Source of the DNA: an uncultured Planctomycetales bacterium
GTDB taxonomy: Bacteria; Planctomycetota; Planctomycetia; Isosphaerales; Isosphaeraceae
Length of the DNA: 64,000 bases
Direction of reading: 5' to 3'
NCBI GenBank assembly: GCA_903926465.1
Contig: CAIYJE010000145.1
Coordinates: 62,001-126,000, forward strand
Shown: in pieces, positions 1 to 64,000 of the stretch
Layout: each line of letters opens with the position of its first letter
Numbering within the stretch: the stretch's first letter is position 1
Program-made: the position numbers and the translations under genes
Notes under the pieces: model-generated
What the model was told of the DNA's origin: nothing
The model's input: only the letters and a program-made list of their open reading frames with translations
The model's database searches: none

Positions 1-2
1 AG

Positions 3-2696
3 AAGATTGCGGCTGACTTTTCCGGTCGAGAGATCATTGCCACCGGCATCCGTTTTCCGGTGGGGCTTGCGTTTAACCGGAATCATGACCTGTTTGCCAC
101 CGATCAGGAAGGGGCCACCTGGCTGCCCAACGGCAACCCCTTCGATGAGTTACTGTACATCCGGCCAAAACGGCACTACGGCTTTCCACCCCGGCATCCC
201 ACGCATCTGCCCTCGGTGATTGATGAGCCGAGCGTTTTTGACTACGCCCCGCAGCACCAGTCTACCTGTGGCCTGTTCTTCAATGAGGCGGTCAACGGTG
301 GGCCGGTTTTCGGGCCGGCGCACTGGGCCGGCGATGCACTGGTGACCGGCTACTCGCGCGGCAAGCTCTATCGCACAAAACTGGCCAAAACCGACGCCGG
401 TTATATTGCTCAGAACCAGATGTTTGCCGTGCTGGATATGCTTCCGGCCGATGCATGCGTTTCCCCCCGGGGTGATCTGGTGGTGGCCGCCCACAGCGGC
501 CAACCAGACTGGGGGAGCGGGCCCAAGGGAATTGGCAAGCTATTCCAGATTCGTAGAAATCAACCCGAAACCGCTCAACCGGTGCTGGTCTACGCCGCCG
601 GCCCCCAGGAGGTGCGGGTGGTGTTTGATCGCCCCCTTGATCCTGCGCAGTTGCAAGACCTGGTGAAACGGACCTCCATCGAATACGGACGGGCCGTGAG
701 TCCGGCCGACCGGTTCGAGTCGCTCCGTCCCGGTTATGAGGTGGTCGGCCGGCAACTGGCCACCCCTCGATTCGAACTGCCGATCCTGTCGGCTCAGATC
801 TCGACCGACTCTCGTTCCTTGTTGCTTGCCACGGCCCCCCACCCAGAGGCGGTTTCTTACGCCCTGACCCTGCCCGCTCCCATGCAACCGGCCGGTCAGC
901 CGCCAGCCATGCTTCCGCAGGTTGCTGAGATTGACCTGGGTTACGATCTTTCTGGTGTGGACGTGCAGTGGAAACCAGAACTGGGACAGGGCGGCTGGTC
1001 TGGCTGGCTGCCGCACCCCAACCTGGCCGTTTCTCGTGAGTTCACGGCCGGCAGTGCCGATCATGACCGGCTCTGGAAGTCGATCTCGACCCCGGGTCGG
1101 ATCATGCTCAGGTCCAGGCTTAACCTCTGGCAATTGCTTCGGCCGGCCGTGCAGCCAGGCTCAACACCCGGTTACCAGTTGCCTGAGGAAGACGTCACGC
1201 TGACCGTGACCGCATCTGGTCCCCTTTCCGTTTCATCCACGGCGGAGTGCACCAACCTGGGTGCAGACCGAGACGGCAAATACCGGACGAAGCTACGGGT
1301 GAAACCCCGTGAGCGTGAATGGCTGCCGCTTGAGATCTCGATGCCTACCGGCGCAGCCCCATTCCTGGACGTGACCTGGGAAACCGCCGAAGACGACCGG
1401 CCCAGGGCCCTGCCGCTGAGACGGGTTCTGCTCCCCTGGGCCACGGTTGACCAGACCACGGAACTTGGCCAGCGCGAGATTCCTGAGTTGAAGGGCGGAG
1501 ACTGGGGCCGCGGCCGTGACCTGTTCTACGGCGCAGAGGCCAAATGCGCAACCTGCCACAAAGTTGGTGGCCGGGGTGGTGAGATTGGTCCCGATCTTTC
1601 CAACCTGATCTATCGCGACTATGCCTCGGTCTATCGAGATATCCACACTCCCAGCGTGGCGATTAACCCCGATTACATCGCGCACTCCGTGGCACTCAAG
1701 GATGGCCGAGTGCTTCAGGGAACACTTCGCACCGAAGGGGAACGTCTGATTGTGGGGGATACCGAGGGCAAGCAAGTTGCCGTTGCACGCGCGGATGTGG
1801 AGGCCATGTCCGCATCGTCGGTCTCTATCATGCCCGAAGGGCTAGACGTTTCCATTGGACCAGAGAAGTTGCGAGACCTGCTCACCTTCTTACTCACCGA
1901 TCCGCTGGGAGCCGCCAAGCTCGAAATTGAAGGGGCCCCTACTCCGCGCCGGCGGTCGGAACTGAACGCGGCCTTGGCTGGTTCTACGCCCATTGAAAAC
2001 CCCAGAGAATTGCGAGTGCTGCTGGCGGCTGAACCCAAAGATCATGGGCCAGGCGAACATGACTATCCACTTTGGCTCAAGCGCTGGTCCGTGTTGCTGG
2101 GGACAGACAAGAGCCTGGTGGTTGAGACCGCTGAGGGGTGGCCGTCTGTTAAACAACTGGATGCCGCCGATCTGATTGTTTTCTACTCCAATAACCCAGG
2201 CTGGGATCTCGCCAAGGCCGAAGCACTCGACCGGTTCCTGGCCCGTGGCGGTGGCGTTGTTCTGATCCATTATGCGGTGGATGGACATGAGGCAGTGGAT
2301 GCCCTGGCCGAGCGGATTGGGCTTGCCTGGCAGGGCGGTAAGTCTGCGTTCAGGCATGGCGCGCTTGATGTGGATTTTTCTGGCTCCACGCACCCGATTA
2401 CACGCGGCTTGACCAGGCTGAAACTTGAGGATGAGAGTTACTGGAACCTGGTTGGAGACTCAGGCTCAATCCAGGTGCTCGGCACTGGGGTGGAGGACGG
2501 CGAGCCGCGTCCACTCTTCTGGACCCGGGAGCACGGAAAAGGTCGTGTCTTTGTGAGCATTCCCGGGCATTACACCTGGAGCTTCGATGATCCGCTGTTT
2601 CGGCTGTTGATCCTCAGGGGGATGGCCTGGTCTGCTTCTGAACCGATCGACCGGTTCAATCACCTGACCACCCTTGGTGCGCGGATAACCGAGTGA
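3..2696 (+). CDS. Planctomycete heme-binding protein with ThuA domain, 5' end missing
   Basis: The frame is open to the left edge, so the true start lies outside the window. The visible N-terminal part looks like the end of a glucose/sorbosone-dehydrogenase-type beta-propeller of the kind planctomycetes fuse to cytochromes. A CXXCH heme c motif (CATCH) lies at 1545-1559, followed by the typical planctomycete heme domain with GxIGPDLSN and a DGRVLxG stretch. The last roughly 210 residues (about 2010-2640) form a ThuA-like, glutamine-amidotransferase-fold domain with the GGGVVLIHYA strand-turn and a late PGHYTWSFDDP segment. Expected to be exported and periplasmic or surface-bound; the substrate is unknown, and sugars or plant polymers are usual guesses for this family. 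The combination of propeller, heme and ThuA is known in planctomycetes. Domain calls are firm; the function is inferred. Confidence 0.85.
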   Translation, partial: KIAADFSGREIIATGIRFPVGLAFNRNHDLFATDQEGATWLPNGNPFDELLYIRPKRHYGFPPRHPTHLPSVIDEPSVFDYAPQHQSTCGLFFNEAVNGGPVFGPAHWAGDALVTGYSRGKLYRTKLAKTDAGYIAQNQMFAVLDMLPADACVSPRGDLVVAAHSGQPDWGSGPKGIGKLFQIRRNQPETAQPVLVYAAGPQEVRVVFDRPLDPAQLQDLVKRTSIEYGRAVSPADRFESLRPGYEVVGRQLATPRFELPILSAQISTDSRSLLLATAPHPEAVSYALTLPAPMQPAGQPPAMLPQVAEIDLGYDLSGVDVQWKPELGQGGWSGWLPHPNLAVSREFTAGSADHDRLWKSISTPGRIMLRSRLNLWQLLRPAVQPGSTPGYQLPEEDVTLTVTASGPLSVSSTAECTNLGADRDGKYRTKLRVKPREREWLPLEISMPTGAAPFLDVTWETAEDDRPRALPLRRVLLPWATVDQTTELGQREIPELKGGDWGRGRDLFYGAEAKCATCHKVGGRGGEIGPDLSNLIYRDYASVYRDIHTPSVAINPDYIAHSVALKDGRVLQGTLRTEGERLIVGDTEGKQVAVARADVEAMSASSVSIMPEGLDVSIGPEKLRDLLTFLLTDPLGAAKLEIEGAPTPRRRSELNAALAGSTPIENPRELRVLLAAEPKDHGPGEHDYPLWLKRWSVLLGTDKSLVVETAEGWPSVKQLDAADLIVFYSNNPGWDLAKAEALDRFLARGGGVVLIHYAVDGHEAVDALAERIGLAWQGGKSAFRHGALDVDFSGSTHPITRGLTRLKLEDESYWNLVGDSGSIQVLGTGVEDGEPRPLFWTREHGKGRVFVSIPGHYTWSFDDPLFRLLILRGMAWSASEPIDRFNHLTTLGARITE

Positions 2697-2763
2697 GTTG
2701 GATCAATGCTGAGCAGCGAATCATGGATACCGTCTCAGCATCTTCTCGCTTGAACTTCTTGGT

Positions 2764-3558
2764 ATGATCGGGCTCTTGACCACCCTCAACTGCAAGCGTC
2801 GATCTGGCTTGGCCTCATTTTCTTCATCCAAGGACCTGGCCTTGCCGCACCGATCCCAATTCTATTCGATCCAGGAATCTTGCAGTTATCTGCCCACGCA
2901 GTCTTCCCGCCTTGAATACGAAGAAGCACCCGACCTCACTGCTCTTGAGTACGCTTCTCGATTACAACACGGCTGGAGACGGTTTGGTGCGTCCCTGTTC
3001 AGGCCTCAGTGTTTGCACTGTCAGGCCTGTCAGTCTTTGCGGGTCGATGTTGATCGCTTCCAACCCAATCGCAGCCAGCGCAGGAACCGTACCCGGAATG
3101 AAGGCGATGTTGAGCTCATAATCGGCGAGCCAAAACTCACGCGGGAAAGACTCTCGCTTTATGACCGTTATCACCGCTTTCAAGCCAGCTTCAAGGGCTG
3201 GGACGAACCGATTGAGGGCGACCCGTTTTCGTACCACCAGTCATTCCTCAATAACCCGATTGCGACCGAAGAGTGGTGCTATCAATTTGACGGAAAACTG
3301 GTCGGTTTTGGGTTTGTTGATCACTTGCCCGGTGTTGGTCTGTCGGCCATTTACTTGATCCACGATCCCAGTTATCGTGACCGAGGTCTGGGCACCTGGA
3401 ACGTCTTGCGTCTCATTGAAGAATGCCAGATAAGAGAGTTGCCTCATCTCTATCTGGGCTACTTTGTGAGCGGCTGCCAATCTCTTGAATACAAGGCAAG
3501 CTTCATCCCCAACCAGGTGCTGAGACCAGACGGTGTATGGGCCGCTTTTCGCCAGTAA
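2764..3558 (+). CDS. bpt: Arginyl/leucyl-tRNA--protein transferase (Bpt/Ate family)
   Basis: The protein transfers an amino acid from aminoacyl-tRNA to the N-terminus of proteins carrying a destabilising residue (Asp/Glu in the bacterial leucyltransferase Bpt), marking them for N-end-rule degradation by ClpAP with ClpS; a clpS gene lies at 60713 in this window. Family landmarks are visible: an N-terminal CSYLP motif, the RxRFG-type HGWRRFG turn, the cysteine cluster RPQCLHCQACQSLRV, then SQRR, and a C-terminal GNAT-like half ending in YLGYFVSGC. The 264-residue length is close to the family norm. The ATG at 2764 has no strong ribosome site and the first 30 residues are poorly conserved in type, so the real start may be slightly downstream. 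Family call is firm; leucyl versus arginyl specificity is inferred. Confidence 0.85.
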   Translation: MIGLLTTLNCKRRSGLASFSSSKDLALPHRSQFYSIQESCSYLPTQSSRLEYEEAPDLTALEYASRLQHGWRRFGASLFRPQCLHCQACQSLRVDVDRFQPNRSQRRNRTRNEGDVELIIGEPKLTRERLSLYDRYHRFQASFKGWDEPIEGDPFSYHQSFLNNPIATEEWCYQFDGKLVGFGFVDHLPGVGLSAIYLIHDPSYRDRGLGTWNVLRLIEECQIRELPHLYLGYFVSGCQSLEYKASFIPNQVLRPDGVWAAFRQ

Positions 3559-3570
3559 CATAATTGCCGT

Positions 3571-3654
3571 GGTTCACGATTGGGTTGCGCATGTAGGACA
3601 GCTGCCCCCGGCTGTCTCTTGGGGTGGTCTTCAAGTGCAACCCAATCGTGAACC
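3571..3654. repeat. Nested palindrome: 18-bp perfect inverted repeat enclosing a 6-bp hairpin
   Basis: The left arm GGTTCACGATTGGGTTGC (3571-3588) is exactly complementary to 3637-3654. Between the arms, GACAGC (3597-3602) pairs with GCTGTC (3611-3616) around a C-rich loop. The element starts 12 bases after the bpt stop. No T-run follows on either strand, so it is not a classic intrinsic terminator; a bidirectional transcription barrier or a small palindromic mobile repeat (REP/MITE-like) are both possible. Confidence 0.85.
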
Positions 3655-3749
3655 GCTCCAAGAAACGGTGGCGAAATGAATCCACACGCGATCATCCGTA
3701 GCTTCCATGGAACCATCCTGAAGCCTGGTCCATTCACCGCTCGTGAGTG

Positions 3750-3771
3750 CTAGCAGCTGTTGTGATTTTGC
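3750..3771 (+). repeat. Dispersed 22-base intergenic motif, copy 1
   Basis: A 22-base stretch with core GCTGTTGTG matches 27763-27784 at 20 of 22 positions; both copies begin CTAGC and end TTTTGC. Both copies lie in gene-free DNA. The role is unknown; a decayed insertion-sequence end or a regulatory site are possibilities. Confidence 0.5.
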
Positions 3772-3871
3772 CAACGCGTTCCAGATTGGTCCAGGGCTTG
3801 CCTGGTACGTGTCTTGGCATAGGATCTGGCAAATGCTCGCGTGTCCAATCTGCTGAATGCTGACATAGAAA

Positions 3872-6022
3872 TCAGTCAAGATAGATAAACTCATTTACGT
3901 TCATCAAAGCCAGGCAGAAGTCTTCGATGGGGGCGTTCATCAGAAATTCGTGAGCGAGCCGGCCCTCTGCTTCAGTTGGGGTACGGCCAAGGGTAAGCTG
4001 GTACGCAAGGCTGATCCGGCGCTCCTGTGACTCTTCGTTCATCACCCGTTTGGCAAGTGCGAGCGAGGCCTGCCGTGAAAGCCCGCTATTCAATAAGGTC
4101 AGGGCCTGGGGCGCAATGGTAGAAACCGGCCGCTGGGGGCAACTGGCATTGGTGTCTGGTCGATCAAACACCTCAAAGAACGGGTATCGTAGGTTCCGCC
4201 TTGTGAAGACGTAAAGGCTCCTGCGATTCCGGTCTTCAGGCTTCTTGGAAACGGGCCAGGTTTCTCCCCGGTTGCTCAGCTTGGTCAGTTCCGCAGGCAG
4301 TTCCGGGAAGATGCACGGGCCGCCTACCGCCAGATTCAAGTCTCCGGAAGCGGCCAGCAGGCTATCGCGAATCGCCTCGCCATCCAGCCGCTGGCGGTTC
4401 TGCCGCCAGAGCATGGCGTTGGTGGGGTCAATTGCGGAGTTGCCGGCAACCGGCGCCGATGCCTGGCGGTACGTTTCGCTGGTCAGGATGTACCTGTGTA
4501 ACCACTTGAGGCTCCAGCCGTGCGCCATAAATTCTGTTGTCAGCCAGTCAAGCAGTTCAGGGTGAGTGGGCGCTTCGGACTGTACGCCGAAGTCGCTGGT
4601 CAGGCCTGCTAGGCCACGTCCAAAATGACGCTGCCAGACCCGGTTCATCATCACGCGCGCTGTGAGTGGGTTTTGGGGCGAGACCAGCCAATGCGCCAGG
4701 GCCGAACGCCGTCCTGAAGAACGGGGGTTGGCCGTGATCGGGGGCTCGCTCTCCTGCTCATCGGCCGCGAGCACCACGGGAATACCCGGCTGAACCACCT
4801 GCCCCTTCTGATTCAGATCTCCGCGCTTCAGGACATGGGTAACGGCCGGTTCCTGGCCTGCCTCGTCAACTCCAGACGCCTGTGGTAAACCGGCTGGGGG
4901 TGCGCCTCGAAGCCGATCCACTTCACGGATGTGAGAGAGGCGGGCTTCGCGGGTGGCTTTGTAGAGTTCGTCCTGGAACTGCCCGTCAGAGATCCGTTTA
5001 TCCTTGCGCTGGGCCTCGTAAAGGAGGTTGGTTTCGTGCGGAGTCCGTGCGTCCTCTGGTTTGTTGAGGGCTGCGATGACATCGTCGCCCACCTCCAGAG
5101 GAATCGGGGCGAGCTTGGCTCGCACCGGAGCCTCAATTGCAATCACCATCGCTTGTTCATTGGCAACCAGGCGCTGCCAGGCATTGCGCCTGGCTTCGTA
5201 GTCGGCACGTTCGACCGGGGTTGCCACCGAGAAATCGTCACGAAACCGCGCAGGCGTGAAAAAGGCCTGCAAACGATAATAATCGACCTGGCGGATCGGG
5301 TCAGACTTGTGATCGTGGCAACGCGCACAACCTATGGTCATCCCCAAAAACACCAGACCGGTTGTGTCGGTGATGTCGTTGAGGGCATTTTGACGCCTGA
5401 GATTCTGGTCATTCAAATCCACCATGTCCGGGTAACAGCGTGTGAAGCCGGTCGCCACGAAGGCGGCTGGATCATCGCTGGCCAGTTCATCGCCGGCCAC
5501 CTGAAGCCTGACGAACTGGTCATAAGGCAGATCCTCGTTGAGGGCCTGCACCACCCAGTCTCGATACCGCCAGGCGTTGGGTCGGGCCTGATCGAATTCA
5601 TAACCATCACTATCTGCATACCGAGCCAGATCCAGCCAATGTTGCGCCCAACGCTCCCCGTAATGCGGTGATGCCAGCAACCGGTCCACCAACCGTTCAT
5701 AGGCATCCGTACGCGTGTCTGCCAAGAACGCCTGAACCTCCTGTGGCGTGGGCGGCAGCCCGATCAGATCAAAGCTCAAACGCCTGATCAAAACCGCGCG
5801 AGTGGCCTCTGGAGAGTGATTCAGGCCGGCATCCGCCTGTTGCTGGCGAATGAAACGGTCGATCGGGTGGCTGGAGTTGGCGTTGGGCAACGGCGGCCTG
5901 GTTAAGGGCCGAAACGCCCAGTGCTCTCGATCTTTCGAGGTAATCGGTTTATCAGCAAGCGCTGGGACCGTTGCTGACAGGATCACACCGGCGCTGATCA
6001 CGAAAACGCAGACTCGATGCAT
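3872..6022 (-). CDS. DUF1549/DUF1553 cytochrome-like exported protein
   Basis: The 716-residue product starts at the ATG at 6022, chosen because GGAGAG lies just upstream and a signal peptide follows at once (MHRVCVFV to ALA, about residues 1-24). DUF1549 occupies roughly 50-260 and contains a CXXCH heme c motif (CARCH, C232/C235/H236) within the usual CxRCHDHKxDPI context; DUF1553 fills about 450-690. These proteins are a planctomycete hallmark and are thought to act in the periplasm or at the cell surface in redox or polymer-degradation roles, but no reaction is proven. It is the second gene of an operon behind the DUF1501 gene at 6055-7488 (32-base gap). Confidence 0.88.
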   Translation of the reverse strand: MHRVCVFVISAGVILSATVPALADKPITSKDREHWAFRPLTRPPLPNANSSHPIDRFIRQQQADAGLNHSPEATRAVLIRRLSFDLIGLPPTPQEVQAFLADTRTDAYERLVDRLLASPHYGERWAQHWLDLARYADSDGYEFDQARPNAWRYRDWVVQALNEDLPYDQFVRLQVAGDELASDDPAAFVATGFTRCYPDMVDLNDQNLRRQNALNDITDTTGLVFLGMTIGCARCHDHKSDPIRQVDYYRLQAFFTPARFRDDFSVATPVERADYEARRNAWQRLVANEQAMVIAIEAPVRAKLAPIPLEVGDDVIAALNKPEDARTPHETNLLYEAQRKDKRISDGQFQDELYKATREARLSHIREVDRLRGAPPAGLPQASGVDEAGQEPAVTHVLKRGDLNQKGQVVQPGIPVVLAADEQESEPPITANPRSSGRRSALAHWLVSPQNPLTARVMMNRVWQRHFGRGLAGLTSDFGVQSEAPTHPELLDWLTTEFMAHGWSLKWLHRYILTSETYRQASAPVAGNSAIDPTNAMLWRQNRQRLDGEAIRDSLLAASGDLNLAVGGPCIFPELPAELTKLSNRGETWPVSKKPEDRNRRSLYVFTRRNLRYPFFEVFDRPDTNASCPQRPVSTIAPQALTLLNSGLSRQASLALAKRVMNEESQERRISLAYQLTLGRTPTEAEGRLAHEFLMNAPIEDFCLALMNVNEFIYLD

Positions 6023-6054
6023 GGCTTGATCTCTCCGTCGTACGTCATGCATGG

Positions 6055-7488
6055 TCAGGCTAGGATCGACTTGACCACGTTCCCAGCCGTATCGGTCAGG
6101 CGTTCGTCTCGACCGTTATGGGGGAAGGTCAAACGTGTATGGTCAAGGCCCATCAGGTGCAAAATGGTGGCATGCAGATCATGCACGTGAACGCGATCCA
6201 CCTCGGCCCGCAGGCCCACGGCATCGGTAGCTCCATGCACGGTGCCTCCCTTCACCCCTGCCCCGGCCAACCAGTAACAGAAGCCATGAGGATTATGATC
6301 TCGACCCACGCCAGATTCAGACATTGGCATGCGACCGAACTCACCGCCCCAAAGAACCAAAGTACTTTCTAGCAAGCCCCGGCGTTTGAGGTCGGTCAGA
6401 AGCGCGGCCACCGGTTGATCGGTCTGGGAGCACATCCGTTTATGGTTCGCTTCCACATCGTCATGGGCGTCCCAGCCGTTGACATCGCCCGAGTAAAGTT
6501 GAACGAACCGGACCCCGCGTTCAACCAGCCGTCTGGCCAGCAAGCAACGGGTGCCAAAATCTCGGGTGGTCTCTTGATCGAGCCCGTAAAGCGTACGAGT
6601 TTCTGCCGATTCCTGGGCCAGGTCTACAGCCTCTGGAGCGGCAGACTGCATCCGGAAGGCTAGTTCGTACGCGTTGATCCGGGCGGCCAGTTCGTGATCA
6701 TTCCCTCGATCGGCCCGGTGCTGGGTGTTAAGCTTGCCAATCAGGTCGAGCGTGGCTCGCTGTCTTTGCCCGGCGCGGTCCGCGCCGGGGTCCAGGTCCA
6801 GAATCGGACTGGTCCCCGACCGCATCTGGGTCCCCTGGTAACTCGCGGGCAGAAACCCCGCGCCGTAGGCCGGTGGCCCCCCTTTAATGCCGCCGGCCGG
6901 GTCGGGCAGCATCACAAACGAGGGCAAGTTCTGGTTCTCGGTACCCAGGCCGTAGCTGACCCATGAGCCCAGGCTTGGTTTGCCCATGAGTACCGAACCG
7001 GTGTTCATCTGGTAAACGGCTTGCGGGTGGTTCACGCTATCGGCCCAACAAGAGCGGATTACCGCCAGATCGTCCACGTGCTGGGCGATATGGGGTAAAA
7101 AGTCAGACACCTCGATCCCCGACTGACCGAACGGCTGGAACGTACGTTTGGTGCCGAGCAGTGGGTTGGCGGCCACGTTGCGCCTGGTGGCCACGGGCCC
7201 AAAGCTCTCTGGCAACGGCTGCCCCGCCAGCCGCTGAAGCTCCGGTTTGGGGTCAAAGGTTTCCAGGTGGCTGGGGCCGCCGTGCATGAACAGGTAGATG
7301 ACGCTTTGTGCCCGGGCCGGAAAGTGGCTGGGGCGGGCCGCCAGCGGAGATTCCGGAGCTGTTGCTTCGGCCGCCAGGCCGGTGCGTTGCGATTCCAGCC
7401 AGGCCAAGGCGAGCGCGGCAAAACCGCCACCGGCGTCTTGAAAAAAGCGACGGCGAGATTCGCCAAGGGGATCGAAGAGGTTGCTCAT
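6055..7488 (-). CDS. DUF1501 protein with Tat-type signal
   Basis: A 477-residue protein of the DUF1501 family (alkaline-phosphatase/sulfatase-like fold), the standard partner of DUF1549/1553 proteins. The ATG at 7488 is preferred over the upstream extension because it puts a twin-arginine-like signal near the N-terminus (ESRRRFFQDAGG, residues 10-21), as is normal for the family, and GAGG lies upstream. Landmarks are MHGGPSHLETFDPKP, a WDAHDD segment, GGEFGRMP and GRDHNPHGF. It is transcribed ahead of the DUF1553 gene. The biochemical activity of the family is not established. Confidence 0.88.
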   Translation of the reverse strand: MSNLFDPLGESRRRFFQDAGGGFAALALAWLESQRTGLAAEATAPESPLAARPSHFPARAQSVIYLFMHGGPSHLETFDPKPELQRLAGQPLPESFGPVATRRNVAANPLLGTKRTFQPFGQSGIEVSDFLPHIAQHVDDLAVIRSCWADSVNHPQAVYQMNTGSVLMGKPSLGSWVSYGLGTENQNLPSFVMLPDPAGGIKGGPPAYGAGFLPASYQGTQMRSGTSPILDLDPGADRAGQRQRATLDLIGKLNTQHRADRGNDHELAARINAYELAFRMQSAAPEAVDLAQESAETRTLYGLDQETTRDFGTRCLLARRLVERGVRFVQLYSGDVNGWDAHDDVEANHKRMCSQTDQPVAALLTDLKRRGLLESTLVLWGGEFGRMPMSESGVGRDHNPHGFCYWLAGAGVKGGTVHGATDAVGLRAEVDRVHVHDLHATILHLMGLDHTRLTFPHNGRDERLTDTAGNVVKSILA

Positions 7489-7845
7489 GGCGTTCGACCT
7501 CTGTCGAGGGAAGGCGTGACGGCAGGTCCAGGCCGATAGATCCAACGAGCAGGCGTGATTCAACGAGCTCAATCTTATCCGGAAACCCTTGTGACTAAGA
7601 GTCTTTTTCCAGGCTGTAGCGAGTCGATGACTGAAAAAGTGCAGGGAAAAAACCTGTCAGGGTCTGATGTGTATGGCCTTGTAAGGCCAGAGCTGGCTAA
7701 AATGCAAAGGGACCTCCCGAATTGCAACGAATTAAATAATTGTCTCTGCTGAGGAGTCAGGTTTCAACGTCTTCCTCAGCGTTTCATCCATCGACCAGGA
7801 CCTTCAAGCACAATCATCGGCACAGAAGTAAGCTGCGCCTCACCA
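7489..7845. other. Gene-free upstream region of the DUF1501 operon
   Basis: This 357-base stretch lies upstream of the DUF1501-DUF1553 operon and downstream of the peroxiredoxin gene, all transcribed leftwards. It should hold the operon promoter, but I cannot place -35/-10 boxes confidently. An 8-bp inverted repeat (7748-7755 with 7773-7780, GCTGAGGA/TCCTCAGC) lacks a T-run. No credible gene. Confidence 0.5.
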
Positions 7846-8310
7846 TCATCTCACTTGCTGGCGCAAGGCACGCATCGCATTTTGGACATGCCCCTCTGAA
7901 ACGAGCTGGGCATTGAAGACAAGCTGAATGATGCCGTGTTTGTCGATCACATAGGTCACCCGTCCCGGAAAGATACCCAGGGTTCTGGGCACGGCGAACA
8001 GTTTGCGCAGCGTGCCATCACGATCGCTGATCAATGGGAATGGGAGCCTGTACTGTTTGGCGAACTGATCGTGGCTCGCGTTCGAATCGCTGCTCACCCC
8101 CAGAACGACCGCTCCAAGCTCGAGAAAGTGCTCGTAGGAATCTCGAAAGGCGCACGCTTCCTTGGTGCAAACAGCGGTGCCGTCTTTGGGATAAAAGAAC
8201 AGGATTACCGCCGACTGGCCCCGATAGTCTGCCAGCGAGATGGTTTTGCCGTCATGCGTGGTGGCCGTGAAGCCAGGGGCCGTATCGCCAACCTTGAGGG
8301 GGTTCGCCAT
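7846..8310 (-). CDS. bcp: Peroxiredoxin, Bcp/PrxQ type
   Basis: A thiol peroxidase of the AhpC/TSA superfamily that would reduce hydrogen peroxide and organic hydroperoxides using thioredoxin or a similar donor in the cytoplasm. Starting at the ATG at 8310, the 154-residue protein is normal for Bcp. The peroxidatic cysteine is C48 in TAVCTKEAC, with C53 five residues later, the 1-Cys-plus-resolving arrangement of PrxQ. The context YPKDGTAVCT carries Ala-Val where Bcp usually has a bulkier pair, a mild variation. The upstream extension to 8364 looks like untranslated leader. It is divergent from the helicase gene at 8531. Confidence 0.9.
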   Translation of the reverse strand: MANPLKVGDTAPGFTATTHDGKTISLADYRGQSAVILFFYPKDGTAVCTKEACAFRDSYEHFLELGAVVLGVSSDSNASHDQFAKQYRLPFPLISDRDGTLRKLFAVPRTLGIFPGRVTYVIDKHGIIQLVFNAQLVSEGHVQNAMRALRQQVR

Positions 8311-8530
8311 GGAATTCACCGATAGATTACAGGCCGACTCCTGAACCAGGGCGGCAGGAGTCATTTTGGGAAGGATAGGTTGACCTATGACTGCACTGTA
8401 GCAGAGATCGGCTTTTCTCGACGCTCGGTTCGCTTCCGTAGACGGTCTGCCTGCAACGTGTCTTCTGGTATGCTACATTGGGGCCTGCATCTCACGGCCA
8501 AAGGATGGGAATTGGCGCTTCTGTTAGACC

Positions 8531-11500
8531 ATGGGGAACGCCGCGGTGCTTGCTGCAAACCTGAAATCATTGGTCACGGAAAACATACGTAAACTTGGCA
8601 GTGATTGCTTCTATTCCCGCCGGGTCAAGATTATTCAAGGCAACGCCTGGCAGGTCGATGCGGTTGCTGAGGGCGTCTTGAACCACTCTGTCAAACTCAG
8701 GCGCAAAGCCAACGCCATCGAAGCAAGTTGCTCTTGTGTCGACGCGTCGGGTACGAACAATCCCTGCGAACACGTGTGGGCAACCATTCTGGCCGCCGAT
8801 GCGAAAAACTATCTTCAAGGGGATGGCCGGCAAACGCCAAATCGACTGCATGCTGTTACTGAATTTGCCGATTCGATGGTCGATTACGATGAATTTGAAA
8901 TGGACGATGAAGACTCAGCCCTCGTCAATGAAGTGAGGTCTGAGAGCAGGCGAAAGTTGACCATGGAGCATACGCAGCACAAAACGCCTGAAACCAGCCC
9001 CGGGACGAGTGCCTCTTTGCCAAAGTCCTCGGCCTGGAAAGATACGCTTTCAAGTCTGAAATCCAAGGCTGAACAGCAGCCACCGAACACGCCGAATTCC
9101 TTGCCCCATGGAAATGAAATTGTCTATATCGTGGATAAAGCGGCAACACTCGAAGGCAAGGGCTTGGTGCTCGAACTCGCCAGTCGATATATCAAGAAAG
9201 ACGGTGAATGGAGCAAGTCCAAGGGGCAGTCATTCTCTCACGCTCAAATTGCAGTGCTGCCGGACCCGGTCGATCGGCTGGCACTGAACATGCTCGCAGG
9301 CGGCGTTGAGGCCAGAGAGTATGGCTACTATGGAGCGGTTTTCAGCGGTGCAAAGTCACGCTCCATCCTTACCCAGACGCTTGCTGAGGCACTTTTGCCC
9401 AAGCTTTGTGCCACGGGCCGGTGTTTCTTGAGCGAAATGGATGCGGAGCACCGTTTAAAACCCCTTCAATGGGATGGCAATGGCCCCTGGGAGTTCTGGC
9501 TGAAGGTAGAGCCCGAGCAAACGGACCAATCGTGCAAGCTGACGGGAGAGCTACGCCGCGGCGACGAACGGATGACGCTCAGGGCTCCCCGTTTGCTGAT
9601 CGGCGGCGGGTTTGTCTTCTGGGAAAATCGCGTTGCGCCATTGATTGATCAAGACGCGTTTTCCTGGCTCACCCTGATGCGTGTGCAGGGCGACGTTTCT
9701 GTTCCGGCGAGTGAAAAACACGAATTCCTGGCCGAATTGCTCAATCTACCCCGGCTGCCTCTGTTGGAATTGCCCGAGGATCTGAGATACGAAGAGGTCA
9801 CCCTGGCGCCCCGGCCCTGCGTGACCTTCAAACGCCGCAAGATGGGCTATTGGAGCGGCGAGAGTGATGCGAACTGGCTGGTTGCCGAACTTAGCTTCGA
9901 CTACGAAGGGCATACATTGCCGGCCAACAGCCAGGCCAGGGCAGTTGTCCAGTCTGATCAAAGACGCATGATCTTGCGCGATCAGGCCACCGAACGGGCA
10001 CTCTCTGGCCGGCTCGATACCCTCCCCTTTCAGCGCAAGACCCCATACAAACAGGCTGAAATCTTGGAGTTGCTCGCACGCAACCTGCCAAAGGTTGCGC
10101 GCACGCTTCTTCAAGAGGGCTGGCGGGTTGAGGCCGAGGGAAAGCTCTACCACCGCGCGGGCGACTTCCGCATCGAGGTCCAATCGGGAATCGACTGGTT
10201 CGAACTGCACGGGGGTGCGAACTTCGGTGGCCAGGAGGTACCGCTGCCTAGCTTGCTTGCGGCGTTGAAGCGTGGCGACGGTATGGTGGCTCTGGGTGAC
10301 GGCAGTTTTGGGCTGTTGCCGGAAGAATGGCTGAAGAAGTATGCGACCCTTGCCGGAGTGGGGACCCCAGACGGAGACCACCTTCGCTTTCAGCGTACGC
10401 AGGTTGGCCTGATGGATGTCTTGCTGGCCGAGCAGCCCGAGGCGCAATTCGACGAGCAATTCGAGCGGGCTCGTGAGCGGCTTCGTCTGTTCCAGGGCGT
10501 TTCACCGGCCGAGCCGCCGGCTGGGTTCCAGGGCCAGCTTCGCAGCTATCAGCAAGATGGCCTTGGCTGGCTTCACTTCCTTCAGGAGTTCGGGTTCGGC
10601 GGCTGCCTGGCAGACGACATGGGGCTGGGCAAAACCGTTCAGGTGCTGGCCCTGCTGGAGACGCGCCGAGTGCTGCGGGCCGCCCCCGAAAAACGTCTAC
10701 GGCCCGCGCCGTCGCTGGTTGTGGTGCCGAGGTCGCTCGTTTTTAACTGGAAAGAAGAGGCTGCCCGGTTTGCGCCAAATCTACGTGTTCTGGACCATAG
10801 CGGAGTTAGCCGCGGCAAACCTGGGAAACAGTTCGATGACTATGATGTCATCTTGACGACTTATGGCACGCTCAGAAAAGATATTGCCGATATCAAAGAC
10901 TACCATTTTGATTACGCCATCCTCGACGAGGCCCAGGCAATCAAGAACTCGAATAGCCTGTCGGCAAAGGCGTCGCGACTGATCCGGGCCGAGCACCGCC
11001 TGGCCCTGAGCGGCACGCCGGTCGAGAACCATCTGGGTGAGTTGTGGAGCCTGTTCGACTTCCTCAACCCAGGCATGCTTGGCCAGGTCTCGGCCAGCGG
11101 GAAGGCCGACACCGACCTGCGTAAGGCCAGCGAAGAGTCTGCCACGCTTCTGGCGAAAGCCCTCAGGCCGTTCATTCTTAGACGCACCAAAGCGCAGGTT
11201 GCGAAAGACCTGCCTGAGAAGTCTGAACAGACGATTTACTGCGACATGGGATCCGCCCAGCGCAAGCTGTATGACGAGCTGCGTGAGCATTACCGGAACT
11301 CGCTCCTTGGCCGCATTGCACGAGATGGCATCAACAAGTCAAAGATTCAGATTCTGGAGGCGCTGTTAAGGCTGCGGCAGGCGGCCTGTCACCCTGGACT
11401 GATTGATAAGGAAAAATGGTCACAGGAATCGAGCGCCAAACTGGACCTGCTTCTGCCCCAACTGCGTCAGGTGTACGACGAGGGACACAAAACGCTGGTG

Positions 11501-11938
11501 TTCTCTCAGTTCACAAGCATGCTGGCGTTCGTCAAGCAGCGGCTGGATAAAGAGGAAATTCCCTATGTCTACCTTGACGGTCGCACGCGGGATCGGCAGG
11601 AGCGAGTGCGGCAGTTCCAGGAAGACCCAAACTGCAAGGTATTCTTGATCAGTCTGAAGGCGGGTGGCCTTGGCCTGAACCTGACGGCAGCCGACTACAT
11701 CTTTCTGCTGGACCCCTGGTGGAACCCCGCCGTGGAGAGCCAGGCAATTGACCGCGCTCACCGGATTGGCCAAACTCGGCCGGTGTTTGCCTACCGCCTG
11801 ATTGCGCGAAATACGGTCGAAGAGAAGGTGCTCCAGCTTCAGGCGCAAAAACGGGACCTGGCCGACGCGATCATTAACGCCGACAACAGCCTGATCCGGA
11901 CCCTTGGCCGCGAAGATCTGGAGTTGCTCCTCTCCTGA
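8531..11938 (+). CDS. SWIM zinc-finger SNF2-family helicase
   Basis: A 1135-residue SNF2/RapA-type DNA translocase. The N-terminus carries a SWIM zinc finger (C67-x-C69 ... C79-x-H81) followed by an acidic, Ser/Pro-rich linker and a long accessory region. The motor has Walker A DDMGLGKT at about 695-702, the DEAQ box at 799-802, SGTPVENHLGELWS, and a C-terminal helicase half with GGLGLNLTAADYIFLLDPWWNP and the RIGQ arginine motif near the end. Such bacterial proteins remodel protein-DNA or RNA polymerase complexes; some sit in defence islands, but no defence partner is adjacent here. The gene stands alone. The start codon is plausible, although no clear Shine-Dalgarno is seen. Confidence 0.92.
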   Translation: MGNAAVLAANLKSLVTENIRKLGSDCFYSRRVKIIQGNAWQVDAVAEGVLNHSVKLRRKANAIEASCSCVDASGTNNPCEHVWATILAADAKNYLQGDGRQTPNRLHAVTEFADSMVDYDEFEMDDEDSALVNEVRSESRRKLTMEHTQHKTPETSPGTSASLPKSSAWKDTLSSLKSKAEQQPPNTPNSLPHGNEIVYIVDKAATLEGKGLVLELASRYIKKDGEWSKSKGQSFSHAQIAVLPDPVDRLALNMLAGGVEAREYGYYGAVFSGAKSRSILTQTLAEALLPKLCATGRCFLSEMDAEHRLKPLQWDGNGPWEFWLKVEPEQTDQSCKLTGELRRGDERMTLRAPRLLIGGGFVFWENRVAPLIDQDAFSWLTLMRVQGDVSVPASEKHEFLAELLNLPRLPLLELPEDLRYEEVTLAPRPCVTFKRRKMGYWSGESDANWLVAELSFDYEGHTLPANSQARAVVQSDQRRMILRDQATERALSGRLDTLPFQRKTPYKQAEILELLARNLPKVARTLLQEGWRVEAEGKLYHRAGDFRIEVQSGIDWFELHGGANFGGQEVPLPSLLAALKRGDGMVALGDGSFGLLPEEWLKKYATLAGVGTPDGDHLRFQRTQVGLMDVLLAEQPEAQFDEQFERARERLRLFQGVSPAEPPAGFQGQLRSYQQDGLGWLHFLQEFGFGGCLADDMGLGKTVQVLALLETRRVLRAAPEKRLRPAPSLVVVPRSLVFNWKEEAARFAPNLRVLDHSGVSRGKPGKQFDDYDVILTTYGTLRKDIADIKDYHFDYAILDEAQAIKNSNSLSAKASRLIRAEHRLALSGTPVENHLGELWSLFDFLNPGMLGQVSASGKADTDLRKASEESATLLAKALRPFILRRTKAQVAKDLPEKSEQTIYCDMGSAQRKLYDELREHYRNSLLGRIARDGINKSKIQILEALLRLRQAACHPGLIDKEKWSQESSAKLDLLLPQLRQVYDEGHKTLVFSQFTSMLAFVKQRLDKEEIPYVYLDGRTRDRQERVRQFQEDPNCKVFLISLKAGGLGLNLTAADYIFLLDPWWNPAVESQAIDRAHRIGQTRPVFAYRLIARNTVEEKVLQLQAQKRDLADAIINADNSLIRTLGREDLELLLS

Positions 11939-12217
11939 GCCGGACGTCCTCACGTGGCATCACAAGCACTAGCTTCCCGCTTGGTCTTCGTAACCGATGT
12001 TCTGCTTCGAAGAACAAGGCTCGCGTACCAGCCGGCCGGGCGTTAACGACACGGATGATCTTCGATTCATCCATGCCGCAAGAGTCAGCAGGAATTCTCT
12101 CCCGCCGTCAGTGATCTGCGGGATTAACCCGGCGTCGGGGAGGGACTCCCCGAAAGCCATGATCGCGCCTTCAAGGCACCAGCTTGATTCGGCTGTGTCA
12201 GAGTGCCTTGATGAACC
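11939..12217. other. Gap between helicase gene and tRNA-Ser terminator
   Basis: The region contains a 7-bp hairpin with a 3-base loop at 12136-12152 (CGGGGAG/CTCCCCG) and a 6-bp one near 11999. Neither is followed by a T-run. The frame open across this region runs on through the tRNA and is not a gene. Confidence 0.5.
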
Positions 12218-12269
12218 AAAAAAAAGGCTTTACCTAAGCGGTCCGATTAAGGAACTTAGGAAAAGCCTT
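12218..12269 (-). terminator. Intrinsic terminator of tRNA-Ser
   Basis: Read leftwards from the tRNA, a 15-bp stem with one mismatch (12255-12269 with 12224-12238) is followed by a run of T (the A-run at 12218-12225 on the plus strand). The stem begins 10 bases after the tRNA 3' end. Confidence 0.88.
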
Positions 12270-12278
12270 GAAATTGAG

Positions 12279-12365
12279 CGGAGAGGGAGGGATTCGAACC
12301 CTCGGTACGTGTTACCGTACACAGCATTTCCAGTGCTGCACCTTCGGCCTCTCGGTCACCTCTCC
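12279..12365 (-). tRNA. tRNA-Ser, anticodon GGA
   Basis: An 87-nt class II tRNA. The 7-bp acceptor stem GGAGAGG/CCTCTCC, discriminator G, an anticodon stem around loop CTGGAAA giving anticodon GGA (reads UCC/UCU), a long variable arm typical of serine tRNA, and the T-loop GGTTCGAATCC are all visible on the minus strand. The 3' CCA is not encoded. It is transcribed alone into the terminator at 12218-12269. Confidence 0.95.
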
Positions 12366-12627
12366 GTCAATTCAACCACTTACCCACCAAGCTATTTAGC
12401 AAAACCTTCGCGTGACGGTTTGCTCAAGAATTGAGGATTAGCGGCCAATCGAATGAATAGTTTAAGGCTCAGGCAGCAATCAGGCAATGGACCTTTTCAG
12501 AGTCTCCCGTACGATCGCCCTTACAACCCCACCTTTGTCCCGTGGAAACCACAATGCCTGAACCTTTCGGAGGATGGGGATATCTGAACTCGTATCAGTT
12601 CGATCAACAGGAAGCAAGGCCAACGGC

Positions 12628-13530
12628 ATGAGCACGTTACAGCGACTGACCGACCATGGGCTTGTCAGGCCACCACGGTGGTTGCCCGGTAATGTTCAGT
12701 ACGAAACTATCATGGGGTCAGTGGCTTACGGCGTTTCCTCTGAAACCAGTGATCTAGACGTTTATGGCTGGGCGATTCCGTCGCGTGAGGATCTATTCCC
12801 CCACCTCCGGGGCGAACTGGCGGGTTTTGGAACCCCCCTGCCTCGGTTCGAGCAGTTTGAGCAGCACCATGTGCTCGATCCCAGCGCACTCGGCGGTCAG
12901 GGGCGTTGCTATGACCTGACCATCTACAGCATCGTCAAGTTCTTCAATCTGGCCATGGAAAATAACCCCAATATCATTGATAGCCTGTTCACGCCCGTGA
13001 ACTGCGTGCTCCACAGCACCAGAGTTGGCAACCTGGTACGGGAAAACCGCAGGCTGTTCCTGCATAAAGGGGCCTGGCCAAAGTTCAAGGGTTACGCCTA
13101 CTCCCAGTTGCATAAAATTGCCACCAAGGCACCACAAGGTAAGCGGGCAGAACTGGTCAAGAAGCATGGCTATGACGTGAAGTTCGCCTACCACGTGGTG
13201 CGGTTACTCAGCGAGGTCGAGATGATTCTGACCGAGGGCGATATCGACCTTCAGCGCAACAATGACCAGCTCAAAGCCATCCGCCGGGGCGAGTGGACCG
13301 AAGAGCGGCTCCGAATCTGGTGCGTGCAGAAAGAGTCACAGCTAGAGCAGGCTTATGCCGGCAGCCAGCTCCGGGCCACCGCCGATGAGCCAAAGATTCG
13401 GGCTCTGCTCCTGAACTGTCTTGAAGAACATTACGGCAGCCTGCAAAGTTGCGTGGTTAACCCCGATCGTGCGTTGGAAACCCTCAGGAACATTCAGGCC
13501 GAACTGGAACGAGTGAAAGACCTGCTATGA
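12628..13530 (+). CDS. RlaP/YcgL-family nucleotidyltransferase, first of a pair
   Basis: A polymerase-beta-fold nucleotidyltransferase (COG3541/PF10127). From the ATG at 12628 the protein has 300 residues with the signature G30-S31-VAYG and catalytic acids D42 and D44 in TSDLDVYG. The third acid is probably in RCYDLTIYSIVKFF. The family includes RlaP, predicted by comparative genomics to act in RNA repair beside RNA ligases; the substrate is unproven. An upstream ATG at 12574 is possible, but its GGAGG touches the start codon, so 12628 is preferred, though without a strong site. It overlaps the next gene by four bases (ATGA), indicating translational coupling. No ligase or phosphatase is adjacent. 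Confidence 0.8.
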   Translation: MSTLQRLTDHGLVRPPRWLPGNVQYETIMGSVAYGVSSETSDLDVYGWAIPSREDLFPHLRGELAGFGTPLPRFEQFEQHHVLDPSALGGQGRCYDLTIYSIVKFFNLAMENNPNIIDSLFTPVNCVLHSTRVGNLVRENRRLFLHKGAWPKFKGYAYSQLHKIATKAPQGKRAELVKKHGYDVKFAYHVVRLLSEVEMILTEGDIDLQRNNDQLKAIRRGEWTEERLRIWCVQKESQLEQAYAGSQLRATADEPKIRALLLNCLEEHYGSLQSCVVNPDRALETLRNIQAELERVKDLL

Positions 13531-14228
13531 AGGACCAGGTGTCGGGCGAAGCTTGGAAGCAACTCAATGCGGTGGCCACCGCTCATCCCTACCCGCTGGT
13601 GTTCGCCACCATCAGCGGAGCGCATCTTTACGGATTTCCCTCGCCAGATTCAGACTACGACCTGCGGGGCAGCCAGGTGCAGCCAGCCCGAGAGGTGGTG
13701 GGCCTGGACACAGGCCCGGAGATAATCACCACCGAGTGGAAAGACGGTGGCTTTGAACTCGATCTGGTCACGCACGACGCCCACAAGTTCTTCAGCTTGA
13801 TGCTCAAGAAAAACGGTTATGTTCTTGAGCAGTTGTTCTCTCCACTGGTGGTGCAGACCACGCCCGAGCATCAGGAACTCAAAGCCCTTGGCCAGAGCTG
13901 CATCACCCGGCACCACAGCCACCATTACTTCGGGTTTGCAGAGACCCAGTGGAAATTGTTCGAGAAGGAACAACCCCGGCGCGTGAAGCCACTGTTCTAC
14001 GTTTACCGTGTGCTGCTGACCGGCATCCACCTCATGAAAACCGGCCAGGTGGAAGCGAATCTGGTCACGCTCAATGACGAGGCAAAACTCTCTCACGTTT
14101 CAGAGCTGATCGCGCGGAATATGACTGGCCCAGAGAAATCTGCGCTGGAGGATTCTGATCTTCCGTTCCATATGTCAGAATATGAGCGGTTGCGCGGTTG
14201 TCTAGAGGCCGCGTATCGGTTGAGCTAG
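13527..14228 (+). CDS. RlaP/YcgL-family nucleotidyltransferase, second of a pair
   Basis: A 233-residue paralogue of the preceding protein with the same fold markers: G31-A32-HLYG, catalytic D43 and D45 in DSDYDLRG, and an acidic strand FELDLVTHD (D79 likely third acid) followed by a helical KFFSLMLKKNGYVLEQLF, equivalent to KFFNLAMENNPNIIDSLF in the partner. Ala replaces the usual Ser of the GS motif. Start overlaps the first gene's stop (ATGA at 13527). Two different NTases produced together suggest a heteromeric enzyme or two sequential steps; this is inference. The nearest RNA gene is tRNA-Ser, 260 bases upstream and divergent. Confidence 0.8.
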   Translation: MKDQVSGEAWKQLNAVATAHPYPLVFATISGAHLYGFPSPDSDYDLRGSQVQPAREVVGLDTGPEIITTEWKDGGFELDLVTHDAHKFFSLMLKKNGYVLEQLFSPLVVQTTPEHQELKALGQSCITRHHSHHYFGFAETQWKLFEKEQPRRVKPLFYVYRVLLTGIHLMKTGQVEANLVTLNDEAKLSHVSELIARNMTGPEKSALEDSDLPFHMSEYERLRGCLEAAYRLS

Positions 14229-14321
14229 TTGCCAGAGCAACCGTCGGCTCGCCCTGGGCTGCATGATCTTTTGGTGCGGCTCAGGCTTCAGCAGCAGGGT
14301 GGATAACCGTACCGGTTTGGA

Positions 14322-14931
14322 GTGGGACGCTGTCTCGTGTGGAATCCCAGCCTGGAATTCTTCCATCAGCCTGATCGCCGTGCGCGGCTGCTGACGCGTG
14401 ATAACCGCATTCCGTGCTTGACGTTTGAGGACGCTCGTCGATTTTTCAAGAGTCTGCCTGTGCATCGCAGGCTTTTGTTGATGTACATCGTGCTGGCAAT
14501 TCAAGATCGTGTGAGTGAACTAAGGTTCGAGCCCGAGGTTGATGACTCCAGCGTGTTCATGCTCGGGTGCTACTCTGTGTTTGATGGCCAAGTCTATGAT
14601 CTGCTACCGCTGCCTTGGCGTATTGCCGCGGAGGTGCATCTGGAGCTGCGGCGCATGGCGCAATCGGCAACCATCCGGCAACGAATCGCCAGAGCCCTGC
14701 GCACGCTGGCAAGCTCTCGACGGTCAGGCGGAGGTCTTCCTGCCAGTCTGTTTCCAGGTTGACTGTGGAGGCGAAAGAATCAATGTATCGGCCACGGTTT
14801 CCTCTTGTGTAACCGGATATCGGGTTGTTCTCGGATTTTCGCAGATTTCCGAATCGGCTTCGGAATGGGCGAGAAGTGCCTTGGCTCAATTCGTTCAGCT
14901 GAACGAGATGCTAGGATTGGAATGGTTTTGA
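14322..14931 (+). pseudogene. Frameshifted gene of unknown family
   Basis: Two overlapping frames look like one protein. Frame A (GTG 14322 to a stop at 14762) gives a plausible N-terminal part with MYIVLAIQDRVSELRFEP and a later LPLPWRIAAEVHLELRRMA. Frame B then continues from about 14714 with DGQAEVFLPVCFQVDCGG to the stop at 14931. Removing one base near 14714 joins them into roughly 200 residues. The layout faintly resembles the N-terminal domain of planctomycete GspE-like proteins, but I do not recognise the family. It may be a pseudogene, a sequencing error, or programmed frameshifting, although no slippery heptamer is obvious. Confidence 0.4.
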
Positions 14932-15208
14932 ATAGTCTTAGTTGTAGGCAGATTTGGGTTCTGCGGCTCCATTCGGAATTGGCTTGCAAGGCTGGAAACC
15001 GGGTGGCGGCTTGGATCGGTTTTTACTGGCTTGTGATACGGATGTGGAATCAGTCTCTTTCCTTTGCTGATTGATCTGTAGTAAGATTATTTTCAGTGAG
15101 AAGAACTGTGGTTTGCGGTTCCCGTCCTCACTAACCGGCCTCCCATAAATTTCTGGGATGTGCTTGGTGTCGCCCCGTATTGAGTCTGTAATCGTTTCAA
15201 GGAGAACC

Positions 15209-15538
15209 ATGAGTTCGGTATCCATCGCTGTGCGTAAAGCGGATCAAACACGTCTGGATTGTGCCCAGAAGCTCAAGTCTGTTCGGATCAGTGAAAAATA
15301 TCTGCCGGTTTTGGGCTTTCTTCTGGATCTCAACTGGGGAAATCCCAGAATCATGAAGCTGAGGATTTCACCTCAGGACCAGATTTTTGCGAGATTCAGT
15401 GGCCAGTTGAGCTTTCAACTGATTTTTGAGTCTTATGAGAAGCTGGTCAGGGATTTTGAGAGAATTGCCAGAGTTTCCGGGCTCGATCTTGAAGAGCTGG
15501 AATACCTGGTGATGAAGCTGGATGCCCTCAGAAGCTAA
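15209..15538 (+). CDS. Small protein of unknown function
   Basis: A 109-residue protein that I do not recognise. The ATG at 15209 is supported by AAGGAGA six bases upstream. The sequence is soluble, mixed alpha/beta, ending in an amphipathic helical part (LVRDFERIARVSGLDLEELEYLVMKLDAL). No cysteine motif or membrane segment is present. Base composition is lower in GC than the flanking genes, as in the frameshifted ORF before it. A hairpin at 15634-15656 may terminate it. Confidence 0.7.
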   Translation: MSSVSIAVRKADQTRLDCAQKLKSVRISEKYLPVLGFLLDLNWGNPRIMKLRISPQDQIFARFSGQLSFQLIFESYEKLVRDFERIARVSGLDLEELEYLVMKLDALRS

Positions 15539-15633
15539 CACTGCGGAGGTGGAAGCAGGTAAGGCTTGGCCAACAGCAGAGAATTTGTGTGTTGGCGGTG
15601 TGGTTGGCAAGCCATGCCAAATTCGGGCTTGGG

Positions 15634-15656
15634 CGCTCATGTAAAACCCATGAGCG
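15634..15656 (+). terminator. Possible terminator after the small unknown gene
   Basis: An 8-bp perfect stem CGCTCATG/CATGAGCG with a 7-base loop is followed on the plus strand by a T-rich stretch with a run of five T. It sits between convergent genes, about 96 bases after the stop at 15538. Confidence 0.5.
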
Positions 15657-15726
15657 TCGGTTCGTTGTTTTTCGAAAAGTAGAGTCTAACTGCTATGAAG
15701 TCTTGTTTGCGGGCGGGCCGGTTTCC

Positions 15727-16722
15727 CTAACGTCCGGCCCAGCGTGCAACTTCGGGCGTGTATCGCTCACCCGCGGCCGCACCCACGGGAAAAGCGGTAT
15801 GGAGCCGAACGAGTTCATCGGGGGTTAGCTGGATGGCCAATGCGGCAGTATTTTCAACCAGATGTGTGCGTCGCTTCATGCCGGGAATGGGGATCACCTG
15901 CTCTCCCTGGGCTAGTACCCAGGCCAGCGCGATCTGGGCGAAAGTTGCACCGTGTGCCTCAGCGATCTCTTCAAGGCGACGCAATAGCGTGCGGTTATGC
16001 GCCAGATTGTCTGAGGTGAAGCGTGGGTTGCCTGTCCGCCAGTCACCGGGTTGGATCTGGTTTTGGGCCAGCACGGTGCCGGTCAAAAACCCTCGGCCCA
16101 GGGGGCTGAATGGGACAAAGGCAATTCCCAGCTCCCTGCAGACTGGTAACACGGTCAATTCTGGCTCGCGGGTCCAAAGTGAGTATTCCGATTGCAGGGC
16201 GGCAATTGGGTGTATGGCATGGGCGCGTCTGAGGGTGGACTCGGAGACCTCAGAGAGCCCCAGCGAACGAACTTTACCTTTGGCCACAAGTTCTGCCATG
16301 GCGCCCATCGACTCTTCAACAGGCACGTCCGGGTCAATCCGGTGCAGGTAGTAGAGGTCAATAACGTCGGTGCGCAGTCTGGTCAGGCTTGCGTCGCAGG
16401 CGGCGTGGATCCGTTCCGGGCGTCCATCCACGCCCACGGTCACCTGGCCGTCTGGTGCTGTGCGTTTGACCCAGCCAGTTTTGGACGCCAGAACGAACGT
16501 GTTGCGCCGGTGTGCGAGAGTTTGACCGATCAGCGTTTCGTTATGTCCGTCGCCGTAGCTGTCGGCGGTATCGATCAGGGTGAGCCCCATATCGAGTGCC
16601 TGGTTCAGGGTGGCGCTAGATTCGGCGTCGTTGGCTGGTCCGTATGCACCAGACATTCCCCAGCAGCCCAGCCCCATGGCCGAAACCTTGATCCCGGTGG
16701 CGCCCAGGGTTTTGTGATTCAT
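15727..16722 (-). CDS. Aldo/keto reductase
   Basis: A 331-residue NADPH-dependent aldo/keto reductase that would reduce aldehydes or ketones in the cytoplasm. The catalytic tetrad is visible: D51 and Y56 in IDTADSYG, K81 in ASKTGW, and H127 in YYLHRID. The C-terminal VIPIPGMKRRTHLVENTAA carries the cofactor-phosphate-binding region. The start ATG has an ideal AGGAGG eight bases upstream. The sequence resembles the AKR11/12-type general stress and sugar-related reductases; the substrate cannot be told. It is transcribed alone, upstream of the DUF1593 remnant. Confidence 0.92.
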   Translation of the reverse strand: MNHKTLGATGIKVSAMGLGCWGMSGAYGPANDAESSATLNQALDMGLTLIDTADSYGDGHNETLIGQTLAHRRNTFVLASKTGWVKRTAPDGQVTVGVDGRPERIHAACDASLTRLRTDVIDLYYLHRIDPDVPVEESMGAMAELVAKGKVRSLGLSEVSESTLRRAHAIHPIAALQSEYSLWTREPELTVLPVCRELGIAFVPFSPLGRGFLTGTVLAQNQIQPGDWRTGNPRFTSDNLAHNRTLLRRLEEIAEAHGATFAQIALAWVLAQGEQVIPIPGMKRRTHLVENTAALAIQLTPDELVRLHTAFPVGAAAGERYTPEVARWAGR

Positions 16723-16750
16723 AGATCCTCCTGATTCGAGCTTGTAGGGA

Positions 16751-17203
16751 CTATGGATTTGGTTCGTCGGTCGTTTTTCGAACCATGATCAAGATACGTC
16801 CGTACCGGGTCAGCGGCGGTTTGCCCTGGTCGGTAACGGTGAGTAAGAGTGGGATCTGGCTGTCTGCCAGGTCAGGAGAAACGATCACTTTGGGGTTCAT
16901 CGTATCATGGGCTTCATGGGCTTCGATCCGAACCTGGGAATTCAAAGTTGGGCTGCTCGGGTAGATACTCCATGAGAACTGGAGGGGGTGACCATCGGGG
17001 TCAGTTGTGGCGCTCGCCTCCAGAGAAATTGTCTGTCCAGGCTGCACAGTTCGTTCGGCTGAGATTGTTTTTGGCCAGAAGGAAGCTGCATTGTCTGGTG
17101 GTTGGGTCTGAGAATGCGTCTGAATCTCAAGATTTTGAGATGGTCGCCGTTGGGATTCAAGCGAATCCCCAGATTTTTGGGTGCGGAGTTGGTGTGGGCG
17201 CAA
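16751..17203 (-). pseudogene. Orphan C-terminal domain of a DUF1593 protein
   Basis: The frame encodes about 150 residues. Residues 45-145 match the C-terminal domain of DUF1593 (nucleoside-hydrolase-like) proteins: GQTISLEASATTDPDGHPL, then QFSWSIYP, a middle with I-strand repeats, and LLLTVTDQGKPPLTRYGRI. The catalytic N-terminal DUF1593 domain, normally over 250 residues, is absent upstream in any frame; the DNA there belongs to the divergent isomerase gene. The first 40 residues are low-complexity and no signal peptide or clear ribosome site is seen. Most likely a truncated remnant; a free-standing binding domain is less likely. Confidence 0.6.
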
Positions 17204-17315
17204 GCCTCAGGCTAATTGCCCCGGTGCTCGGTGGTCCAGACTGCCGTATGATAGGTTCGCCCGGCAGGCCGGGTTTGTCGATCGACAGATGCATGCAGAC
17301 CGGGAGGGACTTGCC

Positions 17316-18077
17316 GTGCGACTTGGAATTGTGACTTACAACATCGGCAAAGACTGGGACTTGCCGACGATGCTCAAGCATCTGGAAGAGCTTGGTTACG
17401 AGGGGGTTGAGCTCCGGACCACCCACAAGCATGGCGTGGAGATCAGCCTGTCAGCCGATCAACGGGCTGAAGTCAAACGGCTCTTCAGTGCCTCGCCGGT
17501 GGAACTGGTCGGACTGGGTACCACCTGTGAATTTCAGGCCATCGAGCGTGCCACCGTTCGCAAGAATCTCGAAGAAGCCCGTGAGTTCATCCGCCTGGCG
17601 CACGATGTTGGGGCGGCTGGCATCAAGGTTCGGCCCAACGGAGTACCCAAGGGGGCCGACCTTAATGGAACCCTGCGCCAGATTGGAGATTCTCTGGCTG
17701 AAATTGCAGAGTTTGGCGAAGGGTTTGGGGTCAAGATTCGTCTTGAGGTCCACGGAGAAACGACCCAGCTTTTGCCCAATATTGCGACCATCGTTAAAGC
17801 GGCCGCCCACACCAACCTTTGGGTTTGCTGGAATTCCAACGCAACCGACGTGGTGAATGGCTCGATTGCGACCACGTTTCCGCTGGTCGCTAATCGGATT
17901 GATATGGTGCACCTGCACGACATGACCGACGCCACCTACCCCTGGCGTGAACTCTTCCAATCACTGGAGAAGTCCGGCTACCACGGTTTCACGCTGGCGG
18001 AAATCGGAGAAAGCAGCGACCCGGTTCGGGTCCTGAGATACTTCCGGTCGCTCTGGCAAGCGTATCAGCCTGGCTGA
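17316..18077 (+). CDS. Sugar phosphate isomerase/epimerase-like TIM barrel
   Basis: A 253-residue xylose-isomerase-like TIM barrel (AP_endonuc_2 family). The GTG at 17316 is preferred because GGGAGG sits eight bases upstream and the first beta strand (LGIVTYNIG) follows directly; the longer upstream frame overlaps the DUF1593 remnant. Expected metal-binding positions appear in IRLEVHGE, WVCWNSNATD, MVHLHDM and TLAEIGES. The second site has Asn rather than the more common Asp. It converges on another TIM barrel at 18147. Family call is sound; the sugar substrate is unknown. Confidence 0.85.
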   Translation: MRLGIVTYNIGKDWDLPTMLKHLEELGYEGVELRTTHKHGVEISLSADQRAEVKRLFSASPVELVGLGTTCEFQAIERATVRKNLEEAREFIRLAHDVGAAGIKVRPNGVPKGADLNGTLRQIGDSLAEIAEFGEGFGVKIRLEVHGETTQLLPNIATIVKAAAHTNLWVCWNSNATDVVNGSIATTFPLVANRIDMVHLHDMTDATYPWRELFQSLEKSGYHGFTLAEIGESSDPVRVLRYFRSLWQAYQPG

Positions 18078-18096
18078 GAGCATCAACTCAAAAGCG

Positions 18097-18120
18097 TGGG
18101 ACAGGCCGGCGCCTGTCCCA
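18097..18120. terminator. 10-bp palindromic hairpin between convergent isomerase genes
   Basis: TGGGACAGGC (18097-18106) pairs perfectly with GCCTGTCCCA (18111-18120) around CGGC. It sits between two convergent stops and may serve both, although no T-run follows. Its GGACAG/CTGTC core resembles the inner hairpin of the palindrome at 3571-3654. Confidence 0.55.
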
Positions 18121-18146
18121 GCTTGGTTCAACGCCCAAGCTCTGGC

Positions 18147-18989
18147 TCAGGAGAAGTAGCCGCAGGCTTTCAGGTGGTTCACGCTGGCCGAAATCCGGCG
18201 AAGGCGTTCTTCTGGGCCAGGCTCTGGTTCGCCGCCAATCCCTTCAATCTCAATGGTGTACGGGCCCTGAAACCCAACGGCATCCAGGGTTTCTCGAACT
18301 CCGAAAAAGTCCACGGCTCCACCTTCGCCCACGGCCGGGAAGTACCAGTCTTCAAACTGGCCCCGGTTATCCTTGAGGTGGACGTTTCTCACCAGCGGGG
18401 CCACCTTCTTGAGTTCCGCAACCACGTCTACGCCCGCGTTGTAATAGGCAAGATTGCCGGTATCAAAGTTCAGGCGGATCTGGTCGTGGTTCACGTCTTG
18501 GATAATCTCAAGCATGGCGTCTGCGTTTTGGGTGGGTCCTTTGTGGGTTTCCAGGGCAACCGTCACCCCCTGCCCGGCCGCAAAGTCACCCAGGCGCCTC
18601 AGGCCGGAAATCACGGCCTGGCGTTCGGCCTGATTCTCTGGCTGACCGGCCCCAGAGACCACCACGCTCACCCCAAACCAGCGCTTAGCGAACGCAATGC
18701 GCCTGATGACCAGGTCAATGCCGTCCGTCGTTCGCATGTCGGCGCCACCCACGTTGCAACCGCTAACGTGAACCTGGTGTTGCCTGAGATGGTCAAGGAA
18801 TCGGGTGGCGGTGGCATCGTCGGCCCGCTCGGTCACCACCACCTCTTCAGGAATAATCAGGCCGCCCAGCGCATGGCCGCGCATGGCCAGTTCCAGGTAA
18901 TTCAGGCTGGCCGAATGAATCGATTCCACGGCCGCCCAAACCCCGGCAGGCCCAAAGCAATTGCTGTAACAACTGACAATCCTGTGCAT
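18147..18989 (-). CDS. Sugar phosphate isomerase/epimerase TIM barrel
   Basis: A 280-residue AP_endonuc_2/xylose-isomerase-like TIM barrel. Probable metal ligands are E147 (VALETHKG), D176 (LNFDTGN), H204 (NVHLKD) and E247 (TIEIEG), the set used by tagatose/psicose epimerases and related enzymes. The ATG at 18989 is preceded by AGGGG at a good distance. It likely isomerises a sugar or inositol derivative; the exact substrate is not readable. It converges on the isomerase at 17316. Confidence 0.87.
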   Translation of the reverse strand: MHRIVSCYSNCFGPAGVWAAVESIHSASLNYLELAMRGHALGGLIIPEEVVVTERADDATATRFLDHLRQHQVHVSGCNVGGADMRTTDGIDLVIRRIAFAKRWFGVSVVVSGAGQPENQAERQAVISGLRRLGDFAAGQGVTVALETHKGPTQNADAMLEIIQDVNHDQIRLNFDTGNLAYYNAGVDVVAELKKVAPLVRNVHLKDNRGQFEDWYFPAVGEGGAVDFFGVRETLDAVGFQGPYTIEIEGIGGEPEPGPEERLRRISASVNHLKACGYFS

Positions 18990-19058
18990 GGCTCAACCCC
19001 TGGAAGCTCACGATTCAAGTCAGAGACATTCTGGCCGTGGCCGAGTTCTGGTGATCGA

Positions 19059-20279
19059 TCAGGCGGAATCGTTTGATCGGGAATCAAATGCGACCCGGTC
19101 CAGTTCCACGGGAATATCTGATGCGGGATCGACAATCCTGAGAGAGCGGTTGCCAGAGAGAACATCGAGCAGCAGTTTTCCGCACACATCCCCGCGCCAG
19201 CCTTGCATCAGGCTGGGAAGCTGGTCAACCGAGCTGCCGCCCAGGTACCAGCGAACCATTTCTCGCAGGTCGCTGGCGCTTCCCACCAGTCCCGCGCTCA
19301 CCTTGCCCTGTGCGCAGCCGCGGTTCAGAACGGCCGTCAACACGTTCACCACCATGGCCACACCAGGCGCATCGTCGGGGCGTTCGGTGGCGTCTGGTAG
19401 CTGGTCTGGTGGCACTTCACGGGCCTGATCAATCAGGCTCAAGATCGCCTTGGAATGCGCCAGTAGATTCGGGCGGTTGAAGTCGCGTAGGGCTTCAAGG
19501 TCGGTTCGCGAGGTTGGTTGTTTGCGGGCGATGGCAATCAGAATATCGTCACGCATCACCTGTCGGACGGGCCGATTCACCCGTCTGGCTTCCAGGCGGC
19601 GCCAGTCCCACAAAAGTCTCGCCATTTCCAAGGAACGGCGGTTCAGTGGACCCAGGCCGGGGAGCCGCCGCCAGCGTTCGGCGTCGTCACGCGCGGCAAT
19701 GGTGTTGAGTAACTCAACGTATTCCTCTTCGGCCCAGGCTCTGCGTCCCAGTTGATCCAGCCGTTCTTCAATGGTGTCGGCCAGTTCCAGCAGGTATCGA
19801 ACGTCATCAAGCGCATAGCGGAGCTGGCCGGAGCTGAGTGGCCGTTTGCGCCAGTCGGTTCGGGTTTCACCGCCGGAAACGGTCACCCGAAGCACCTGGG
19901 CGAGCAGGCTCGTAAGTGAACCTGGGTAGCCAAATCCAACCAGGCCGGCCGCAACTTGCACGTCAACAACTCTGGTTGGAAGCCGGCCAGTTTGGAGATG
20001 GCAAATTCGGAGGTCTTCTCCGGCGGCGTGCATTACCACTTCCAGGTCCGGGTTGGTCACCGCTTCCCAGAATGGTGAGAGGTCTGGCACGGCGATCGGG
20101 TCGATAATTACTAGTCGCTCTGAGGTTGCAACCTGGATCAACCCGAGATCGGGCTGGTAGGTATCTTCCGAAACGAATTCGGTATCGAACGCGAATCGTT
20201 TGCACCGATGCAGATGGTCTGCGAGATCGTTGAGCCCGGATTGGCTTGCAATCGATATAGTCTGCCGAGTGTCGGCCAT
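19059..20279 (-). CDS. rnd: Ribonuclease D
   Basis: A 406-residue DEDDy-type 3'-5' exoribonuclease that trims tRNA and other structured RNA 3' ends. The four catalytic acids are in place: D32 and E34 in FDTEF, D89 in HAAGEDLRI, and Y155/D159 in RYALDDVRYL. An HRDC nucleic-acid-binding domain follows at about 215-300 (RRLPGLGPLNRRSLEMARLL). The C-terminal 100 residues carry a second HRDC-like helical region, consistent with full-length RNase D. It is first on its strand, with the alpha/beta hydrolases farther upstream. Confidence 0.93.
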   Translation of the reverse strand: MADTRQTISIASQSGLNDLADHLHRCKRFAFDTEFVSEDTYQPDLGLIQVATSERLVIIDPIAVPDLSPFWEAVTNPDLEVVMHAAGEDLRICHLQTGRLPTRVVDVQVAAGLVGFGYPGSLTSLLAQVLRVTVSGGETRTDWRKRPLSSGQLRYALDDVRYLLELADTIEERLDQLGRRAWAEEEYVELLNTIAARDDAERWRRLPGLGPLNRRSLEMARLLWDWRRLEARRVNRPVRQVMRDDILIAIARKQPTSRTDLEALRDFNRPNLLAHSKAILSLIDQAREVPPDQLPDATERPDDAPGVAMVVNVLTAVLNRGCAQGKVSAGLVGSASDLREMVRWYLGGSSVDQLPSLMQGWRGDVCGKLLLDVLSGNRSLRIVDPASDIPVELDRVAFDSRSNDSA

Positions 20280-20388
20280 GCCGGCCCCGTTTATCTTGGG
20301 AACGAAGGTGTGCAGCCTGGAACCTGCTCTTGAATCGTCAACGCAGCAGGCATTATGAGTGCGGTCATGAAACCGAACAAGGGTTCGG

Positions 20389-21372
20389 TTATTTCAAGCT
20401 GCCCTTCAGGAATGCCAGCAGCCCGTTCAGTTGAACGCTTCCGACGGTCAGGGGGATCCCGTGGCCAACTCTGGGCAGGAACAGAAGCTGGAAGCGATCA
20501 TGCTTGGTGTTGAGGGCGACTGCCATTTCCGTGGTCTGCGAAGCAGGCACCAAGGTGTCTAGCTGACCATGCACCAGCAGAATCGGGGGAGCGTTCGGAC
20601 CGGCCTGGTCAACCGGCGAGGCGTCTGAGTAAGCCGCCGGGTTCTGATCAGGGGCCGAGCCCATCATTTGTTTGGCGGCCATGCCCGCAAACGGGCTAAC
20701 GGTTGCCAGGTCACGCAGGTCGGTGGGGCCCGCGAATGAGGCCACCGCTTGAATTGCCGCGGATGCTGTGGGGTTCTGGACCGGGTCTTTGCTCAGGCCA
20801 AGCAGCAGGGCCAGATGCCCGCCAGCCGACTCGCCCATGGCGGCAATCTGGTTGGTATTGAAGGAAAACCGATCCGCATGGATCCGAACCCACCGAACGG
20901 CCCCTCGCACATCCTGCAGGTTCTTGCTCCAGGATGAAACACCAGGGTTCGACAGCGTGTAAGACGGCGCCACTACCGCGTATCCGAACTGGGTCAGAAC
21001 GGCGGCCTTGGGTCCGTATTGCTCTTTGCTGAACCGCCGCCAGCCGCCACCATGAATGGCCATCACCACGGGCCAACCCCCGACCGGAGCCTGGCCGGCC
21101 GGCAGGTAAACGTCTAGCTTTTGGGCTGCTCCCGTGTCCGAAGCGTAGGTAAGGTTACGGTAGGTCTGGGAGCCCTTTTGCGCAAGCGGATGGACGGCCG
21201 CAGGTGCAACGGTTTTTGAGCTGTGCCCGGTATTCTGGGCGTGGGTAAGAGTTGCGGTCACCAGGTGGTCCACCAATCTGGTACCAACCGCCATGCCAGA
21301 GGGAAGCTTTCGCTCCTCCATGAATTCGATACGTGGGATGTTGGATCGAGATTGGCGCTGCTGACGGCTCAT
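20389..21372 (-). CDS. Exported alpha/beta hydrolase (BD-FAE/esterase-like) with LEPR-like N-terminus
   Basis: A 327-residue esterase/lipase-type hydrolase. The oxyanion motif HGGGW is at 107-111, the nucleophile S182 in GESAGG, the acid D272 in GQLDTLVP and the histidine H304 in VGHG, forming a full triad. The N-terminus (IPRIEFMEERKLPSG, residues 12-26) resembles the planctomycete LEPR-XLL targeting motif normally seen on giant surface proteins; no ordinary hydrophobic signal peptide is present. It would hydrolyse esters, possibly acyl or feruloyl groups on plant-type polymers (inference). No strong ribosome site was found. Confidence 0.87.
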   Translation of the reverse strand: MSRQQRQSRSNIPRIEFMEERKLPSGMAVGTRLVDHLVTATLTHAQNTGHSSKTVAPAAVHPLAQKGSQTYRNLTYASDTGAAQKLDVYLPAGQAPVGGWPVVMAIHGGGWRRFSKEQYGPKAAVLTQFGYAVVAPSYTLSNPGVSSWSKNLQDVRGAVRWVRIHADRFSFNTNQIAAMGESAGGHLALLLGLSKDPVQNPTASAAIQAVASFAGPTDLRDLATVSPFAGMAAKQMMGSAPDQNPAAYSDASPVDQAGPNAPPILLVHGQLDTLVPASQTTEMAVALNTKHDRFQLLFLPRVGHGIPLTVGSVQLNGLLAFLKGSLK

Positions 21373-21472
21373 GGGGGCGATGCTCAGTGAGGAAAGTTCA
21401 GGCTTGGTTCAACCTCCCTGCTGAACTTATGACTGAAAATATAGCAGATTATTGAAGCAGAACAGTACAAGC

Positions 21473-22333
21473 TCAGACAGACTTTTTCCGGCTCTGTGGC
21501 GGAAGGTGGGAATCTAGAAACATGTGAATGGCGGCGTTGACGGCCTCTGGATTTTCCAGGCAGGCCAGGTGCCCTGCCCGCGGGATAACCTTGACCTCTC
21601 CGCGCGGGATGCTTCGGGCAATTTCCTGGGCTTCCTGGGGGGGCGAGATTGGGTCTTCTTCTCCCACAATCACCAGGGTTGGAACCGAGATCCGGGCAAG
21701 ATCGGCCGTCCGATCGGGGCGATCGGCCATGGCTCGCAGGCATGTGCTCAGGGTTAGCGGGCTGGTGTTCTGCATAAGCATGCGGACCTTGTCCACAATG
21801 TCTGGCTGTTCGACATAAGTTGCGGGAGCAAAAAGTCTGGGCAAAAAGCCTTCCACCACCGGCTGGCTGGATTGCTCGGCATCAATTCGGGTCGCCAGGT
21901 TCAGGCGGTTCTGGGCAGCTTCGGCGGAATCAGCGCCGGCACGGGTGTCGATCAGCAGCAGGGCTGCCAGCCGCTCAGGGTACCGGGCCGCCAGCGAGAG
22001 TGCGATGTAACCACCCATCGAGAGCCCACCCAAGATAACGGGTTCCTGGATCTGGGCCTGGTCAAGGAACGCAATAACGTCATCGGCAAGCCGATCAATG
22101 GAAGTTGGGCCAGTGAATCCCGGCGATCGGCCGTGTCCGCGTAGGTCTGGAGTGATGACCCGGAACTTCCAAGAGAGTTCAGTCTGCTGGAACTGCCAGA
22201 CCGACTGATCGAACGGAAATCCGTGCAACAAAACCAGAGGCGTTCCGGTTCCAGCTTCAGTCCAGAAAAGCGGCATGTTGGCGGGGCTCACGGGCGTCAG
22301 CGTGTGAGGAGTTATGGCTTGCTGCCCGATCAT
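21473..22333 (-). CDS. Alpha/beta hydrolase
   Basis: A 286-residue hydrolase of the general alpha/beta fold. Visible are HGFPFDQSVW, the nucleophile S105 in GLSMGG, a late acid in VGEEDPIS and the histidine in RAGHLACLE. It resembles 3-oxoadipate enol-lactonase/carboxylesterase-type enzymes, but the genes around give no pathway. Without a clear ribosome site, M20 (22276) is an alternative start that begins right at the first beta strand. It is divergent from the exported protein at 22453. Confidence 0.88.
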   Translation of the reverse strand: MIGQQAITPHTLTPVSPANMPLFWTEAGTGTPLVLLHGFPFDQSVWQFQQTELSWKFRVITPDLRGHGRSPGFTGPTSIDRLADDVIAFLDQAQIQEPVILGGLSMGGYIALSLAARYPERLAALLLIDTRAGADSAEAAQNRLNLATRIDAEQSSQPVVEGFLPRLFAPATYVEQPDIVDKVRMLMQNTSPLTLSTCLRAMADRPDRTADLARISVPTLVIVGEEDPISPPQEAQEIARSIPRGEVKVIPRAGHLACLENPEAVNAAIHMFLDSHLPPQSRKKSV

Positions 22334-22452
22334 GTTAGAATAACGGGTGTGAGCGGGTCAAAGGCGGAGCGAGCCCTCTGTTGGCACGCTTCTGCAGCCA
22401 AGCCGCCAGTGCCTGGCTTTTCCAGAGTTCTTGAACCGAGGTCGTAGCCGCC

Positions 22453-23637
22453 ATGCACGTGCGCTCTTTGTTCCGGAACTCCGCGGCTGGTCTGGGGTTA
22501 CTCATTTCTGGTTCCGGTGCCCTGGCTCAAGATTATGAGCGGCTGGATGGCGCTCTGCTCAAAAAGTTGATTGAGAGTGATTCTGTTCACAAGCAAGAGT
22601 CACTCAATGCGCACCAGGCAGCCTTGCTGCCTACGGTCATCCGAGGGCTGAGAACGCCTGTATTGATTGTGCAGACCGACCAGGGAAACCTGGCTCGGCT
22701 CCAGGTGAGCCATGCCTTGCGGCAGCCCACAGACCCGGCCGCTTCTCCGTTGCCGATTGTCATTCTGGAGCGATTCGAGACGTTTGAGCCGGGTTCAGAT
22801 GGGAAACGCACCGCCCAGGAGCGGCAGCGAGTTCTGTTTCCTGGGTTTCAGGTCGATCTGGACTCTGGCCAGATTGTTCCGCCCGGTTGTGGGGGCGACC
22901 TCACTCTTGAGGTTTCCGATCCCGCGCATCCGGCCCTTGTACCCACACCGGGTGCCCGGCTGTACTCCCTGGTTGCCAACCCGTTCAAGGGCGAGAAACC
23001 AGCCACGCGGCCGTCCGCGGCCAGGCAAATTCAGCCAACCGATTTCTCTGGCGCTTACCGGCTGGTTGCCAACGGCCAGTGGACCGGCGATCTTGATCTG
23101 GAGGTGGATGACCAGGGGCACGCCCGCGGCCGTTACCGCTCCGATCAAACTGGCGCGGTTTATCAGGTGCGGGGTCAGACTTCCAAGGCCCCTTCGAATC
23201 AAATTGAGTTAAGCGTCCAGTTCCCCCGGTCCGAACTCACCTTGGCCGGTTGGCTCTGGACCGAGGGTAAAACGGCGTTTGCCGGGTCTGCCAAACTAGA
23301 TGACCGCCCGTTCGGCTTTGTTGCCATTCGCCAAGGGGCTGTGTTAGTGGCCCCCGAACATCTGGTGGCTGGCGATGCGGATCATGCCACGCCCGATCTA
23401 CTTCTCGAAGTTGATCATGAGGGGGTGGTTCATCGCGATGGTCAGGTGCTGTCCCCTGCCGGCCTGCCGGCCATACTTGCGTCGATTCGTGAGCGGGTGG
23501 AAACGCCGGTGGTCCGATTTCAGGTAGACCCCAACTGCCCGTTTTCGATCCTGAACAAGCTGCTTTCTGGTCTGGAAGAGCTAGGCCCGGTCGATATCCG
23601 CCTGGGCAGGCTGGCGCCCAAACCTGCGGCCCCCTGA
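22453..23637 (+). CDS. Exported protein with C-terminal TolR/ExbD-like domain
   Basis: A 394-residue protein that I do not recognise overall. It begins with a signal peptide (about 1-25, ending SGALAQ). The middle (about 190-295) looks like a beta-rich domain with SGAYRLVANGQWTGDLDLEVDD. The last 80 residues (from LLLEVDHEGVVHRDGQVL) read like the periplasmic domain of ExbD/TolR: a beta strand, then LPAILASIRERVETPVVRFQVDP, a helix and a final strand VDIRLG. True ExbD/TolR proteins have an N-terminal membrane anchor; here there is a cleavable signal instead. No exbB/tolQ is adjacent. A role in envelope protein interactions is a guess. Confidence 0.7.
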   Translation: MHVRSLFRNSAAGLGLLISGSGALAQDYERLDGALLKKLIESDSVHKQESLNAHQAALLPTVIRGLRTPVLIVQTDQGNLARLQVSHALRQPTDPAASPLPIVILERFETFEPGSDGKRTAQERQRVLFPGFQVDLDSGQIVPPGCGGDLTLEVSDPAHPALVPTPGARLYSLVANPFKGEKPATRPSAARQIQPTDFSGAYRLVANGQWTGDLDLEVDDQGHARGRYRSDQTGAVYQVRGQTSKAPSNQIELSVQFPRSELTLAGWLWTEGKTAFAGSAKLDDRPFGFVAIRQGAVLVAPEHLVAGDADHATPDLLLEVDHEGVVHRDGQVLSPAGLPAILASIRERVETPVVRFQVDPNCPFSILNKLLSGLEELGPVDIRLGRLAPKPAAP

Positions 23638-23725
23638 CGCTCGCCCGGTCATGGTTACGGGGATCATTTCAATACGACCGGTTAGGTAACGGTTTCACCC
23701 CAGAATCTTGGTTTGGACAGATAGG

Positions 23726-24412
23726 ATGTCTTTGATGAGTTCTCGTGTGCTGGTGCCCAGGCTTGCGGCGGAGAAAGCACTGGAATGGGTGCCCCGAGAA
23801 GGGGTTGTGGGGCTTGGCACCGGTCGGGCTGCCGTGGCCTTTGTGACGGCGCTGGCGGAGAGACTTCGGCAAGAGCCTTACGCCATTCGAGGGGTGGCCA
23901 CGTCTCAGACGATTGCCGAATTAGCTGAAACCCTTGGGATTCCGTTGATCGGAATTGACGAAGTCGATTCGATTGACGTCACCATTGACGGGGCTGATGA
24001 GGTTGGACCGGACAACCTGGTGATCAAGGGATTCGGCGGCGCTCTTCTACGTGAGAAGGTTGTGGCGAGCCTGAGTCAGAAATGGGTTTTGATTGTGGGG
24101 CGAGACAAACTGGTGGAACAACTGGGCGAGCGCGGCAGGCTCCCGGTAGAGGTGGTGCCGTTTGCCAGCCTGGTGTGCATGCGTCAAATCGGCAAGATTG
24201 GCTGTAACAGTTCGGTTCGTATGGATCAAGGGACTGCGTTTGTGACGGATAATGGCAACCACATTCTGGATTGTGTAATTGCGCCGGGTGAGGACGTGGT
24301 TTCGCTGGCCTCCAGAATCCGGGCCTTACCTGGGGTGATTGACACTGGCCTGTTCACGGGGTTGAAGCCAACCGTGCTGGTGCAGCATGAGGACCAGGTC
24401 GAGGTGCGTTGA
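23726..24412 (+). CDS. rpiA: Ribose-5-phosphate isomerase A
   Basis: Interconverts ribose-5-phosphate and ribulose-5-phosphate in the non-oxidative pentose phosphate pathway. From the ATG at 23726 the protein has 228 residues, normal for RpiA. Motifs are GLGTGRA (29-35), the catalytic DGADE (88-92) and KGFGGALLREK (101-111) with E110 and K101 as active-site residues; Phe stands where many homologues have Gly, a minor change. DNGNHILD follows near the end. A TTG at 23708 is an alternative start. It ends 17 bases from the convergent small membrane protein gene. Confidence 0.93.
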   Translation: MSLMSSRVLVPRLAAEKALEWVPREGVVGLGTGRAAVAFVTALAERLRQEPYAIRGVATSQTIAELAETLGIPLIGIDEVDSIDVTIDGADEVGPDNLVIKGFGGALLREKVVASLSQKWVLIVGRDKLVEQLGERGRLPVEVVPFASLVCMRQIGKIGCNSSVRMDQGTAFVTDNGNHILDCVIAPGEDVVSLASRIRALPGVIDTGLFTGLKPTVLVQHEDQVEVR

Positions 24413-24429
24413 GGCTGGTATCTGGCTTG

Positions 24430-24759
24430 TTAGTTCTGGGTGGGAAACAGAACGGAAACAAAATCCAAAAGCACCAGCAAGATTGAGAGCAAGGTTCCTG
24501 AAATGAAGAGAACCCAGCGCGGCCAGCTCTTGTGGTATCCCAGCCAGCGGATGTAGGTTTCTGTGATCGGGCCGGCAAAGTACAGGATGTTGGCCCCAAT
24601 GGCTCCTGTAATCACAATGAAAATGATCGCGGGACTATAAAGTCCAGATGGTCCCATCAGAAATAGGGTGAAGATCGTCAGAATTGCAATGTAAAGCAGC
24701 CTGAGCTTTTCCCAGGCCAGAAAGATGGGGCGTGCGACAGTGTTCAGGAATTGATCCAT
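24430..24759 (-). CDS. Small three-helix membrane protein of unknown function
   Basis: A 109-residue protein with three predicted membrane spans at about 20-36, 42-63 and 82-104, and no recognisable family. The ATG at 24759 follows the KynB-like gene's stop by 15 bases, so it is probably the last gene of the dehydratase operon. A role there is unknown. Confidence 0.7.
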   Translation of the reverse strand: MDQFLNTVARPIFLAWEKLRLLYIAILTIFTLFLMGPSGLYSPAIIFIVITGAIGANILYFAGPITETYIRWLGYHKSWPRWVLFISGTLLSILLVLLDFVSVLFPTQN

Positions 24760-24774
24760 CAACGGCCTTCAGTC

Positions 24775-25404
24775 TCAATCGTTGTCGAGGGTTCGCAAAA
24801 TCGCGCGAACGGGGCTGGCCTCAAAATCGATGAGCCGCAGTGGGAGTGCAATTAGTTCATAGAGGCCGGGTGGAACGGTGTCGAGTTCCAGGCCTTCCAG
24901 GATGGCGATGTTGGCGCGATCGCAGGCGTGATGAGCCAGCAGGCTCTTGGAGTCGTAGAGGTCTACGCTGGGGGTGTCGATACCAATCAGCACGCACCCT
25001 CGGGAGGCCAACTCTTCAATGAGTGTGAGGCTGAGCGCGGCAAAATTGGTGTGAAAGTTACCGTTGCGACTACCGGTCCCGGTCCTGATCAACACGCGTG
25101 GTGCACGGATGGTGCGTGGTAGTGCCGAGGCCGAGATGGTAGCGCCGCGTGAGACGTCGAGGGAGATCACTTCGCAGAGGCCGATGAATGGTTCCAGCGA
25201 CAGGTTGCCGATAGCGGGACCACCCGGTCTGTAGTGGCTGGGAGCATCAACGTGTGCCCCAAGGTGCAGGGTTGCAGAGAGGCTGGAGAGGGTGGCGAAG
25301 TCGCCCTGCTCGATATCAAGAGCCACCTGGCGAGTCAGTGGCACATCATCAGGCCAGACGGGGGTCGATGCGCTGAGTGGTGGTGAAATATCGTAAATCA
25401 TCAT
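24775..25404 (-). CDS. kynB: Cyclase-family hydrolase, kynurenine formamidase-like
   Basis: A metal-dependent amidase/cyclase-fold protein of 209 residues. It carries the family signature HxGAHxDAPxHY (H47, H51, D53, H57) and starts with IYDISPPLSASTPVWPDD, as in bacterial KynB, which hydrolyses N-formylkynurenine in tryptophan breakdown. The ATG at 25404 is supported by GGAGG six bases upstream and by its four-base overlap with the zinc-ribbon gene's stop. No other kynurenine gene is nearby, and the operon starts with a sugar-acid dehydratase, so an alternative such as a lactone hydrolase is possible. Family call is firm; the KynB reaction is inferred from resemblance. Confidence 0.78.
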   Translation of the reverse strand: MMIYDISPPLSASTPVWPDDVPLTRQVALDIEQGDFATLSSLSATLHLGAHVDAPSHYRPGGPAIGNLSLEPFIGLCEVISLDVSRGATISASALPRTIRAPRVLIRTGTGSRNGNFHTNFAALSLTLIEELASRGCVLIGIDTPSVDLYDSKSLLAHHACDRANIAILEGLELDTVPPGLYELIALPLRLIDFEASPVRAILRTLDND

Positions 25405-25583
25405 CCTCGTCCTCCTTCGCAGCAGGTTTCGCAAATAGCTCTGCAGCGGCTGCAAACCAGCTTGGCCCGAATTTCAACGAGCTTCCCACCACAGGCCGGA
25501 CACGCGGGCCCACAACTGGGCGGAGTGGCCGGCTTCGGTCCAACCGCTGGATCCGGGCCTTTGAGAGCTTCGTGTTCTTTCAT
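25401..25583 (-). CDS. Small zinc-ribbon protein
   Basis: A 60-residue protein with Pro-rich N-terminal half and a compact cysteine cluster: C24, C28-x2-C31, C44-x2-C47, and C51-x2-C54-C55, a likely zinc ribbon with an extra CxxCC tail. It starts at the ATG at 25583, 82 bases after the dehydratase stop, and its stop overlaps the start of the KynB-like gene (ATGA), so it is translated with it. Function unknown; it could bring metal or act as a small partner. The longer upstream frame overlaps the dehydratase leader and is not needed. Confidence 0.7.
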   Translation of the reverse strand: MKEHEALKGPDPAVGPKPATPPSCGPACPACGGKLVEIRAKLVCSRCRAICETCCEGGRG

Positions 25584-25664
25584 GCGGGTATCCGAATTCG
25601 AGAATGGATTCCGAGAAAAACCGATTGGGTGTTTGGAGGCCTGTTTCGACCAAGCCAAGGGCTT

Positions 25665-27665
25665 TCAGACCTGGGCGGAAACCGGGTTTGCAGACGCCTG
25701 CTTGTGGCCTTGAATTGCACCCAGAATGGTATCCGTGTCATAAACGCAGCCGCCCCAGGTACCGCCGCCCAGCGCCTGAAGCGCGGCCCAGAGGCGAGTA
25801 TCGTCTGGCAGCAAGGGGTCGGGCGAGAGATCGGGATGGGGAGAGCGGCCGGCAAGCAGGTCGGCCCCCTGCTCCACGCTCAATTGCACGCCGTCAGCGC
25901 CCACCAGATCAACCTTCCCAGACAGATTCTCGGTATCGACCTCGATGTGGATCAGGTCGCCGTCACGAACCTTACCCAGCGGGCCGCCGGCCAGGGCTTC
26001 GGGCCCCACATGGCCAATGCAGGCACCCGTGGAAACGCCTGAAAAGCGGGCGTCGGTCACCACGGCCACCTGTTTGCCGAATTCGAGGTACCGCAGGGCC
26101 GCGGTGATCTGGTAGATCTCTTCCATGCCGGTTCCCATGGGGCCACGCCCCATGAGCACAATCACGTCTCCGGCCTTGATCGGCTGGCCAGACTGCCCCT
26201 TGATGGCGGCAATTGCGTCGGTCTCGCGGGTGAAGACCCGGGCCGGTCCGGTCTTGCGGTAAACGCCATCGGGGTCCAGGGTGGTACGATCGATGGCGGT
26301 GCTTTTGATCACCGAGCCCTCGGGGGCCAAATTCCCGCGCGGGAAGGTGACGGTGCTGGTCAGGCCGCGGGCTTTGGCCAGGGCTGGCGGTAAAATGACG
26401 TCGTCGGGATCAACGCCGTCTTGCTGGAACAGGCATTCCCGCAGCCGCTTGCGATCTTCGCTGGTTTGCCACCAGTCCAGCACCACTTCCAGCGGCACAC
26501 CCGCGGCCGTAAGGGCCGAGAGTTCCAGCAGACCGAGTTCACGCAGGTGGAGCATGACCTCTGGCACGCCGCCAGCCAGGAAGACCCGGATGGTGGGGTG
26601 GTAGCTAGGTCCGTTGGGCAGCACGCTGACCAGCCGTGGTACCGAGCGGTTCACCACGCTCCAGTCTTCCACGGAGGGGCGTCTGAGGCCAGCCGTGAAG
26701 GCAATGGCCGGGATATGGAGCAGCAGGTTTGTGGAGCCGCCGAACGCGGCGTGTACCACCATGGCGTTCTTGATGGCGGCATCGGTCAGGATCTTGCGGG
26801 TGGTCAAGCCCTTGTGTGCCAGCCCCCGCACGGCTCGGGCCGAGCGGATGGCGAGGTCTCGCCAGATCGGCTGTCCAGAGGGGGCCAGCGCCGCGTGGGG
26901 AACGGTCATTCCCAGAGCTTCGGCAATCACCTGAGAGGTGGCGGCTGTGCCCAGGAACTGGCAACCGCCGCCGGGCGAGGCGCAGGCGCGGCAGCCAAGC
27001 GAGGCCGCTTCTTCAATGCTGAGGTCGCCGTGCACGTAGCGGACGCCGATGCTCTGGATTTTACCAGCATCCTCGCCGGCGGCTGGCGGCAAGGTCACGC
27101 CGCCGGGGACGAAGACTGAGGGAAGATCGGGGCAACCGGCCAGCGCCATGAGCATGGCCGGGGCACCTTTGTCGCAACTGGCCACGCCGATCACTCCACG
27201 CCTTCGCGGCAGAGAGCGGATCAGTCGTCGGAAGACGATGGCGGCATCGTTCCGGTAGGGCAGGCTATCGAACATTCCAGGGGTACCCTGGGTTCGGCCA
27301 TCACAGGGGTCGGAAACCATGGCGGCGAACGGTAGGTCACCCAGGCGTCTGAGTTCTTCGGCTGCCGCCTGCACGAGCAGGCCAACTTCCCAGTGGCCGG
27401 TATGGTAGCCGAGCGCGATCGGCTTGCCATCTGGGCCTCGGTGCCCCCCCTGGGTGCTCAGGATCAAGACGTTGTCTCGATCAACCTCGGCCGGCGTCCA
27501 GCCCATGCCTGCATTTTGCGACATTCCGAACAGGTCGCCCGATGGCCAGTGGCGCAGCATGTCGTCTGTTAGCGGCAGGCTGCCGGAAGGGCCGGCGGCT
27601 TTGGTCTGAACGTCCAGCGTGGCCCGGTCGCCTCGTTCGGCAACCGCAAGAAAATCACTTTGCAT
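25665..27665 (-). CDS. yjhG: Sugar-acid dehydratase, YjhG/YagF (xylonate dehydratase) type
   Basis: An IlvD/Edd-superfamily iron-sulfur dehydratase of 666 residues, close to E. coli YjhG/YagF (about 655), which convert D-xylonate to 2-keto-3-deoxy-xylonate. Cluster and substrate motifs are present: [18 protein letters not shown] and [21 protein letters not shown], with GGSTNLLLH and TDARFSG farther on. The ATG at 27665 is preferred; the upstream frame adds an unlikely tail. It heads an operon with the zinc-ribbon, cyclase and small membrane genes. Family call is good; the exact sugar acid is inferred. Confidence 0.87.
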
Positions 27666-28028
27666 GGGGAATTCTGGAACCTCTACCCAACTTGGAGAGT
27701 GCAACAACCGAAGCTGAACAGACTTTTACCGGAATGCAAGGCCCTGACCATCCACAAAGATTCTAGCGGCTGTTGTGGTTTTGCGCCTCATGGTGGCCCA
27801 CGGAAAAAGTTGAGCCGGGAGTGCATGGCCGCGTGTAACCACAAGACTTTTTGGCGTTTGCTAGAAAAAGGAATTCTGCGGGTTGCGCGTGCTGGCACAA
27901 GACCCGTGCTTGCGTTTGGTACTGGAAAGTCAAATAGAGTCCGGTTTTCAACCGAAATTATCCATGACTTGGGTAGGCCGTTGTGAATCCGGTGGCCTGG
28001 CTTGAACCATTTGTTCGGATGCATCCCG
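27666..28028. other. Divergent gene-free region with a repeat motif
   Basis: This region lies between the divergent dehydratase operon and the exported protein gene at 28029, so promoters for both should be here, but none is identifiable with confidence. It includes the motif at 27763-27784. Frames across it have no recognisable content, and GC is lower than in the flanking genes. Confidence 0.5.
27763..27784 (+). repeat. Dispersed 22-base intergenic motif, copy 2
   Basis: Matches 3750-3771 at 20 of 22 positions in the same orientation. The two differences are purine exchanges flanking the GCTGTTGTG core. Similarity does not clearly extend beyond the motif. Confidence 0.5.
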
Positions 28029-28745
28029 ATGAAGTTCTTGCGATCACTCCGGTTGGGGTTGCTGGCGATGCTTGTGCTGGGGCTGGCCCCGGCGGCTTCC
28101 AACGCAGGTGAGTTTTATTACCTGTTGATTTTTGGGTCAGAAGACGACCCCAAGCATCTTCGAAACGCGCACACCTGGGCGGTTTTTGTACGCGCAGTGG
28201 GGGAAGGAACCGACCAGGCCGGATATCAGGTCACTGCTCACACGCTGAGCTGGTACCCCGCCTCCAAGGTCGTTCGGCTCTGGTCACCCTGTCCAGAACC
28301 GGGCGTGAACCTGACCTTGGAGCAAACGCTCGAGACCGTCCTCGGGCTCAATGAGAACGTCAGGCTCTGGGGTCCATTTCAGATCCAGGCCCCGCTCTAC
28401 AATCGTTCGGTCGCCGTGTACAACGAAGTGGCTTCCGGGCGGGCTCAGTATCGGGCCATCAGCGCCCTGAGAGACCTTTACATTACAGATTGTATCCATG
28501 TGGTGGCGGCGGTTGACCCGGTGTTCGGGCGTGGCCATTACCCACTGATCCGGATTGGGCAGCCGGCGTCCAGATACATGGCCCGCCAGGTGATGATGCG
28601 GAGCCTTGAAAAAGGGGTCGATCAAGCGGCCAATGACAATTCTTGGCTCATTCCGGCCCTGGGGCTTATCCGGTACCCAATCACCATTGTACCTCCCAGT
28701 GCCATTACGGCGGAGCCCTGTGGACTCTGTAAGCAGGAAGAGTGA
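28029..28745 (+). CDS. Exported protein of unknown function
   Basis: A 238-residue protein with a clear signal peptide (about 1-26, KFLRSLRLGLLAMLVLGLAP to SNAG). The mature part starts FYYLLIFGSEDDPKHLRNAHTWAVFVR and includes TLSWYP and TDCIHVVAAVDP; it looks like a compact globular domain common in planctomycetes but without a known function. It ends with a CxxC pair (EPCGLCKQEE). The ATG at 28029 sits directly at the signal peptide. It stands alone. Confidence 0.75.
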   Translation: MKFLRSLRLGLLAMLVLGLAPAASNAGEFYYLLIFGSEDDPKHLRNAHTWAVFVRAVGEGTDQAGYQVTAHTLSWYPASKVVRLWSPCPEPGVNLTLEQTLETVLGLNENVRLWGPFQIQAPLYNRSVAVYNEVASGRAQYRAISALRDLYITDCIHVVAAVDPVFGRGHYPLIRIGQPASRYMARQVMMRSLEKGVDQAANDNSWLIPALGLIRYPITIVPPSAITAEPCGLCKQEE

Positions 28746-29027
28746 ACGGACAGAATTCGAGAGTTTTTCGCAAGAATTCCGCGAACGGATTGAGCTTCGC
28801 CTGGAAACAATGAATTTCTTGAAAATGGAACGAGGGTGGTGAACCGATCACGGCCTCTGCCTGCAAGGTAATCGATTGGTTTGGCAGGACGAAAGGACCG
28901 CTGGATGATCGCCCAGCCCTATCGTTGGTCATACGGCAAAGATCCGCAAGGCTCGCACCCGAATCGGGTGTTCAAGTTTCTTGGAATTCGCTGAAATATG
29001 CGAACTCGTCGCATCGACCAGTAACGT

Positions 29028-29460
29028 TTAATCCAGCCAATTTTCGACACGGAGTCCAGGCACTCTCTCAAAGTCTGTCCGGTTGGCGGAAAGTAGCGTC
29101 GCGTGGTTCACCAGAGCGGTTGCTGCGATCTTGAGATCCATCGAACCGATTCGACCCTTCTGCTGACGGAGTTCTTCGTATTGAAGGGCAGCCGTATTGT
29201 CAAAAGGAATAATTTCAAACTCACGGTAAAAATCGAAGAGCAAACCTAGTTCTCGGTATCCAAGAACCTGACGAGATAGTGATTTTTCCCTAGCAATTAC
29301 AGCCAGCCAGCCAGCCTCGCATTCGTTGCTCAACCGTGACAATGGCTATCCCAATAACTTCGGAATATTGCACACTTTCCATGCGAGCAATCAGCCGGCG
29401 ACCACGTTCGCTGTTTGGATATTTCAGAAGCGTAGCATGGTCAGTGTCCAGGAGTATCAT
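29028..29460 (-). pseudogene. VapC-like PIN-domain toxin, frameshifted at a GGCT repeat
   Basis: The toxin start is the ATG at 29460, which overlaps the antitoxin stop by four bases. The first segment reads MILLDTDHATLLKYPNS with the PIN acids D5 and D7, then VTVEQRMRGWLAG and a stop at 29290-29292, only 56 codons long. The rest continues in another frame (WLAVIAREKSL to the stop at 29028), with the later PIN acids in GSMDLKIAATAL and SANRTDFERVPGL. Taking out one of four GGCT units (29301-29316) restores a continuous PIN protein of about 140 residues. As read, the toxin (a ribonuclease cleaving RNA in this family) is inactive or switched off. Confidence 0.82.
29301..29316 (-). repeat. Four-copy GGCT tetranucleotide repeat inside the toxin gene
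   Basis: Four tandem AGCC units on the plus strand (GGCT on the coding strand). Four copies cause a frameshift; three copies would keep the toxin frame open. Tracts like this can change length by strand slippage. Confidence 0.85.
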
Positions 29461-29669
29461 TCGGCAGGTTTCTCAAGGCGAGCAGCTTCCCGCTCAGCAT
29501 CTCGTGATCGGAGGCACTCTTCATCGACTTCCCGCATGAAGTCACTATCTCGGAACATGCCAATTGTTTTACGCCAGTCTTTTGGGGGCTGGATTTGCCC
29601 TTTTACTGCAATGGCTTTCTCCAGTGCGGCGACCCGTTCTGCCAATGAATTTAGAGTAAGTTTATTCAT
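29457..29669 (-). CDS. Antitoxin partner of the PIN toxin
   Basis: A 70-residue protein starting MNKLTLNSLAERVAALEKAI, with AAGGAG five to six bases upstream of the ATG at 29669. A short heptad-like helix (LAERVAALEKAIA) is followed by a charged, likely disordered tail (DFMREVDEECLRSRDAEREAARLEKP) that would wrap the toxin. Overlap of its stop with the toxin start (ATGA) is the usual toxin-antitoxin arrangement. I do not recognise a named antitoxin family; no DNA-binding fold is evident. Confidence 0.72.
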   Translation of the reverse strand: MNKLTLNSLAERVAALEKAIAVKGQIQPPKDWRKTIGMFRDSDFMREVDEECLRSRDAEREAARLEKPAE

Positions 29670-29809
29670 TTTCAACTCCTTGAGTTCAACCCCGGAAAAC
29701 CTATTATACTGTCGCCGCGCCGTGTCCTGAAATCCCAGCACTCTCGCGAAATCGGGATAGATTTTTGGTCACTTGCCGGTGATCTGAGGGAAATCCGGAT
29801 CCTGGCCGT

Positions 29810-31147
29810 TCAAAGAATCTCGGTAACGCAGCGGCCCTGGTCTACTAGCCGGATTGGCTGCTGATCTTGTGAGAGCAGTTTGGTTTCTGGGTTAATTCCC
29901 AGCAAGGTGAACACCGTGGCGGCCAGGTCGGACGGGGTCACCGGTCGGTCTTCGGGCGAATCTCCCTGGCGGTCAGTCCGACCAAGTACCTGGCCCCCGC
30001 GCACGCCACCGCCAGCCAGAATGATGCTGTTGGCTCGGCCGTGATGATCTCTCCCTGCGGTAGGGTTGATCTTAGGGGTGCGCCCAAACTCGCCCATGAC
30101 CAGAACCAGGGTGCGTTCCAGCAAGCCCCGGCTCTCCAGGTCAGCCACCAGGGCCGAAAGCCCTTGGTCCAAGGGGGGAGCCAGCCGGTCTTTGAGGCTG
30201 GGGAAGTTCTGCTGGTGGGTGTCCCAGCCAAGCTGGCCAGTGCCCCGGTCGTCAATAGTCACAAATCCCACGCCACGCTCTACCAGGCGGCGAGCTAGCA
30301 AGCAACTCTGGCCAAGCGTGGTGCGCCCATAGGCGTCTCGGGTTTCGGTTGGTTCTCGATCGATGGCAAACGCTTCCTGAGCGGTGGCCGAGGTCAGCAG
30401 GTCAAACGCCCGCTCCGTGAACTGGTCGCGGCTGGTCGTCAGGGTCGAAGGCGGAACATCATGGGCGAACTGATCTAACGCGGCAACCATACCCCTGCGC
30501 CTCTGGAGTCTGGCCAAGTTCAGGCGGTCGGGTGGGGTCAGGTCGCGCACCCGAAACCGGGGGTTGTTGGGGTCGGCATTGGTTGAGAACGGATTCCTGG
30601 CCGGTGTCAGGTATCCGGCACCCCCAAACGCAGGCAGGTCGGGCATCGAAACGTAGGTGGGCAGCGAGCCCGCCCGACTAGACTCGCGAACCGCGTTCAC
30701 CACACTTCCATGACTTGGGTACACCAGCGCGGGTGATGGGCGGTAACCGGTCATCAGATGGTGAGAGGCGCGATCATGGTCGGCCTCTGGCGAGGTCATG
30801 CCTCGGATCAGTGTGAGCCGGTTCATCGAGGCTGCAATTCGCGGCAAAACTTCGCTCACCTGGATGCCCGGGCAGGCCGTCTCAATCGGTTTGAACTCGC
30901 CCCGTACGTCAACCCCGGCATCGGGCTTGGGGTCCAGAGTGTCGATGTGCGACGGCCCCCCCGCGAGCCAGATCAAAATGCAGGCATCGGCTCTGGCCGG
31001 TTGCCCAGCACCTTGCTCGCTGGCCTGAATGTGCCTCAGGCGCAAAAGCCCCGCCAAGTCCAGACCCAGGGTGCTCAGCACGCCGGCCTTGAGCAGCGAC
31101 CGCCGAGACAGGAGGCTGTTCCAGGCGGTTTCTGAAATGTGCGCCAT
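29810..31147 (-). CDS. DUF1501 protein with Tat-type signal
   Basis: A 445-residue DUF1501 protein. From the ATG at 31147 the twin-arginine signal SRRSLLKAG lies at residues 14-22, followed by a hydrophobic stretch. Family landmarks are WLAGGPSHIDTLDPKP, TDTHQQ-type segment LGWDTHQQNFP, VMGEFGRTPKINP and GRDHHGRANSI. DUF1501 genes normally sit next to a DUF1549/DUF1553 gene; here the nearest same-strand partner is at 36836-39409, with a DUF1592/DUF1552 pair in between. Function unproven. Confidence 0.88.
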   Translation of the reverse strand: MAHISETAWNSLLSRRSLLKAGVLSTLGLDLAGLLRLRHIQASEQGAGQPARADACILIWLAGGPSHIDTLDPKPDAGVDVRGEFKPIETACPGIQVSEVLPRIAASMNRLTLIRGMTSPEADHDRASHHLMTGYRPSPALVYPSHGSVVNAVRESSRAGSLPTYVSMPDLPAFGGAGYLTPARNPFSTNADPNNPRFRVRDLTPPDRLNLARLQRRRGMVAALDQFAHDVPPSTLTTSRDQFTERAFDLLTSATAQEAFAIDREPTETRDAYGRTTLGQSCLLARRLVERGVGFVTIDDRGTGQLGWDTHQQNFPSLKDRLAPPLDQGLSALVADLESRGLLERTLVLVMGEFGRTPKINPTAGRDHHGRANSIILAGGGVRGGQVLGRTDRQGDSPEDRPVTPSDLAATVFTLLGINPETKLLSQDQQPIRLVDQGRCVTEIL

Positions 31148-31519
31148 GGTCGGGCTCCGAAGCAAAGAATGGGAAGGAAGTCAGCAGGATTGCAGGGCTG
31201 TTGCAGAGGATCTGCCCTACCTTTCTATCGTAAGACGTTTGTCAGACACTTGCCAGAGGAACCAGACCGTGCTGGCCCCAGGTTTTGAAGGTTATCTGGT
31301 TCTCATCGGAAATTCCTGGAAAGCGAGTGCGGGCCGATCGGTCTGATGGAACGGTGCTGAGAGGCCTTGGCTGTGAATAGGCGTGTAGCCGATGGTTCCG
31401 GAGTCGTGATACAACTTTTGTACCGATCATTCGATTTCGTGGTTGGAATCTCGCCCTGCCTCGCGGATTGGACTCGTTCTGATCACCCTCCTTGCACCTG
31501 CCTGCCGGCTCTTTGCCGG
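31148..31519. other. Divergent gene-free region between surface-cytochrome genes
   Basis: A 372-base divergent gap that should contain promoters for the DUF1501 gene (leftward) and the DUF1587/1592 gene (rightward). I find no sites I can defend. The end may be coding if the next protein starts earlier than 31520. Confidence 0.45.
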
Positions 31520-34500
31520 ATGAACCTTAAAAAAAGCGCAGAGATGCCGTCCACATTCTTTCAAGAGGAATGGATTCGAGTGCGCAGCAACAAACCCGGC
31601 TCTGCCGAAGATCGCCGTTGCTTGATGTTGAGTGGCTTCCTTGGGGCGCTGCTCTGGGTGGTGTTCCTCATTCAGGGCTTAGTGGGCGTAACGCAGGGGG
31701 CCGAAGACGAGCCATCACTCGACCATTCGTTTCAGAATCAGGTGAAGCCGTTCCTGCGAGAGCACTGTGAGCGGTGCCATAACGAAGAGGAGCGTACGTT
31801 CGGGATTCGTCTGGACGATCTCGATTCTTCGTTTGGAGACAAGCAGCTGAAGCTGTGGGCGAACATTCAGAAGCAAATTGCGAACGGGGAGATGCCACCT
31901 GAAGATGAACCGCAGCCGGATGCTTCTGAGGTCAGTCGAACGAGCGACTGGATTTTGGAGGGGTTGAGGGTGGCCCGGTTGCGGCCAGTTCCCAAGAACG
32001 GTGGCACGCGTCGTCTGACAGTGGCGCAGTATCGCAACACGTTGCGAGAACTGTTAAAGCTGGACGAGGATCTTGCGGAGATCTTGCCGCCAGACGCCGT
32101 TTCCCGAGATGGCTTTGTGAATAATCAGGAGACCCTTGCGCTGTCTCCGCTGCTGCTTGAGGCGTACTTTGAGATTGCTGAAAAAGCGATCGATCGGAGC
32201 ATTGTTGAGCCAGCAACCAGGCCCACAATTCAGCATTTCCGCGTAGATCTAGGAACGGACATCAATTCCAGTCCCTGCCCAGACAAGCTGATTCTGGGTG
32301 CCAATAATCTATTGCTGGAGAACCGAGACTTTGTGGTCTCTCAGCCGGGCCTGAGCAAGCCGTTCGCATTTGAACCGTTCCAGATGCGTAGCCAGTATCG
32401 CTTCGAAGAGGGCTATGCCGGCAACGATACGGTGCGGGGCTGGCGAGACTTTGACAGTATTTATCACGCGGTGTTCGCCTGCATGCGTGGCAGCGTCGGC
32501 TATCCCAAGGGGTTCGCATACAATACGGTGCCGCAGGGGCTGTTGCTGAGACCCTCGATCACAAGTGACGAGATCTTTGAAGGCGATGCGACCTACGGGC
32601 CCAAGGCCAACTTCAAGCTCTCGTTGCGTGAACTTCCGGATCATGGTCGGTTTCGAGTCACAGTCACGGCCGCAAAATATGCAGATGGCTTGTTGCTTGA
32701 TCCGGGGGCGGCGGCTCAAACTCTCCAGGGTCTTGGTGTGGTGATGGCCCGAGGAACGGCAGCCCCGCAAACGGTCTCGATCGAGACTGCGGGCATCTAT
32801 CAGGTGGACCTGTATCCCCCGTCGTCGGCGGAATCAGACGAGATCCAGGTTGAGGGATCACGGCTGGGCGAGGGGTTGATTGGCTACTGGCCGCTCGATG
32901 GAAATCTTTCGAGCTGGCCTGATCGCAAGGAGCTGACCGGCCGGCTGGAAGGGGACGCAAAGTTCATCGATACGCCGTTTGGCCGTGGTGTTGCGCTTGA
33001 TGGTGCCGGTGATGCCGTGGTGGTGCCGCGCGATGAGTGGATGCAGGTGGGCGAGGGAGACTTCACCGTGGCGGCCTGGATTCGTCCTGAGCAACTGCGT
33101 CAGGCGGGAATTCTCTGCCTGGGGAAATACAACTGGACGCAGGGCTGGTACCTGGATATGCCGGGCAACAAGGGGGTTCTGCGGATTGAGACGGCCGGGC
33201 CAGACAACCAATCCAATGGCACGGTGCAGTCACCCGCGGGAGCGATTGAGGTGAACGCCTGGCAGCATGTGGCGGCCGTTGTGCGGCGTGGCAAAGGAGA
33301 GACCCAACTTTTCATCAACGGTTACCCGGTGGCCAGCGGGACCATTGGCCCTGCGAACCTGGACAATCCCAAGGTTGATCTTCAGCTTGGGCGCATTCAA
33401 GACGCGCACCAGTTCTTGGGCCAGATCGACGAGGTCCGCATTCATCGTCGGGCCCTGGATCGGGCTGAGATTCAAGCCATGGTTGAGCCGGGCCGGAAGC
33501 TGACTCGCCGGCCACCAACCGAGCGTCCACAAGACGTGACCCTGAGCCTGGGCGACCGGCAGTTTGCGGTCAGATGGCAACAGCCAGCGTTCTTGGTGGC
33601 CCGGTTGGATGCTGGTGAGCTTTCGGTGCGAACCCAGCAAACAGGGCCGGTGGAGATCGATCGCGTTGTCCTGACACCGCTGGCTGCCGATCATGAGCTC
33701 GCCAAACGATTCAGCGCCTTCGAACAGAGGTCGCCGCGGCTGGGGGTGCATCTGGGCCTGCGCCGAGACTGTGGTAGCACGTTGACCCAGGTCGGTGCAG
33801 CGCAGGTAGTTGCTCAGGAAACGCTTTCCCAATTCGTGTTCGAAGGGGCGATCCGCAATTTTCCCAGCCCGGATGTTGAGAAAGACAATGTGAATTACCT
33901 GGCCGGTCTGAGCGAAATTGGTGTGCGGAGTGAGTACACCGATGGTCGCGATATGCCCAGACTGCTGATTCGTTCTGTTGAGTTTGAAGGCCCGTTCTAT
34001 GAGACCTGGCCGCCGGAATCACATCGGAACATCTTCATAGATTCGGATCGGAAAGACGATCTTCAGGCTTATGCTCGGGAGGTGATTGCGGCTTTTGCCA
34101 CCCAGGCCTTCAGGCGTCCGGTCACTCCACAGGAAGAGGCTGCGCTGGTCTCTGTGTATCAGAAATCGTTTGAGGAAGGGGGCAACTGGCGGCAGAGTGT
34201 GAAAGACGCCCTGCAGGTGGTGCTAACTTCGCCGCAGTTCCTGTTCCTGATTGAGAACAGCAGCGTGCCAGACGCTGAGCCGCTTGATGACTACGAGCTG
34301 GCCTCCAAGCTCTCGTACTTTCTTTGGAATGGGCCTCCCGATCGGCACACGTTGAATCTGGCTGCGGCCGGTGCGTTGCGCAACGAGCTGGATGCCGAGG
34401 TGACGCGGATGGTCGACGATCCCCGTTTCGCCCGGTTTGCCGGCGAGTTTACCTCGCAATGGCTGGCACTCGAAAAGTTTCAGGTTGTTGAACCGGATCG

Positions 34501-35269
34501 AAGTCGGTTTCCAAAGCTCGCGGGCGATACGCGCAAGCAGCTCAGGCAAGAGCCCGTGCAGTTTGTGCAGTACCTGATCCGCAACAATTTGTCGGTACGG
34601 AATCTGATCGAGTCCGATTTTGTGGTGGCGAATGAAGTGGTTGCCAGCTATTACGACCTGGCCGACCGTACGGAAAGCGGCTTCCGGTTTGAGGCCATTC
34701 CGCACGGCAGACCGGAGCTGGGTGGTGTGCTTGCCCAGGCGGCAATTCTGGCTGGCCTCTCGGATGGTCGTGAATCCAATCCGGTCAAACGCGGAGCCTG
34801 GCTTGCTCGTCGGATGATTGCCGAGCCACCCGACGATCCACCGCCCAACGTCCCCGCGCTCCGGGAAGAGACGAAGCAACTCACGCTTCGTGAGCGGCTA
34901 GAGCAGCACCGCAATCAGCGTGGGTGTGTGCAGTGTCATTCAGGAATTGACCCCTGGGGTGTTCCCTTTGAAGAGTTTGATGCCGGTGGCCGGCTCAAGC
35001 GAGAACTGGTTGATGCCCGTTCCACATTGCCTGATACCACTGAGGTCACTGGGTTCAACGATCTCAAGCGGTACCTGGTGGAAGACCGTCTCGACCAGGT
35101 GGCATTCAGTGTGCTGAAACACCTTGCAACGTATGCCACGGGCCGGACCCTGTCTTACAATGAGCTTGAGTTTTTGAAGAAGGACGGGCTCAGGCTCAAA
35201 GAATCTGGATACCGGTTCCAGGACATGGTGCGCTATGTGGTACACAGCCCGATCTTCCTGGAGAAGTGA
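31520..35269 (+). CDS. DUF1587/1592/1588/1585 c-type cytochrome with internal LamG domain
   Basis: A large exported protein, 1249 residues from the ATG at 31520. A hydrophobic segment ([21 protein letters not shown]) precedes the mature part, so starts at 31544 or 31625 are also possible. A CXXCH heme motif (CERCH) lies at 31766-31780, followed by DUF1587 ([16 protein letters not shown]). A laminin-G/concanavalin-like domain ([10 protein letters not shown] to [13 protein letters not shown], about 32875-33470) is inserted before DUF1592, DUF1588 and DUF1585; a second CXXCH (CVQCH) is at 34925-34939. It forms a pair with the DUF1552 gene downstream (166-base gap). Probably surface electron transfer or polymer binding; no reaction is known. 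Confidence 0.88.
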
Positions 35270-35435
35270 CCACGAGTTTTATGAACCCAATGGAATGAGG
35301 GACGGGAACGGACGAGAATAAATCCTGGCCTACGGTGCTTTGGTTCACTCCGTCCATCTGGCCCATCCCAATCCGACCCTCACGTTCGACAATCTCTGCA
35401 GACCGACCCACAAACCTGCTCAGGGACTTTCCTCC

Positions 35436-36776
35436 ATGTTTTCATCTCGCCCCATAGACCGCCGCGCTTTTCTTCAAGGCATTGGCGGCATGGCACTCGC
35501 CCTGCCGGTTCTGGAAGCAATGGGCGCGGAGGTTGCAGGGCAGGTTCCACGTCGCTTCTGTGCGCTTTATACGGCCAACGGCATGTCGCTGCCCCGGGCT
35601 GAGCACGGTATTGACGAGTGGAGCTGGTTCCCCAAGGCCGAGCAAAACGGTGAGTTTGTTTTCGGGAAATCGACCGAGCCGCTCAGCCCGTACCGCAACC
35701 AGCTCAGCTTTCTGGGTGGGCTTTACCATCCCAGTGGCCCCAAGTCCGACCCGCACGTTTGCTCAGACATGTGGCTGACCGGCGCGCCTTTGCACAATCC
35801 CAAGCCGGGCACGTACAACTCGGTCGGGCTAGATCAGGTGGTTGCGCTTCATACCAAGCAGTACTGCCGGCAGCCGTCCCTGGTGCTGTCGATTGATGCG
35901 GGAACAGGCTTTCTTTCCCGGACCGGGACGATTTCCTACAGCCTTGAGGGGCGGCCGATCCCGGCCGAGAATAATCCCCGCCGCGTGTTCAACAGGCTGT
36001 TTCGTGGCGATCGCGCCTCACTGCAATCGGAACGCGATGCCTTGAAGCGTCAGATCAAGCTGGTGGACGCGGTCATCGAAAGTGCGAACTCGCTTCAGCA
36101 ACGGCTGGGCAAGACCGATCGCGAGCGCATGGATCAGTACCTGACCTCGCTCAACGAGGTGGAGTCTCGGCTGATCTCGTCGGAACAGTGGATCGATATC
36201 CCGCTCAAAAAGCAGGAGTATTCACATCTGGATTTGAACGTTACGAACGAGGGTGCGCCTGCAGAGTATTACCGCACCATGTTTGACCTGATTGCACTGG
36301 CCTTTGACGCGGACATCACGCGGTCGGTCACCTTCATGCTTAACCGTGAAGACGGTATGGGGATTAGTGATACCTTTCCGATCAAGCTTGGCTTACCGAG
36401 CACCCACCACTCTCTGTCGCATGCTGAGGACAAGCCAGGTCAACTCGCGTTCGCGAAATATGACCTGTTCCTGAGCCAGCAGATTTCACACTTCCTGGAC
36501 CGGCTTACCCACTACCAAGACCGTGATTCCAGCGTTCTGGAGAATACGATTGTGCTTTATGGCAGCGGTGCCAGCACTACGCACAATCCTCGGAATTTGC
36601 CAACGCTGATCGCCGGCGGGACCGGTTTGGGCCTCAAGCATGGTCATTGCTTGCAGGCTGGAGAGACGCGAATGTCCAACCTTTATCTCAGCATCCTTCG
36701 TTCGCTTGAGATTCCTCGGGAATCGTTTGCAGACAGCACCAGTACCCTGAGTAACGCCATCTTCAGCCGGGTTTGA
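35436..36776 (+). CDS. DUF1552 protein with Tat-type signal
   Basis: A 446-residue DUF1552 protein, the standard partner of DUF1592/1588/1585 cytochromes, from the same fold group as DUF1501. From the ATG at 35436 the signal is [12 protein letters not shown] (R9-R10) followed by a hydrophobic run. Landmarks are [11 protein letters not shown], a central helical region with SLNEVESRL, and [16 protein letters not shown]. Export via Tat implies folding or cofactor loading in the cytoplasm. Same operon as the cytochrome upstream. Confidence 0.88.
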
Positions 36777-36835
36777 GTGGATGGTTGTGACGCAGGGCAG
36801 AGTTTGGCCTGTCCACCCTGTCGTCCAGCGCCGGT

Positions 36836-39409
36836 TTAGTGGTTGAACGCAAATTCGCGTGAGTTGAGCAAGGCCCAGAACAGGTCTTCGGCAACCTCGG
36901 CGATAGAACTGGCTGCGTTGAATTCGGCCACCCAGTGCACCCGTTCCTGGTTGGTGGGAGTACGGCAGAGCGTACGAAGGTAAAGGTATTCCACGATCTC
37001 GGCCGGGCTGGGTTCCAGTTCCAGCAGGTGGGCCAGGTATCCCTGTATGTGTGAGACCTTGCTATCAACCACATCGCCGCCAATCAGGAGCAGCGCCTGG
37101 CTTAGGGTGAGCTGGGGCAAGCCGATGGGTGAGCAGGTGGTGGCGCGTGAACAGCGTCCGAACGTATCGAGGATGGTGCTCGCGTTGCCGGGGTCGAAGA
37201 TCTGGATCGCCTTGGTCCGGCTGCGGGCCCTGCGATTGGCAAACACGTTTGGGACCTGGGTTGCCTGCGCGAGGGCGTCGGCCATCTGGTGGGCGGTAAG
37301 AGGGCGTGCCGATTGGTGGGAGAAGAACCGATCGTCCTGGGCGTTGCCTGGGACGGGGGCCGAGGATAGGCCGTACGCGCTGGAGGTGGCGATGGTGCGG
37401 ATGAGGGCCCTGGTGTCATAGCCCGAGGCGATGAACTGCTGTGCGAGTGCTTCTAGTAACTCGGGATGGACGGGCGGGTTGGCCGCGCTCAGGTCATCTA
37501 CCGGTTCGACCAGTCCCTTGCCAAAGAACTGGGCCCAGACCCAGTTCACGTGGGCGCGGGCAAAGAAAGGATTCTCTGGCCGGGTGATCCAGGCTGCCAG
37601 CACGGCTCTGGGATCTTGCCCAGGCTCAATTTTGACCGTGGTCCGATCGAGAGGTCTGGGGGTAACCGGTTGATGGGTTCGTGGGTGTTCCAGGGTGGCT
37701 TCCGGCTTGATACCCACCCTGGGTCGGACCGTCATCATGCCGCCGTCCCCAGGCGAACCCTTATCCACCTGCGCGAAGAAAGCGGCCAGGTTGTAATAGT
37801 CGTTCTGGGTCCAAACGTCGAACGGATGGTCGTGGCACTGGGCGCAACGCAATCTCAGACCCAGAAACCGGCGAGCCGTTAGTTCGGCCTGAGTTTGTGG
37901 GTCGATGCCATCGAGCGCGTAATTGACGGGCCCACCGGTTGCGGCCTGGGTTGGGTCGCCCACGGCGGTAAGCAGTTCGGTCACCATTTCGTTCCAGGGG
38001 CGATTCTCTTTTACCTGGCGTTGGAGCCAGCGCTGGTAGGGGCCAGCCCCAGTACCAAATTTGGCCTGACTGATTTGCAAGAGATCGCCGTATTTGAGCG
38101 TCCAGAAATCCAGGTGGTCGTCTCGGGCCAGCAGAGCATCAACCTTGCGGTCTCGCTTGTCCGGAGCATCGTCGGCCAGAAAGGCGCGGATCTCGTCTGG
38201 CTCGGGGAGTTGGCCCGTGAGGTCAAGCGACACCCTGCGCAGGTACGCTTCATCGGACGCAGGCCGGCTGGGCGGGATATTCAACCGCTGGAGCCGCTTG
38301 AGTAATTCCTGGTCGATCACATTCGCTTCACGCCCTTCCGGAAACGCGAAGGTTTGGCCGGGGTTGAATGGAGCAGCCACTCGCACCGGGACGACCAGCG
38401 ATCCATACCGCACAATCAGGTCGGTCTGGCCTGGTGCCAGCAGGCGGGCATACCCTTCCGATGAAACCGTGGCCACCCGATCATCATTGGTTTGATAGCT
38501 GGCCAGGCATGTGACGTCACGCGTTTTGCCGTCGGCCAGATGGGCCAGCACACGCAACTGCCGGGTGCCTGGGCCGTTGAGCCAGAGGGTGTTCGGTTCA
38601 ATGGTCAGGGAGGAAAGAGTTGGTCGATCTTGAACCGGGTCAGACGGGGCACCTTCGGCAATCCACTGCTTGAGAATCTTGTATCCAGGCGAGTCCGTTG
38701 TCAGTCGAAGTCCGCCGCCATGTGAGAGCCGGCCGCTGGCTTTGCTCAGGAGCAGGCTTGCATTGGGATCGAGCAGGTTCAGGCGTCGGCCCCCGTCTTG
38801 GCGGGTAATCGCCTCGGCGTCCGACGTGGCATCAAAGCCGTAAAGTGAGAGGTGGAACCCGCCCTGCCCTTCAGCCCGGGCGTGGCATCCGCCCATGTTG
38901 CAGCCGGCCCGTGTGAGAACCGGGAGAACGTCACTTTCAAAGCTCGTAACGTGGGGCTCACTCGTCCGTACTTCGATGGGCACCAAGGCTGCCGTGTCTC
39001 CCAGGTGTGCCGTCAACTGGCCCTGGCCCACACTCAGGGGCAGCACGTAGCCCGTGGGCTCGATCGTCAGCAAACTGGGGTCAGAGTTCGTCCAGCTCAC
39101 CTCGTGCGTGACATCGATGCGGTTCGTTCCCTCAACGCGTTCAACCACAAGCTGCATGCCAGGGTCGCGTAGATCTAGAGAGGCGGTTGCTGGAGAAATC
39201 TGGAGAACGGGCCGGCGGGTTGCGGCCTGACCGGGCTTGGGATTCCCCGAGGGTTGACCAGGTTCGCTCGTTGTGGCTGTGGAATGATCAGCGGGCTGAC
39301 TTACCGGCTTGTGAGCTGGCGTTGCTATGGGGCCCGAGCAGCCAATTCCAAGCAGGGCCAGACCAGTTCCAGCAACCAGGAGCACGCGTAAGCGATTGCG
39401 GAAACCCAC
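36836..39409 (-). CDS. DUF1549/DUF1553 lipoprotein with Ig-like domains and two heme motifs
   Basis: Starting at the GTG at 39409 (GAGG seven bases upstream) gives 857 residues and a clean lipoprotein signal VGFRNRLRVLLVAGTG ... GIGC with C24 as the lipid-bearing residue; a TTG at 39451 is the longer alternative. A bacterial Ig-like (BIG2) strand pattern precedes a CX4CH motif (C170-NMGG-C175-H176) typical of this subfamily, a second Ig-like domain lies at about 265-345, then DUF1549 with CAQCH (C522/C525/H526) and DUF1553. It is likely an outer-surface cytochrome. Its usual DUF1501 partner is not adjacent but lies at 29810-31147. Confidence 0.87.
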   Translation of the reverse strand: MGFRNRLRVLLVAGTGLALLGIGCSGPIATPAHKPVSQPADHSTATTSEPGQPSGNPKPGQAATRRPVLQISPATASLDLRDPGMQLVVERVEGTNRIDVTHEVSWTNSDPSLLTIEPTGYVLPLSVGQGQLTAHLGDTAALVPIEVRTSEPHVTSFESDVLPVLTRAGCNMGGCHARAEGQGGFHLSLYGFDATSDAEAITRQDGGRRLNLLDPNASLLLSKASGRLSHGGGLRLTTDSPGYKILKQWIAEGAPSDPVQDRPTLSSLTIEPNTLWLNGPGTRQLRVLAHLADGKTRDVTCLASYQTNDDRVATVSSEGYARLLAPGQTDLIVRYGSLVVPVRVAAPFNPGQTFAFPEGREANVIDQELLKRLQRLNIPPSRPASDEAYLRRVSLDLTGQLPEPDEIRAFLADDAPDKRDRKVDALLARDDHLDFWTLKYGDLLQISQAKFGTGAGPYQRWLQRQVKENRPWNEMVTELLTAVGDPTQAATGGPVNYALDGIDPQTQAELTARRFLGLRLRCAQCHDHPFDVWTQNDYYNLAAFFAQVDKGSPGDGGMMTVRPRVGIKPEATLEHPRTHQPVTPRPLDRTTVKIEPGQDPRAVLAAWITRPENPFFARAHVNWVWAQFFGKGLVEPVDDLSAANPPVHPELLEALAQQFIASGYDTRALIRTIATSSAYGLSSAPVPGNAQDDRFFSHQSARPLTAHQMADALAQATQVPNVFANRRARSRTKAIQIFDPGNASTILDTFGRCSRATTCSPIGLPQLTLSQALLLIGGDVVDSKVSHIQGYLAHLLELEPSPAEIVEYLYLRTLCRTPTNQERVHWVAEFNAASSIAEVAEDLFWALLNSREFAFNH

Positions 39410-39706
39410 TCGGCAACCTCGCGCTTCTTGACGTGGAAGTGGCAATTTCAAAGTCCGGAACGAGCACCCTTCGGATCGGGAGCCCGTATCTGGATCTGGA
39501 ACAGCCCCAGGTCAAAACTGGATCCTCTGACTGTTGTCGGAATTGATCGTACGTCTCCCCGGACCTGGTTGGCAAGACGCTTTCGGTGCCATTGCGGTGC
39601 GGTACAACCGATGACCCGCGCTCGTCCAAAAAACCCGTGTCTTGCGGGTAGGTTCCCGGCAGTGTTAAATTTCAATGATTCCTGAAACCACAATTGGACT
39701 TGATCT

Positions 39707-40303
39707 GTGATCCTCTCTCCCACGGCTCGTAAGTTTGTCCTCCACTGGGGGGAGATGGGAAATGCCTGGGGCATCAACCGCACGATGGCCCAGGTTCACG
39801 CCCTGCTGTTCGTTACGGCGGAGCCGCTGGATGCTGAAGAGATCAGCCAGTTGCTCGACGTCAGCCGTTCCAATGTTTCCACGAGCCTCCGGGAACTGAT
39901 TACCTGGGGCGTGGTGCAACGGGTCCATGCGATTGGTGATCGGCGAGATCGGTTTGTAGCACTCAAGGATGTGCTGGAAACCTTTCGTGTGATCACCGCC
40001 GAGCGCAAGCGGCGTGAGATTGATCCCACCTTGCAGTTGCTTGAAGAATGCCTACGAGAGACCGAAGGGTCAACGGCCGACGATGCCTTTACTCGCTCTC
40101 AGATCCAGAAAATGCTGGAATTCACCCGCATGGTTTCCGACTGGCATAGCCAGATTGAACGATTGCCGAAAAGTGCGATGATGAGCCTGCTCAGGAGCGG
40201 GGCCTTGCTGGCCAAGCTGATGCGTCTTCCAACCGCGGCCGGCAAAGATGAGCCAGGATCACAGTCGGTACCCTCTGGTGTGGGTTCGTCCGAACCTGAG
40301 TGA
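39707..40303 (+). CDS. GbsR/MarR-family transcriptional regulator
   Basis: A 198-residue winged-helix regulator of the GbsR type. It begins GTG and reads LSPTARKFVLHWGEMGNAWGINRTMAQVHALLF, the family N-terminal helix, followed by the recognition region ISQLLDVSRSNVSTSLRELITWGVV at about 47-71 and a wing with GDRRDRF. The C-terminal half is helical and ends in a short low-complexity tail. It sits between the divergent lipoprotein gene and the convergent end of the large operon; its targets are unknown, with the upstream cytochrome gene a natural candidate. No operator could be identified. Confidence 0.85.
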   Translation: MILSPTARKFVLHWGEMGNAWGINRTMAQVHALLFVTAEPLDAEEISQLLDVSRSNVSTSLRELITWGVVQRVHAIGDRRDRFVALKDVLETFRVITAERKRREIDPTLQLLEECLRETEGSTADDAFTRSQIQKMLEFTRMVSDWHSQIERLPKSAMMSLLRSGALLAKLMRLPTAAGKDEPGSQSVPSGVGSSEPE

Positions 40304-40392
40304 AGGAACTGTGATCACGGTTAACCGTTACGCATGGGTCGATGCGAGATTACCTGGATTTTGTTCCAGGTCCAGTCGCCGACTGGCGAGCC

Positions 40393-42561
40393 TCACGCTT
40401 TTGGGATGCCTGCTGGGGTGTTCCCATCCGCCACAGGCTTGGGTTCTGGCGGTTTGATGTTGGCGACGGGTCTGAACGAATCCAGGAAAAGTTCAGAGAG
40501 CCGGGCTCGCACCTGCGCCTCGTTGCCTAGTACCGACAGGGTGTAGTACCGGTTCCCAATCAGGAAGGCCCGGTTGCGAGAGAGGTTCTTGGGGCCCCCT
40601 TCTTGCTCGGCGGGAAATTGGACCTCAATCTCACGCCCAGGGGTGCCGCCCAGAGTGATCGGGCGTTCGGTGATGATCTTGGTCCGGCGCCCCTCAGAGA
40701 GGAACATCTGCCGAGAGTTATCGAGCGCCTTGGCGATCGAGGAATCTCGGGTGGGTGGGTGCTCATATTCGAAATAGGTGAGCGTGAACCGGCCCCGCTG
40801 CGGGTCTTCAATCTGATAGACCGTCTGCGTGACCTTGTTACCGTTTGGCAGTGTCAGGTCGCGTGTGGAGGTAACGGGCGTGGTGTTTGTGGGAATTGCC
40901 AGCCGGAACCCTGCGCCTGGCGGGAGGTATTCTGCCAGCCCAGCTTTGAGCTCTTCCTGGCCGGCGTTTGCCGCCGAGCTGATGGCGGCCTTGGCCAGGG
41001 CGGTTTCCGGGTTATCAGCCTCAAGGGTTCGTTTTTTGGCGAGTTCCGGCGGTGCGGTTGCGGCATACCGATCGTACGCGTCGGCATAAGATGCAAATTC
41101 GTCGTCGTCAATGTAGCGGTTGGTCAGGGCCTCGGTTTCGGCCAGCAGCTTGAGCGCGGTCGAGGTGAGTACGGGCCGTTTCTTGGTTTTCTGGGTGGTT
41201 TCCGCATCCGTTCGTAGCGTGGATAACTGATCGCTGAAGAGTGGTTTCTTGGGGAGTTTGCTGTACTGTTCCAGCAGCATCCGCACTTCGTCCCAGCTCT
41301 CAGATTTGGCCCGCGGTTCCAGCAAACTGAGCAAACGGGCCCGGGTGGCCGCCTGATCGACCACCTGGTCTCGAACGGCAATCACCTTGGATTCCAGTGC
41401 AGTGGCCTCGGATTTGGGGTCGATAATCACCGTGCGTTCGTCAACTTGTTCGCCGGGGATGATCGGGAAGTCGTCGAGCGGTTCGACGCCGGCAGCCAGC
41501 AAGCGGACCATGGCCAAGCCGTTGATGAATCGCGGTTCGAGTTCGACGCGGCCTTCGCGGTCGGTGGTGCCTACTATGCGGGGTGGTCCGTTGGGGGCCT
41601 GGCGGGCGGTTACGGTAAACCCGGCCGCCGGGCGATTTTCGGGCGGCGCGGTGATGAACCGGAGACGGGTCATGAGCGAGGTCGGCTTCACGCCAACGGC
41701 CACCACCTTGTATTTGCCACGCACCATGCGGGTCAGCGGATCACGCAAACGGCTGATGATTTCACAGATCGATTCATCCCCTTTCTGCGAATCGACTCGC
41801 AGATAGGTTCGTGGAATCGCGGTGATCTGCCTCACGGAACCGTCTGGGTTATAAATCACGCGGGCCGCGCGAAAGATGGAGTTGGGACCAACCACCCGTC
41901 CGACCGGGTTGGCGGCCAGCAACGATGAACCCTGGACCTTGATCGCGACCTTGCCCTGCGCCTGGTTACCAATTTCGGCGGTGGGTGAGAACATCCCAAG
42001 CACCAGGTTGAAGAGGGCCCTTGGCGCGTCATCCACCACACGCACGTTCTGGGTGAAAACCAGGCCCAGCAGGCCGGTTGCGGCGTCATACTCACGGCCA
42101 GAGAGCTTGAGCCCGAGCGAGCCTGTCAAGGGGGCGATTTCAATAAGCCAGGCCTTATCAAAACCTTGGGCCAGTGGAGCCACGGCCGAGGCCTGGAGCG
42201 AGCTCAATGGGGCGGAAAGCAAGGGGCCTTCCCCTTCGGCCACTTCCACTTGCCAAGGGGGGCCAACGAACCGACCGATATCTCGGGTCCAGTTCTCGAT
42301 CAGCAATCGCATACCGCGGGCATCAATGGGTGCCTGGGGCGCAGGGGCCAGCCAGGCCCGGATCTTGTACGGTTTCTGATCCAGGGGGATCGGTTTTGGC
42401 TTGGTGGTCTTGGAGGCCGTGGACTGGCCAGCGGCACCAGAACCTGCCGCAGCCGAGGTGGGTGCAGGCGTAGTTGAGCTTTGCCCGAGCACGCAGGCCG
42501 GCAACAGCAGTCCCAGAACCCATCCTAGTGCACGGCTCACCAGGGGTCTTTCGCGAACCAT
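40393..42561 (-). CDS. Large exported protein of unknown function, last gene of envelope operon
   Basis: A 722-residue protein from the ATG at 42561, chosen for GGGAGA seven bases upstream and the signal peptide that follows (RALGWVLGLLLPACVLGQ). It overlaps the upstream gene by 25 bases. The mature N-terminus is Ala/Thr/Ser-rich, then beta-rich segments (KPYKIRAWLAPAP, LIEIAPLTGSLGLKLSG) and a region like a carboxypeptidase-regulatory fold (AGFTVTARQAPNG to GREGRVELEP). The C-terminus has FTLTYFEYEHPPTRDSSIA and TLGGTPGREIEVQFP, reminiscent of lipoprotein-insertion-like beta folds, but I cannot name the family. Envelope location is inferred from the signal and operon. Confidence 0.72.
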   Translation of the reverse strand: MVRERPLVSRALGWVLGLLLPACVLGQSSTTPAPTSAAAGSGAAGQSTASKTTKPKPIPLDQKPYKIRAWLAPAPQAPIDARGMRLLIENWTRDIGRFVGPPWQVEVAEGEGPLLSAPLSSLQASAVAPLAQGFDKAWLIEIAPLTGSLGLKLSGREYDAATGLLGLVFTQNVRVVDDAPRALFNLVLGMFSPTAEIGNQAQGKVAIKVQGSSLLAANPVGRVVGPNSIFRAARVIYNPDGSVRQITAIPRTYLRVDSQKGDESICEIISRLRDPLTRMVRGKYKVVAVGVKPTSLMTRLRFITAPPENRPAAGFTVTARQAPNGPPRIVGTTDREGRVELEPRFINGLAMVRLLAAGVEPLDDFPIIPGEQVDERTVIIDPKSEATALESKVIAVRDQVVDQAATRARLLSLLEPRAKSESWDEVRMLLEQYSKLPKKPLFSDQLSTLRTDAETTQKTKKRPVLTSTALKLLAETEALTNRYIDDDEFASYADAYDRYAATAPPELAKKRTLEADNPETALAKAAISSAANAGQEELKAGLAEYLPPGAGFRLAIPTNTTPVTSTRDLTLPNGNKVTQTVYQIEDPQRGRFTLTYFEYEHPPTRDSSIAKALDNSRQMFLSEGRRTKIITERPITLGGTPGREIEVQFPAEQEGGPKNLSRNRAFLIGNRYYTLSVLGNEAQVRARLSELFLDSFRPVANIKPPEPKPVADGNTPAGIPKA

Positions 42562-45056
42562 GGCGCGATCTCCCATGTCTCGATTCCCTGGTACAGGTGG
42601 TCGGCCACCTCGGCGGGTCCCTTCAGAGACGGCCGGTAAGCGAAGTGATCGGCAAGTTGCCACAGGGGGATGATCGGCAGCTCGTCATGGCTCTCACGGT
42701 CGATGGAGATGACCAGGTTGCGAGCCTGCTCAAAGTCTGTGGCATGTTCAAGCTGGAGCAGCAGTTGCATCATCCGAGGGCTGGAGATGGCCCCCAGGCC
42801 GTCAGACTGCGGTGCGGCGTCATAACCGGGGCATAGCAGTGGGCCAATCTCCCGGATCGGCTGGTCGCAGCGACTACGGCGATACGCCAGGTCAAACCTG
42901 CGCCCTGACCGTAACCCCTCTTCAAGTTCCGACTCCGGACGCTCGATCAGGTTGATGATGAATCCCAGTGATTGAAGGACCTCGGCAATCTTCGGGACGG
43001 CAATCTGGGCCTCCGGGATGGCCGGGTACTCAAAGTTAAGCTGAATCTTGGGCATCGAAAGTTCTTTTCGCACGCCAGCCGTCAACATTCTTGCCACCAG
43101 CATGTTGAATTCCAGCGGCTCAACCCCAGGCGCATTGGCCGTGCTATCTGTCGCAAACGGACCATCTGAGGGCCGGTCGTAATCATTGAGCGGGTGCTTC
43201 AAGATCGACTCTTCAAGCAGTTTCTTGCGGTCGATGGCGTAAGAGATGGCGCGTCTGAGGTTCCGATTCTTGAGGGCGGGGTTCCGGCCATCCACCGCAA
43301 TAGCATGAAGCGAAGGTAGGCGGTACCGACCCACGGCCACTTCTCCGCCTCGGATCAACGATTGCACATGGTCAGACGGAATGTGCTCCAGCAGCGAGAT
43401 CTCTCCTCGTGCCAGTGCGCCAATGGCCGAGTTCGTATCCGGCAGGCGGATCTCACGGATCCGAGCAATTTTTGGAACCGGGACAATGGTCCGCACGGCC
43501 TCTGATTCCGAACTCCGGTCCATGGCTCGAATCAGCAATTCACGCTCAGTTTGAGATTCAAACGCATAAGGCCCGTCCCCCACCGGAATCCGACCGGTTG
43601 CGGTGGATACCCGGCCGTCCCAGGCTGCGTGTGCAGGACCGATCGGAATGGTGAGCAAGGAGACCGGGTCGAGCGGGGTCCGGCCAAGCCGGATGGCAAT
43701 CCGGTCGGCGTCCACGGTTTCAATTCGCTCTAGCAGGTCGGCCCAGCGGGCATTGTACGAGGGTGAACGCGGCTGAGCCCGATCCGACATCGCTCGGACC
43801 AGGTCAATGGACGAGATTGCCCGTGAGCCATCATTCCAGCGCAGGCCGGGCCGAATCGAGATCTCGATTCGGCGGCCCAGATCTCCCAGTTCAATATTCG
43901 CAGCAAGCTGGCCGGCTCGTTTGCCAATCTGGGCTTCTTCGCTATCATCCGCCAGCACCGGCAAATAAATCAGCGGTGTAACCCGTCCTGATGCAGACGA
44001 ATTCACCCAGGGAGCCAAGGGACGTGGTAGATCGGTTACCCCCACTTCCAGTGTGGGGTTGGCTTTGAACGCGTCCTCGAATGGGGCTACCGCTTCGTCC
44101 AGCTTGGGCCAGATTCGCAAGGCCAGCGAAAACTGATCCACGCGTTCCCCAGCCTGGGCGGCTTCCGCTCGCTTCATGGCATCGCGTGCCTTGACCTTGA
44201 ACCGCTCGGTCAAGTCGCGCGTGATTGGCCCATCGGGATCAATCAGGGCCAGTTCGTGTAGCACCTTGCGTGCGTACGAGTAAAGACCGGCCTCCAGCGA
44301 TTCCCGGATCCGGCCGCCGTAGGCATCTCCCAGGCGGTTTTGCAGGCCCTGGTATTTGGGGTTGCGGTCATAAAGTTCACGCAGAAGCCGGAGCCCCTTA
44401 TCACGCTCATTACTGGTGATGGCCCAGTTCCCTTCCTCGAATAGCATCTTGTCAATCTTCTGATTCAGCCCGTTCCAGGTAGGGTTCCGGTTCTGAACAG
44501 CCAGGTAATACTCAAATGCCTTCGGGAAATTTTTGATCAGCACCAGGCGGTCTGCTTCCGCCAGCAACATATCTTCAAAGTATTCAATTTTCTTGATACT
44601 AGACCGCTTGACCTTGTAGTCACGTTGCTCCCCTTCGGTGAGGTGGATGATCACCTCGTCCAGGCTTTCCTGGCTGGGCTGGGGTGAGGTCAGCCCCTTG
44701 GCCGACTCTTCCGGGGTGGGAGCGCGGGTACCGCTCTTTTCCTTGCTGGGGTCGAACGCGGGAAGTGGCCGAGGGCTGATCGGCTCGATCTCCAGCAGCG
44801 TATTGTCAATAAGCGTGAGCTTATCGAACGGCATCTTCTGGAGGAGTTCCAGCTCGATTGGTGGCGGTTGCGAGACTGGCGCTGCCTGGGCGGGGGCGGC
44901 CGCTGGAGATTGCTGGGGTTGAGATTGGACCGTTGCTTGGCTCAGGCCGGCCAGCACGCATACCGCCGTGAAGAGGCTGGCCAGCCAGCGCGCAAGCCCG
45001 TTCCGGCCCAGACGGGCAGTCGAGATCGGTGGTCCAGATTTGCGCAGCTCAGACAT
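42537..45056 (-). CDS. TPR-like protein fused to an ABC-type peptide-binding (SBP family 5) domain
   Basis: An 839-residue exported protein with a signal peptide (about 1-45, ending QATVQSQ). Residues about 150-310 look like TPR-type helical repeats (FPKAFEYYLAVQNRNPTWNGLNQKI, KGLRLLRELYDRNPKYQGLQNRL). From about 340 on it is a solute-binding protein family 5 (DppA/OppA) domain: EISIRPGLRWNDGSRAISSIDLVRAM, GDGPYAFES, NLRRAISYAIDRKKLL and a late DELPIIPLWQ. No ABC permease or ATPase is nearby, so the domain may work as a sensor or scaffold rather than in uptake. It overlaps the downstream gene and lies 27 bases after the FHA gene. Confidence 0.82.
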   Translation of the reverse strand: MSELRKSGPPISTARLGRNGLARWLASLFTAVCVLAGLSQATVQSQPQQSPAAAPAQAAPVSQPPPIELELLQKMPFDKLTLIDNTLLEIEPISPRPLPAFDPSKEKSGTRAPTPEESAKGLTSPQPSQESLDEVIIHLTEGEQRDYKVKRSSIKKIEYFEDMLLAEADRLVLIKNFPKAFEYYLAVQNRNPTWNGLNQKIDKMLFEEGNWAITSNERDKGLRLLRELYDRNPKYQGLQNRLGDAYGGRIRESLEAGLYSYARKVLHELALIDPDGPITRDLTERFKVKARDAMKRAEAAQAGERVDQFSLALRIWPKLDEAVAPFEDAFKANPTLEVGVTDLPRPLAPWVNSSASGRVTPLIYLPVLADDSEEAQIGKRAGQLAANIELGDLGRRIEISIRPGLRWNDGSRAISSIDLVRAMSDRAQPRSPSYNARWADLLERIETVDADRIAIRLGRTPLDPVSLLTIPIGPAHAAWDGRVSTATGRIPVGDGPYAFESQTERELLIRAMDRSSESEAVRTIVPVPKIARIREIRLPDTNSAIGALARGEISLLEHIPSDHVQSLIRGGEVAVGRYRLPSLHAIAVDGRNPALKNRNLRRAISYAIDRKKLLEESILKHPLNDYDRPSDGPFATDSTANAPGVEPLEFNMLVARMLTAGVRKELSMPKIQLNFEYPAIPEAQIAVPKIAEVLQSLGFIINLIERPESELEEGLRSGRRFDLAYRRSRCDQPIREIGPLLCPGYDAAPQSDGLGAISSPRMMQLLLQLEHATDFEQARNLVISIDRESHDELPIIPLWQLADHFAYRPSLKGPAEVADHLYQGIETWEIAPWFAKDPW

Positions 45057-45083
45057 GGGTGGTCCGGTCAGGTGGAAAAGAGA

Positions 45084-48000
45084 TCAAGGATTGGGGGTGC
45101 CGGCGGTTGGGTTGGCTTCTGTGGAACGGAGCAGGCGAACAGTACCGGGCGAGGCTGCCAGCACCACTTCGTTCCCGATCGCCCACAGGCCGCCCGCGGG
45201 CAAGATGTTCAACTCTGTGCGATCCACGGGTGTGCCGTCGGCCAGCGTGCGCTTTTGCACCACGCCGTCACGGCTGACAAACCAGAGGTTCTCTCCTTTC
45301 AACAAGGGAGGTCCCACCGGCGGCGTATCTCCCAGGTCAGAGGCCCACATCCGGTTCCCGTCTGGTCCGAAGACCATGACGCCGCCCCCCTTGTCGATGA
45401 TGACCGCATGCTTGTTATCAAACGTCATGGGCCCGACAGCCCTGGGCAGTTCCAGCGGCCACGCACCCAGCGAAGTGAGGTCCCGGGTGGAGAGAGAGCG
45501 GACCCGGTTATCGAGCGTGCTCACAACCACGGCGTCAGAGGTGGGTGCTGGGTCGGCATCCACTGTGCTCTTGAGGTCAACCGGTTCCCCAACCACGGCA
45601 AGGCGGAGTCGCGGTTCGGTGAGCCTTGCCAGGCGCCTGACCTGGCCGGCCTCGTCGGCCAGAATGACAGATTCGGACTGGAGGAAGACCGGGTTTCGCC
45701 ACCGGGTCGGCTTTTCAGCTTCAAAGGTTGGAACGTAAGGCTCGGCCTTGGCGGCTCCCGTTCTGGGATCGACCAGGTAGGCACGACCATCGAGCCCGGG
45801 CAGGAACAGGTCGCTCCCCCAGAAAACCGGGGCAGCGCCCAGCGGCGCGGGCAGGTCGACTCGCTGAAATTCGGCCGTTTTCCCCTCGCGGACCAGCAGG
45901 TGGTCAGACTCGGGAGAGGGAACCAGAATGGTCAGGCCGTCTCGTTCCAGCCGGCGGAGCGGACCTGGCGGCAGGTTGAAGTACCCAGGCCTGCGCAGGG
46001 GCATCTGGACAAACCCACCGGTCTGAAGCAGATCGGGGCTAATTGCCACCTCGGGTCCGTCGGATGCCAGGGTGGTAAGCACATTGCCTTCGGGTGAAAC
46101 CGAGGGGACCAGTGGCCAGGGGGCACCAATCACCGTCTTCCAGGCCACCTTGCCATTCGTAGGATCAACACCCCACAGCGCGATCCCCGGCCCGTCTTCG
46201 AACTGGTGGCTAAAGACCGTCAGTTTGCCGGCAACCTGAATTGGTCCCACCGCTGGCCCGGCGCGCTCAATGGTCCAGCTTGGCGTCAGTGAACCGCGTT
46301 CGACATCGAGGTCGAACCGGCCGAGCCGCGTTGCAGAGATCCAGAACTCACGATCGTTCCGGGCCCGGGCGTAGGCTGGACCGGTCGGTCGCTCATCTGG
46401 GGTGGTTGAGGTGATCAGCTTGAGCGGTTCGGCCGCATCGTCTGGTCCCATGCCAAACGCACTCACGGCATTCCGGTCGGTCAGTGACCAGAGAATCGTT
46501 CCCTGAGATGCCGGTGCCTGCCAGGTCCAGCCTGGAATCTTCACGCTCTGACGGAACCGGAGTTTTTCACCCCCGGCCTCGATCATGAAAACCTTCCAGT
46601 CTCCTTCCCAGAGTTCTCCGTTCTGGGGGATTACCAGAAAGTCTGCCAGGCGGGCCGGTGCCGCACGGATTGAGCCCGGTTTATGGCCGAGGTAGGTAGC
46701 AAACACGCATTCCGTGGGCTCACGGGAAACCACGTAGATGCAGTCTCTGTCACCGGTCACATAAAAGAACTGCCCTGCCTCGTCCGCGACCGGAGTGCCT
46801 GACAGTGGGCGGCCAAAATCGAGTGTTCCCCGGATCTCGCCGGAATTGAGGGCCAGGGTCAGCAGCTTGCCGGAAGGTGTTGCCAACACGATCTGGTTGC
46901 CCAGAATCAGTGGAGGGGTCTGGATCGCCTCGCCAATCACCTGGCGCCAGACCAGCTTGCCGGTACGCCCATCAATCATCACTAGATCATTGTAACGGGC
47001 ATCAAAGAGCAGTGCCGTCGGTGGTGTGCCGGTCACCGGAATGGGTGGGAAGGGAGACGAAAGACCTACAGGGATATGCCAGAGTGGAGCCCCGTTGGAG
47101 CCATCGAGTCCGTAGGCGTATCCCTCGGCAAGACCGAAGACCACAGGACCATCGGCGGTAGGCTGCTCGGGCTGCGCACCGGGCGGTACCAGCCGGTAGA
47201 TCAGTGAGACCGGGGGGCCAAGCGGGTCAACGTGGGGCGTGGTATCGGCCGGCCGGGTCGTGGGGTCAAAGCTGACCGCCTTGCGCACCAGTTCCGAGGC
47301 CCCTTCCAGTTGTGTCACCACCTCGCGGTCGTTCACCATATCCGGGTATTCGGCCACCAATCCATCACGGGTGGCAAATACGGTATCGGCTGAGCCCCCC
47401 TTTACAGATTCGGCCATCTTGGCAATGGCGTCTTTGCGTTTCTGGGCCTTGACCACCGCCGCGCGGGCGAGTTCGATCTTCTCGGGGAGCTTGGCTTTCT
47501 CTCGCAGCATCTTGGCTGGCGTACCGGCCACCTTTTCATGAAGCTTGAGGGCGTCTTCCGCCTCCTTGAGCGTGCCGGCGTCGGCGCGAACCCGGGCCGT
47601 TTCCGACAGCCCCTCGGCGGATGTCAGAACCTCGGCGGCAATGTCCATACGTACGTCGCGTGAAGCCGAGTCATCGCCCAGGGTTTTGAGAGCTTGCTGA
47701 ACAGCCTCAAGCGCGGTGTTCCAGGACTTGGTGCCAGGGGCTGTGAACTGCCGGATGTTGGCAAGCTGCCGTAGCGCCCGCATTCGGGGGGCACGCAGAT
47801 CGCTGGGGTTGGTGGTCAGGAACTCATCAAACTGGGCCACGGCCTGCTTGTAGTTCTTATCATCAAACGAGGCGTTGGCCTGGTAGTACTGCTTATCGGC
47901 TTTGTTCTTGGCCACAATAATTGACAGCGCGTATCCCATGATCCCCAGGAACACCAGAATTGCGGCCAGGCCGATGATCAGTGGCGAACTGATCAACTTA

Positions 48001-48590
48001 TCTTGCCCAGGCGCACCGCCAGCATTCAGTTGACGGAACAACTTCCGCCAAAGGGGAACCTTGACCGCCTTGGGAGTAGCCATTCCAACCGCCGCAACGT
48101 CGCTGGCCGTGAGCCGGGGGCCGTCCGCCGCTCGTGAGTTACTTTTGCGACCTTTCTGAACCGGCTCCGCCTCTTCTTCCTGCTCAAGATCTTCCAGGTC
48201 ATCAAACAGCCCGGATGGGGCTGCCGTGGCTGCCGGCTTGGCGGCCGGTGTTGGCTTGCGTGGCGGCTCCACGGGCTTGGCCGGTTTTGGCTTGGCGTCC
48301 GATTCATCGACCAGGAAGATCCGCATTGAGCCGATCTCAATCTCATCGCCGGCCCGGATGCTGGCGGCCGGCATCGACTGGCCGTTGATCGTCAATTCCT
48401 TGGCGTCTGGAAGCGCTTCCACCGTCCAGCGCTCGCCGCGCCGTCTCAGCCGCGCATGGAACGGCTTGGCCTCTGGATCGGAAAGTACGATCTGGCACTT
48501 AGGATCGGACCCAATCAGGGCTGGCTGGTCTCCTGCGACCGATACCACTCGGACGCGTCCTCGGCTGTCGTGCACTTCTAGCGTCGCCAT
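45084..48590 (-). CDS. FHA-domain, single-span membrane protein with PQQ-type beta-propeller
   Basis: A 1168-residue protein. Residues 1-95 form an FHA-like domain (ALIGSDPKCQIVL ... PFHARL), but it has GS rather than the canonical GR and lacks the SxxH serine, so phosphothreonine binding may be lost. A Pro/Ala/Glu-rich linker leads to one membrane span at about 203-226 (LIIGLAAILVFLGIMGYALSI). Beyond it are TPR-like helices (about 232-300), a coiled region and then a long PQQ-like beta-propeller (about 470-1150) with repeated GxxxW/Y-T/D-G strands such as DGRTGKLVWR and DPTNGKVAWK. The FHA would be cytoplasmic and the propeller outside. It is the central gene of the operon. Confidence 0.85.
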   Translation of the reverse strand: MATLEVHDSRGRVRVVSVAGDQPALIGSDPKCQIVLSDPEAKPFHARLRRRGERWTVEALPDAKELTINGQSMPAASIRAGDEIEIGSMRIFLVDESDAKPKPAKPVEPPRKPTPAAKPAATAAPSGLFDDLEDLEQEEEAEPVQKGRKSNSRAADGPRLTASDVAAVGMATPKAVKVPLWRKLFRQLNAGGAPGQDKLISSPLIIGLAAILVFLGIMGYALSIIVAKNKADKQYYQANASFDDKNYKQAVAQFDEFLTTNPSDLRAPRMRALRQLANIRQFTAPGTKSWNTALEAVQQALKTLGDDSASRDVRMDIAAEVLTSAEGLSETARVRADAGTLKEAEDALKLHEKVAGTPAKMLREKAKLPEKIELARAAVVKAQKRKDAIAKMAESVKGGSADTVFATRDGLVAEYPDMVNDREVVTQLEGASELVRKAVSFDPTTRPADTTPHVDPLGPPVSLIYRLVPPGAQPEQPTADGPVVFGLAEGYAYGLDGSNGAPLWHIPVGLSSPFPPIPVTGTPPTALLFDARYNDLVMIDGRTGKLVWRQVIGEAIQTPPLILGNQIVLATPSGKLLTLALNSGEIRGTLDFGRPLSGTPVADEAGQFFYVTGDRDCIYVVSREPTECVFATYLGHKPGSIRAAPARLADFLVIPQNGELWEGDWKVFMIEAGGEKLRFRQSVKIPGWTWQAPASQGTILWSLTDRNAVSAFGMGPDDAAEPLKLITSTTPDERPTGPAYARARNDREFWISATRLGRFDLDVERGSLTPSWTIERAGPAVGPIQVAGKLTVFSHQFEDGPGIALWGVDPTNGKVAWKTVIGAPWPLVPSVSPEGNVLTTLASDGPEVAISPDLLQTGGFVQMPLRRPGYFNLPPGPLRRLERDGLTILVPSPESDHLLVREGKTAEFQRVDLPAPLGAAPVFWGSDLFLPGLDGRAYLVDPRTGAAKAEPYVPTFEAEKPTRWRNPVFLQSESVILADEAGQVRRLARLTEPRLRLAVVGEPVDLKSTVDADPAPTSDAVVVSTLDNRVRSLSTRDLTSLGAWPLELPRAVGPMTFDNKHAVIIDKGGGVMVFGPDGNRMWASDLGDTPPVGPPLLKGENLWFVSRDGVVQKRTLADGTPVDRTELNILPAGGLWAIGNEVVLAASPGTVRLLRSTEANPTAGTPNP

Positions 48591-48730
48591 TCACGATCCC
48601 CCGGACGGTTAGCCACCTCTTGCCTGGATCCGATCACCGAAGTTCGCCATTGACCACGCAATTTGAAACGCGGCGAATTCGGTTGGGCTCAAGCCCTTGA
48701 GTCAAGTCAGTCGCGATGCATGTTAGACGG

Positions 48731-49795
48731 TTATTGACGGAGCGGCTCCTGTGAGACCACACGGAACTCGTAGCCGTTGCCAACCTGGGTGGCCTGGAAC
48801 CGCGTGCTGCGGATCTGGGCCGGCTGGCGTCCGGCGTACCGGACCTCGAGTTGCGAAAGGGCGTCCTCAATATCGGCTGGGTAGAACTGGAAGATCGGCC
48901 GGTTACCAACCTGGATATTCGCGCGCTGGAGAAGGGTCATGTCGACGGACTTTCTCCCCTGTCCTTGCCAGATGAAGAAGAGCCGTTTATCGGCTTTGGC
49001 CAGCCCGGTACGCCTTGAGGGAGAGCCTGCGAAGTTGGTGGCGTACTCAATGCTGCTTGTGCCAGAGGGTACACCAAGTTCGATCTTGAAGAAGTCAAGC
49101 TGCTTGGCGTATTCGTCGACCGTTTGACCAGGGGCGAATACAATCACCCAGCGCTGTTCGCGGGAAACGCCGCCATCTCCAGGGCCGCCGCCAAAGCCGT
49201 AGCCAATGGGCGAATTGCCCATCTTTGATGAGCGCCGACCGCTTGCAACGGGACCGGCGTTCGGCAAGGCCTCGGCCATGTCGACCTCGGAGGTCTGGTT
49301 GGGCGGGGTCTCCACGAAGGCGTCAATCACGACTTGGTTGGTGGTTTCCACCTGCGGTTCTTCGAACTCGGAGGCTTCTTCCATGTTGTTCGAGGCAAAC
49401 TTTTCGGGCGTTCCACCGGCTACATTCACTTCGGCCCGGGCACTTGGGTCCACATCGGTCGATCCACCCGTGCCGCCTACGACTTCGATGACCTCAATCC
49501 GAGATGGTGGAGCCTGAGCGTAAGAACGTTCGGTGATCAGGCGGATGAACATCCAGCCAACAAAGAAGACGGTAGCCACGATGACCGACAACATCATGGA
49601 CGATGTTCGGTCGATCTGGGATTCGCCATAGATCTTGGGAACGGTCGGAACCTCAGGCGGTGTGGCGGTGTTCCCCTTGTCTGAGGTGAGGCGCTCGCCG
49701 GCGTTTCCCTCGGCCATCAGAGCTGCGCTCAGACTTGGGTCTGGGGCCTGTTCACGATCGCTTCGCAGCGGTTCGGGTGGGGTTGGAGAACTCAT
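48731..49795 (-). CDS. Single-span membrane protein of unknown family, TonB-like layout
   Basis: A 354-residue protein whose charged, Pro-rich cytoplasmic N-terminus (about 1-65) is followed by one membrane span (MMLSVIVATVFFVGWMFIRLI, about 67-87), a disordered Pro/Glu/Asn-rich linker (about 95-190), a Gly-rich turn (GYGFGGGPGDGG) and a folded C-terminal domain with RWVIVFAPGQTVDEYAKQLDF and KRLFFIWQGQGR. The layout resembles TonB-type linkers, but no TonB signature is present, so no function is assigned. Its start overlaps the upstream gene (ATGA), so translation is coupled. Confidence 0.72.
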   Translation of the reverse strand: MSSPTPPEPLRSDREQAPDPSLSAALMAEGNAGERLTSDKGNTATPPEVPTVPKIYGESQIDRTSSMMLSVIVATVFFVGWMFIRLITERSYAQAPPSRIEVIEVVGGTGGSTDVDPSARAEVNVAGGTPEKFASNNMEEASEFEEPQVETTNQVVIDAFVETPPNQTSEVDMAEALPNAGPVASGRRSSKMGNSPIGYGFGGGPGDGGVSREQRWVIVFAPGQTVDEYAKQLDFFKIELGVPSGTSSIEYATNFAGSPSRRTGLAKADKRLFFIWQGQGRKSVDMTLLQRANIQVGNRPIFQFYPADIEDALSQLEVRYAGRQPAQIRSTRFQATQVGNGYEFRVVSQEPLRQ

Positions 49796-51495
49796 GGCTT
49801 CCGCCCTTCCTCCGGGGCGGTTGACTTCTGGTCGTCGTCCGAGTCAGATTCCTCTTTGAGAGCGGTGGAACCGGCAACGCGGCCCACGCCGGAAAGCAAA
49901 GAGGCATCATCGAGGGCTTCCAGGCCTGGTGGACGCACCAGTTCGAACCAGTCACGCCAGCGTCTGGCGGCAGCCAGCCGTTCTTCAGGTGTGGAACCGC
50001 GAGGTGGGCCGTATCCTTCAAGCTTTCGGCTCATCACTTCCAGGCTCACGCGTGCCTCGGCCGAGACCCCTTCGTCGGGATCAAGCAGAGCGCGGATCAG
50101 GGCGGGTGCCAGGTCAAGATCGCCCATGCGGCCCAGGGCCCAGCAGGCCACGCGGCGGATACCAGGATCACGGTCCATCAAGAGCTTGAGGAAGCGATCT
50201 TTGAGCGGGCGGAGCACGCTGGGTCCGTCTTTGCTGAACCGGTCCAAGAGTCCAGCCAAGGCTGAGTCAATGTCTGCGCTCCGTGGATCTTCCAGAACGG
50301 CCATCATCCCCTCGACTGCGCCATTCATGGGCCGGACCACAATGCGACCCTGGGCGACGGTCATGTTGTTCAAGTCTTCGGGTAGGCCTCGGCCGCCGAG
50401 CAATGTGCCTGCGCCCAGTTTGCGGATGTCGATTTTGCGGACCGATTTTGCGGTCGCTCTTACCAGGTAGAGAATGGCCCAGGATGTCTTGGGTACCAGC
50501 CCCTGGGCGCCGTCACCGCTAGACCACTGGCCAGAACTGTCCTGGTGCTGGAGGAACCAGTTAAATCCTCCGTCATACCAACCGGGCATGTTCCGGATCT
50601 CCCCCTTCTCCGAAAATGCCCCGACTCGTTCCATACCATAAAGGCCGTACGAGGCCGATTGCCCCATCCTGGGTGATTCCCCAGGAGCGTAATTATTGGC
50701 GAGCCAGGAAATGCCTCGATTCACAGCGGCGTTGATGGCAACCGTTGAGGAGGCGGGCTTGAACTTGGGAGTAGACCCCTCTACCACCAGTGGAGTGAGA
50801 AGGGGATGGGAGGAGTCGGCCCCCTTACGGTACTGGGCCAGCAGACGCTGGCAAAGTAGCAAACTGCCAACTCCGGCGGCCGTCATGGAAACCGTGGGTG
50901 ACCAGTTTGCCTGGTCTGGGTGGTAACTCCAGCCGCCATCTCCGGCCTGGACAGACATGAACCACATGGCGGCGGCGTCAAAGACTCGTGGTGGGATTTC
51001 CACGCCAATACCGTCAGCTTCCCAAAGTCCAAGCAACGCAAACTGAGAGACCGAGCAGTCACCGGCCGTTCGTTCGTCATAATCCCAGGAACCGTTGGGC
51101 TTTTGCCGAGAGATCAGATATCCGGCCGCAGCTTGCACCTGGGGTTTGAACCCGATGGGGTCAACGTTGGCCAAGGCCATACAAACGCAGCCGGCTTCGT
51201 AGAGGGATTTCTCGTTCCGTTCTTCAGGGGTAAAGCCCTGGTCCGAGAATCGGGAGAGAACTTTCTGAAGGAACGCCTGGAGGTCTGGATCATTATCCGG
51301 AACGTCAGACTTGTTCATGGCCAGCACGGCCAGCGCTGCCTGGCCGGCGGTAACATTCCGCGTATTCTGGCGAAGGAAAGTGATCCCCCGGGCAATCGAG
51401 GGATTCGCCTGCTCTCGCTGGGCTTGGGCCTGAAGCGGCGAAGCATCGACGAGCAAACCCAGGGCCAAGAGCGAAATGAGCAGCGTGCGGGTCAC
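49792..51495 (-). CDS. Exported prenyltransferase/squalene-oxidase-repeat protein with HEAT repeats
   Basis: A 567-residue protein from the GTG at 51495 (GGAGT nine bases upstream), which starts directly at a signal peptide (RTLLISLLALGLLVDASPLQAQA). An alpha/alpha-toroid of squalene-cyclase-like repeats follows: QKPNGSWDYDE, QAGDGGWSYHPD, QDSSGQWSSGDG, each with the QxxxGxW motif. No catalytic DxDD of cyclases is seen, so it is probably a binding toroid. The last part has HEAT repeats (RDPGIRRVACWALGRMGDLDLAPALIRALL). A Glu/Asp/Ser-rich tail overlaps the next gene. It is the first of the tightly linked envelope genes. Confidence 0.83.
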   Translation of the reverse strand: MTRTLLISLLALGLLVDASPLQAQAQREQANPSIARGITFLRQNTRNVTAGQAALAVLAMNKSDVPDNDPDLQAFLQKVLSRFSDQGFTPEERNEKSLYEAGCVCMALANVDPIGFKPQVQAAAGYLISRQKPNGSWDYDERTAGDCSVSQFALLGLWEADGIGVEIPPRVFDAAAMWFMSVQAGDGGWSYHPDQANWSPTVSMTAAGVGSLLLCQRLLAQYRKGADSSHPLLTPLVVEGSTPKFKPASSTVAINAAVNRGISWLANNYAPGESPRMGQSASYGLYGMERVGAFSEKGEIRNMPGWYDGGFNWFLQHQDSSGQWSSGDGAQGLVPKTSWAILYLVRATAKSVRKIDIRKLGAGTLLGGRGLPEDLNNMTVAQGRIVVRPMNGAVEGMMAVLEDPRSADIDSALAGLLDRFSKDGPSVLRPLKDRFLKLLMDRDPGIRRVACWALGRMGDLDLAPALIRALLDPDEGVSAEARVSLEVMSRKLEGYGPPRGSTPEERLAAARRWRDWFELVRPPGLEALDDASLLSGVGRVAGSTALKEESDSDDDQKSTAPEEGRKP

Positions 51496-51593
51496 GGATT
51501 CGCCACTCCAGAATGGCCAGGCGAGAAAGTGTGGATTCACATTTTGATTCTATCGCCATCGCTTGGCCAAGGCGAGCATTCGATGGTCGGTTC

Positions 51594-52475
51594 TCAAGGC
51601 TTTTGCAGCGGGCGGATTTCGATCTTGCGGAACAGGATTTCCGCCCCCTCAGACTGGAACTGGAGCTTGCCACGGGTCTGGTTCGCGCCGCGTCCTTGGT
51701 TCACCACCACGCCGTTGACCAGGTAGGTCAGTGTATCTCCCAGAGCGATCACTTCCATGGTATTCCACTCGCCGGCGGGCTTTTCAACGTCTCGTTTGCC
51801 GCGAGTGCCGAGAACGTCCTTCCATTCAGGGTCTCGGCCCCACCAGTTGAAGCGGCCGCTATCGCGAGTATCGGGCTTGCCGTTCGGGTCAAAATAGGGC
51901 TGGCCGTCGGCCCCAATTCGCGTATTCACGGTCAGCCTTGGCTTTTCCTTCTCCTTGCCGGCCACCATCAGGATGTCTCCACAGCCCCCTTCAATGATCT
52001 GGCACTCCAGTGACTGCATCCACATGCCGCCCACGGCACCGTCTGGACCCACACAGTGCAGCAAGATTCCAGAATCTCGAGAGGCGGCCTCACGCGGGGG
52101 CCAGGTCTTGCCGCCCCACTTCCATTCCACGATCAGTTGATAATCAGAGAATTCACCCACGGTTGTCACGGCGCCATAGTCCTGACCAGAGATCCGCAGC
52201 ACCCCGTCTTGCACGGTGAACACCCGGTTTGGATCGCTGGTGCCATGCCCCTGAAGATAGGTGGTGAAGCCGGTCAGATCCTTGCCGTTGAACTTCAGAA
52301 CCGGGTCACCGGTTTTGACCTCCGGACGCAACCGGTTGAACACGGTCAGATCTTCGGTTTGCTGGGCCGGTGCTGGTTCGACCAGGCTCATCAAAGAAAG
52401 GCTCAAAATGGCGAGCCCCGTGGCGTGGAATCGTCGGATTCTGGTGGACGGTTGATTCCTGAGACCTGAATTCAT
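51594..52475 (-). CDS. DUF1080 (3-keto-disaccharide-hydrolase-like) exported protein
   Basis: A 293-residue exported protein with a signal peptide (about 1-37, ending PAPAQ). The DUF1080 domain shows the family features: PVLKFNGKDLTGFTTYLQG, VQDGVLRISGQDYGAVTTV, YQLIVEWKWG, SRDSGILLHCVGPDG and a late GKLQFQSEGAEILFRKIEIRPL. Its concanavalin-like fold is related to glycoside-binding and 3-keto-glycoside hydrolases; the substrate is unknown. It lies 98 bases upstream of the toroid gene on the same strand and is probably the second gene of the operon. Confidence 0.87.
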   Translation of the reverse strand: MNSGLRNQPSTRIRRFHATGLAILSLSLMSLVEPAPAQQTEDLTVFNRLRPEVKTGDPVLKFNGKDLTGFTTYLQGHGTSDPNRVFTVQDGVLRISGQDYGAVTTVGEFSDYQLIVEWKWGGKTWPPREAASRDSGILLHCVGPDGAVGGMWMQSLECQIIEGGCGDILMVAGKEKEKPRLTVNTRIGADGQPYFDPNGKPDTRDSGRFNWWGRDPEWKDVLGTRGKRDVEKPAGEWNTMEVIALGDTLTYLVNGVVVNQGRGANQTRGKLQFQSEGAEILFRKIEIRPLQKP

Positions 52476-52489
52476 GGCTGTGGACCTTC

Positions 52490-52792
52490 TTATAACGCTG
52501 TTGGCGAGGGGGGGGCTGATTCCCGTTTCACCAGGGTTGCCCCCTGGGACCGGCAGATCGTTTCAACTTTGTCGGCCAGAACCGGGTCGGGGCACCCAAT
52601 GGCCAGTACCATCCCGCGCTGATCTGGCAGATTTTCGGGGGGCAAAATCCCGAGCTGATCACTCCGAATCCCGATTTGAAGCAACCACTGGATCACTCCG
52701 TTGGCCAGCGTGGCGTACGGAAAAAATGCCACGATTCGTGGTCCCATGTACGGGGCAGACGCTTTTCCGGGTCGGATCAGAGGGGTGGGCAT
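52490..52792 (-). CDS. Small conserved-looking protein of unknown function
   Basis: About 100 residues from the ATG at 52792; a start at 52870 adds 26 residues of low-complexity sequence. The core reads GPRIVAFFPYATLANGVIQWLLQIGI, then LGILPPENLPDQRGMVLAIGCPDP and VETICRSQGATLV, an alternating beta/alpha pattern like a small ferredoxin-like domain. The stop lies 15 bases before the DUF1080 gene. No known family. Confidence 0.62.
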   Translation of the reverse strand: MPTPLIRPGKASAPYMGPRIVAFFPYATLANGVIQWLLQIGIRSDQLGILPPENLPDQRGMVLAIGCPDPVLADKVETICRSQGATLVKRESAPPSPTAL

Positions 52793-53142
52793 GGGTGCAA
52801 ATTCGCTCTTGGTTTCGAGCGGGTGAATTCTCGATTGCCACCTGATAGGAGGCCTGGCCGTGATGATCATGTTATCGTCCCGGAAGTCGGCCAGATTCGC
52901 AAGCAGCACCCGTGAAAGAGGGTAGAGGCTGGTTCATGGATCGGTGGATTCTTCCCGAGTTGCTCCTGGAGATGGTGCGTGTTTCGCATCCCGAATTGCC
53001 GGCCTGCGACCCAAGCAATGGTTGAGGCAATGCCGCCCAGGACTGCGTATGCGAGCCTGGAGGCAACGGCTACAATTCAGGCAGGATTTGACCTCGCACG
53101 GCTCACCGGGCAGCTTGAGTCCGGATCGGCAATGGATTTTCG

Positions 53143-53976
53143 ATGCATTACCTGATTCTCGCTCTTGTGTTCCCGCTGGGTTACCAGTTACCCGGTCAGC
53201 TCGAACGGCTGCCGTCGGTGCAGGATTCGCGTTTGCGTGAACTCTCTGGGCTCACGGCCAGCAGGAAGTACCCTGGAATTTTCTGGGCACATGGAGATTC
53301 TGGGAATCCGCCCGCCCTGTTTGCTCTGGATCGCCAGGGACAAACGGTTGGTCGGTTCGCCGTCCAGGCTCCCAACCTGGATTGGGAAGACGTGGCCATG
53401 GATGACGCTGGGCACCTTTACGTGGGAGATATCGGCAATAACCTCCGGGTGTTGCCGATTCGAGTGATCCATGAGGTTGAGGAGCCAGATCCGACCCGGG
53501 GCCCTGAGCCGCCATTGAAGCCCCTGAGATCATTTGCGTACCGGTTTCCGGCCTCGGGAGCCTTTGACGCCGAGGCGCTTTTTGTGGATGGCGAGGATCT
53601 GGTGCTGATTGAGAAGTGGTTTGACCGTCGTGAGCCCAGGATCTGGAGCCTTTCCAGGAAGAATTCCGCCGGGCTTGGTAAACCGGCCGAGTTGCAGGAC
53701 CGGGGTTTGCTCCCAGGCTTTCCTGAACCCGTGACGGGTGCTTCGCTTTCGGCCGACGGTCGATGGCTGGCCGTTTGTTCGACCCGAGTGAGCCGGGTCT
53801 ATGGCCGAGCGGGCGCTGGGGCATGGGTTTTGAAAGCGGCCGTGGAACTGCCTGGCGACGAGGGGTACGAGGCGGTGGCCTGGGATGGTAAAGACCTGGT
53901 GATTGCCAGCGAATCTGGCCGCCGTGACCGCTGGATTGCCCCGGTGGTTGAGCTATCTGGGGGTGGCAAGCCATGA
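53143..53976 (+). CDS. Beta-propeller protein, probably exported
   Basis: A 277-residue protein with a weak signal (HYLILALVFPLGYQLPG). It reads as a beta-propeller: LRELSGLTASRKYPGIFWAHGDSGNPPALFALD, a Leu/Asp-rich WEDVAMDDAGHLYVGDIGNN, AFDAEALFVDG and a late YEAVAWDGKDLVIASES. The DSGNP and EDVAMD motifs are typical of a planctomycete/bacteroidete propeller family related to esterase-like phytase-like domains. It overlaps thiO by four bases (ATGA). Function unknown. Confidence 0.75.
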   Translation: MHYLILALVFPLGYQLPGQLERLPSVQDSRLRELSGLTASRKYPGIFWAHGDSGNPPALFALDRQGQTVGRFAVQAPNLDWEDVAMDDAGHLYVGDIGNNLRVLPIRVIHEVEEPDPTRGPEPPLKPLRSFAYRFPASGAFDAEALFVDGEDLVLIEKWFDRREPRIWSLSRKNSAGLGKPAELQDRGLLPGFPEPVTGASLSADGRWLAVCSTRVSRVYGRAGAGAWVLKAAVELPGDEGYEAVAWDGKDLVIASESGRRDRWIAPVVELSGGGKP

Positions 53977-55115
53977 ATCCGCACACGGCTGATGTGGTGG
54001 TGGTTGGTGGTGGAGTGGTCGGTCTTTCGCTCGCGTATCAACTGGCAAGCCAGGGCGTGGATCTGGTGGTGGTTGATCAGGGGCCTTTGGGTCGCGGTTC
54101 ATCATGGGCCGGGGCCGGGATGCTGGCCCCCCCGTGCGCATTGCCGCCCACCGACCCGCTGGAAGTTCTGCGTGATCTGAGCGTTCGGTTGCATGCAGAC
54201 TGGGCGCTGGCCTTGCGAGAGCAAACGGGCATCGACACCGGATATCGGAAGTGTGGCGGCATTGAGGTCGCTTTAACCGAGGCCGAGGCTGCGGAACTAG
54301 AAGAAATGCGTGGGCGGTGGCATGCTGCGGGGATTCGCTTTGAGAGCATGGCGGGAGCCGATCTGGCCAGGCTGGAATCTGGCCTGACTTCTGGGATTCT
54401 GGCAGCCGTTCACTTTCCAGAGAAGGCTCAAATTCGCAATCCCTGGCATGTTCGAGCCCTGGTGTCTGCCGTCAGCGCACGCGGGGTCCGACTCTTGCCT
54501 GGTTGTGCTGTTCGTTCCTTGGTCATGAGTGGAGAACGGCTCGTTGCCGTGGAGACCGAGGCAGGTTTGATTGCTTGTGGCCAGGCAGTGATTTGCGCGG
54601 GGGCCTGGTCGGAGCGGGTTCTGGCCGGAGTTGGGGTCACGGTTTCAACGCCACCGGTGAAGGGGCAAATTGTTTTGCTGGATGCCGGTGGGCTGGCCCC
54701 CGGTCGAATTGTTGAGCATGGCAGCCAGTATCTGGTTCCCAGGCAAGATGGGCGGGTGCTCGTGGGTTCCACGGAAGAGCATGCTGGGTTTGATGTCCGG
54801 ACAACTGCGGTTGCCATTCAAGAATTGCTGGATGAGGCGTTGCGACTTTACCCGGACCTGGAGAAGGCCACGGTGGAAACGGCCTGGGCCGGGCTCAGGC
54901 CAGGGAGTATGGATGCCCTGCCGTACCTTGGGGCGGTTCCGCAGCGCCCTGGGCTCTTTGTGGCGACCGGCCATTTGCGTGCAGGACTCCAGCTTTCGCC
55001 GGGTACGGCGGTGGTGATGGCAGACTTGCTCATGGGCCGGACGCCCCGGATTGACCTGCACCCGTTTCGGATTGAGCGAGAGCCGGAACGACAGGCTCCC
55101 CTGTTTCGTTCTTGA
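53973..55115 (+). CDS. thiO: Glycine oxidase ThiO
   Basis: A 380-residue FAD-dependent amine oxidase of the DAO family. ThiO oxidises glycine to dehydroglycine for thiazole synthesis in thiamine biosynthesis. The FAD-binding GxGxxG lies at residues 12-17 ([11 protein letters not shown]), with [11 protein letters not shown] nearby, a central [26 protein letters not shown] and the C-terminal [16 protein letters not shown] and [14 protein letters not shown] typical of the family. No other thi gene is adjacent, so glycine/sarcosine oxidase with another role is possible. Start overlaps the propeller gene stop (ATGA). Confidence 0.88.
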
Positions 55116-55233
55116 TCGGGCTGCCGCCGGGGGCTTGCGTTGCCCGCTGCGCCAATCCATTCTGGTTCCCAGTGTCGGTCGGCTTGGGCCGCACGTTCAC
55201 GCCCTCTGGGGATTGCAAAAGGGGAGTTCGCTG

Positions 55234-56586
55234 GTGGCAACTACTTCAAACGGATCAGGAACATCGCGGCGCCAGTTTGGTCGTCAGGTGGCTTCGGGCA
55301 CATTCGCCACATTTGCCGCACCCGCGTTTTTGCGAAGTCGTGGGCTCAACGAGAAGTTGAACATCGCCGTCATTGGCGTGGGTGGCCGTGGTGCCGGCAA
55401 CCTGGACGGCGTCTCGTCCGAGAATATCGTGGCGGTGTGCGATGTTGCCGAGGCGTCCCTGGGTCAGGCGGCCGCTCAGTATCCTCGTGCCCGCAAGCAA
55501 CGCGATTTTCGGCGGATTTTCGATCATCATGCCGAGTTTGACGCCGTGGTCGTGAGTACCACGGAACACACGCATGCCTTTGCCACACTGCCCGCGCTTC
55601 TACTTGGCAAACATGTGTACTGCGAGAAGCCGCTGACGCATAACGTGTATGAAGCGTGGGTGATTCGAGAGGCGGCCGCGAAGGCGAAGGTGGCCACACA
55701 AATGGGCACCCAGATCCACGCCGGCGATAACTACCGGCGCGTGGTTGAACTGGTGCGGTCGGGCGCGGTGGGGCCGATTTCCGACGTGCATGTGTGGGTT
55801 GGCCGAGCCTGGGGCCGGCAGTCTGCCGAGGATGCCCAGAAGTTTGGCGACATTGTGTCTGTGACCGAACGGCCGACCCAGGTGGATCCGGTGCCTGCCG
55901 GGGTTGATTGGGACCTATGGCTTGGCCCCGCACCCGAGCGGCCGTTCAGCAACGTCTATCTGCCGGGACCCAAGTGGTACCGCTGGTGGGACTTTGGCAA
56001 CGGCACGATGAGCGACCTGGGTAGCCACTGGATCGACCTGCCGTTCTGGGCGCTCGACCTGGATTATCCGAAGACGATTGAAGCGTTTGGGCCGCCACCG
56101 CACCCGGAGATTGCACCGGCTTCGATGCGAGCTGTGTATGAGTATGGCCCAAGTACCAGCCGGCCGGGGTTGAAGCTGACCTGGTATCAGGGGGTGGAAA
56201 AACCTGAACCCTGGACCTCGGGGGTGATTCCAAAGTGGGATAGTGGCGTGTTGTTCGTGGGCACGAAGGGGATGATCCTTTCCGACTATGGCAAGCACCT
56301 GTTATTGCCAGAGGCTCAGTTCAAGGACTTCAAGCCCCCTGCCCCAACCATTCCCACCTCGCTGGGCCACCATGCGGAGTGGATTCACGCATGTAAAACT
56401 GGCGACCCCACCACGTGTCACTTTGGCTATTCGGGCAAGCTGACGGAGGCCAATCACCTGGGTAACGTGGCGTACCGCGTGGGCAAAAAGCTGGAATGGG
56501 ATCCTGTGGCGATGAAGGCCATTAACGCACCAGAGGCCGATTCGCTGTTGCGCCGGACGTACCGCAAGGGTTGGAGTTTGGGTTGA
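55234..56586 (+). CDS. Tat-exported Gfo/Idh/MocA oxidoreductase
   Basis: A 450-residue NAD(P)-dependent oxidoreductase. From the GTG at 55234 (GGGGAG seven bases upstream) a twin-arginine signal follows ([17 protein letters not shown]12-R13). The Rossmann motif GVGGRG is at 48-53 and the catalytic-type EKP at 131-133 (YCEKPLTHN). It belongs to the planctomycete exported group, where the cofactor is probably loaded before export; a sugar substrate is likely but not known. The frame continues upstream into thiO but that part lacks sense. A strong hairpin follows at 56652-56685. Confidence 0.9.
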
Positions 56587-56651
56587 CGGGGGGTAGTCCG
56601 AATCTCTGGGGCGGACGAACCCGATCTGCCGAGTTCTGAAGTTGAGCTTTT

Positions 56652-56690
56652 GGAGCCAGAGGCCACACCGGTTGCCTCTGGCTCCATTTG
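56652..56690 (+). terminator. Terminator hairpin after the Gfo/Idh/MocA gene
   Basis: A perfect 12-bp stem GGAGCCAGAGGC (56652-56663) pairs with GCCTCTGGCTCC (56674-56685) around a 10-base loop and is followed by ATTTGTTTGG, a short T-rich tail. It lies 66 bases after the stop codon. Confidence 0.7.
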
Positions 56691-56868
56691 TTTGGCTGCG
56701 AGTACAGTTAAATCTTGACCAGGAATGTTTTGCGTCGCGGAATAATGACGGCACCCTGAGCGGATGAGGGTCCAGCGATTCCTGAGTAGAGTTCAAACAG
56801 GCATTCCGACCCACGGGGCCGACACGGTTATCGGGTCTTTCATCAACGTGTACTGGTATTAACAGATA

Positions 56869-57522
56869 TTATTCTGTGGGCTCTTCGGGTTTCACTGCGT
56901 CTGATGGAGTCTTTTGAGAGCTTGGAACGAAGTAGTGAGACTTCTTGCCCCGGTCTTTGAAGTGGGCATGATTTGCAGGACTATAGGCTGTCCAAACATC
57001 AAGATCATAAAAGTTTGTGACGGCATTCAAAAAGAACGGGACTTGCGTTTCATCCACTGGGAAGAAATGGTTGACATCCACACCAACGTTCAAGCTATTG
57101 AGCTGGATTTTCCAGGCTGAGTGAACATGGCCCACCAGATTATATCGGTCAACTCTGGCAAGTGAGGGATAGTGTGTGATGTAACAAGCGATGCCGCCAA
57201 TTTCTGCTTCGACCCCTGCACCTTCGGGAACGATCTTCTCAAAGTAGGGCTCAAATTGTTCATCGGTAAACGGGCGGTCGTGATTGCCGCGAATCAGAAT
57301 CTTCCGGCCATGAAATCTTGCAATCTGCGGTAGGAAATCGGCAGGGTTAGCTTTTTGATAAAGCACGTCACCATTGACATAGACCAGGTCCTCTGGCCCG
57401 ACCTTTTTATTGTGTTTTTCAACCAAAGCTTCTATGTGTTGCTGAACATCGTCGAACGGTCGTGCCATGATTTCAAATCGGTCTTCTCCCAGATGCCAGT
57501 CTGCTGTCAGAAACGTTTTCAT
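56869..57522 (-). CDS. Calcineurin-like metallophosphoesterase
   Basis: A 217-residue metallophosphoesterase. Metal-binding motifs are present: D8 and H10 in TADWHLG, GD at 51-52 in VNGDV, GNHD at 79-82, H117 in THYPSL, and H132/H134 in GHVHS. It resembles the small phosphoesterases found on phages and plasmids; the substrate may be a nucleic-acid end or a nucleotide. The DNA is clearly less GC-rich than its neighbours by eye, which suggests acquisition by transfer. A ribosome site (AGAGGT) precedes the ATG at 57522. It stands alone. Confidence 0.87.
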   Translation of the reverse strand: MKTFLTADWHLGEDRFEIMARPFDDVQQHIEALVEKHNKKVGPEDLVYVNGDVLYQKANPADFLPQIARFHGRKILIRGNHDRPFTDEQFEPYFEKIVPEGAGVEAEIGGIACYITHYPSLARVDRYNLVGHVHSAWKIQLNSLNVGVDVNHFFPVDETQVPFFLNAVTNFYDLDVWTAYSPANHAHFKDRGKKSHYFVPSSQKTPSDAVKPEEPTE

Positions 57523-57894
57523 GGACGATGACCTCTGTTTTATTGGAAAATGAAACCAAGATAAACGTTTGAGTTTGGGGCTTGGCTTTGGCCTGTTTTG
57601 ACGTATGCCCCTGAATGTTAACGCTATCGCAATCCAGAGAGTCTCAGTTTGTCCTGGAAAAACGGTTTTTACGAATCCTTCAGGAAGGTATATGTGTGTT
57701 TGTGGGTTTCAAGGATTCCAGAATGCTGCAGGTGAACAGGGGTTTTTCATCGCCGGTTTGCATCAAGTTTCAAGCAATGAGATTGAGGCAAACCAACCTG
57801 CGAGCGGTCTTGCCGCGGACCATTTTTCCGAGAGGTCGATCTCAAGCGATCTGGGCCAGCTTATTGATGTGAGCTTGGCCTTGGATCAAGCCAT
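57523..57894. other. Gene-free region upstream of the metallophosphoesterase
   Basis: About 370 bases between the end of the DtxR gene and the start of the phosphoesterase gene, both leftward. It must carry the phosphoesterase promoter. A plus-strand frame at 57605-57946 exists but lacks a ribosome site and recognisable protein features. Composition is less GC-rich than in the neighbouring housekeeping genes. Confidence 0.45.
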
Positions 57895-58575
57895 TCAACG
57901 GGCCTCGCCGAGAGGCGTCACCAGTAATTTGCTGGCGGTTTCGTGACCAAGGGCCACGGATTTGGTGCCTACCTGAACGATGATGGCGCCCGACTCAGGC
58001 CGGTTTTCCAGGAGCAGCCCTTCGACCCCCAGGTCCAGGCCGCACTCGGAAAGGTAGCGGAGGAAAGCCGGGCCTTGTTCCACCACGCGGGACAGCCGGA
58101 ATCGCGTGCCGGTTGGGAATTTGGCGAGCGGTTCACCGTGCGTTTCGGAAAGCGAGCCATCGGCCTGGGGAATGGGGTCGCCGTGCGGGTCAACCGAGGG
58201 GTTACCCAGGTACGTGTCAATCCGATCGACCAGTCGGTCTGAGACCGCATGCTCCAGGTGCTCGGCTTCCTCATGCACTTCATCCCAAGACATGGCGAGT
58301 GTCTGGTTCAGGAAGAGTTCGAGGAGTCTGTGACGGCGTAGAACGGCCAGAGCGAGCTTTTCTCCGGCCGTGGTTAGCCTGGCCCCTTCGTACGGGGTGT
58401 AGGTGGCTAGCTCGGCTTCAGACAGGGTTTTGAGCATGCCGGTGACGGTCCCGGGTGAAACCGAGAGGGCCTGGGCCAGTTCCCCGGTTGCCACGCTACG
58501 TTGATCGCCCCGGTTCATCCCAATCGAATAGATTGTTTTGACGTAGTTTTCGACGGTCAAACTCGCCACGAGCAC
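57895..58575 (-). CDS. DtxR/MntR-family metal-dependent repressor with FeoA-like domain
   Basis: A 226-residue metalloregulator. The winged helix is at about 7-70 (ENYVKTIYSIG, ELAQALSVSPGTVTGMLKTL), the dimer and metal domain at about 78-125 and an SH3/FeoA-like domain at the C-terminus. Metal ligands in view are H82, E86, H101, E105, E108 and H109. The position held by the DtxR cysteine is Glu (E105), as in MntR, which favours manganese. The start is GTG at 58575; a second GTG two codons later is equally possible. No metal transporter is adjacent, so the target genes are elsewhere. Confidence 0.87.
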   Translation of the reverse strand: MLVASLTVENYVKTIYSIGMNRGDQRSVATGELAQALSVSPGTVTGMLKTLSEAELATYTPYEGARLTTAGEKLALAVLRRHRLLELFLNQTLAMSWDEVHEEAEHLEHAVSDRLVDRIDTYLGNPSVDPHGDPIPQADGSLSETHGEPLAKFPTGTRFRLSRVVEQGPAFLRYLSECGLDLGVEGLLLENRPESGAIIVQVGTKSVALGHETASKLLVTPLGEAR

Positions 58576-58732
58576 TCATCTCCACGGTTGAATTGGTGGC
58601 CTCGGATCTCTCGCTGGGTTGGAAACCAGAGAAACCTGGGTCGTTCGGGAATTCGGAGTGGTGCCCGAAGTTTGCTGGTGGGCCGCCAGTCAAAGATTCC
58701 GACCCACCTTGCGGTGGGTGCGGAAGTGTCGG

Positions 58733-60244
58733 TCAGGAATCTTCAGAATCGTCGTACTCTTGGTCTTCCTGGTCTTCGTTGTCATCTGGGGTTTGCGAGC
58801 CGGAGTCGGCGTGCGCTGGGTTGATTCGATCTCCAACCTCAAGCCAGACGGCTTTCAGGTAGGAGGTTTCTGGCACATCGAGTCCCACCGGGTGATCGGG
58901 AGATGCTCCGGTGATGGCCAGAATTCGGGCCGTCCGGCCGGCGGTGCGAGCGGCAGCCCGCAAGATGCCAATGAATTCTTCGGGAGAAAGAAGCCCTGAG
59001 CATGAACAGGTCAGCAGAATGCCTCCCGGTTCCACGAGCTGGAAGGCCAGCACGTTCAGGTCAAAATACTTCCGTTTCCCAGGCGACATCTCATCACGAT
59101 TGGGAATGAGCTTGGAGGGGTCAAGTACGACCACGCCAAACGATTTTCCGTTGACTCCCATCTGGCGCATGTAGCCGAAGGCATCGGCATGGACCAGATT
59201 GATCCGGGTCTGGTTCAGGTTGGCGTTGTCCTTGGCCTGAGCGATCGCCTTCTCGTCAAGATCCACGCAGGTCACGTCTTTGGCATTGCCTCGAAGCTTG
59301 GCGTTGAGGCCAAATCCGCCCGTGTACGAGCAGACATCAAGGACCAGCCGGTCTGCGCAAAAATCTGCCAGTCGGAGCCGGTTTTCGCGTTGGTCGCAGA
59401 AAAAACCAGTCTTGTGGGAGCCTTCGAATTTCACGCGGTAGCGGACACCGTGCTCATGGATGCTGCGGGCCGATGGTAGCTCTGGGCTATCAATGGGGTC
59501 GGCACGCAACCCTTCGGCGGCTGCAATTTCAGGATCCATTCGCACGCGGTGGTGGCGGGTGCCGGCCGCGGCGTGAAGGTGCTGAAGAATAGGCCCGATC
59601 CGCTGATACATCCCCTGGCTAAAGCACTCAATGGAGAGTGTATCGGCATAGCGATCCACGATCAGGCCGGTCAGACCATCTCCCTCGGCATGGATCAGCC
59701 GGTAGGCGTCTCCCTGTTTGTCAAGGTTCAACAGTGAGGTGCGGAGTTTGACCGCGTCGAGCAGCCGTCGTTCCCAGAACGCTTCGTCGGGGACGGTTGA
59801 AAGGTCAGAAAGCCGTCTGAGGGCAATCTGGGAGCGTGGGTTCCAGAGTGCATAACCCAGCGGTTGTTCCTGGTCGCGGTCCACCACTCGAACGATATCG
59901 CCCGGTTGGGGGCGATTGGGGCCGAGCGGGCCGGCCACCATCTTTTTGAAAACAAGCGGGTGCAAGAACGCAGACCGCACCGCGACGGTGGGAATGGTCT
60001 CAAGGCTGAGCCCAAGTCCTCGCAGCGGCGCGGGCATGAGAACCCTCACCGGCTCAGGCGGCGGTGGTCGGAATCCCAAGGGGGCCGACGGCCGATCCTG
60101 ACGTGGGCCTGTAGGGCGATCGCCCGGGCCCATTGGCCGATCCTGGCGTGGTCCAACGGGGCGCTCGCCTGGTCCTGTAGGTCGGTCCTGACGCGGCCCG
60201 GCCGGTCGATCTTCGCGTGGCCCAGTGGGTCGATTGACAGACAT
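58733..60244 (-). CDS. rlmI: RlmI-type 23S rRNA methyltransferase with repetitive N-terminus
   Basis: A 503-residue SAM-dependent methyltransferase of the RlmI group (m5C on 23S rRNA in E. coli). A PUA domain at about 88-160 (HPLVFKKMVAG to GYALWNPRSQIALR) precedes the RlmI-like catalytic core with VLDVCSYTGGFGLNAK, VVLDPSKLIPN and LLTCSCSGLLSPEEF. The first 50 residues are a low-complexity tandem repeat of GPRQDRP/GPGERP units, and the tail is very acidic (NEDQEDQEYDDSEDS). Neither extension is usual for RlmI. The start immediately follows the upstream gene's stop. The exact target position is inferred from the family. Confidence 0.82.
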   Translation of the reverse strand: MSVNRPTGPREDRPAGPRQDRPTGPGERPVGPRQDRPMGPGDRPTGPRQDRPSAPLGFRPPPPEPVRVLMPAPLRGLGLSLETIPTVAVRSAFLHPLVFKKMVAGPLGPNRPQPGDIVRVVDRDQEQPLGYALWNPRSQIALRRLSDLSTVPDEAFWERRLLDAVKLRTSLLNLDKQGDAYRLIHAEGDGLTGLIVDRYADTLSIECFSQGMYQRIGPILQHLHAAAGTRHHRVRMDPEIAAAEGLRADPIDSPELPSARSIHEHGVRYRVKFEGSHKTGFFCDQRENRLRLADFCADRLVLDVCSYTGGFGLNAKLRGNAKDVTCVDLDEKAIAQAKDNANLNQTRINLVHADAFGYMRQMGVNGKSFGVVVLDPSKLIPNRDEMSPGKRKYFDLNVLAFQLVEPGGILLTCSCSGLLSPEEFIGILRAAARTAGRTARILAITGASPDHPVGLDVPETSYLKAVWLEVGDRINPAHADSGSQTPDDNEDQEDQEYDDSEDS

Positions 60245-60574
60245 TTACGCCTCTTCGCCATCGAAATCGTCGGAATCAGATTCATCGAGACCGCCGGGAC
60301 CATTGCGAGACAGCCTTCGGAGGCGGACCAGCAAGGCGGTGGCATACCGGCTGACTGCGATCTGTCGGGTCATGACATCTTCGCTGGCGGAAACCAAGGG
60401 GATGGCTCCCAACGCCCGATGAGTGGCGAGCAGGCTTTCCCAGCCCGCCTGCAGGACCGGTTCCGGGCGGAGTGAGCCCTTCCGAACCTGAGTGAGCGCT
60501 TGTCTGGCCTTTTTCATCTCGGCCTGAACGCGTTGTAAATTCCGTAAAATGGTGGCCGAGCTGACTTCTGGCAT
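60245..60574 (-). CDS. Small helical protein of unknown function
   Basis: A 109-residue protein, beginning at the ATG at 60574. A helical region (ATILRNLQRVQAEMKKARQALTQVRKG, and MTRQIAVSRYATALLVRLRRLSR) ends in an acidic tail DESDSDDFDGEEA. The frame runs further upstream but that part is the reverse of clpS. Its stop abuts the RlmI start, so they are co-transcribed; divergent from clpS. No clear ribosome site. Function unknown. Confidence 0.6.
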   Translation of the reverse strand: MPEVSSATILRNLQRVQAEMKKARQALTQVRKGSLRPEPVLQAGWESLLATHRALGAIPLVSASEDVMTRQIAVSRYATALLVRLRRLSRNGPGGLDESDSDDFDGEEA

Positions 60575-60712
60575 CAAATGTTCCGGCAACAAGAAAAATT
60601 TTGATTCCCGCAAGAAAGATCCTACGAGGTATCTTAGAGGACTCTGTGCATTTGTCCTAGCCACCCATCCCGGTTGCTGGCCTTTTTCCCGCGTAGGTGA
60701 GATCGAAGACTG

Positions 60713-61090
60713 ATGAGCGAGTATGATTCGATGGAGACGTCGGACCACGCTCCAAACGTGGCAGTGGCCATTCCGGAGACCGAGACCGATGAGAATACCG
60801 AGAATAAAACGAAGCGACAGCCTCCTTACAACGTGATTATTGTCAACGACGAGGAGCACACCTTCGAATACGTGATTGAGCTTCTGACCAAGGTCTTCCG
60901 TCATTCTGCGCGAATGGCCGAAACCTTGACCTGGAAAATTCATACCTCCGGGCGAAGCATTGTGTTCACAACGCACAAGGAATTAGCGGAACTCAAGCGA
61001 GAGCAAGTGGTTGCCTACGGCCCAGACCACCGACTTCGGGCCTCGAAGAGTTCATTGAATTGCTATATCGAACCCGCCCCTGGTAGTTGA
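60713..61090 (+). CDS. clpS: ATP-dependent Clp protease adaptor ClpS
   Basis: A 125-residue ClpS. It delivers proteins with N-degron residues to ClpAP, the step after aminoacylation by Bpt (2764-3558). A disordered acidic N-terminal extension (about 1-36) precedes the core PYNVIIVNDEEHTFEYVIELLTKVF with N45-D46 and the binding-pocket residues, and a later H77 in WKIHTSGRSIVF; AELKREQV is the typical C-terminal helix. It is divergent from the small helical protein gene and convergent with the epimerase gene. Confidence 0.92.
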   Translation: MSEYDSMETSDHAPNVAVAIPETETDENTENKTKRQPPYNVIIVNDEEHTFEYVIELLTKVFRHSARMAETLTWKIHTSGRSIVFTTHKELAELKREQVVAYGPDHRLRASKSSLNCYIEPAPGS

Positions 61091-61133
61091 AAGTCTGGGG
61101 CTTTCGGTACGTGTGTCCTCAATCCAGGTAGAA

Positions 61134-61180
61134 CTGTGGCCTGAGTTTGAGAGCAGGAATTTCTCAAATTCAGGCCACAG
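61134..61180. repeat. 19-bp inverted repeat covering the end of the epimerase gene
   Basis: CTGTGGCCTGAGTTTGAGA (61134-61152) pairs with 61162-61180 with one G:T wobble position around a 9-base loop. The right arm includes the epimerase stop codon at 61170-61172. No T-run on either side. It lies between convergent clpS and the epimerase, so it may act as a bidirectional terminator or mRNA 3'-end stabiliser. Confidence 0.7.
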
Positions 61181-62066
61181 GCTGAGTGCCTTGATCGGTA
61201 GCCAATCGTTCATCAGCCAGAGCGGCCGGCAACCCCTGCTCGATGGTGGGATACGTGAGCGCGGGGAGAAACAGAGATTTCAGCCGCGCGTTTGAGATCC
61301 GGCGCCGGGCCCCCGCTTCCAACGGATCCGAATCGGGAAGAAATTGAGGTGCCGGAGCGTCTAGCAACTGAGCGGCCAGTTCATAGTACCGACGCCGAGG
61401 ACCTGGCTGGTCGTCGGTCACATTCACAAGCTGAAGGCCCGTCAGATTCGGGGATTTCAAAGCAGCCACCACAGCGGCCGCCGCATCGTCGATATGAACC
61501 AGGTTAAGCCAGGCGTCTGGGTTGGTGGCAATTGGCTCGCCACGGAGCAGCGAATCTCGCCTGATGATCCGTCCGGGGCCATAGAGCCCAGAGAGGCGCA
61601 AAATCACGCAGGCCTGGAATCGGTGGGCCTGTTCGGTAATCACCGATTCCGCTTCCAGGCAAACGCGGCCGGCCTCTGTGGCTGGGTCTGGCGGTGTTTC
61701 TTCGGTCACGTCCTGGGGGTTTGCCAGGCCGTACACGCTGGTTGACGAGGTCGACACAACCCACCTCACGGAAGTGGGTAACGCCTTGAGCAGGTTCCGC
61801 AGGCCTTGAACCGAGACCGCCTGACGCGAGTGGCCAGATCGGCGGTCGTAGGCCACGCAATGGACGACCGCGTCTACCGCTGGTAAGTCTTCCAGCGAAT
61901 GGGGGTCAAGCAGGTCGACGACCAAGGTTTGAACCTGGAGCGTCTGGCTGAGAGTTCGCGCTTTTTCCTGGCTGCGGGTGGTGGCGAAGACCGTATGTCC
62001 TTGGCTGACCAGCGATCTGGCGACAACCGAGCCCAGGTAGCCGCAACCGACGATGAGGACTTGCAT
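61170..62066 (-). CDS. NAD-dependent epimerase/SDR protein, YeeZ-like
   Basis: A 298-residue extended SDR of the YeeZ type. It starts MQVLIVGCGYLGSVVARSL, with the GxGxxG-equivalent GCGYLG (residues 7-12), SSTSVYG at about 106-112 and RLSGLYGPGR. The usual YxxxK catalytic pair is not seen after SVYGL; YeeZ-like proteins lack it too, so a redox activity is doubtful. It is followed by the inverted repeat at 61134. Function of the family is not established. Confidence 0.84.
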   Translation of the reverse strand: MQVLIVGCGYLGSVVARSLVSQGHTVFATTRSQEKARTLSQTLQVQTLVVDLLDPHSLEDLPAVDAVVHCVAYDRRSGHSRQAVSVQGLRNLLKALPTSVRWVVSTSSTSVYGLANPQDVTEETPPDPATEAGRVCLEAESVITEQAHRFQACVILRLSGLYGPGRIIRRDSLLRGEPIATNPDAWLNLVHIDDAAAAVVAALKSPNLTGLQLVNVTDDQPGPRRRYYELAAQLLDAPAPQFLPDSDPLEAGARRRISNARLKSLFLPALTYPTIEQGLPAALADERLATDQGTQPVA

Positions 62067-62152
62067 GGTCTGGGGTCGACCTCGGGAAAATAGTTATTCC
62101 GCTGCTGATTGTGGTCTAGCGTCTGCTTGTACCGACCTGCCGGGCTGAGAGC

Positions 62153-62629
62153 TTACTGGTCTTCCAGCGGCTGGATGGGGGCTTCTTGCTCAGGGCATCC
62201 GGCTTCAATGTAGTGCTGAAGCAGGATCTGAGCGGCCAGCATATCCCGTTTGGAGCGATGGGCGCGGGGGCTCAAACCGGCCTCACGCAGCAATTCGTCG
62301 GCATCTTTGCTGGTGTAGCGCTCGTCATGAAACAGGACATGGCATCCGCAAACCTCGGCCAGTTTCCGTCCCCAGGCGCGGGCTTCGATTGAGAGTTCGC
62401 TCGCTCCGCCGCCTGTGTGAACGGGCAAGCCGACCACAATCCGTTCAATCCGTTCTTCGACGACGAGATCACGGTAGTGGTGCAGGTCGCGCTGGTGATC
62501 ACGTCGTTCGTAAACTTCCAGGGGGCTGGCGAGTGTACGGTCGGGGTCGCTGATCGCCGAGCCAATGCGGCGTCGGCCGTAGTCAATGGCCAGGATTCGG
62601 GAAGGTCCCGAACGACGAGGGACTGCCAT
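62153..62629 (-). CDS. ruvX: RuvX/YqgF pre-16S rRNA nuclease
   Basis: A 158-residue RNase H-fold protein (YqgF), acting in 16S rRNA 5'-end maturation and formerly called putative Holliday junction resolvase. The catalytic acids lie in ILAIDYGRRRIG (D16), HDERYTSKDAD (E in the middle) and RSKRDMLAAQILL (D). GLPVHTGG is the family loop. Its start overlaps the manC stop by one base (TGATG), so the two are co-translated. A short low-complexity tail ends the protein. Length is typical. Confidence 0.92.
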   Translation of the reverse strand: MAVPRRSGPSRILAIDYGRRRIGSAISDPDRTLASPLEVYERRDHQRDLHHYRDLVVEERIERIVVGLPVHTGGGASELSIEARAWGRKLAEVCGCHVLFHDERYTSKDADELLREAGLSPRAHRSKRDMLAAQILLQHYIEAGCPEQEAPIQPLEDQ

Positions 62630-63708
62630 CAGGTGTACTCACCAAATCCATCCTGACCGAGCCCTTCAACCAGCATCTTAAGGCGATCGAGTTGATCCCG
62701 TTTGGCGATCAGGGTTGCGCCACCAGACTGAATCACGACCAGGTCTTCTACGCCAATCGCGGCAATCAGCCGTCCATCATCGGAAATGACCACGCTGTCA
62801 CGGGTCTCGATCAGCCGAACCGGGCCTTCGGTGACGTTATTGTGGGGGTCAACCGGCATCAGAGCCGCGAGCGACCGCCAGTCTCCCACGTCGCTCCATT
62901 CATAACCGACGTCGAGAACCACCACGTTTTCGGCCTTTTCCATGACGGCCTTGTCGATCGGAATCCTCTCCATCCGAGGATATTCGAGGTTCAGAACCTC
63001 TTCAGCCTCCGGGGTACCGGCGGCGGCAGCCACGCGGTCGATGGCGGCAGCCAGGCCAGGCCTGTGGTTCCGGAGTGCATCCAGGATGGCCTGTGCCTTC
63101 CAGACGAACACGCCGGAATTCCAGGAAAATCCCCCTTGGGCAACGAATTGTTCGGCCGTAGGCCGGTCAGGCTTTTCACGGAACTGAATCACTCGCCGGA
63201 CGCCGATTCCGTCACGGGTTTCGAGCATGTCACCGGCCTCAATGTAGCCGTAGCCCGTTTCCGCGCGAGTGGGCCGGACCCCCATGGTGACAAAGCAGGT
63301 GGGGTCATCTTCCACGATCGAGGCCGCCACACGGACCGTTTTGCGGAACGCTTCGGCGGGTTGAACCACATGATCGGCCGCCAGCACAACCAGCGTTGCA
63401 TCCGGGTCGGTCCTGGCAATCAACGCGGCCGCCAGTCCGACGCAGGCGGCGGTGTCTCTGGGGCATGGCTCGGCCACAATATTTCGGGCGGGTACGCCGG
63501 GAAGCTGGGCACTGGAAGCTACGGCCTGGTCGGCACCGGTGACCACAAGGACACGATCAGCCGGAACGAGTGGAGCGATCCGATCCACGGTTTGCTGGAG
63601 CATGGTCCGATCGCCAAACAGGCGGAGCAGTTGTTTGGGGCGGCTGCGCCGGCTTTTGGGCCAGAAACGAGTACCGCTACCGCCTGCCATCACCACTGCA
63701 TGTAACAT
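62629..63708 (-). CDS. manC: Mannose-1-phosphate guanylyltransferase
   Basis: Makes GDP-mannose from mannose-1-phosphate and GTP, feeding surface polysaccharide and glycoprotein synthesis. From the ATG at 63708 (GAGG nine bases upstream) the protein has 359 residues with the N-terminal pyrophosphorylase motif AGGSGTRFWPKSR, QLLRLFGDRT, FREKPDRPT, and the GWSDVG-like EWSDVGDWRSL. The C-terminal cupin isomerase domain of bifunctional ManC/AlgA is absent, so it is the short form. It lies downstream of the partial UDP-sugar gene and overlaps ruvX. Confidence 0.92.
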   Translation of the reverse strand: MLHAVVMAGGSGTRFWPKSRRSRPKQLLRLFGDRTMLQQTVDRIAPLVPADRVLVVTGADQAVASSAQLPGVPARNIVAEPCPRDTAACVGLAAALIARTDPDATLVVLAADHVVQPAEAFRKTVRVAASIVEDDPTCFVTMGVRPTRAETGYGYIEAGDMLETRDGIGVRRVIQFREKPDRPTAEQFVAQGGFSWNSGVFVWKAQAILDALRNHRPGLAAAIDRVAAAAGTPEAEEVLNLEYPRMERIPIDKAVMEKAENVVVLDVGYEWSDVGDWRSLAALMPVDPHNNVTEGPVRLIETRDSVVISDDGRLIAAIGVEDLVVIQSGGATLIAKRDQLDRLKMLVEGLGQDGFGEYT

Positions 63709-63786
63709 CGAATCAAGCCTCGATTGTCCGGAATTGACCAGGACCATGACTCATGAAGTTTTTTGCGTTCAGACAATCTAACACCG

Positions 63787-64000
63787 TCATCGCAGGTGAA
63801 GAGGTTGCTCCACCACAAGCCCGGCGGGGAGTTTGGATCTGAGTTCAGCACCATCCAGGGCGAACAGAGGGCTGATCTCGATTCCGAAGGGAACGGTGCC
63901 ATCGGATCGCCGCACGACCCGGGCCCCGGCGGCTTCGAGCCAGCCGGCAAACAGGTCACTCATGCGCTGGCGGACTGAAGCGGGGGAGTCTGCTCCGGTG
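63787..64000 (-). CDS. C-terminal end of a probable UDPGP-type UTP--sugar-1-phosphate uridylyltransferase
   Basis: The frame is open to the right edge, so only the last 70 residues are visible: SVRQRMSDLFAGWLEAAGA, then IEISPLFALDGAEL and a Leu-rich finish. The EISPLFALD motif and the helix before it match the C-terminus of planctomycete UDPGP-type pyrophosphorylases, which make UDP-glucose or a related nucleotide sugar. It is upstream of manC by about 80 bases and probably in the same operon. Family assignment rests on one motif region. Confidence 0.62.
   Translation of the reverse strand, partial: TGADSPASVRQRMSDLFAGWLEAAGARVVRRSDGTVPFGIEISPLFALDGAELRSKLPAGLVVEQPLHLR

Follow-up and report, generated by a model that had tools for sequence, protein, structure and literature searches.

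A class-wide gene set of the Planctomycetia that probably forms a motor-driven trans-envelope system

The window, a 64,000-nucleotide stretch of DNA from a member of the Isosphaeraceae, carries a minus-strand operon whose genes probably encode most of the parts, the motor excepted, of a trans-envelope force system distributed across the class Planctomycetia. This system would be driven by the proton motive force and would be Tol/Ton-like in function while belonging to neither. Comparable motor-driven systems are already on record (Tol, Ton, Agl-Glt and those with vWA transducers), but the present gene set and its transducer domain match none of them. Planctomycetes have an outer membrane and an unusual mode of division, and how that membrane is energised without a recognisable TolB or TonB is a standing question; a near-universal, single-copy, motor-linked gene set is a concrete candidate for the task, and one that can be deleted. 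It would also give the 5:2 motors a further class of transducer, next to TolA/TonB and to the vWA type that was reported in 2025.

Gene content of the window operon

All seven open reading frames called on the minus strand were confirmed within 40393-52909. The consecutive gaps from gene 1 to gene 7 are 14, 53, -4, 140, 27 and -25 bases, and the very short spacing described in an earlier note on this DNA is correct except for the 140 bases between the bitopic and FHA genes. The 4-base overlap of the toroid and bitopic genes (ATGA at 49792) is confirmed. The 25-base overlap of the last two genes, and the 722-residue product of the last, hold with the ATG at 42561 as start, while the longest-ORF start would give -127. 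Promoter- and terminator-like sites, which the note had named as a check, occur within the operon at the level of shuffled sequence, and neither support nor break it.

The products were annotated with Pfam and NCBIfam. Gene 1 (52490..52792) encodes an uncharacterised protein of ~100 aa with no family match in either collection, and gene 2 (51594..52475) an exported 3-keto-disaccharide hydrolase (DUF1080; PF06439, E 1.9e-30). They are a conserved pair immediately 5' of the toroid gene. As this pair is seen in the Isosphaeraceae only, genes 1 and 2 are probably not part of the core. The toroid gene (TOR, 49792..51540), found upstream of the bitopic gene across families, specifies an exported protein described before as squalene-cyclase-like with HEAT repeats; HEAT_2 is matched (E 1.9e-7), while the SQHop cyclase matches are sub-threshold (0.0023). 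The bitopic protein (BIT, 48731..49795) has a single span, a disordered linker and a folded C-terminal domain (~210-352). Beyond the 140-base gap (48591..48730) lies the FHA gene (45084..48590), the product of which is, as previously described, an FHA-TM-propeller protein: a cytoplasmic FHA-like domain (YscD_cpl 1.2e-12, FHA 6.8e-10), one span, a TPR-like stretch and a large PQQ/BamB-like beta-propeller region (PQQ_2/BamB 6.2e-15). SBP (42537..45056), kept between FHA and EXP, is exported and carries a family-5 solute-binding domain (SBP_bac_5, PF00496, E 1.2e-22); the TPR-like part once ascribed to it is not seen by Pfam. The last core gene, EXP (40393..42561), encodes an exported protein which, like BIT, is without any Pfam or NCBIfam family match in the window. 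By hydropathy, clear internal spans occur in only two of the seven products, with one strong hydrophobic span each in BIT (69-87) and in the FHA protein (204-222).

Conservation across the class and the missing motor

The FHA/propeller protein is present in 50 of 59 relatives, usually as a single copy, and these include other families of the class. When the neighbourhoods around its gene were compared in 40 genomes, the order toroid - bitopic - FHA - SBP - exported protein recurred across the class, which excludes chance linkage. The genes are not scattered in related genomes, an outcome that the earlier note had said would count against its idea of a conserved envelope system, and that idea is upheld: judged by gene order, the five genes (toroid, bitopic, FHA-TM-propeller, SBP and exported) are one conserved unit.

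The commonest form of the operon is longer than that of the window, and reads toroid - bitopic - ExbB - ExbD - ExbD2 - FHA/propeller - SBP - exported protein, ExbD2 being the longer of the two ExbDs. In the first set of loci, ExbB, ExbD and ExbD2 lie between the bitopic and FHA genes in 12 of 12 non-Isosphaeraceae loci with a bitopic gene, and the distance from BIT to FHA is 1952-2369 bases in these motor-bearing loci vs -59 to 234 in the Isosphaeraceae. The 140-base gap of the window is informative, since it is the very position taken by the motor trio in most other families. A second set, of named genomes, was fetched by the bitopic protein alone, without selection for the motor, and the 75 loci with enough downstream sequence were scored. 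BIT-ExbB-ExbD-ExbD are directly consecutive in 53 of them; in the remainder BIT is followed directly by FHA (11 loci), by an ExbD (2), by a second BIT (1) or by nothing recognised (8). The 53 motor-bearing loci, some of which are cut by contig or locus ends, continue to FHA in 47 cases, to SBP in 39 and to EXP in 33. Blastopirellula marina DSM 3645 (L224) has the intact operon; in Thalassoglobus neptunius KOR42 (L209) it is intact from the bitopic gene onward. At two loci (L052:11486-15358 and L053:4157-8001) the toroid-bitopic-motor part is absent, and a sigma-factor-like gene and a gene for a membrane protein of 988-1086 aa are found directly upstream of FHA-SBP-EXP.

Several ExbB and ExbD genes occur in every one of the 44 relatives searched. 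Each Isosphaeraceae genome examined (that of the window and 13 others) has one cluster with the make-up ExbB-ExbD-ExbD2, assigned, like the trio in the operon, by matches to PF01618 and PF02472. In all of them it lies away from the BIT locus; it is found at G000:C20:23205-25680 (L112) in the window genome, and ~1.5 Mb from the operon in the closed genome of the closest relative (G159). A maximum-likelihood tree of 74 ExbBs places the operon and detached sequences in one clade (support 100/99) that excludes 45 generic ExbBs. The proton-carrying Asp is present in 168 of 168 ExbDs in which the pattern is readable, is visible in most of the others, and is kept in both ExbD spans of the window genome (AMVDVIF and AMADVAF). 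On this sequence evidence the detached trio of the Isosphaeraceae is the cognate motor of the window operon. One further family (f79) shows another split, with BIT-ExbB-ExbD-ExbD2 together and FHA-SBP-EXP elsewhere; between them, the two splits tie BIT to both halves, as it stays with one or the other. The operon is an example of one that has been split, and the window read alone hides its engine. The absence of energy genes reported in the earlier note is true of the window only, and the deduction that the system is not of TonB type for want of a motor does not hold, given that an ExbB-ExbD-ExbD2 trio is part of the operon in most other families and is encoded elsewhere in the genome here.

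Genome searches with a nine-sequence BIT alignment found the protein in 218 of 249 genomes of the class (196 of the 223 good ones), nearly always as a single copy. In a sample of the phylum, 21 of 294 genomes have BIT, and these are genomes of Planctomycetia only. With E. coli, Caulobacter and Bacteroides as positive controls, the TolB_N model matched none of 44 relatives and TonB_C matched four, the window genome not among them. TolB_N was matched in 9 of the 294 phylum genomes, all weakly and none within the class, so that a clean mutual exclusion with BIT was not obtained. A literature search of limited coverage found no description of the operon, and the main text of a transposon study of Planctopirus limnophila (PMC10632474) does not name ExbB or MotA.

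The putative transducer and its partners

In TonB, the membrane span has a Ser four residues ahead of a His. The divergent BITs of two families (f78 and f98), with SLASCLIHG and SSLVLHG as examples of their spans, again place a Ser four residues before the His, and at one locus (L250) BITs of this type stand directly before ExbB-ExbD-ExbD-FHA. Because these divergent relatives carry the TonB/TolA Ser-x3-His in the membrane helix, BIT is probably a force transducer. None of 113 operon-type BITs has a His within the span; a TonB/TolA-like docking of these proteins on the motor is a proposal, and the lack of the His counts against the explanation favoured here. In force transducers, an SHLS motif with its motor-binding His has been described (PMC12204202). 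At eight loci of families f78 and f97 (L244-L247, L251-L253 and L255), stand-alone divergent bitopic proteins share the BIT C-terminal domain, the rest of the operon not being nearby, and several of them have a span of the TonB/TolA Ser-x3-His type.

Structure prediction had been proposed in the earlier note, and AF2 models of BIT and EXP were examined. In the first, a helix occupies residues 60-93 and is joined by a low-confidence linker to a C-terminal domain mostly with pLDDT over 90. Compared with the PDB (Foldseek/VIA), this domain gave no match above noise (best Z 3.6), which is not proof of a new fold, and PDB sequences searched with BIT and EXP profiles yielded nothing convincing. In the EXP model (pLDDT 83.9), residues ~61-291 have a FlgT-like (3w1e, E 8e-8, Z 9.0) and TolB-N-like (7mx5, E 6e-6, Z 8.6) fold, the Z scores being from VIA; these are followed by an Ig/CnaB-like domain (~293-384), a helical region and a PsbP/Mog1/DcrB-like C-terminal domain (~536-700; PsbP Z 14.3, VIA). 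This last domain is lineage-limited, as in the alignment only the window and two relatives have it. All EXP members were also compared with Pfam at E 5, with chance matches only.

In all 39 FHA-bearing members the pThr-binding Arg of the GR motif of the FHA domain is replaced by S, T or A, and in none of them is there a Ser at the SxxH position. Other families lack the FHA domain and have a different N-terminal stretch instead. At seven loci (L045, L047, L048, L051, L054, L224 and L228) this is a helical stretch of LTKYQA type at the start of the propeller protein, and it resembles the N-terminus of an adjoining Ser/Thr kinase (L045:15472-16869). The heads of ExbD2 also vary. A CxxC...CxxC zinc ribbon is found in 55 of 69 long ExbDs, and in the Isosphaeraceae the head is GYF_2-like, a weak Pfam match (E 0.034) with the pattern visible by eye in nearly all. 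In 12 loci, a Ser/Thr kinase is fused to ExbD2 (L213: Pkinase, E 2.1e-51, plus ExbD). These loci (L194, L195, L198, L202, L204, L213-L216, L222, L223 and L226) belong to one lineage and show HRDIKPEN and DFG motifs.

Proposed mechanism, related systems and alternatives

In the mechanism we favour, an ExbB pentamer and an axle of two different ExbDs would form a proton-driven 5:2 motor, similar to MotAB, ExbBD and TolQR in having cognate ExbB- and ExbD-family genes and an Asp in the ExbD span. BIT would dock on this motor and pass force through its disordered linker to the periplasmic C-terminal domain. The FHA-TM-TPR-propeller protein may serve as an inner-membrane scaffold, and the toroid, SBP-like and FlgT/TolB-N-like exported proteins as receivers in the periplasm or on the outer-membrane side. 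It is probable that the motor is regulated by the cytoplasmic heads of ExbD2, which are GYF-like in the Isosphaeraceae and a zinc ribbon or a Ser/Thr kinase in other groups. The most likely role, far less certain than the machine itself, would be to energise maintenance of, or transport at, the outer membrane in bacteria with no recognisable TolB and, for the most part, no TonB; among the operon genes, neither an outer-membrane barrel nor a Pal-like protein was noticed. The machine may do jobs done elsewhere by Tol and Ton. Whether it is a Planctomycetia-wide replacement of Tol-Pal, and often of Ton, with a new class of transducer, an unrecognised C-terminal fold and an ExbD2 with interchangeable regulatory heads, is a larger claim, which we regard as possible though somewhat doubtful.

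Tol-Pal is similar in its ExbB/TolQ-like and ExbD/TolR-like motor, its single-span transducer topology, the TolB-N-like fold of an exported protein and the presence of a propeller. Here, however, there are two different ExbDs and no TolB_N sequence match, and the propeller belongs to a membrane-anchored FHA protein, whereas TolB has N-domain and propeller in one protein. The C-terminus of BIT is not recognised as TolA (no Pfam match, no convincing PDB fold match), and the TolA/TonB Ser-His motif occurs in divergent families but not in operon-type spans. Ton shares the kind of motor and, with divergent BITs, the Ser-x3-His span; BIT has no TonB_C, operon-type BITs have no His, and no receptor was noticed in the core operon. 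Members of the PVC group, planctomycetes included, have a vWA force transducer gene next to tolQ, two different tolR genes and one TPR gene (PMC12204202), which is a point of similarity. In contrast to those transducers, BIT has no VWA Pfam match, its predicted secondary structure is not the alternating vWA pattern, the His of SHLS is missing from operon-type BITs, and the gene set differs. Ring proteins of the SctD/YscD type resemble the FHA protein in a degenerate FHA-like cytoplasmic domain followed by one span, and YscD_cpl is its better-scoring Pfam match, but the periplasmic part here is TPR-like with a propeller rather than ring-building modules, and no secretion genes were noticed.

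A rather unlikely alternative is Ton-like import, in which the SBP-like protein and the toroid would bind large nutrients and the motor open an outer-membrane transporter. The SBP_bac_5 domain, the link between motor and operon and the absence of TonB from 40 of 44 relatives would suit this, yet no permease, ATPase or TonB-dependent receptor was noticed in the conserved core. The SBP domain goes with the motor operon and not with an ABC transporter; its conserved neighbourhood differs in this from that of an ABC peptide importer. Near-universal presence as a single copy suits a housekeeping function more than a specific uptake system. The same breadth of occurrence, in nearly all Planctomycetia genomes, makes it quite improbable that this is gliding or surface machinery, and members of the class are largely not known to glide. 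The Myxococcus Agl-Glt machinery is nevertheless alike in outline: one TolQ-like and two TolR-like proteins (AglR/Q/S), an FHA-TM protein (GltG) and TPR proteins (PMC3169522), and the zinc-ribbon and GYF-like domains of ExbD2 would also fit. This is a comparison of part lists, not of phylogeny, and GltG has a TonB C-terminus, in place of which the FHA protein here has a propeller, accompanied by a toroid and an SBP.

Two further readings concern the parts of the window operon. The five genes of the Isosphaeraceae could be a motor-less scaffold or sensor, with the detached trio serving another system, as its lack of linkage in every Isosphaeraceae genome examined and the absence of His from the BIT span might suggest. 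We hold this to be distinctly unlikely: detached and operon ExbBs are one clade with 45 others outside it, five-gene operon and trio are retained in the same genomes, and an unsystematic look noticed no other conserved partner genes beside the trio. Lastly, a relay in which the FHA domain senses kinase activity and signals outward, as the earlier note proposed, has an FHA-like domain and, in one lineage, an ExbD2-Ser/Thr kinase in its favour. That fusion lies in a lineage other than that of the window; with both pThr-binding residues missing from 39 of 39 FHA-bearing members and an N-terminal domain in other families that is not FHA, such a relay is highly improbable.

Downstream of the operon, at 36836-39451, the window encodes a DUF1549/DUF1553 protein with Big_2 domains. 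A gene of this kind recurs downstream, in most cases separated from the operon by a single gene, at eight other Isosphaeraceae loci (L060, L061, L063, L066, L068, L070, L073 and L075).
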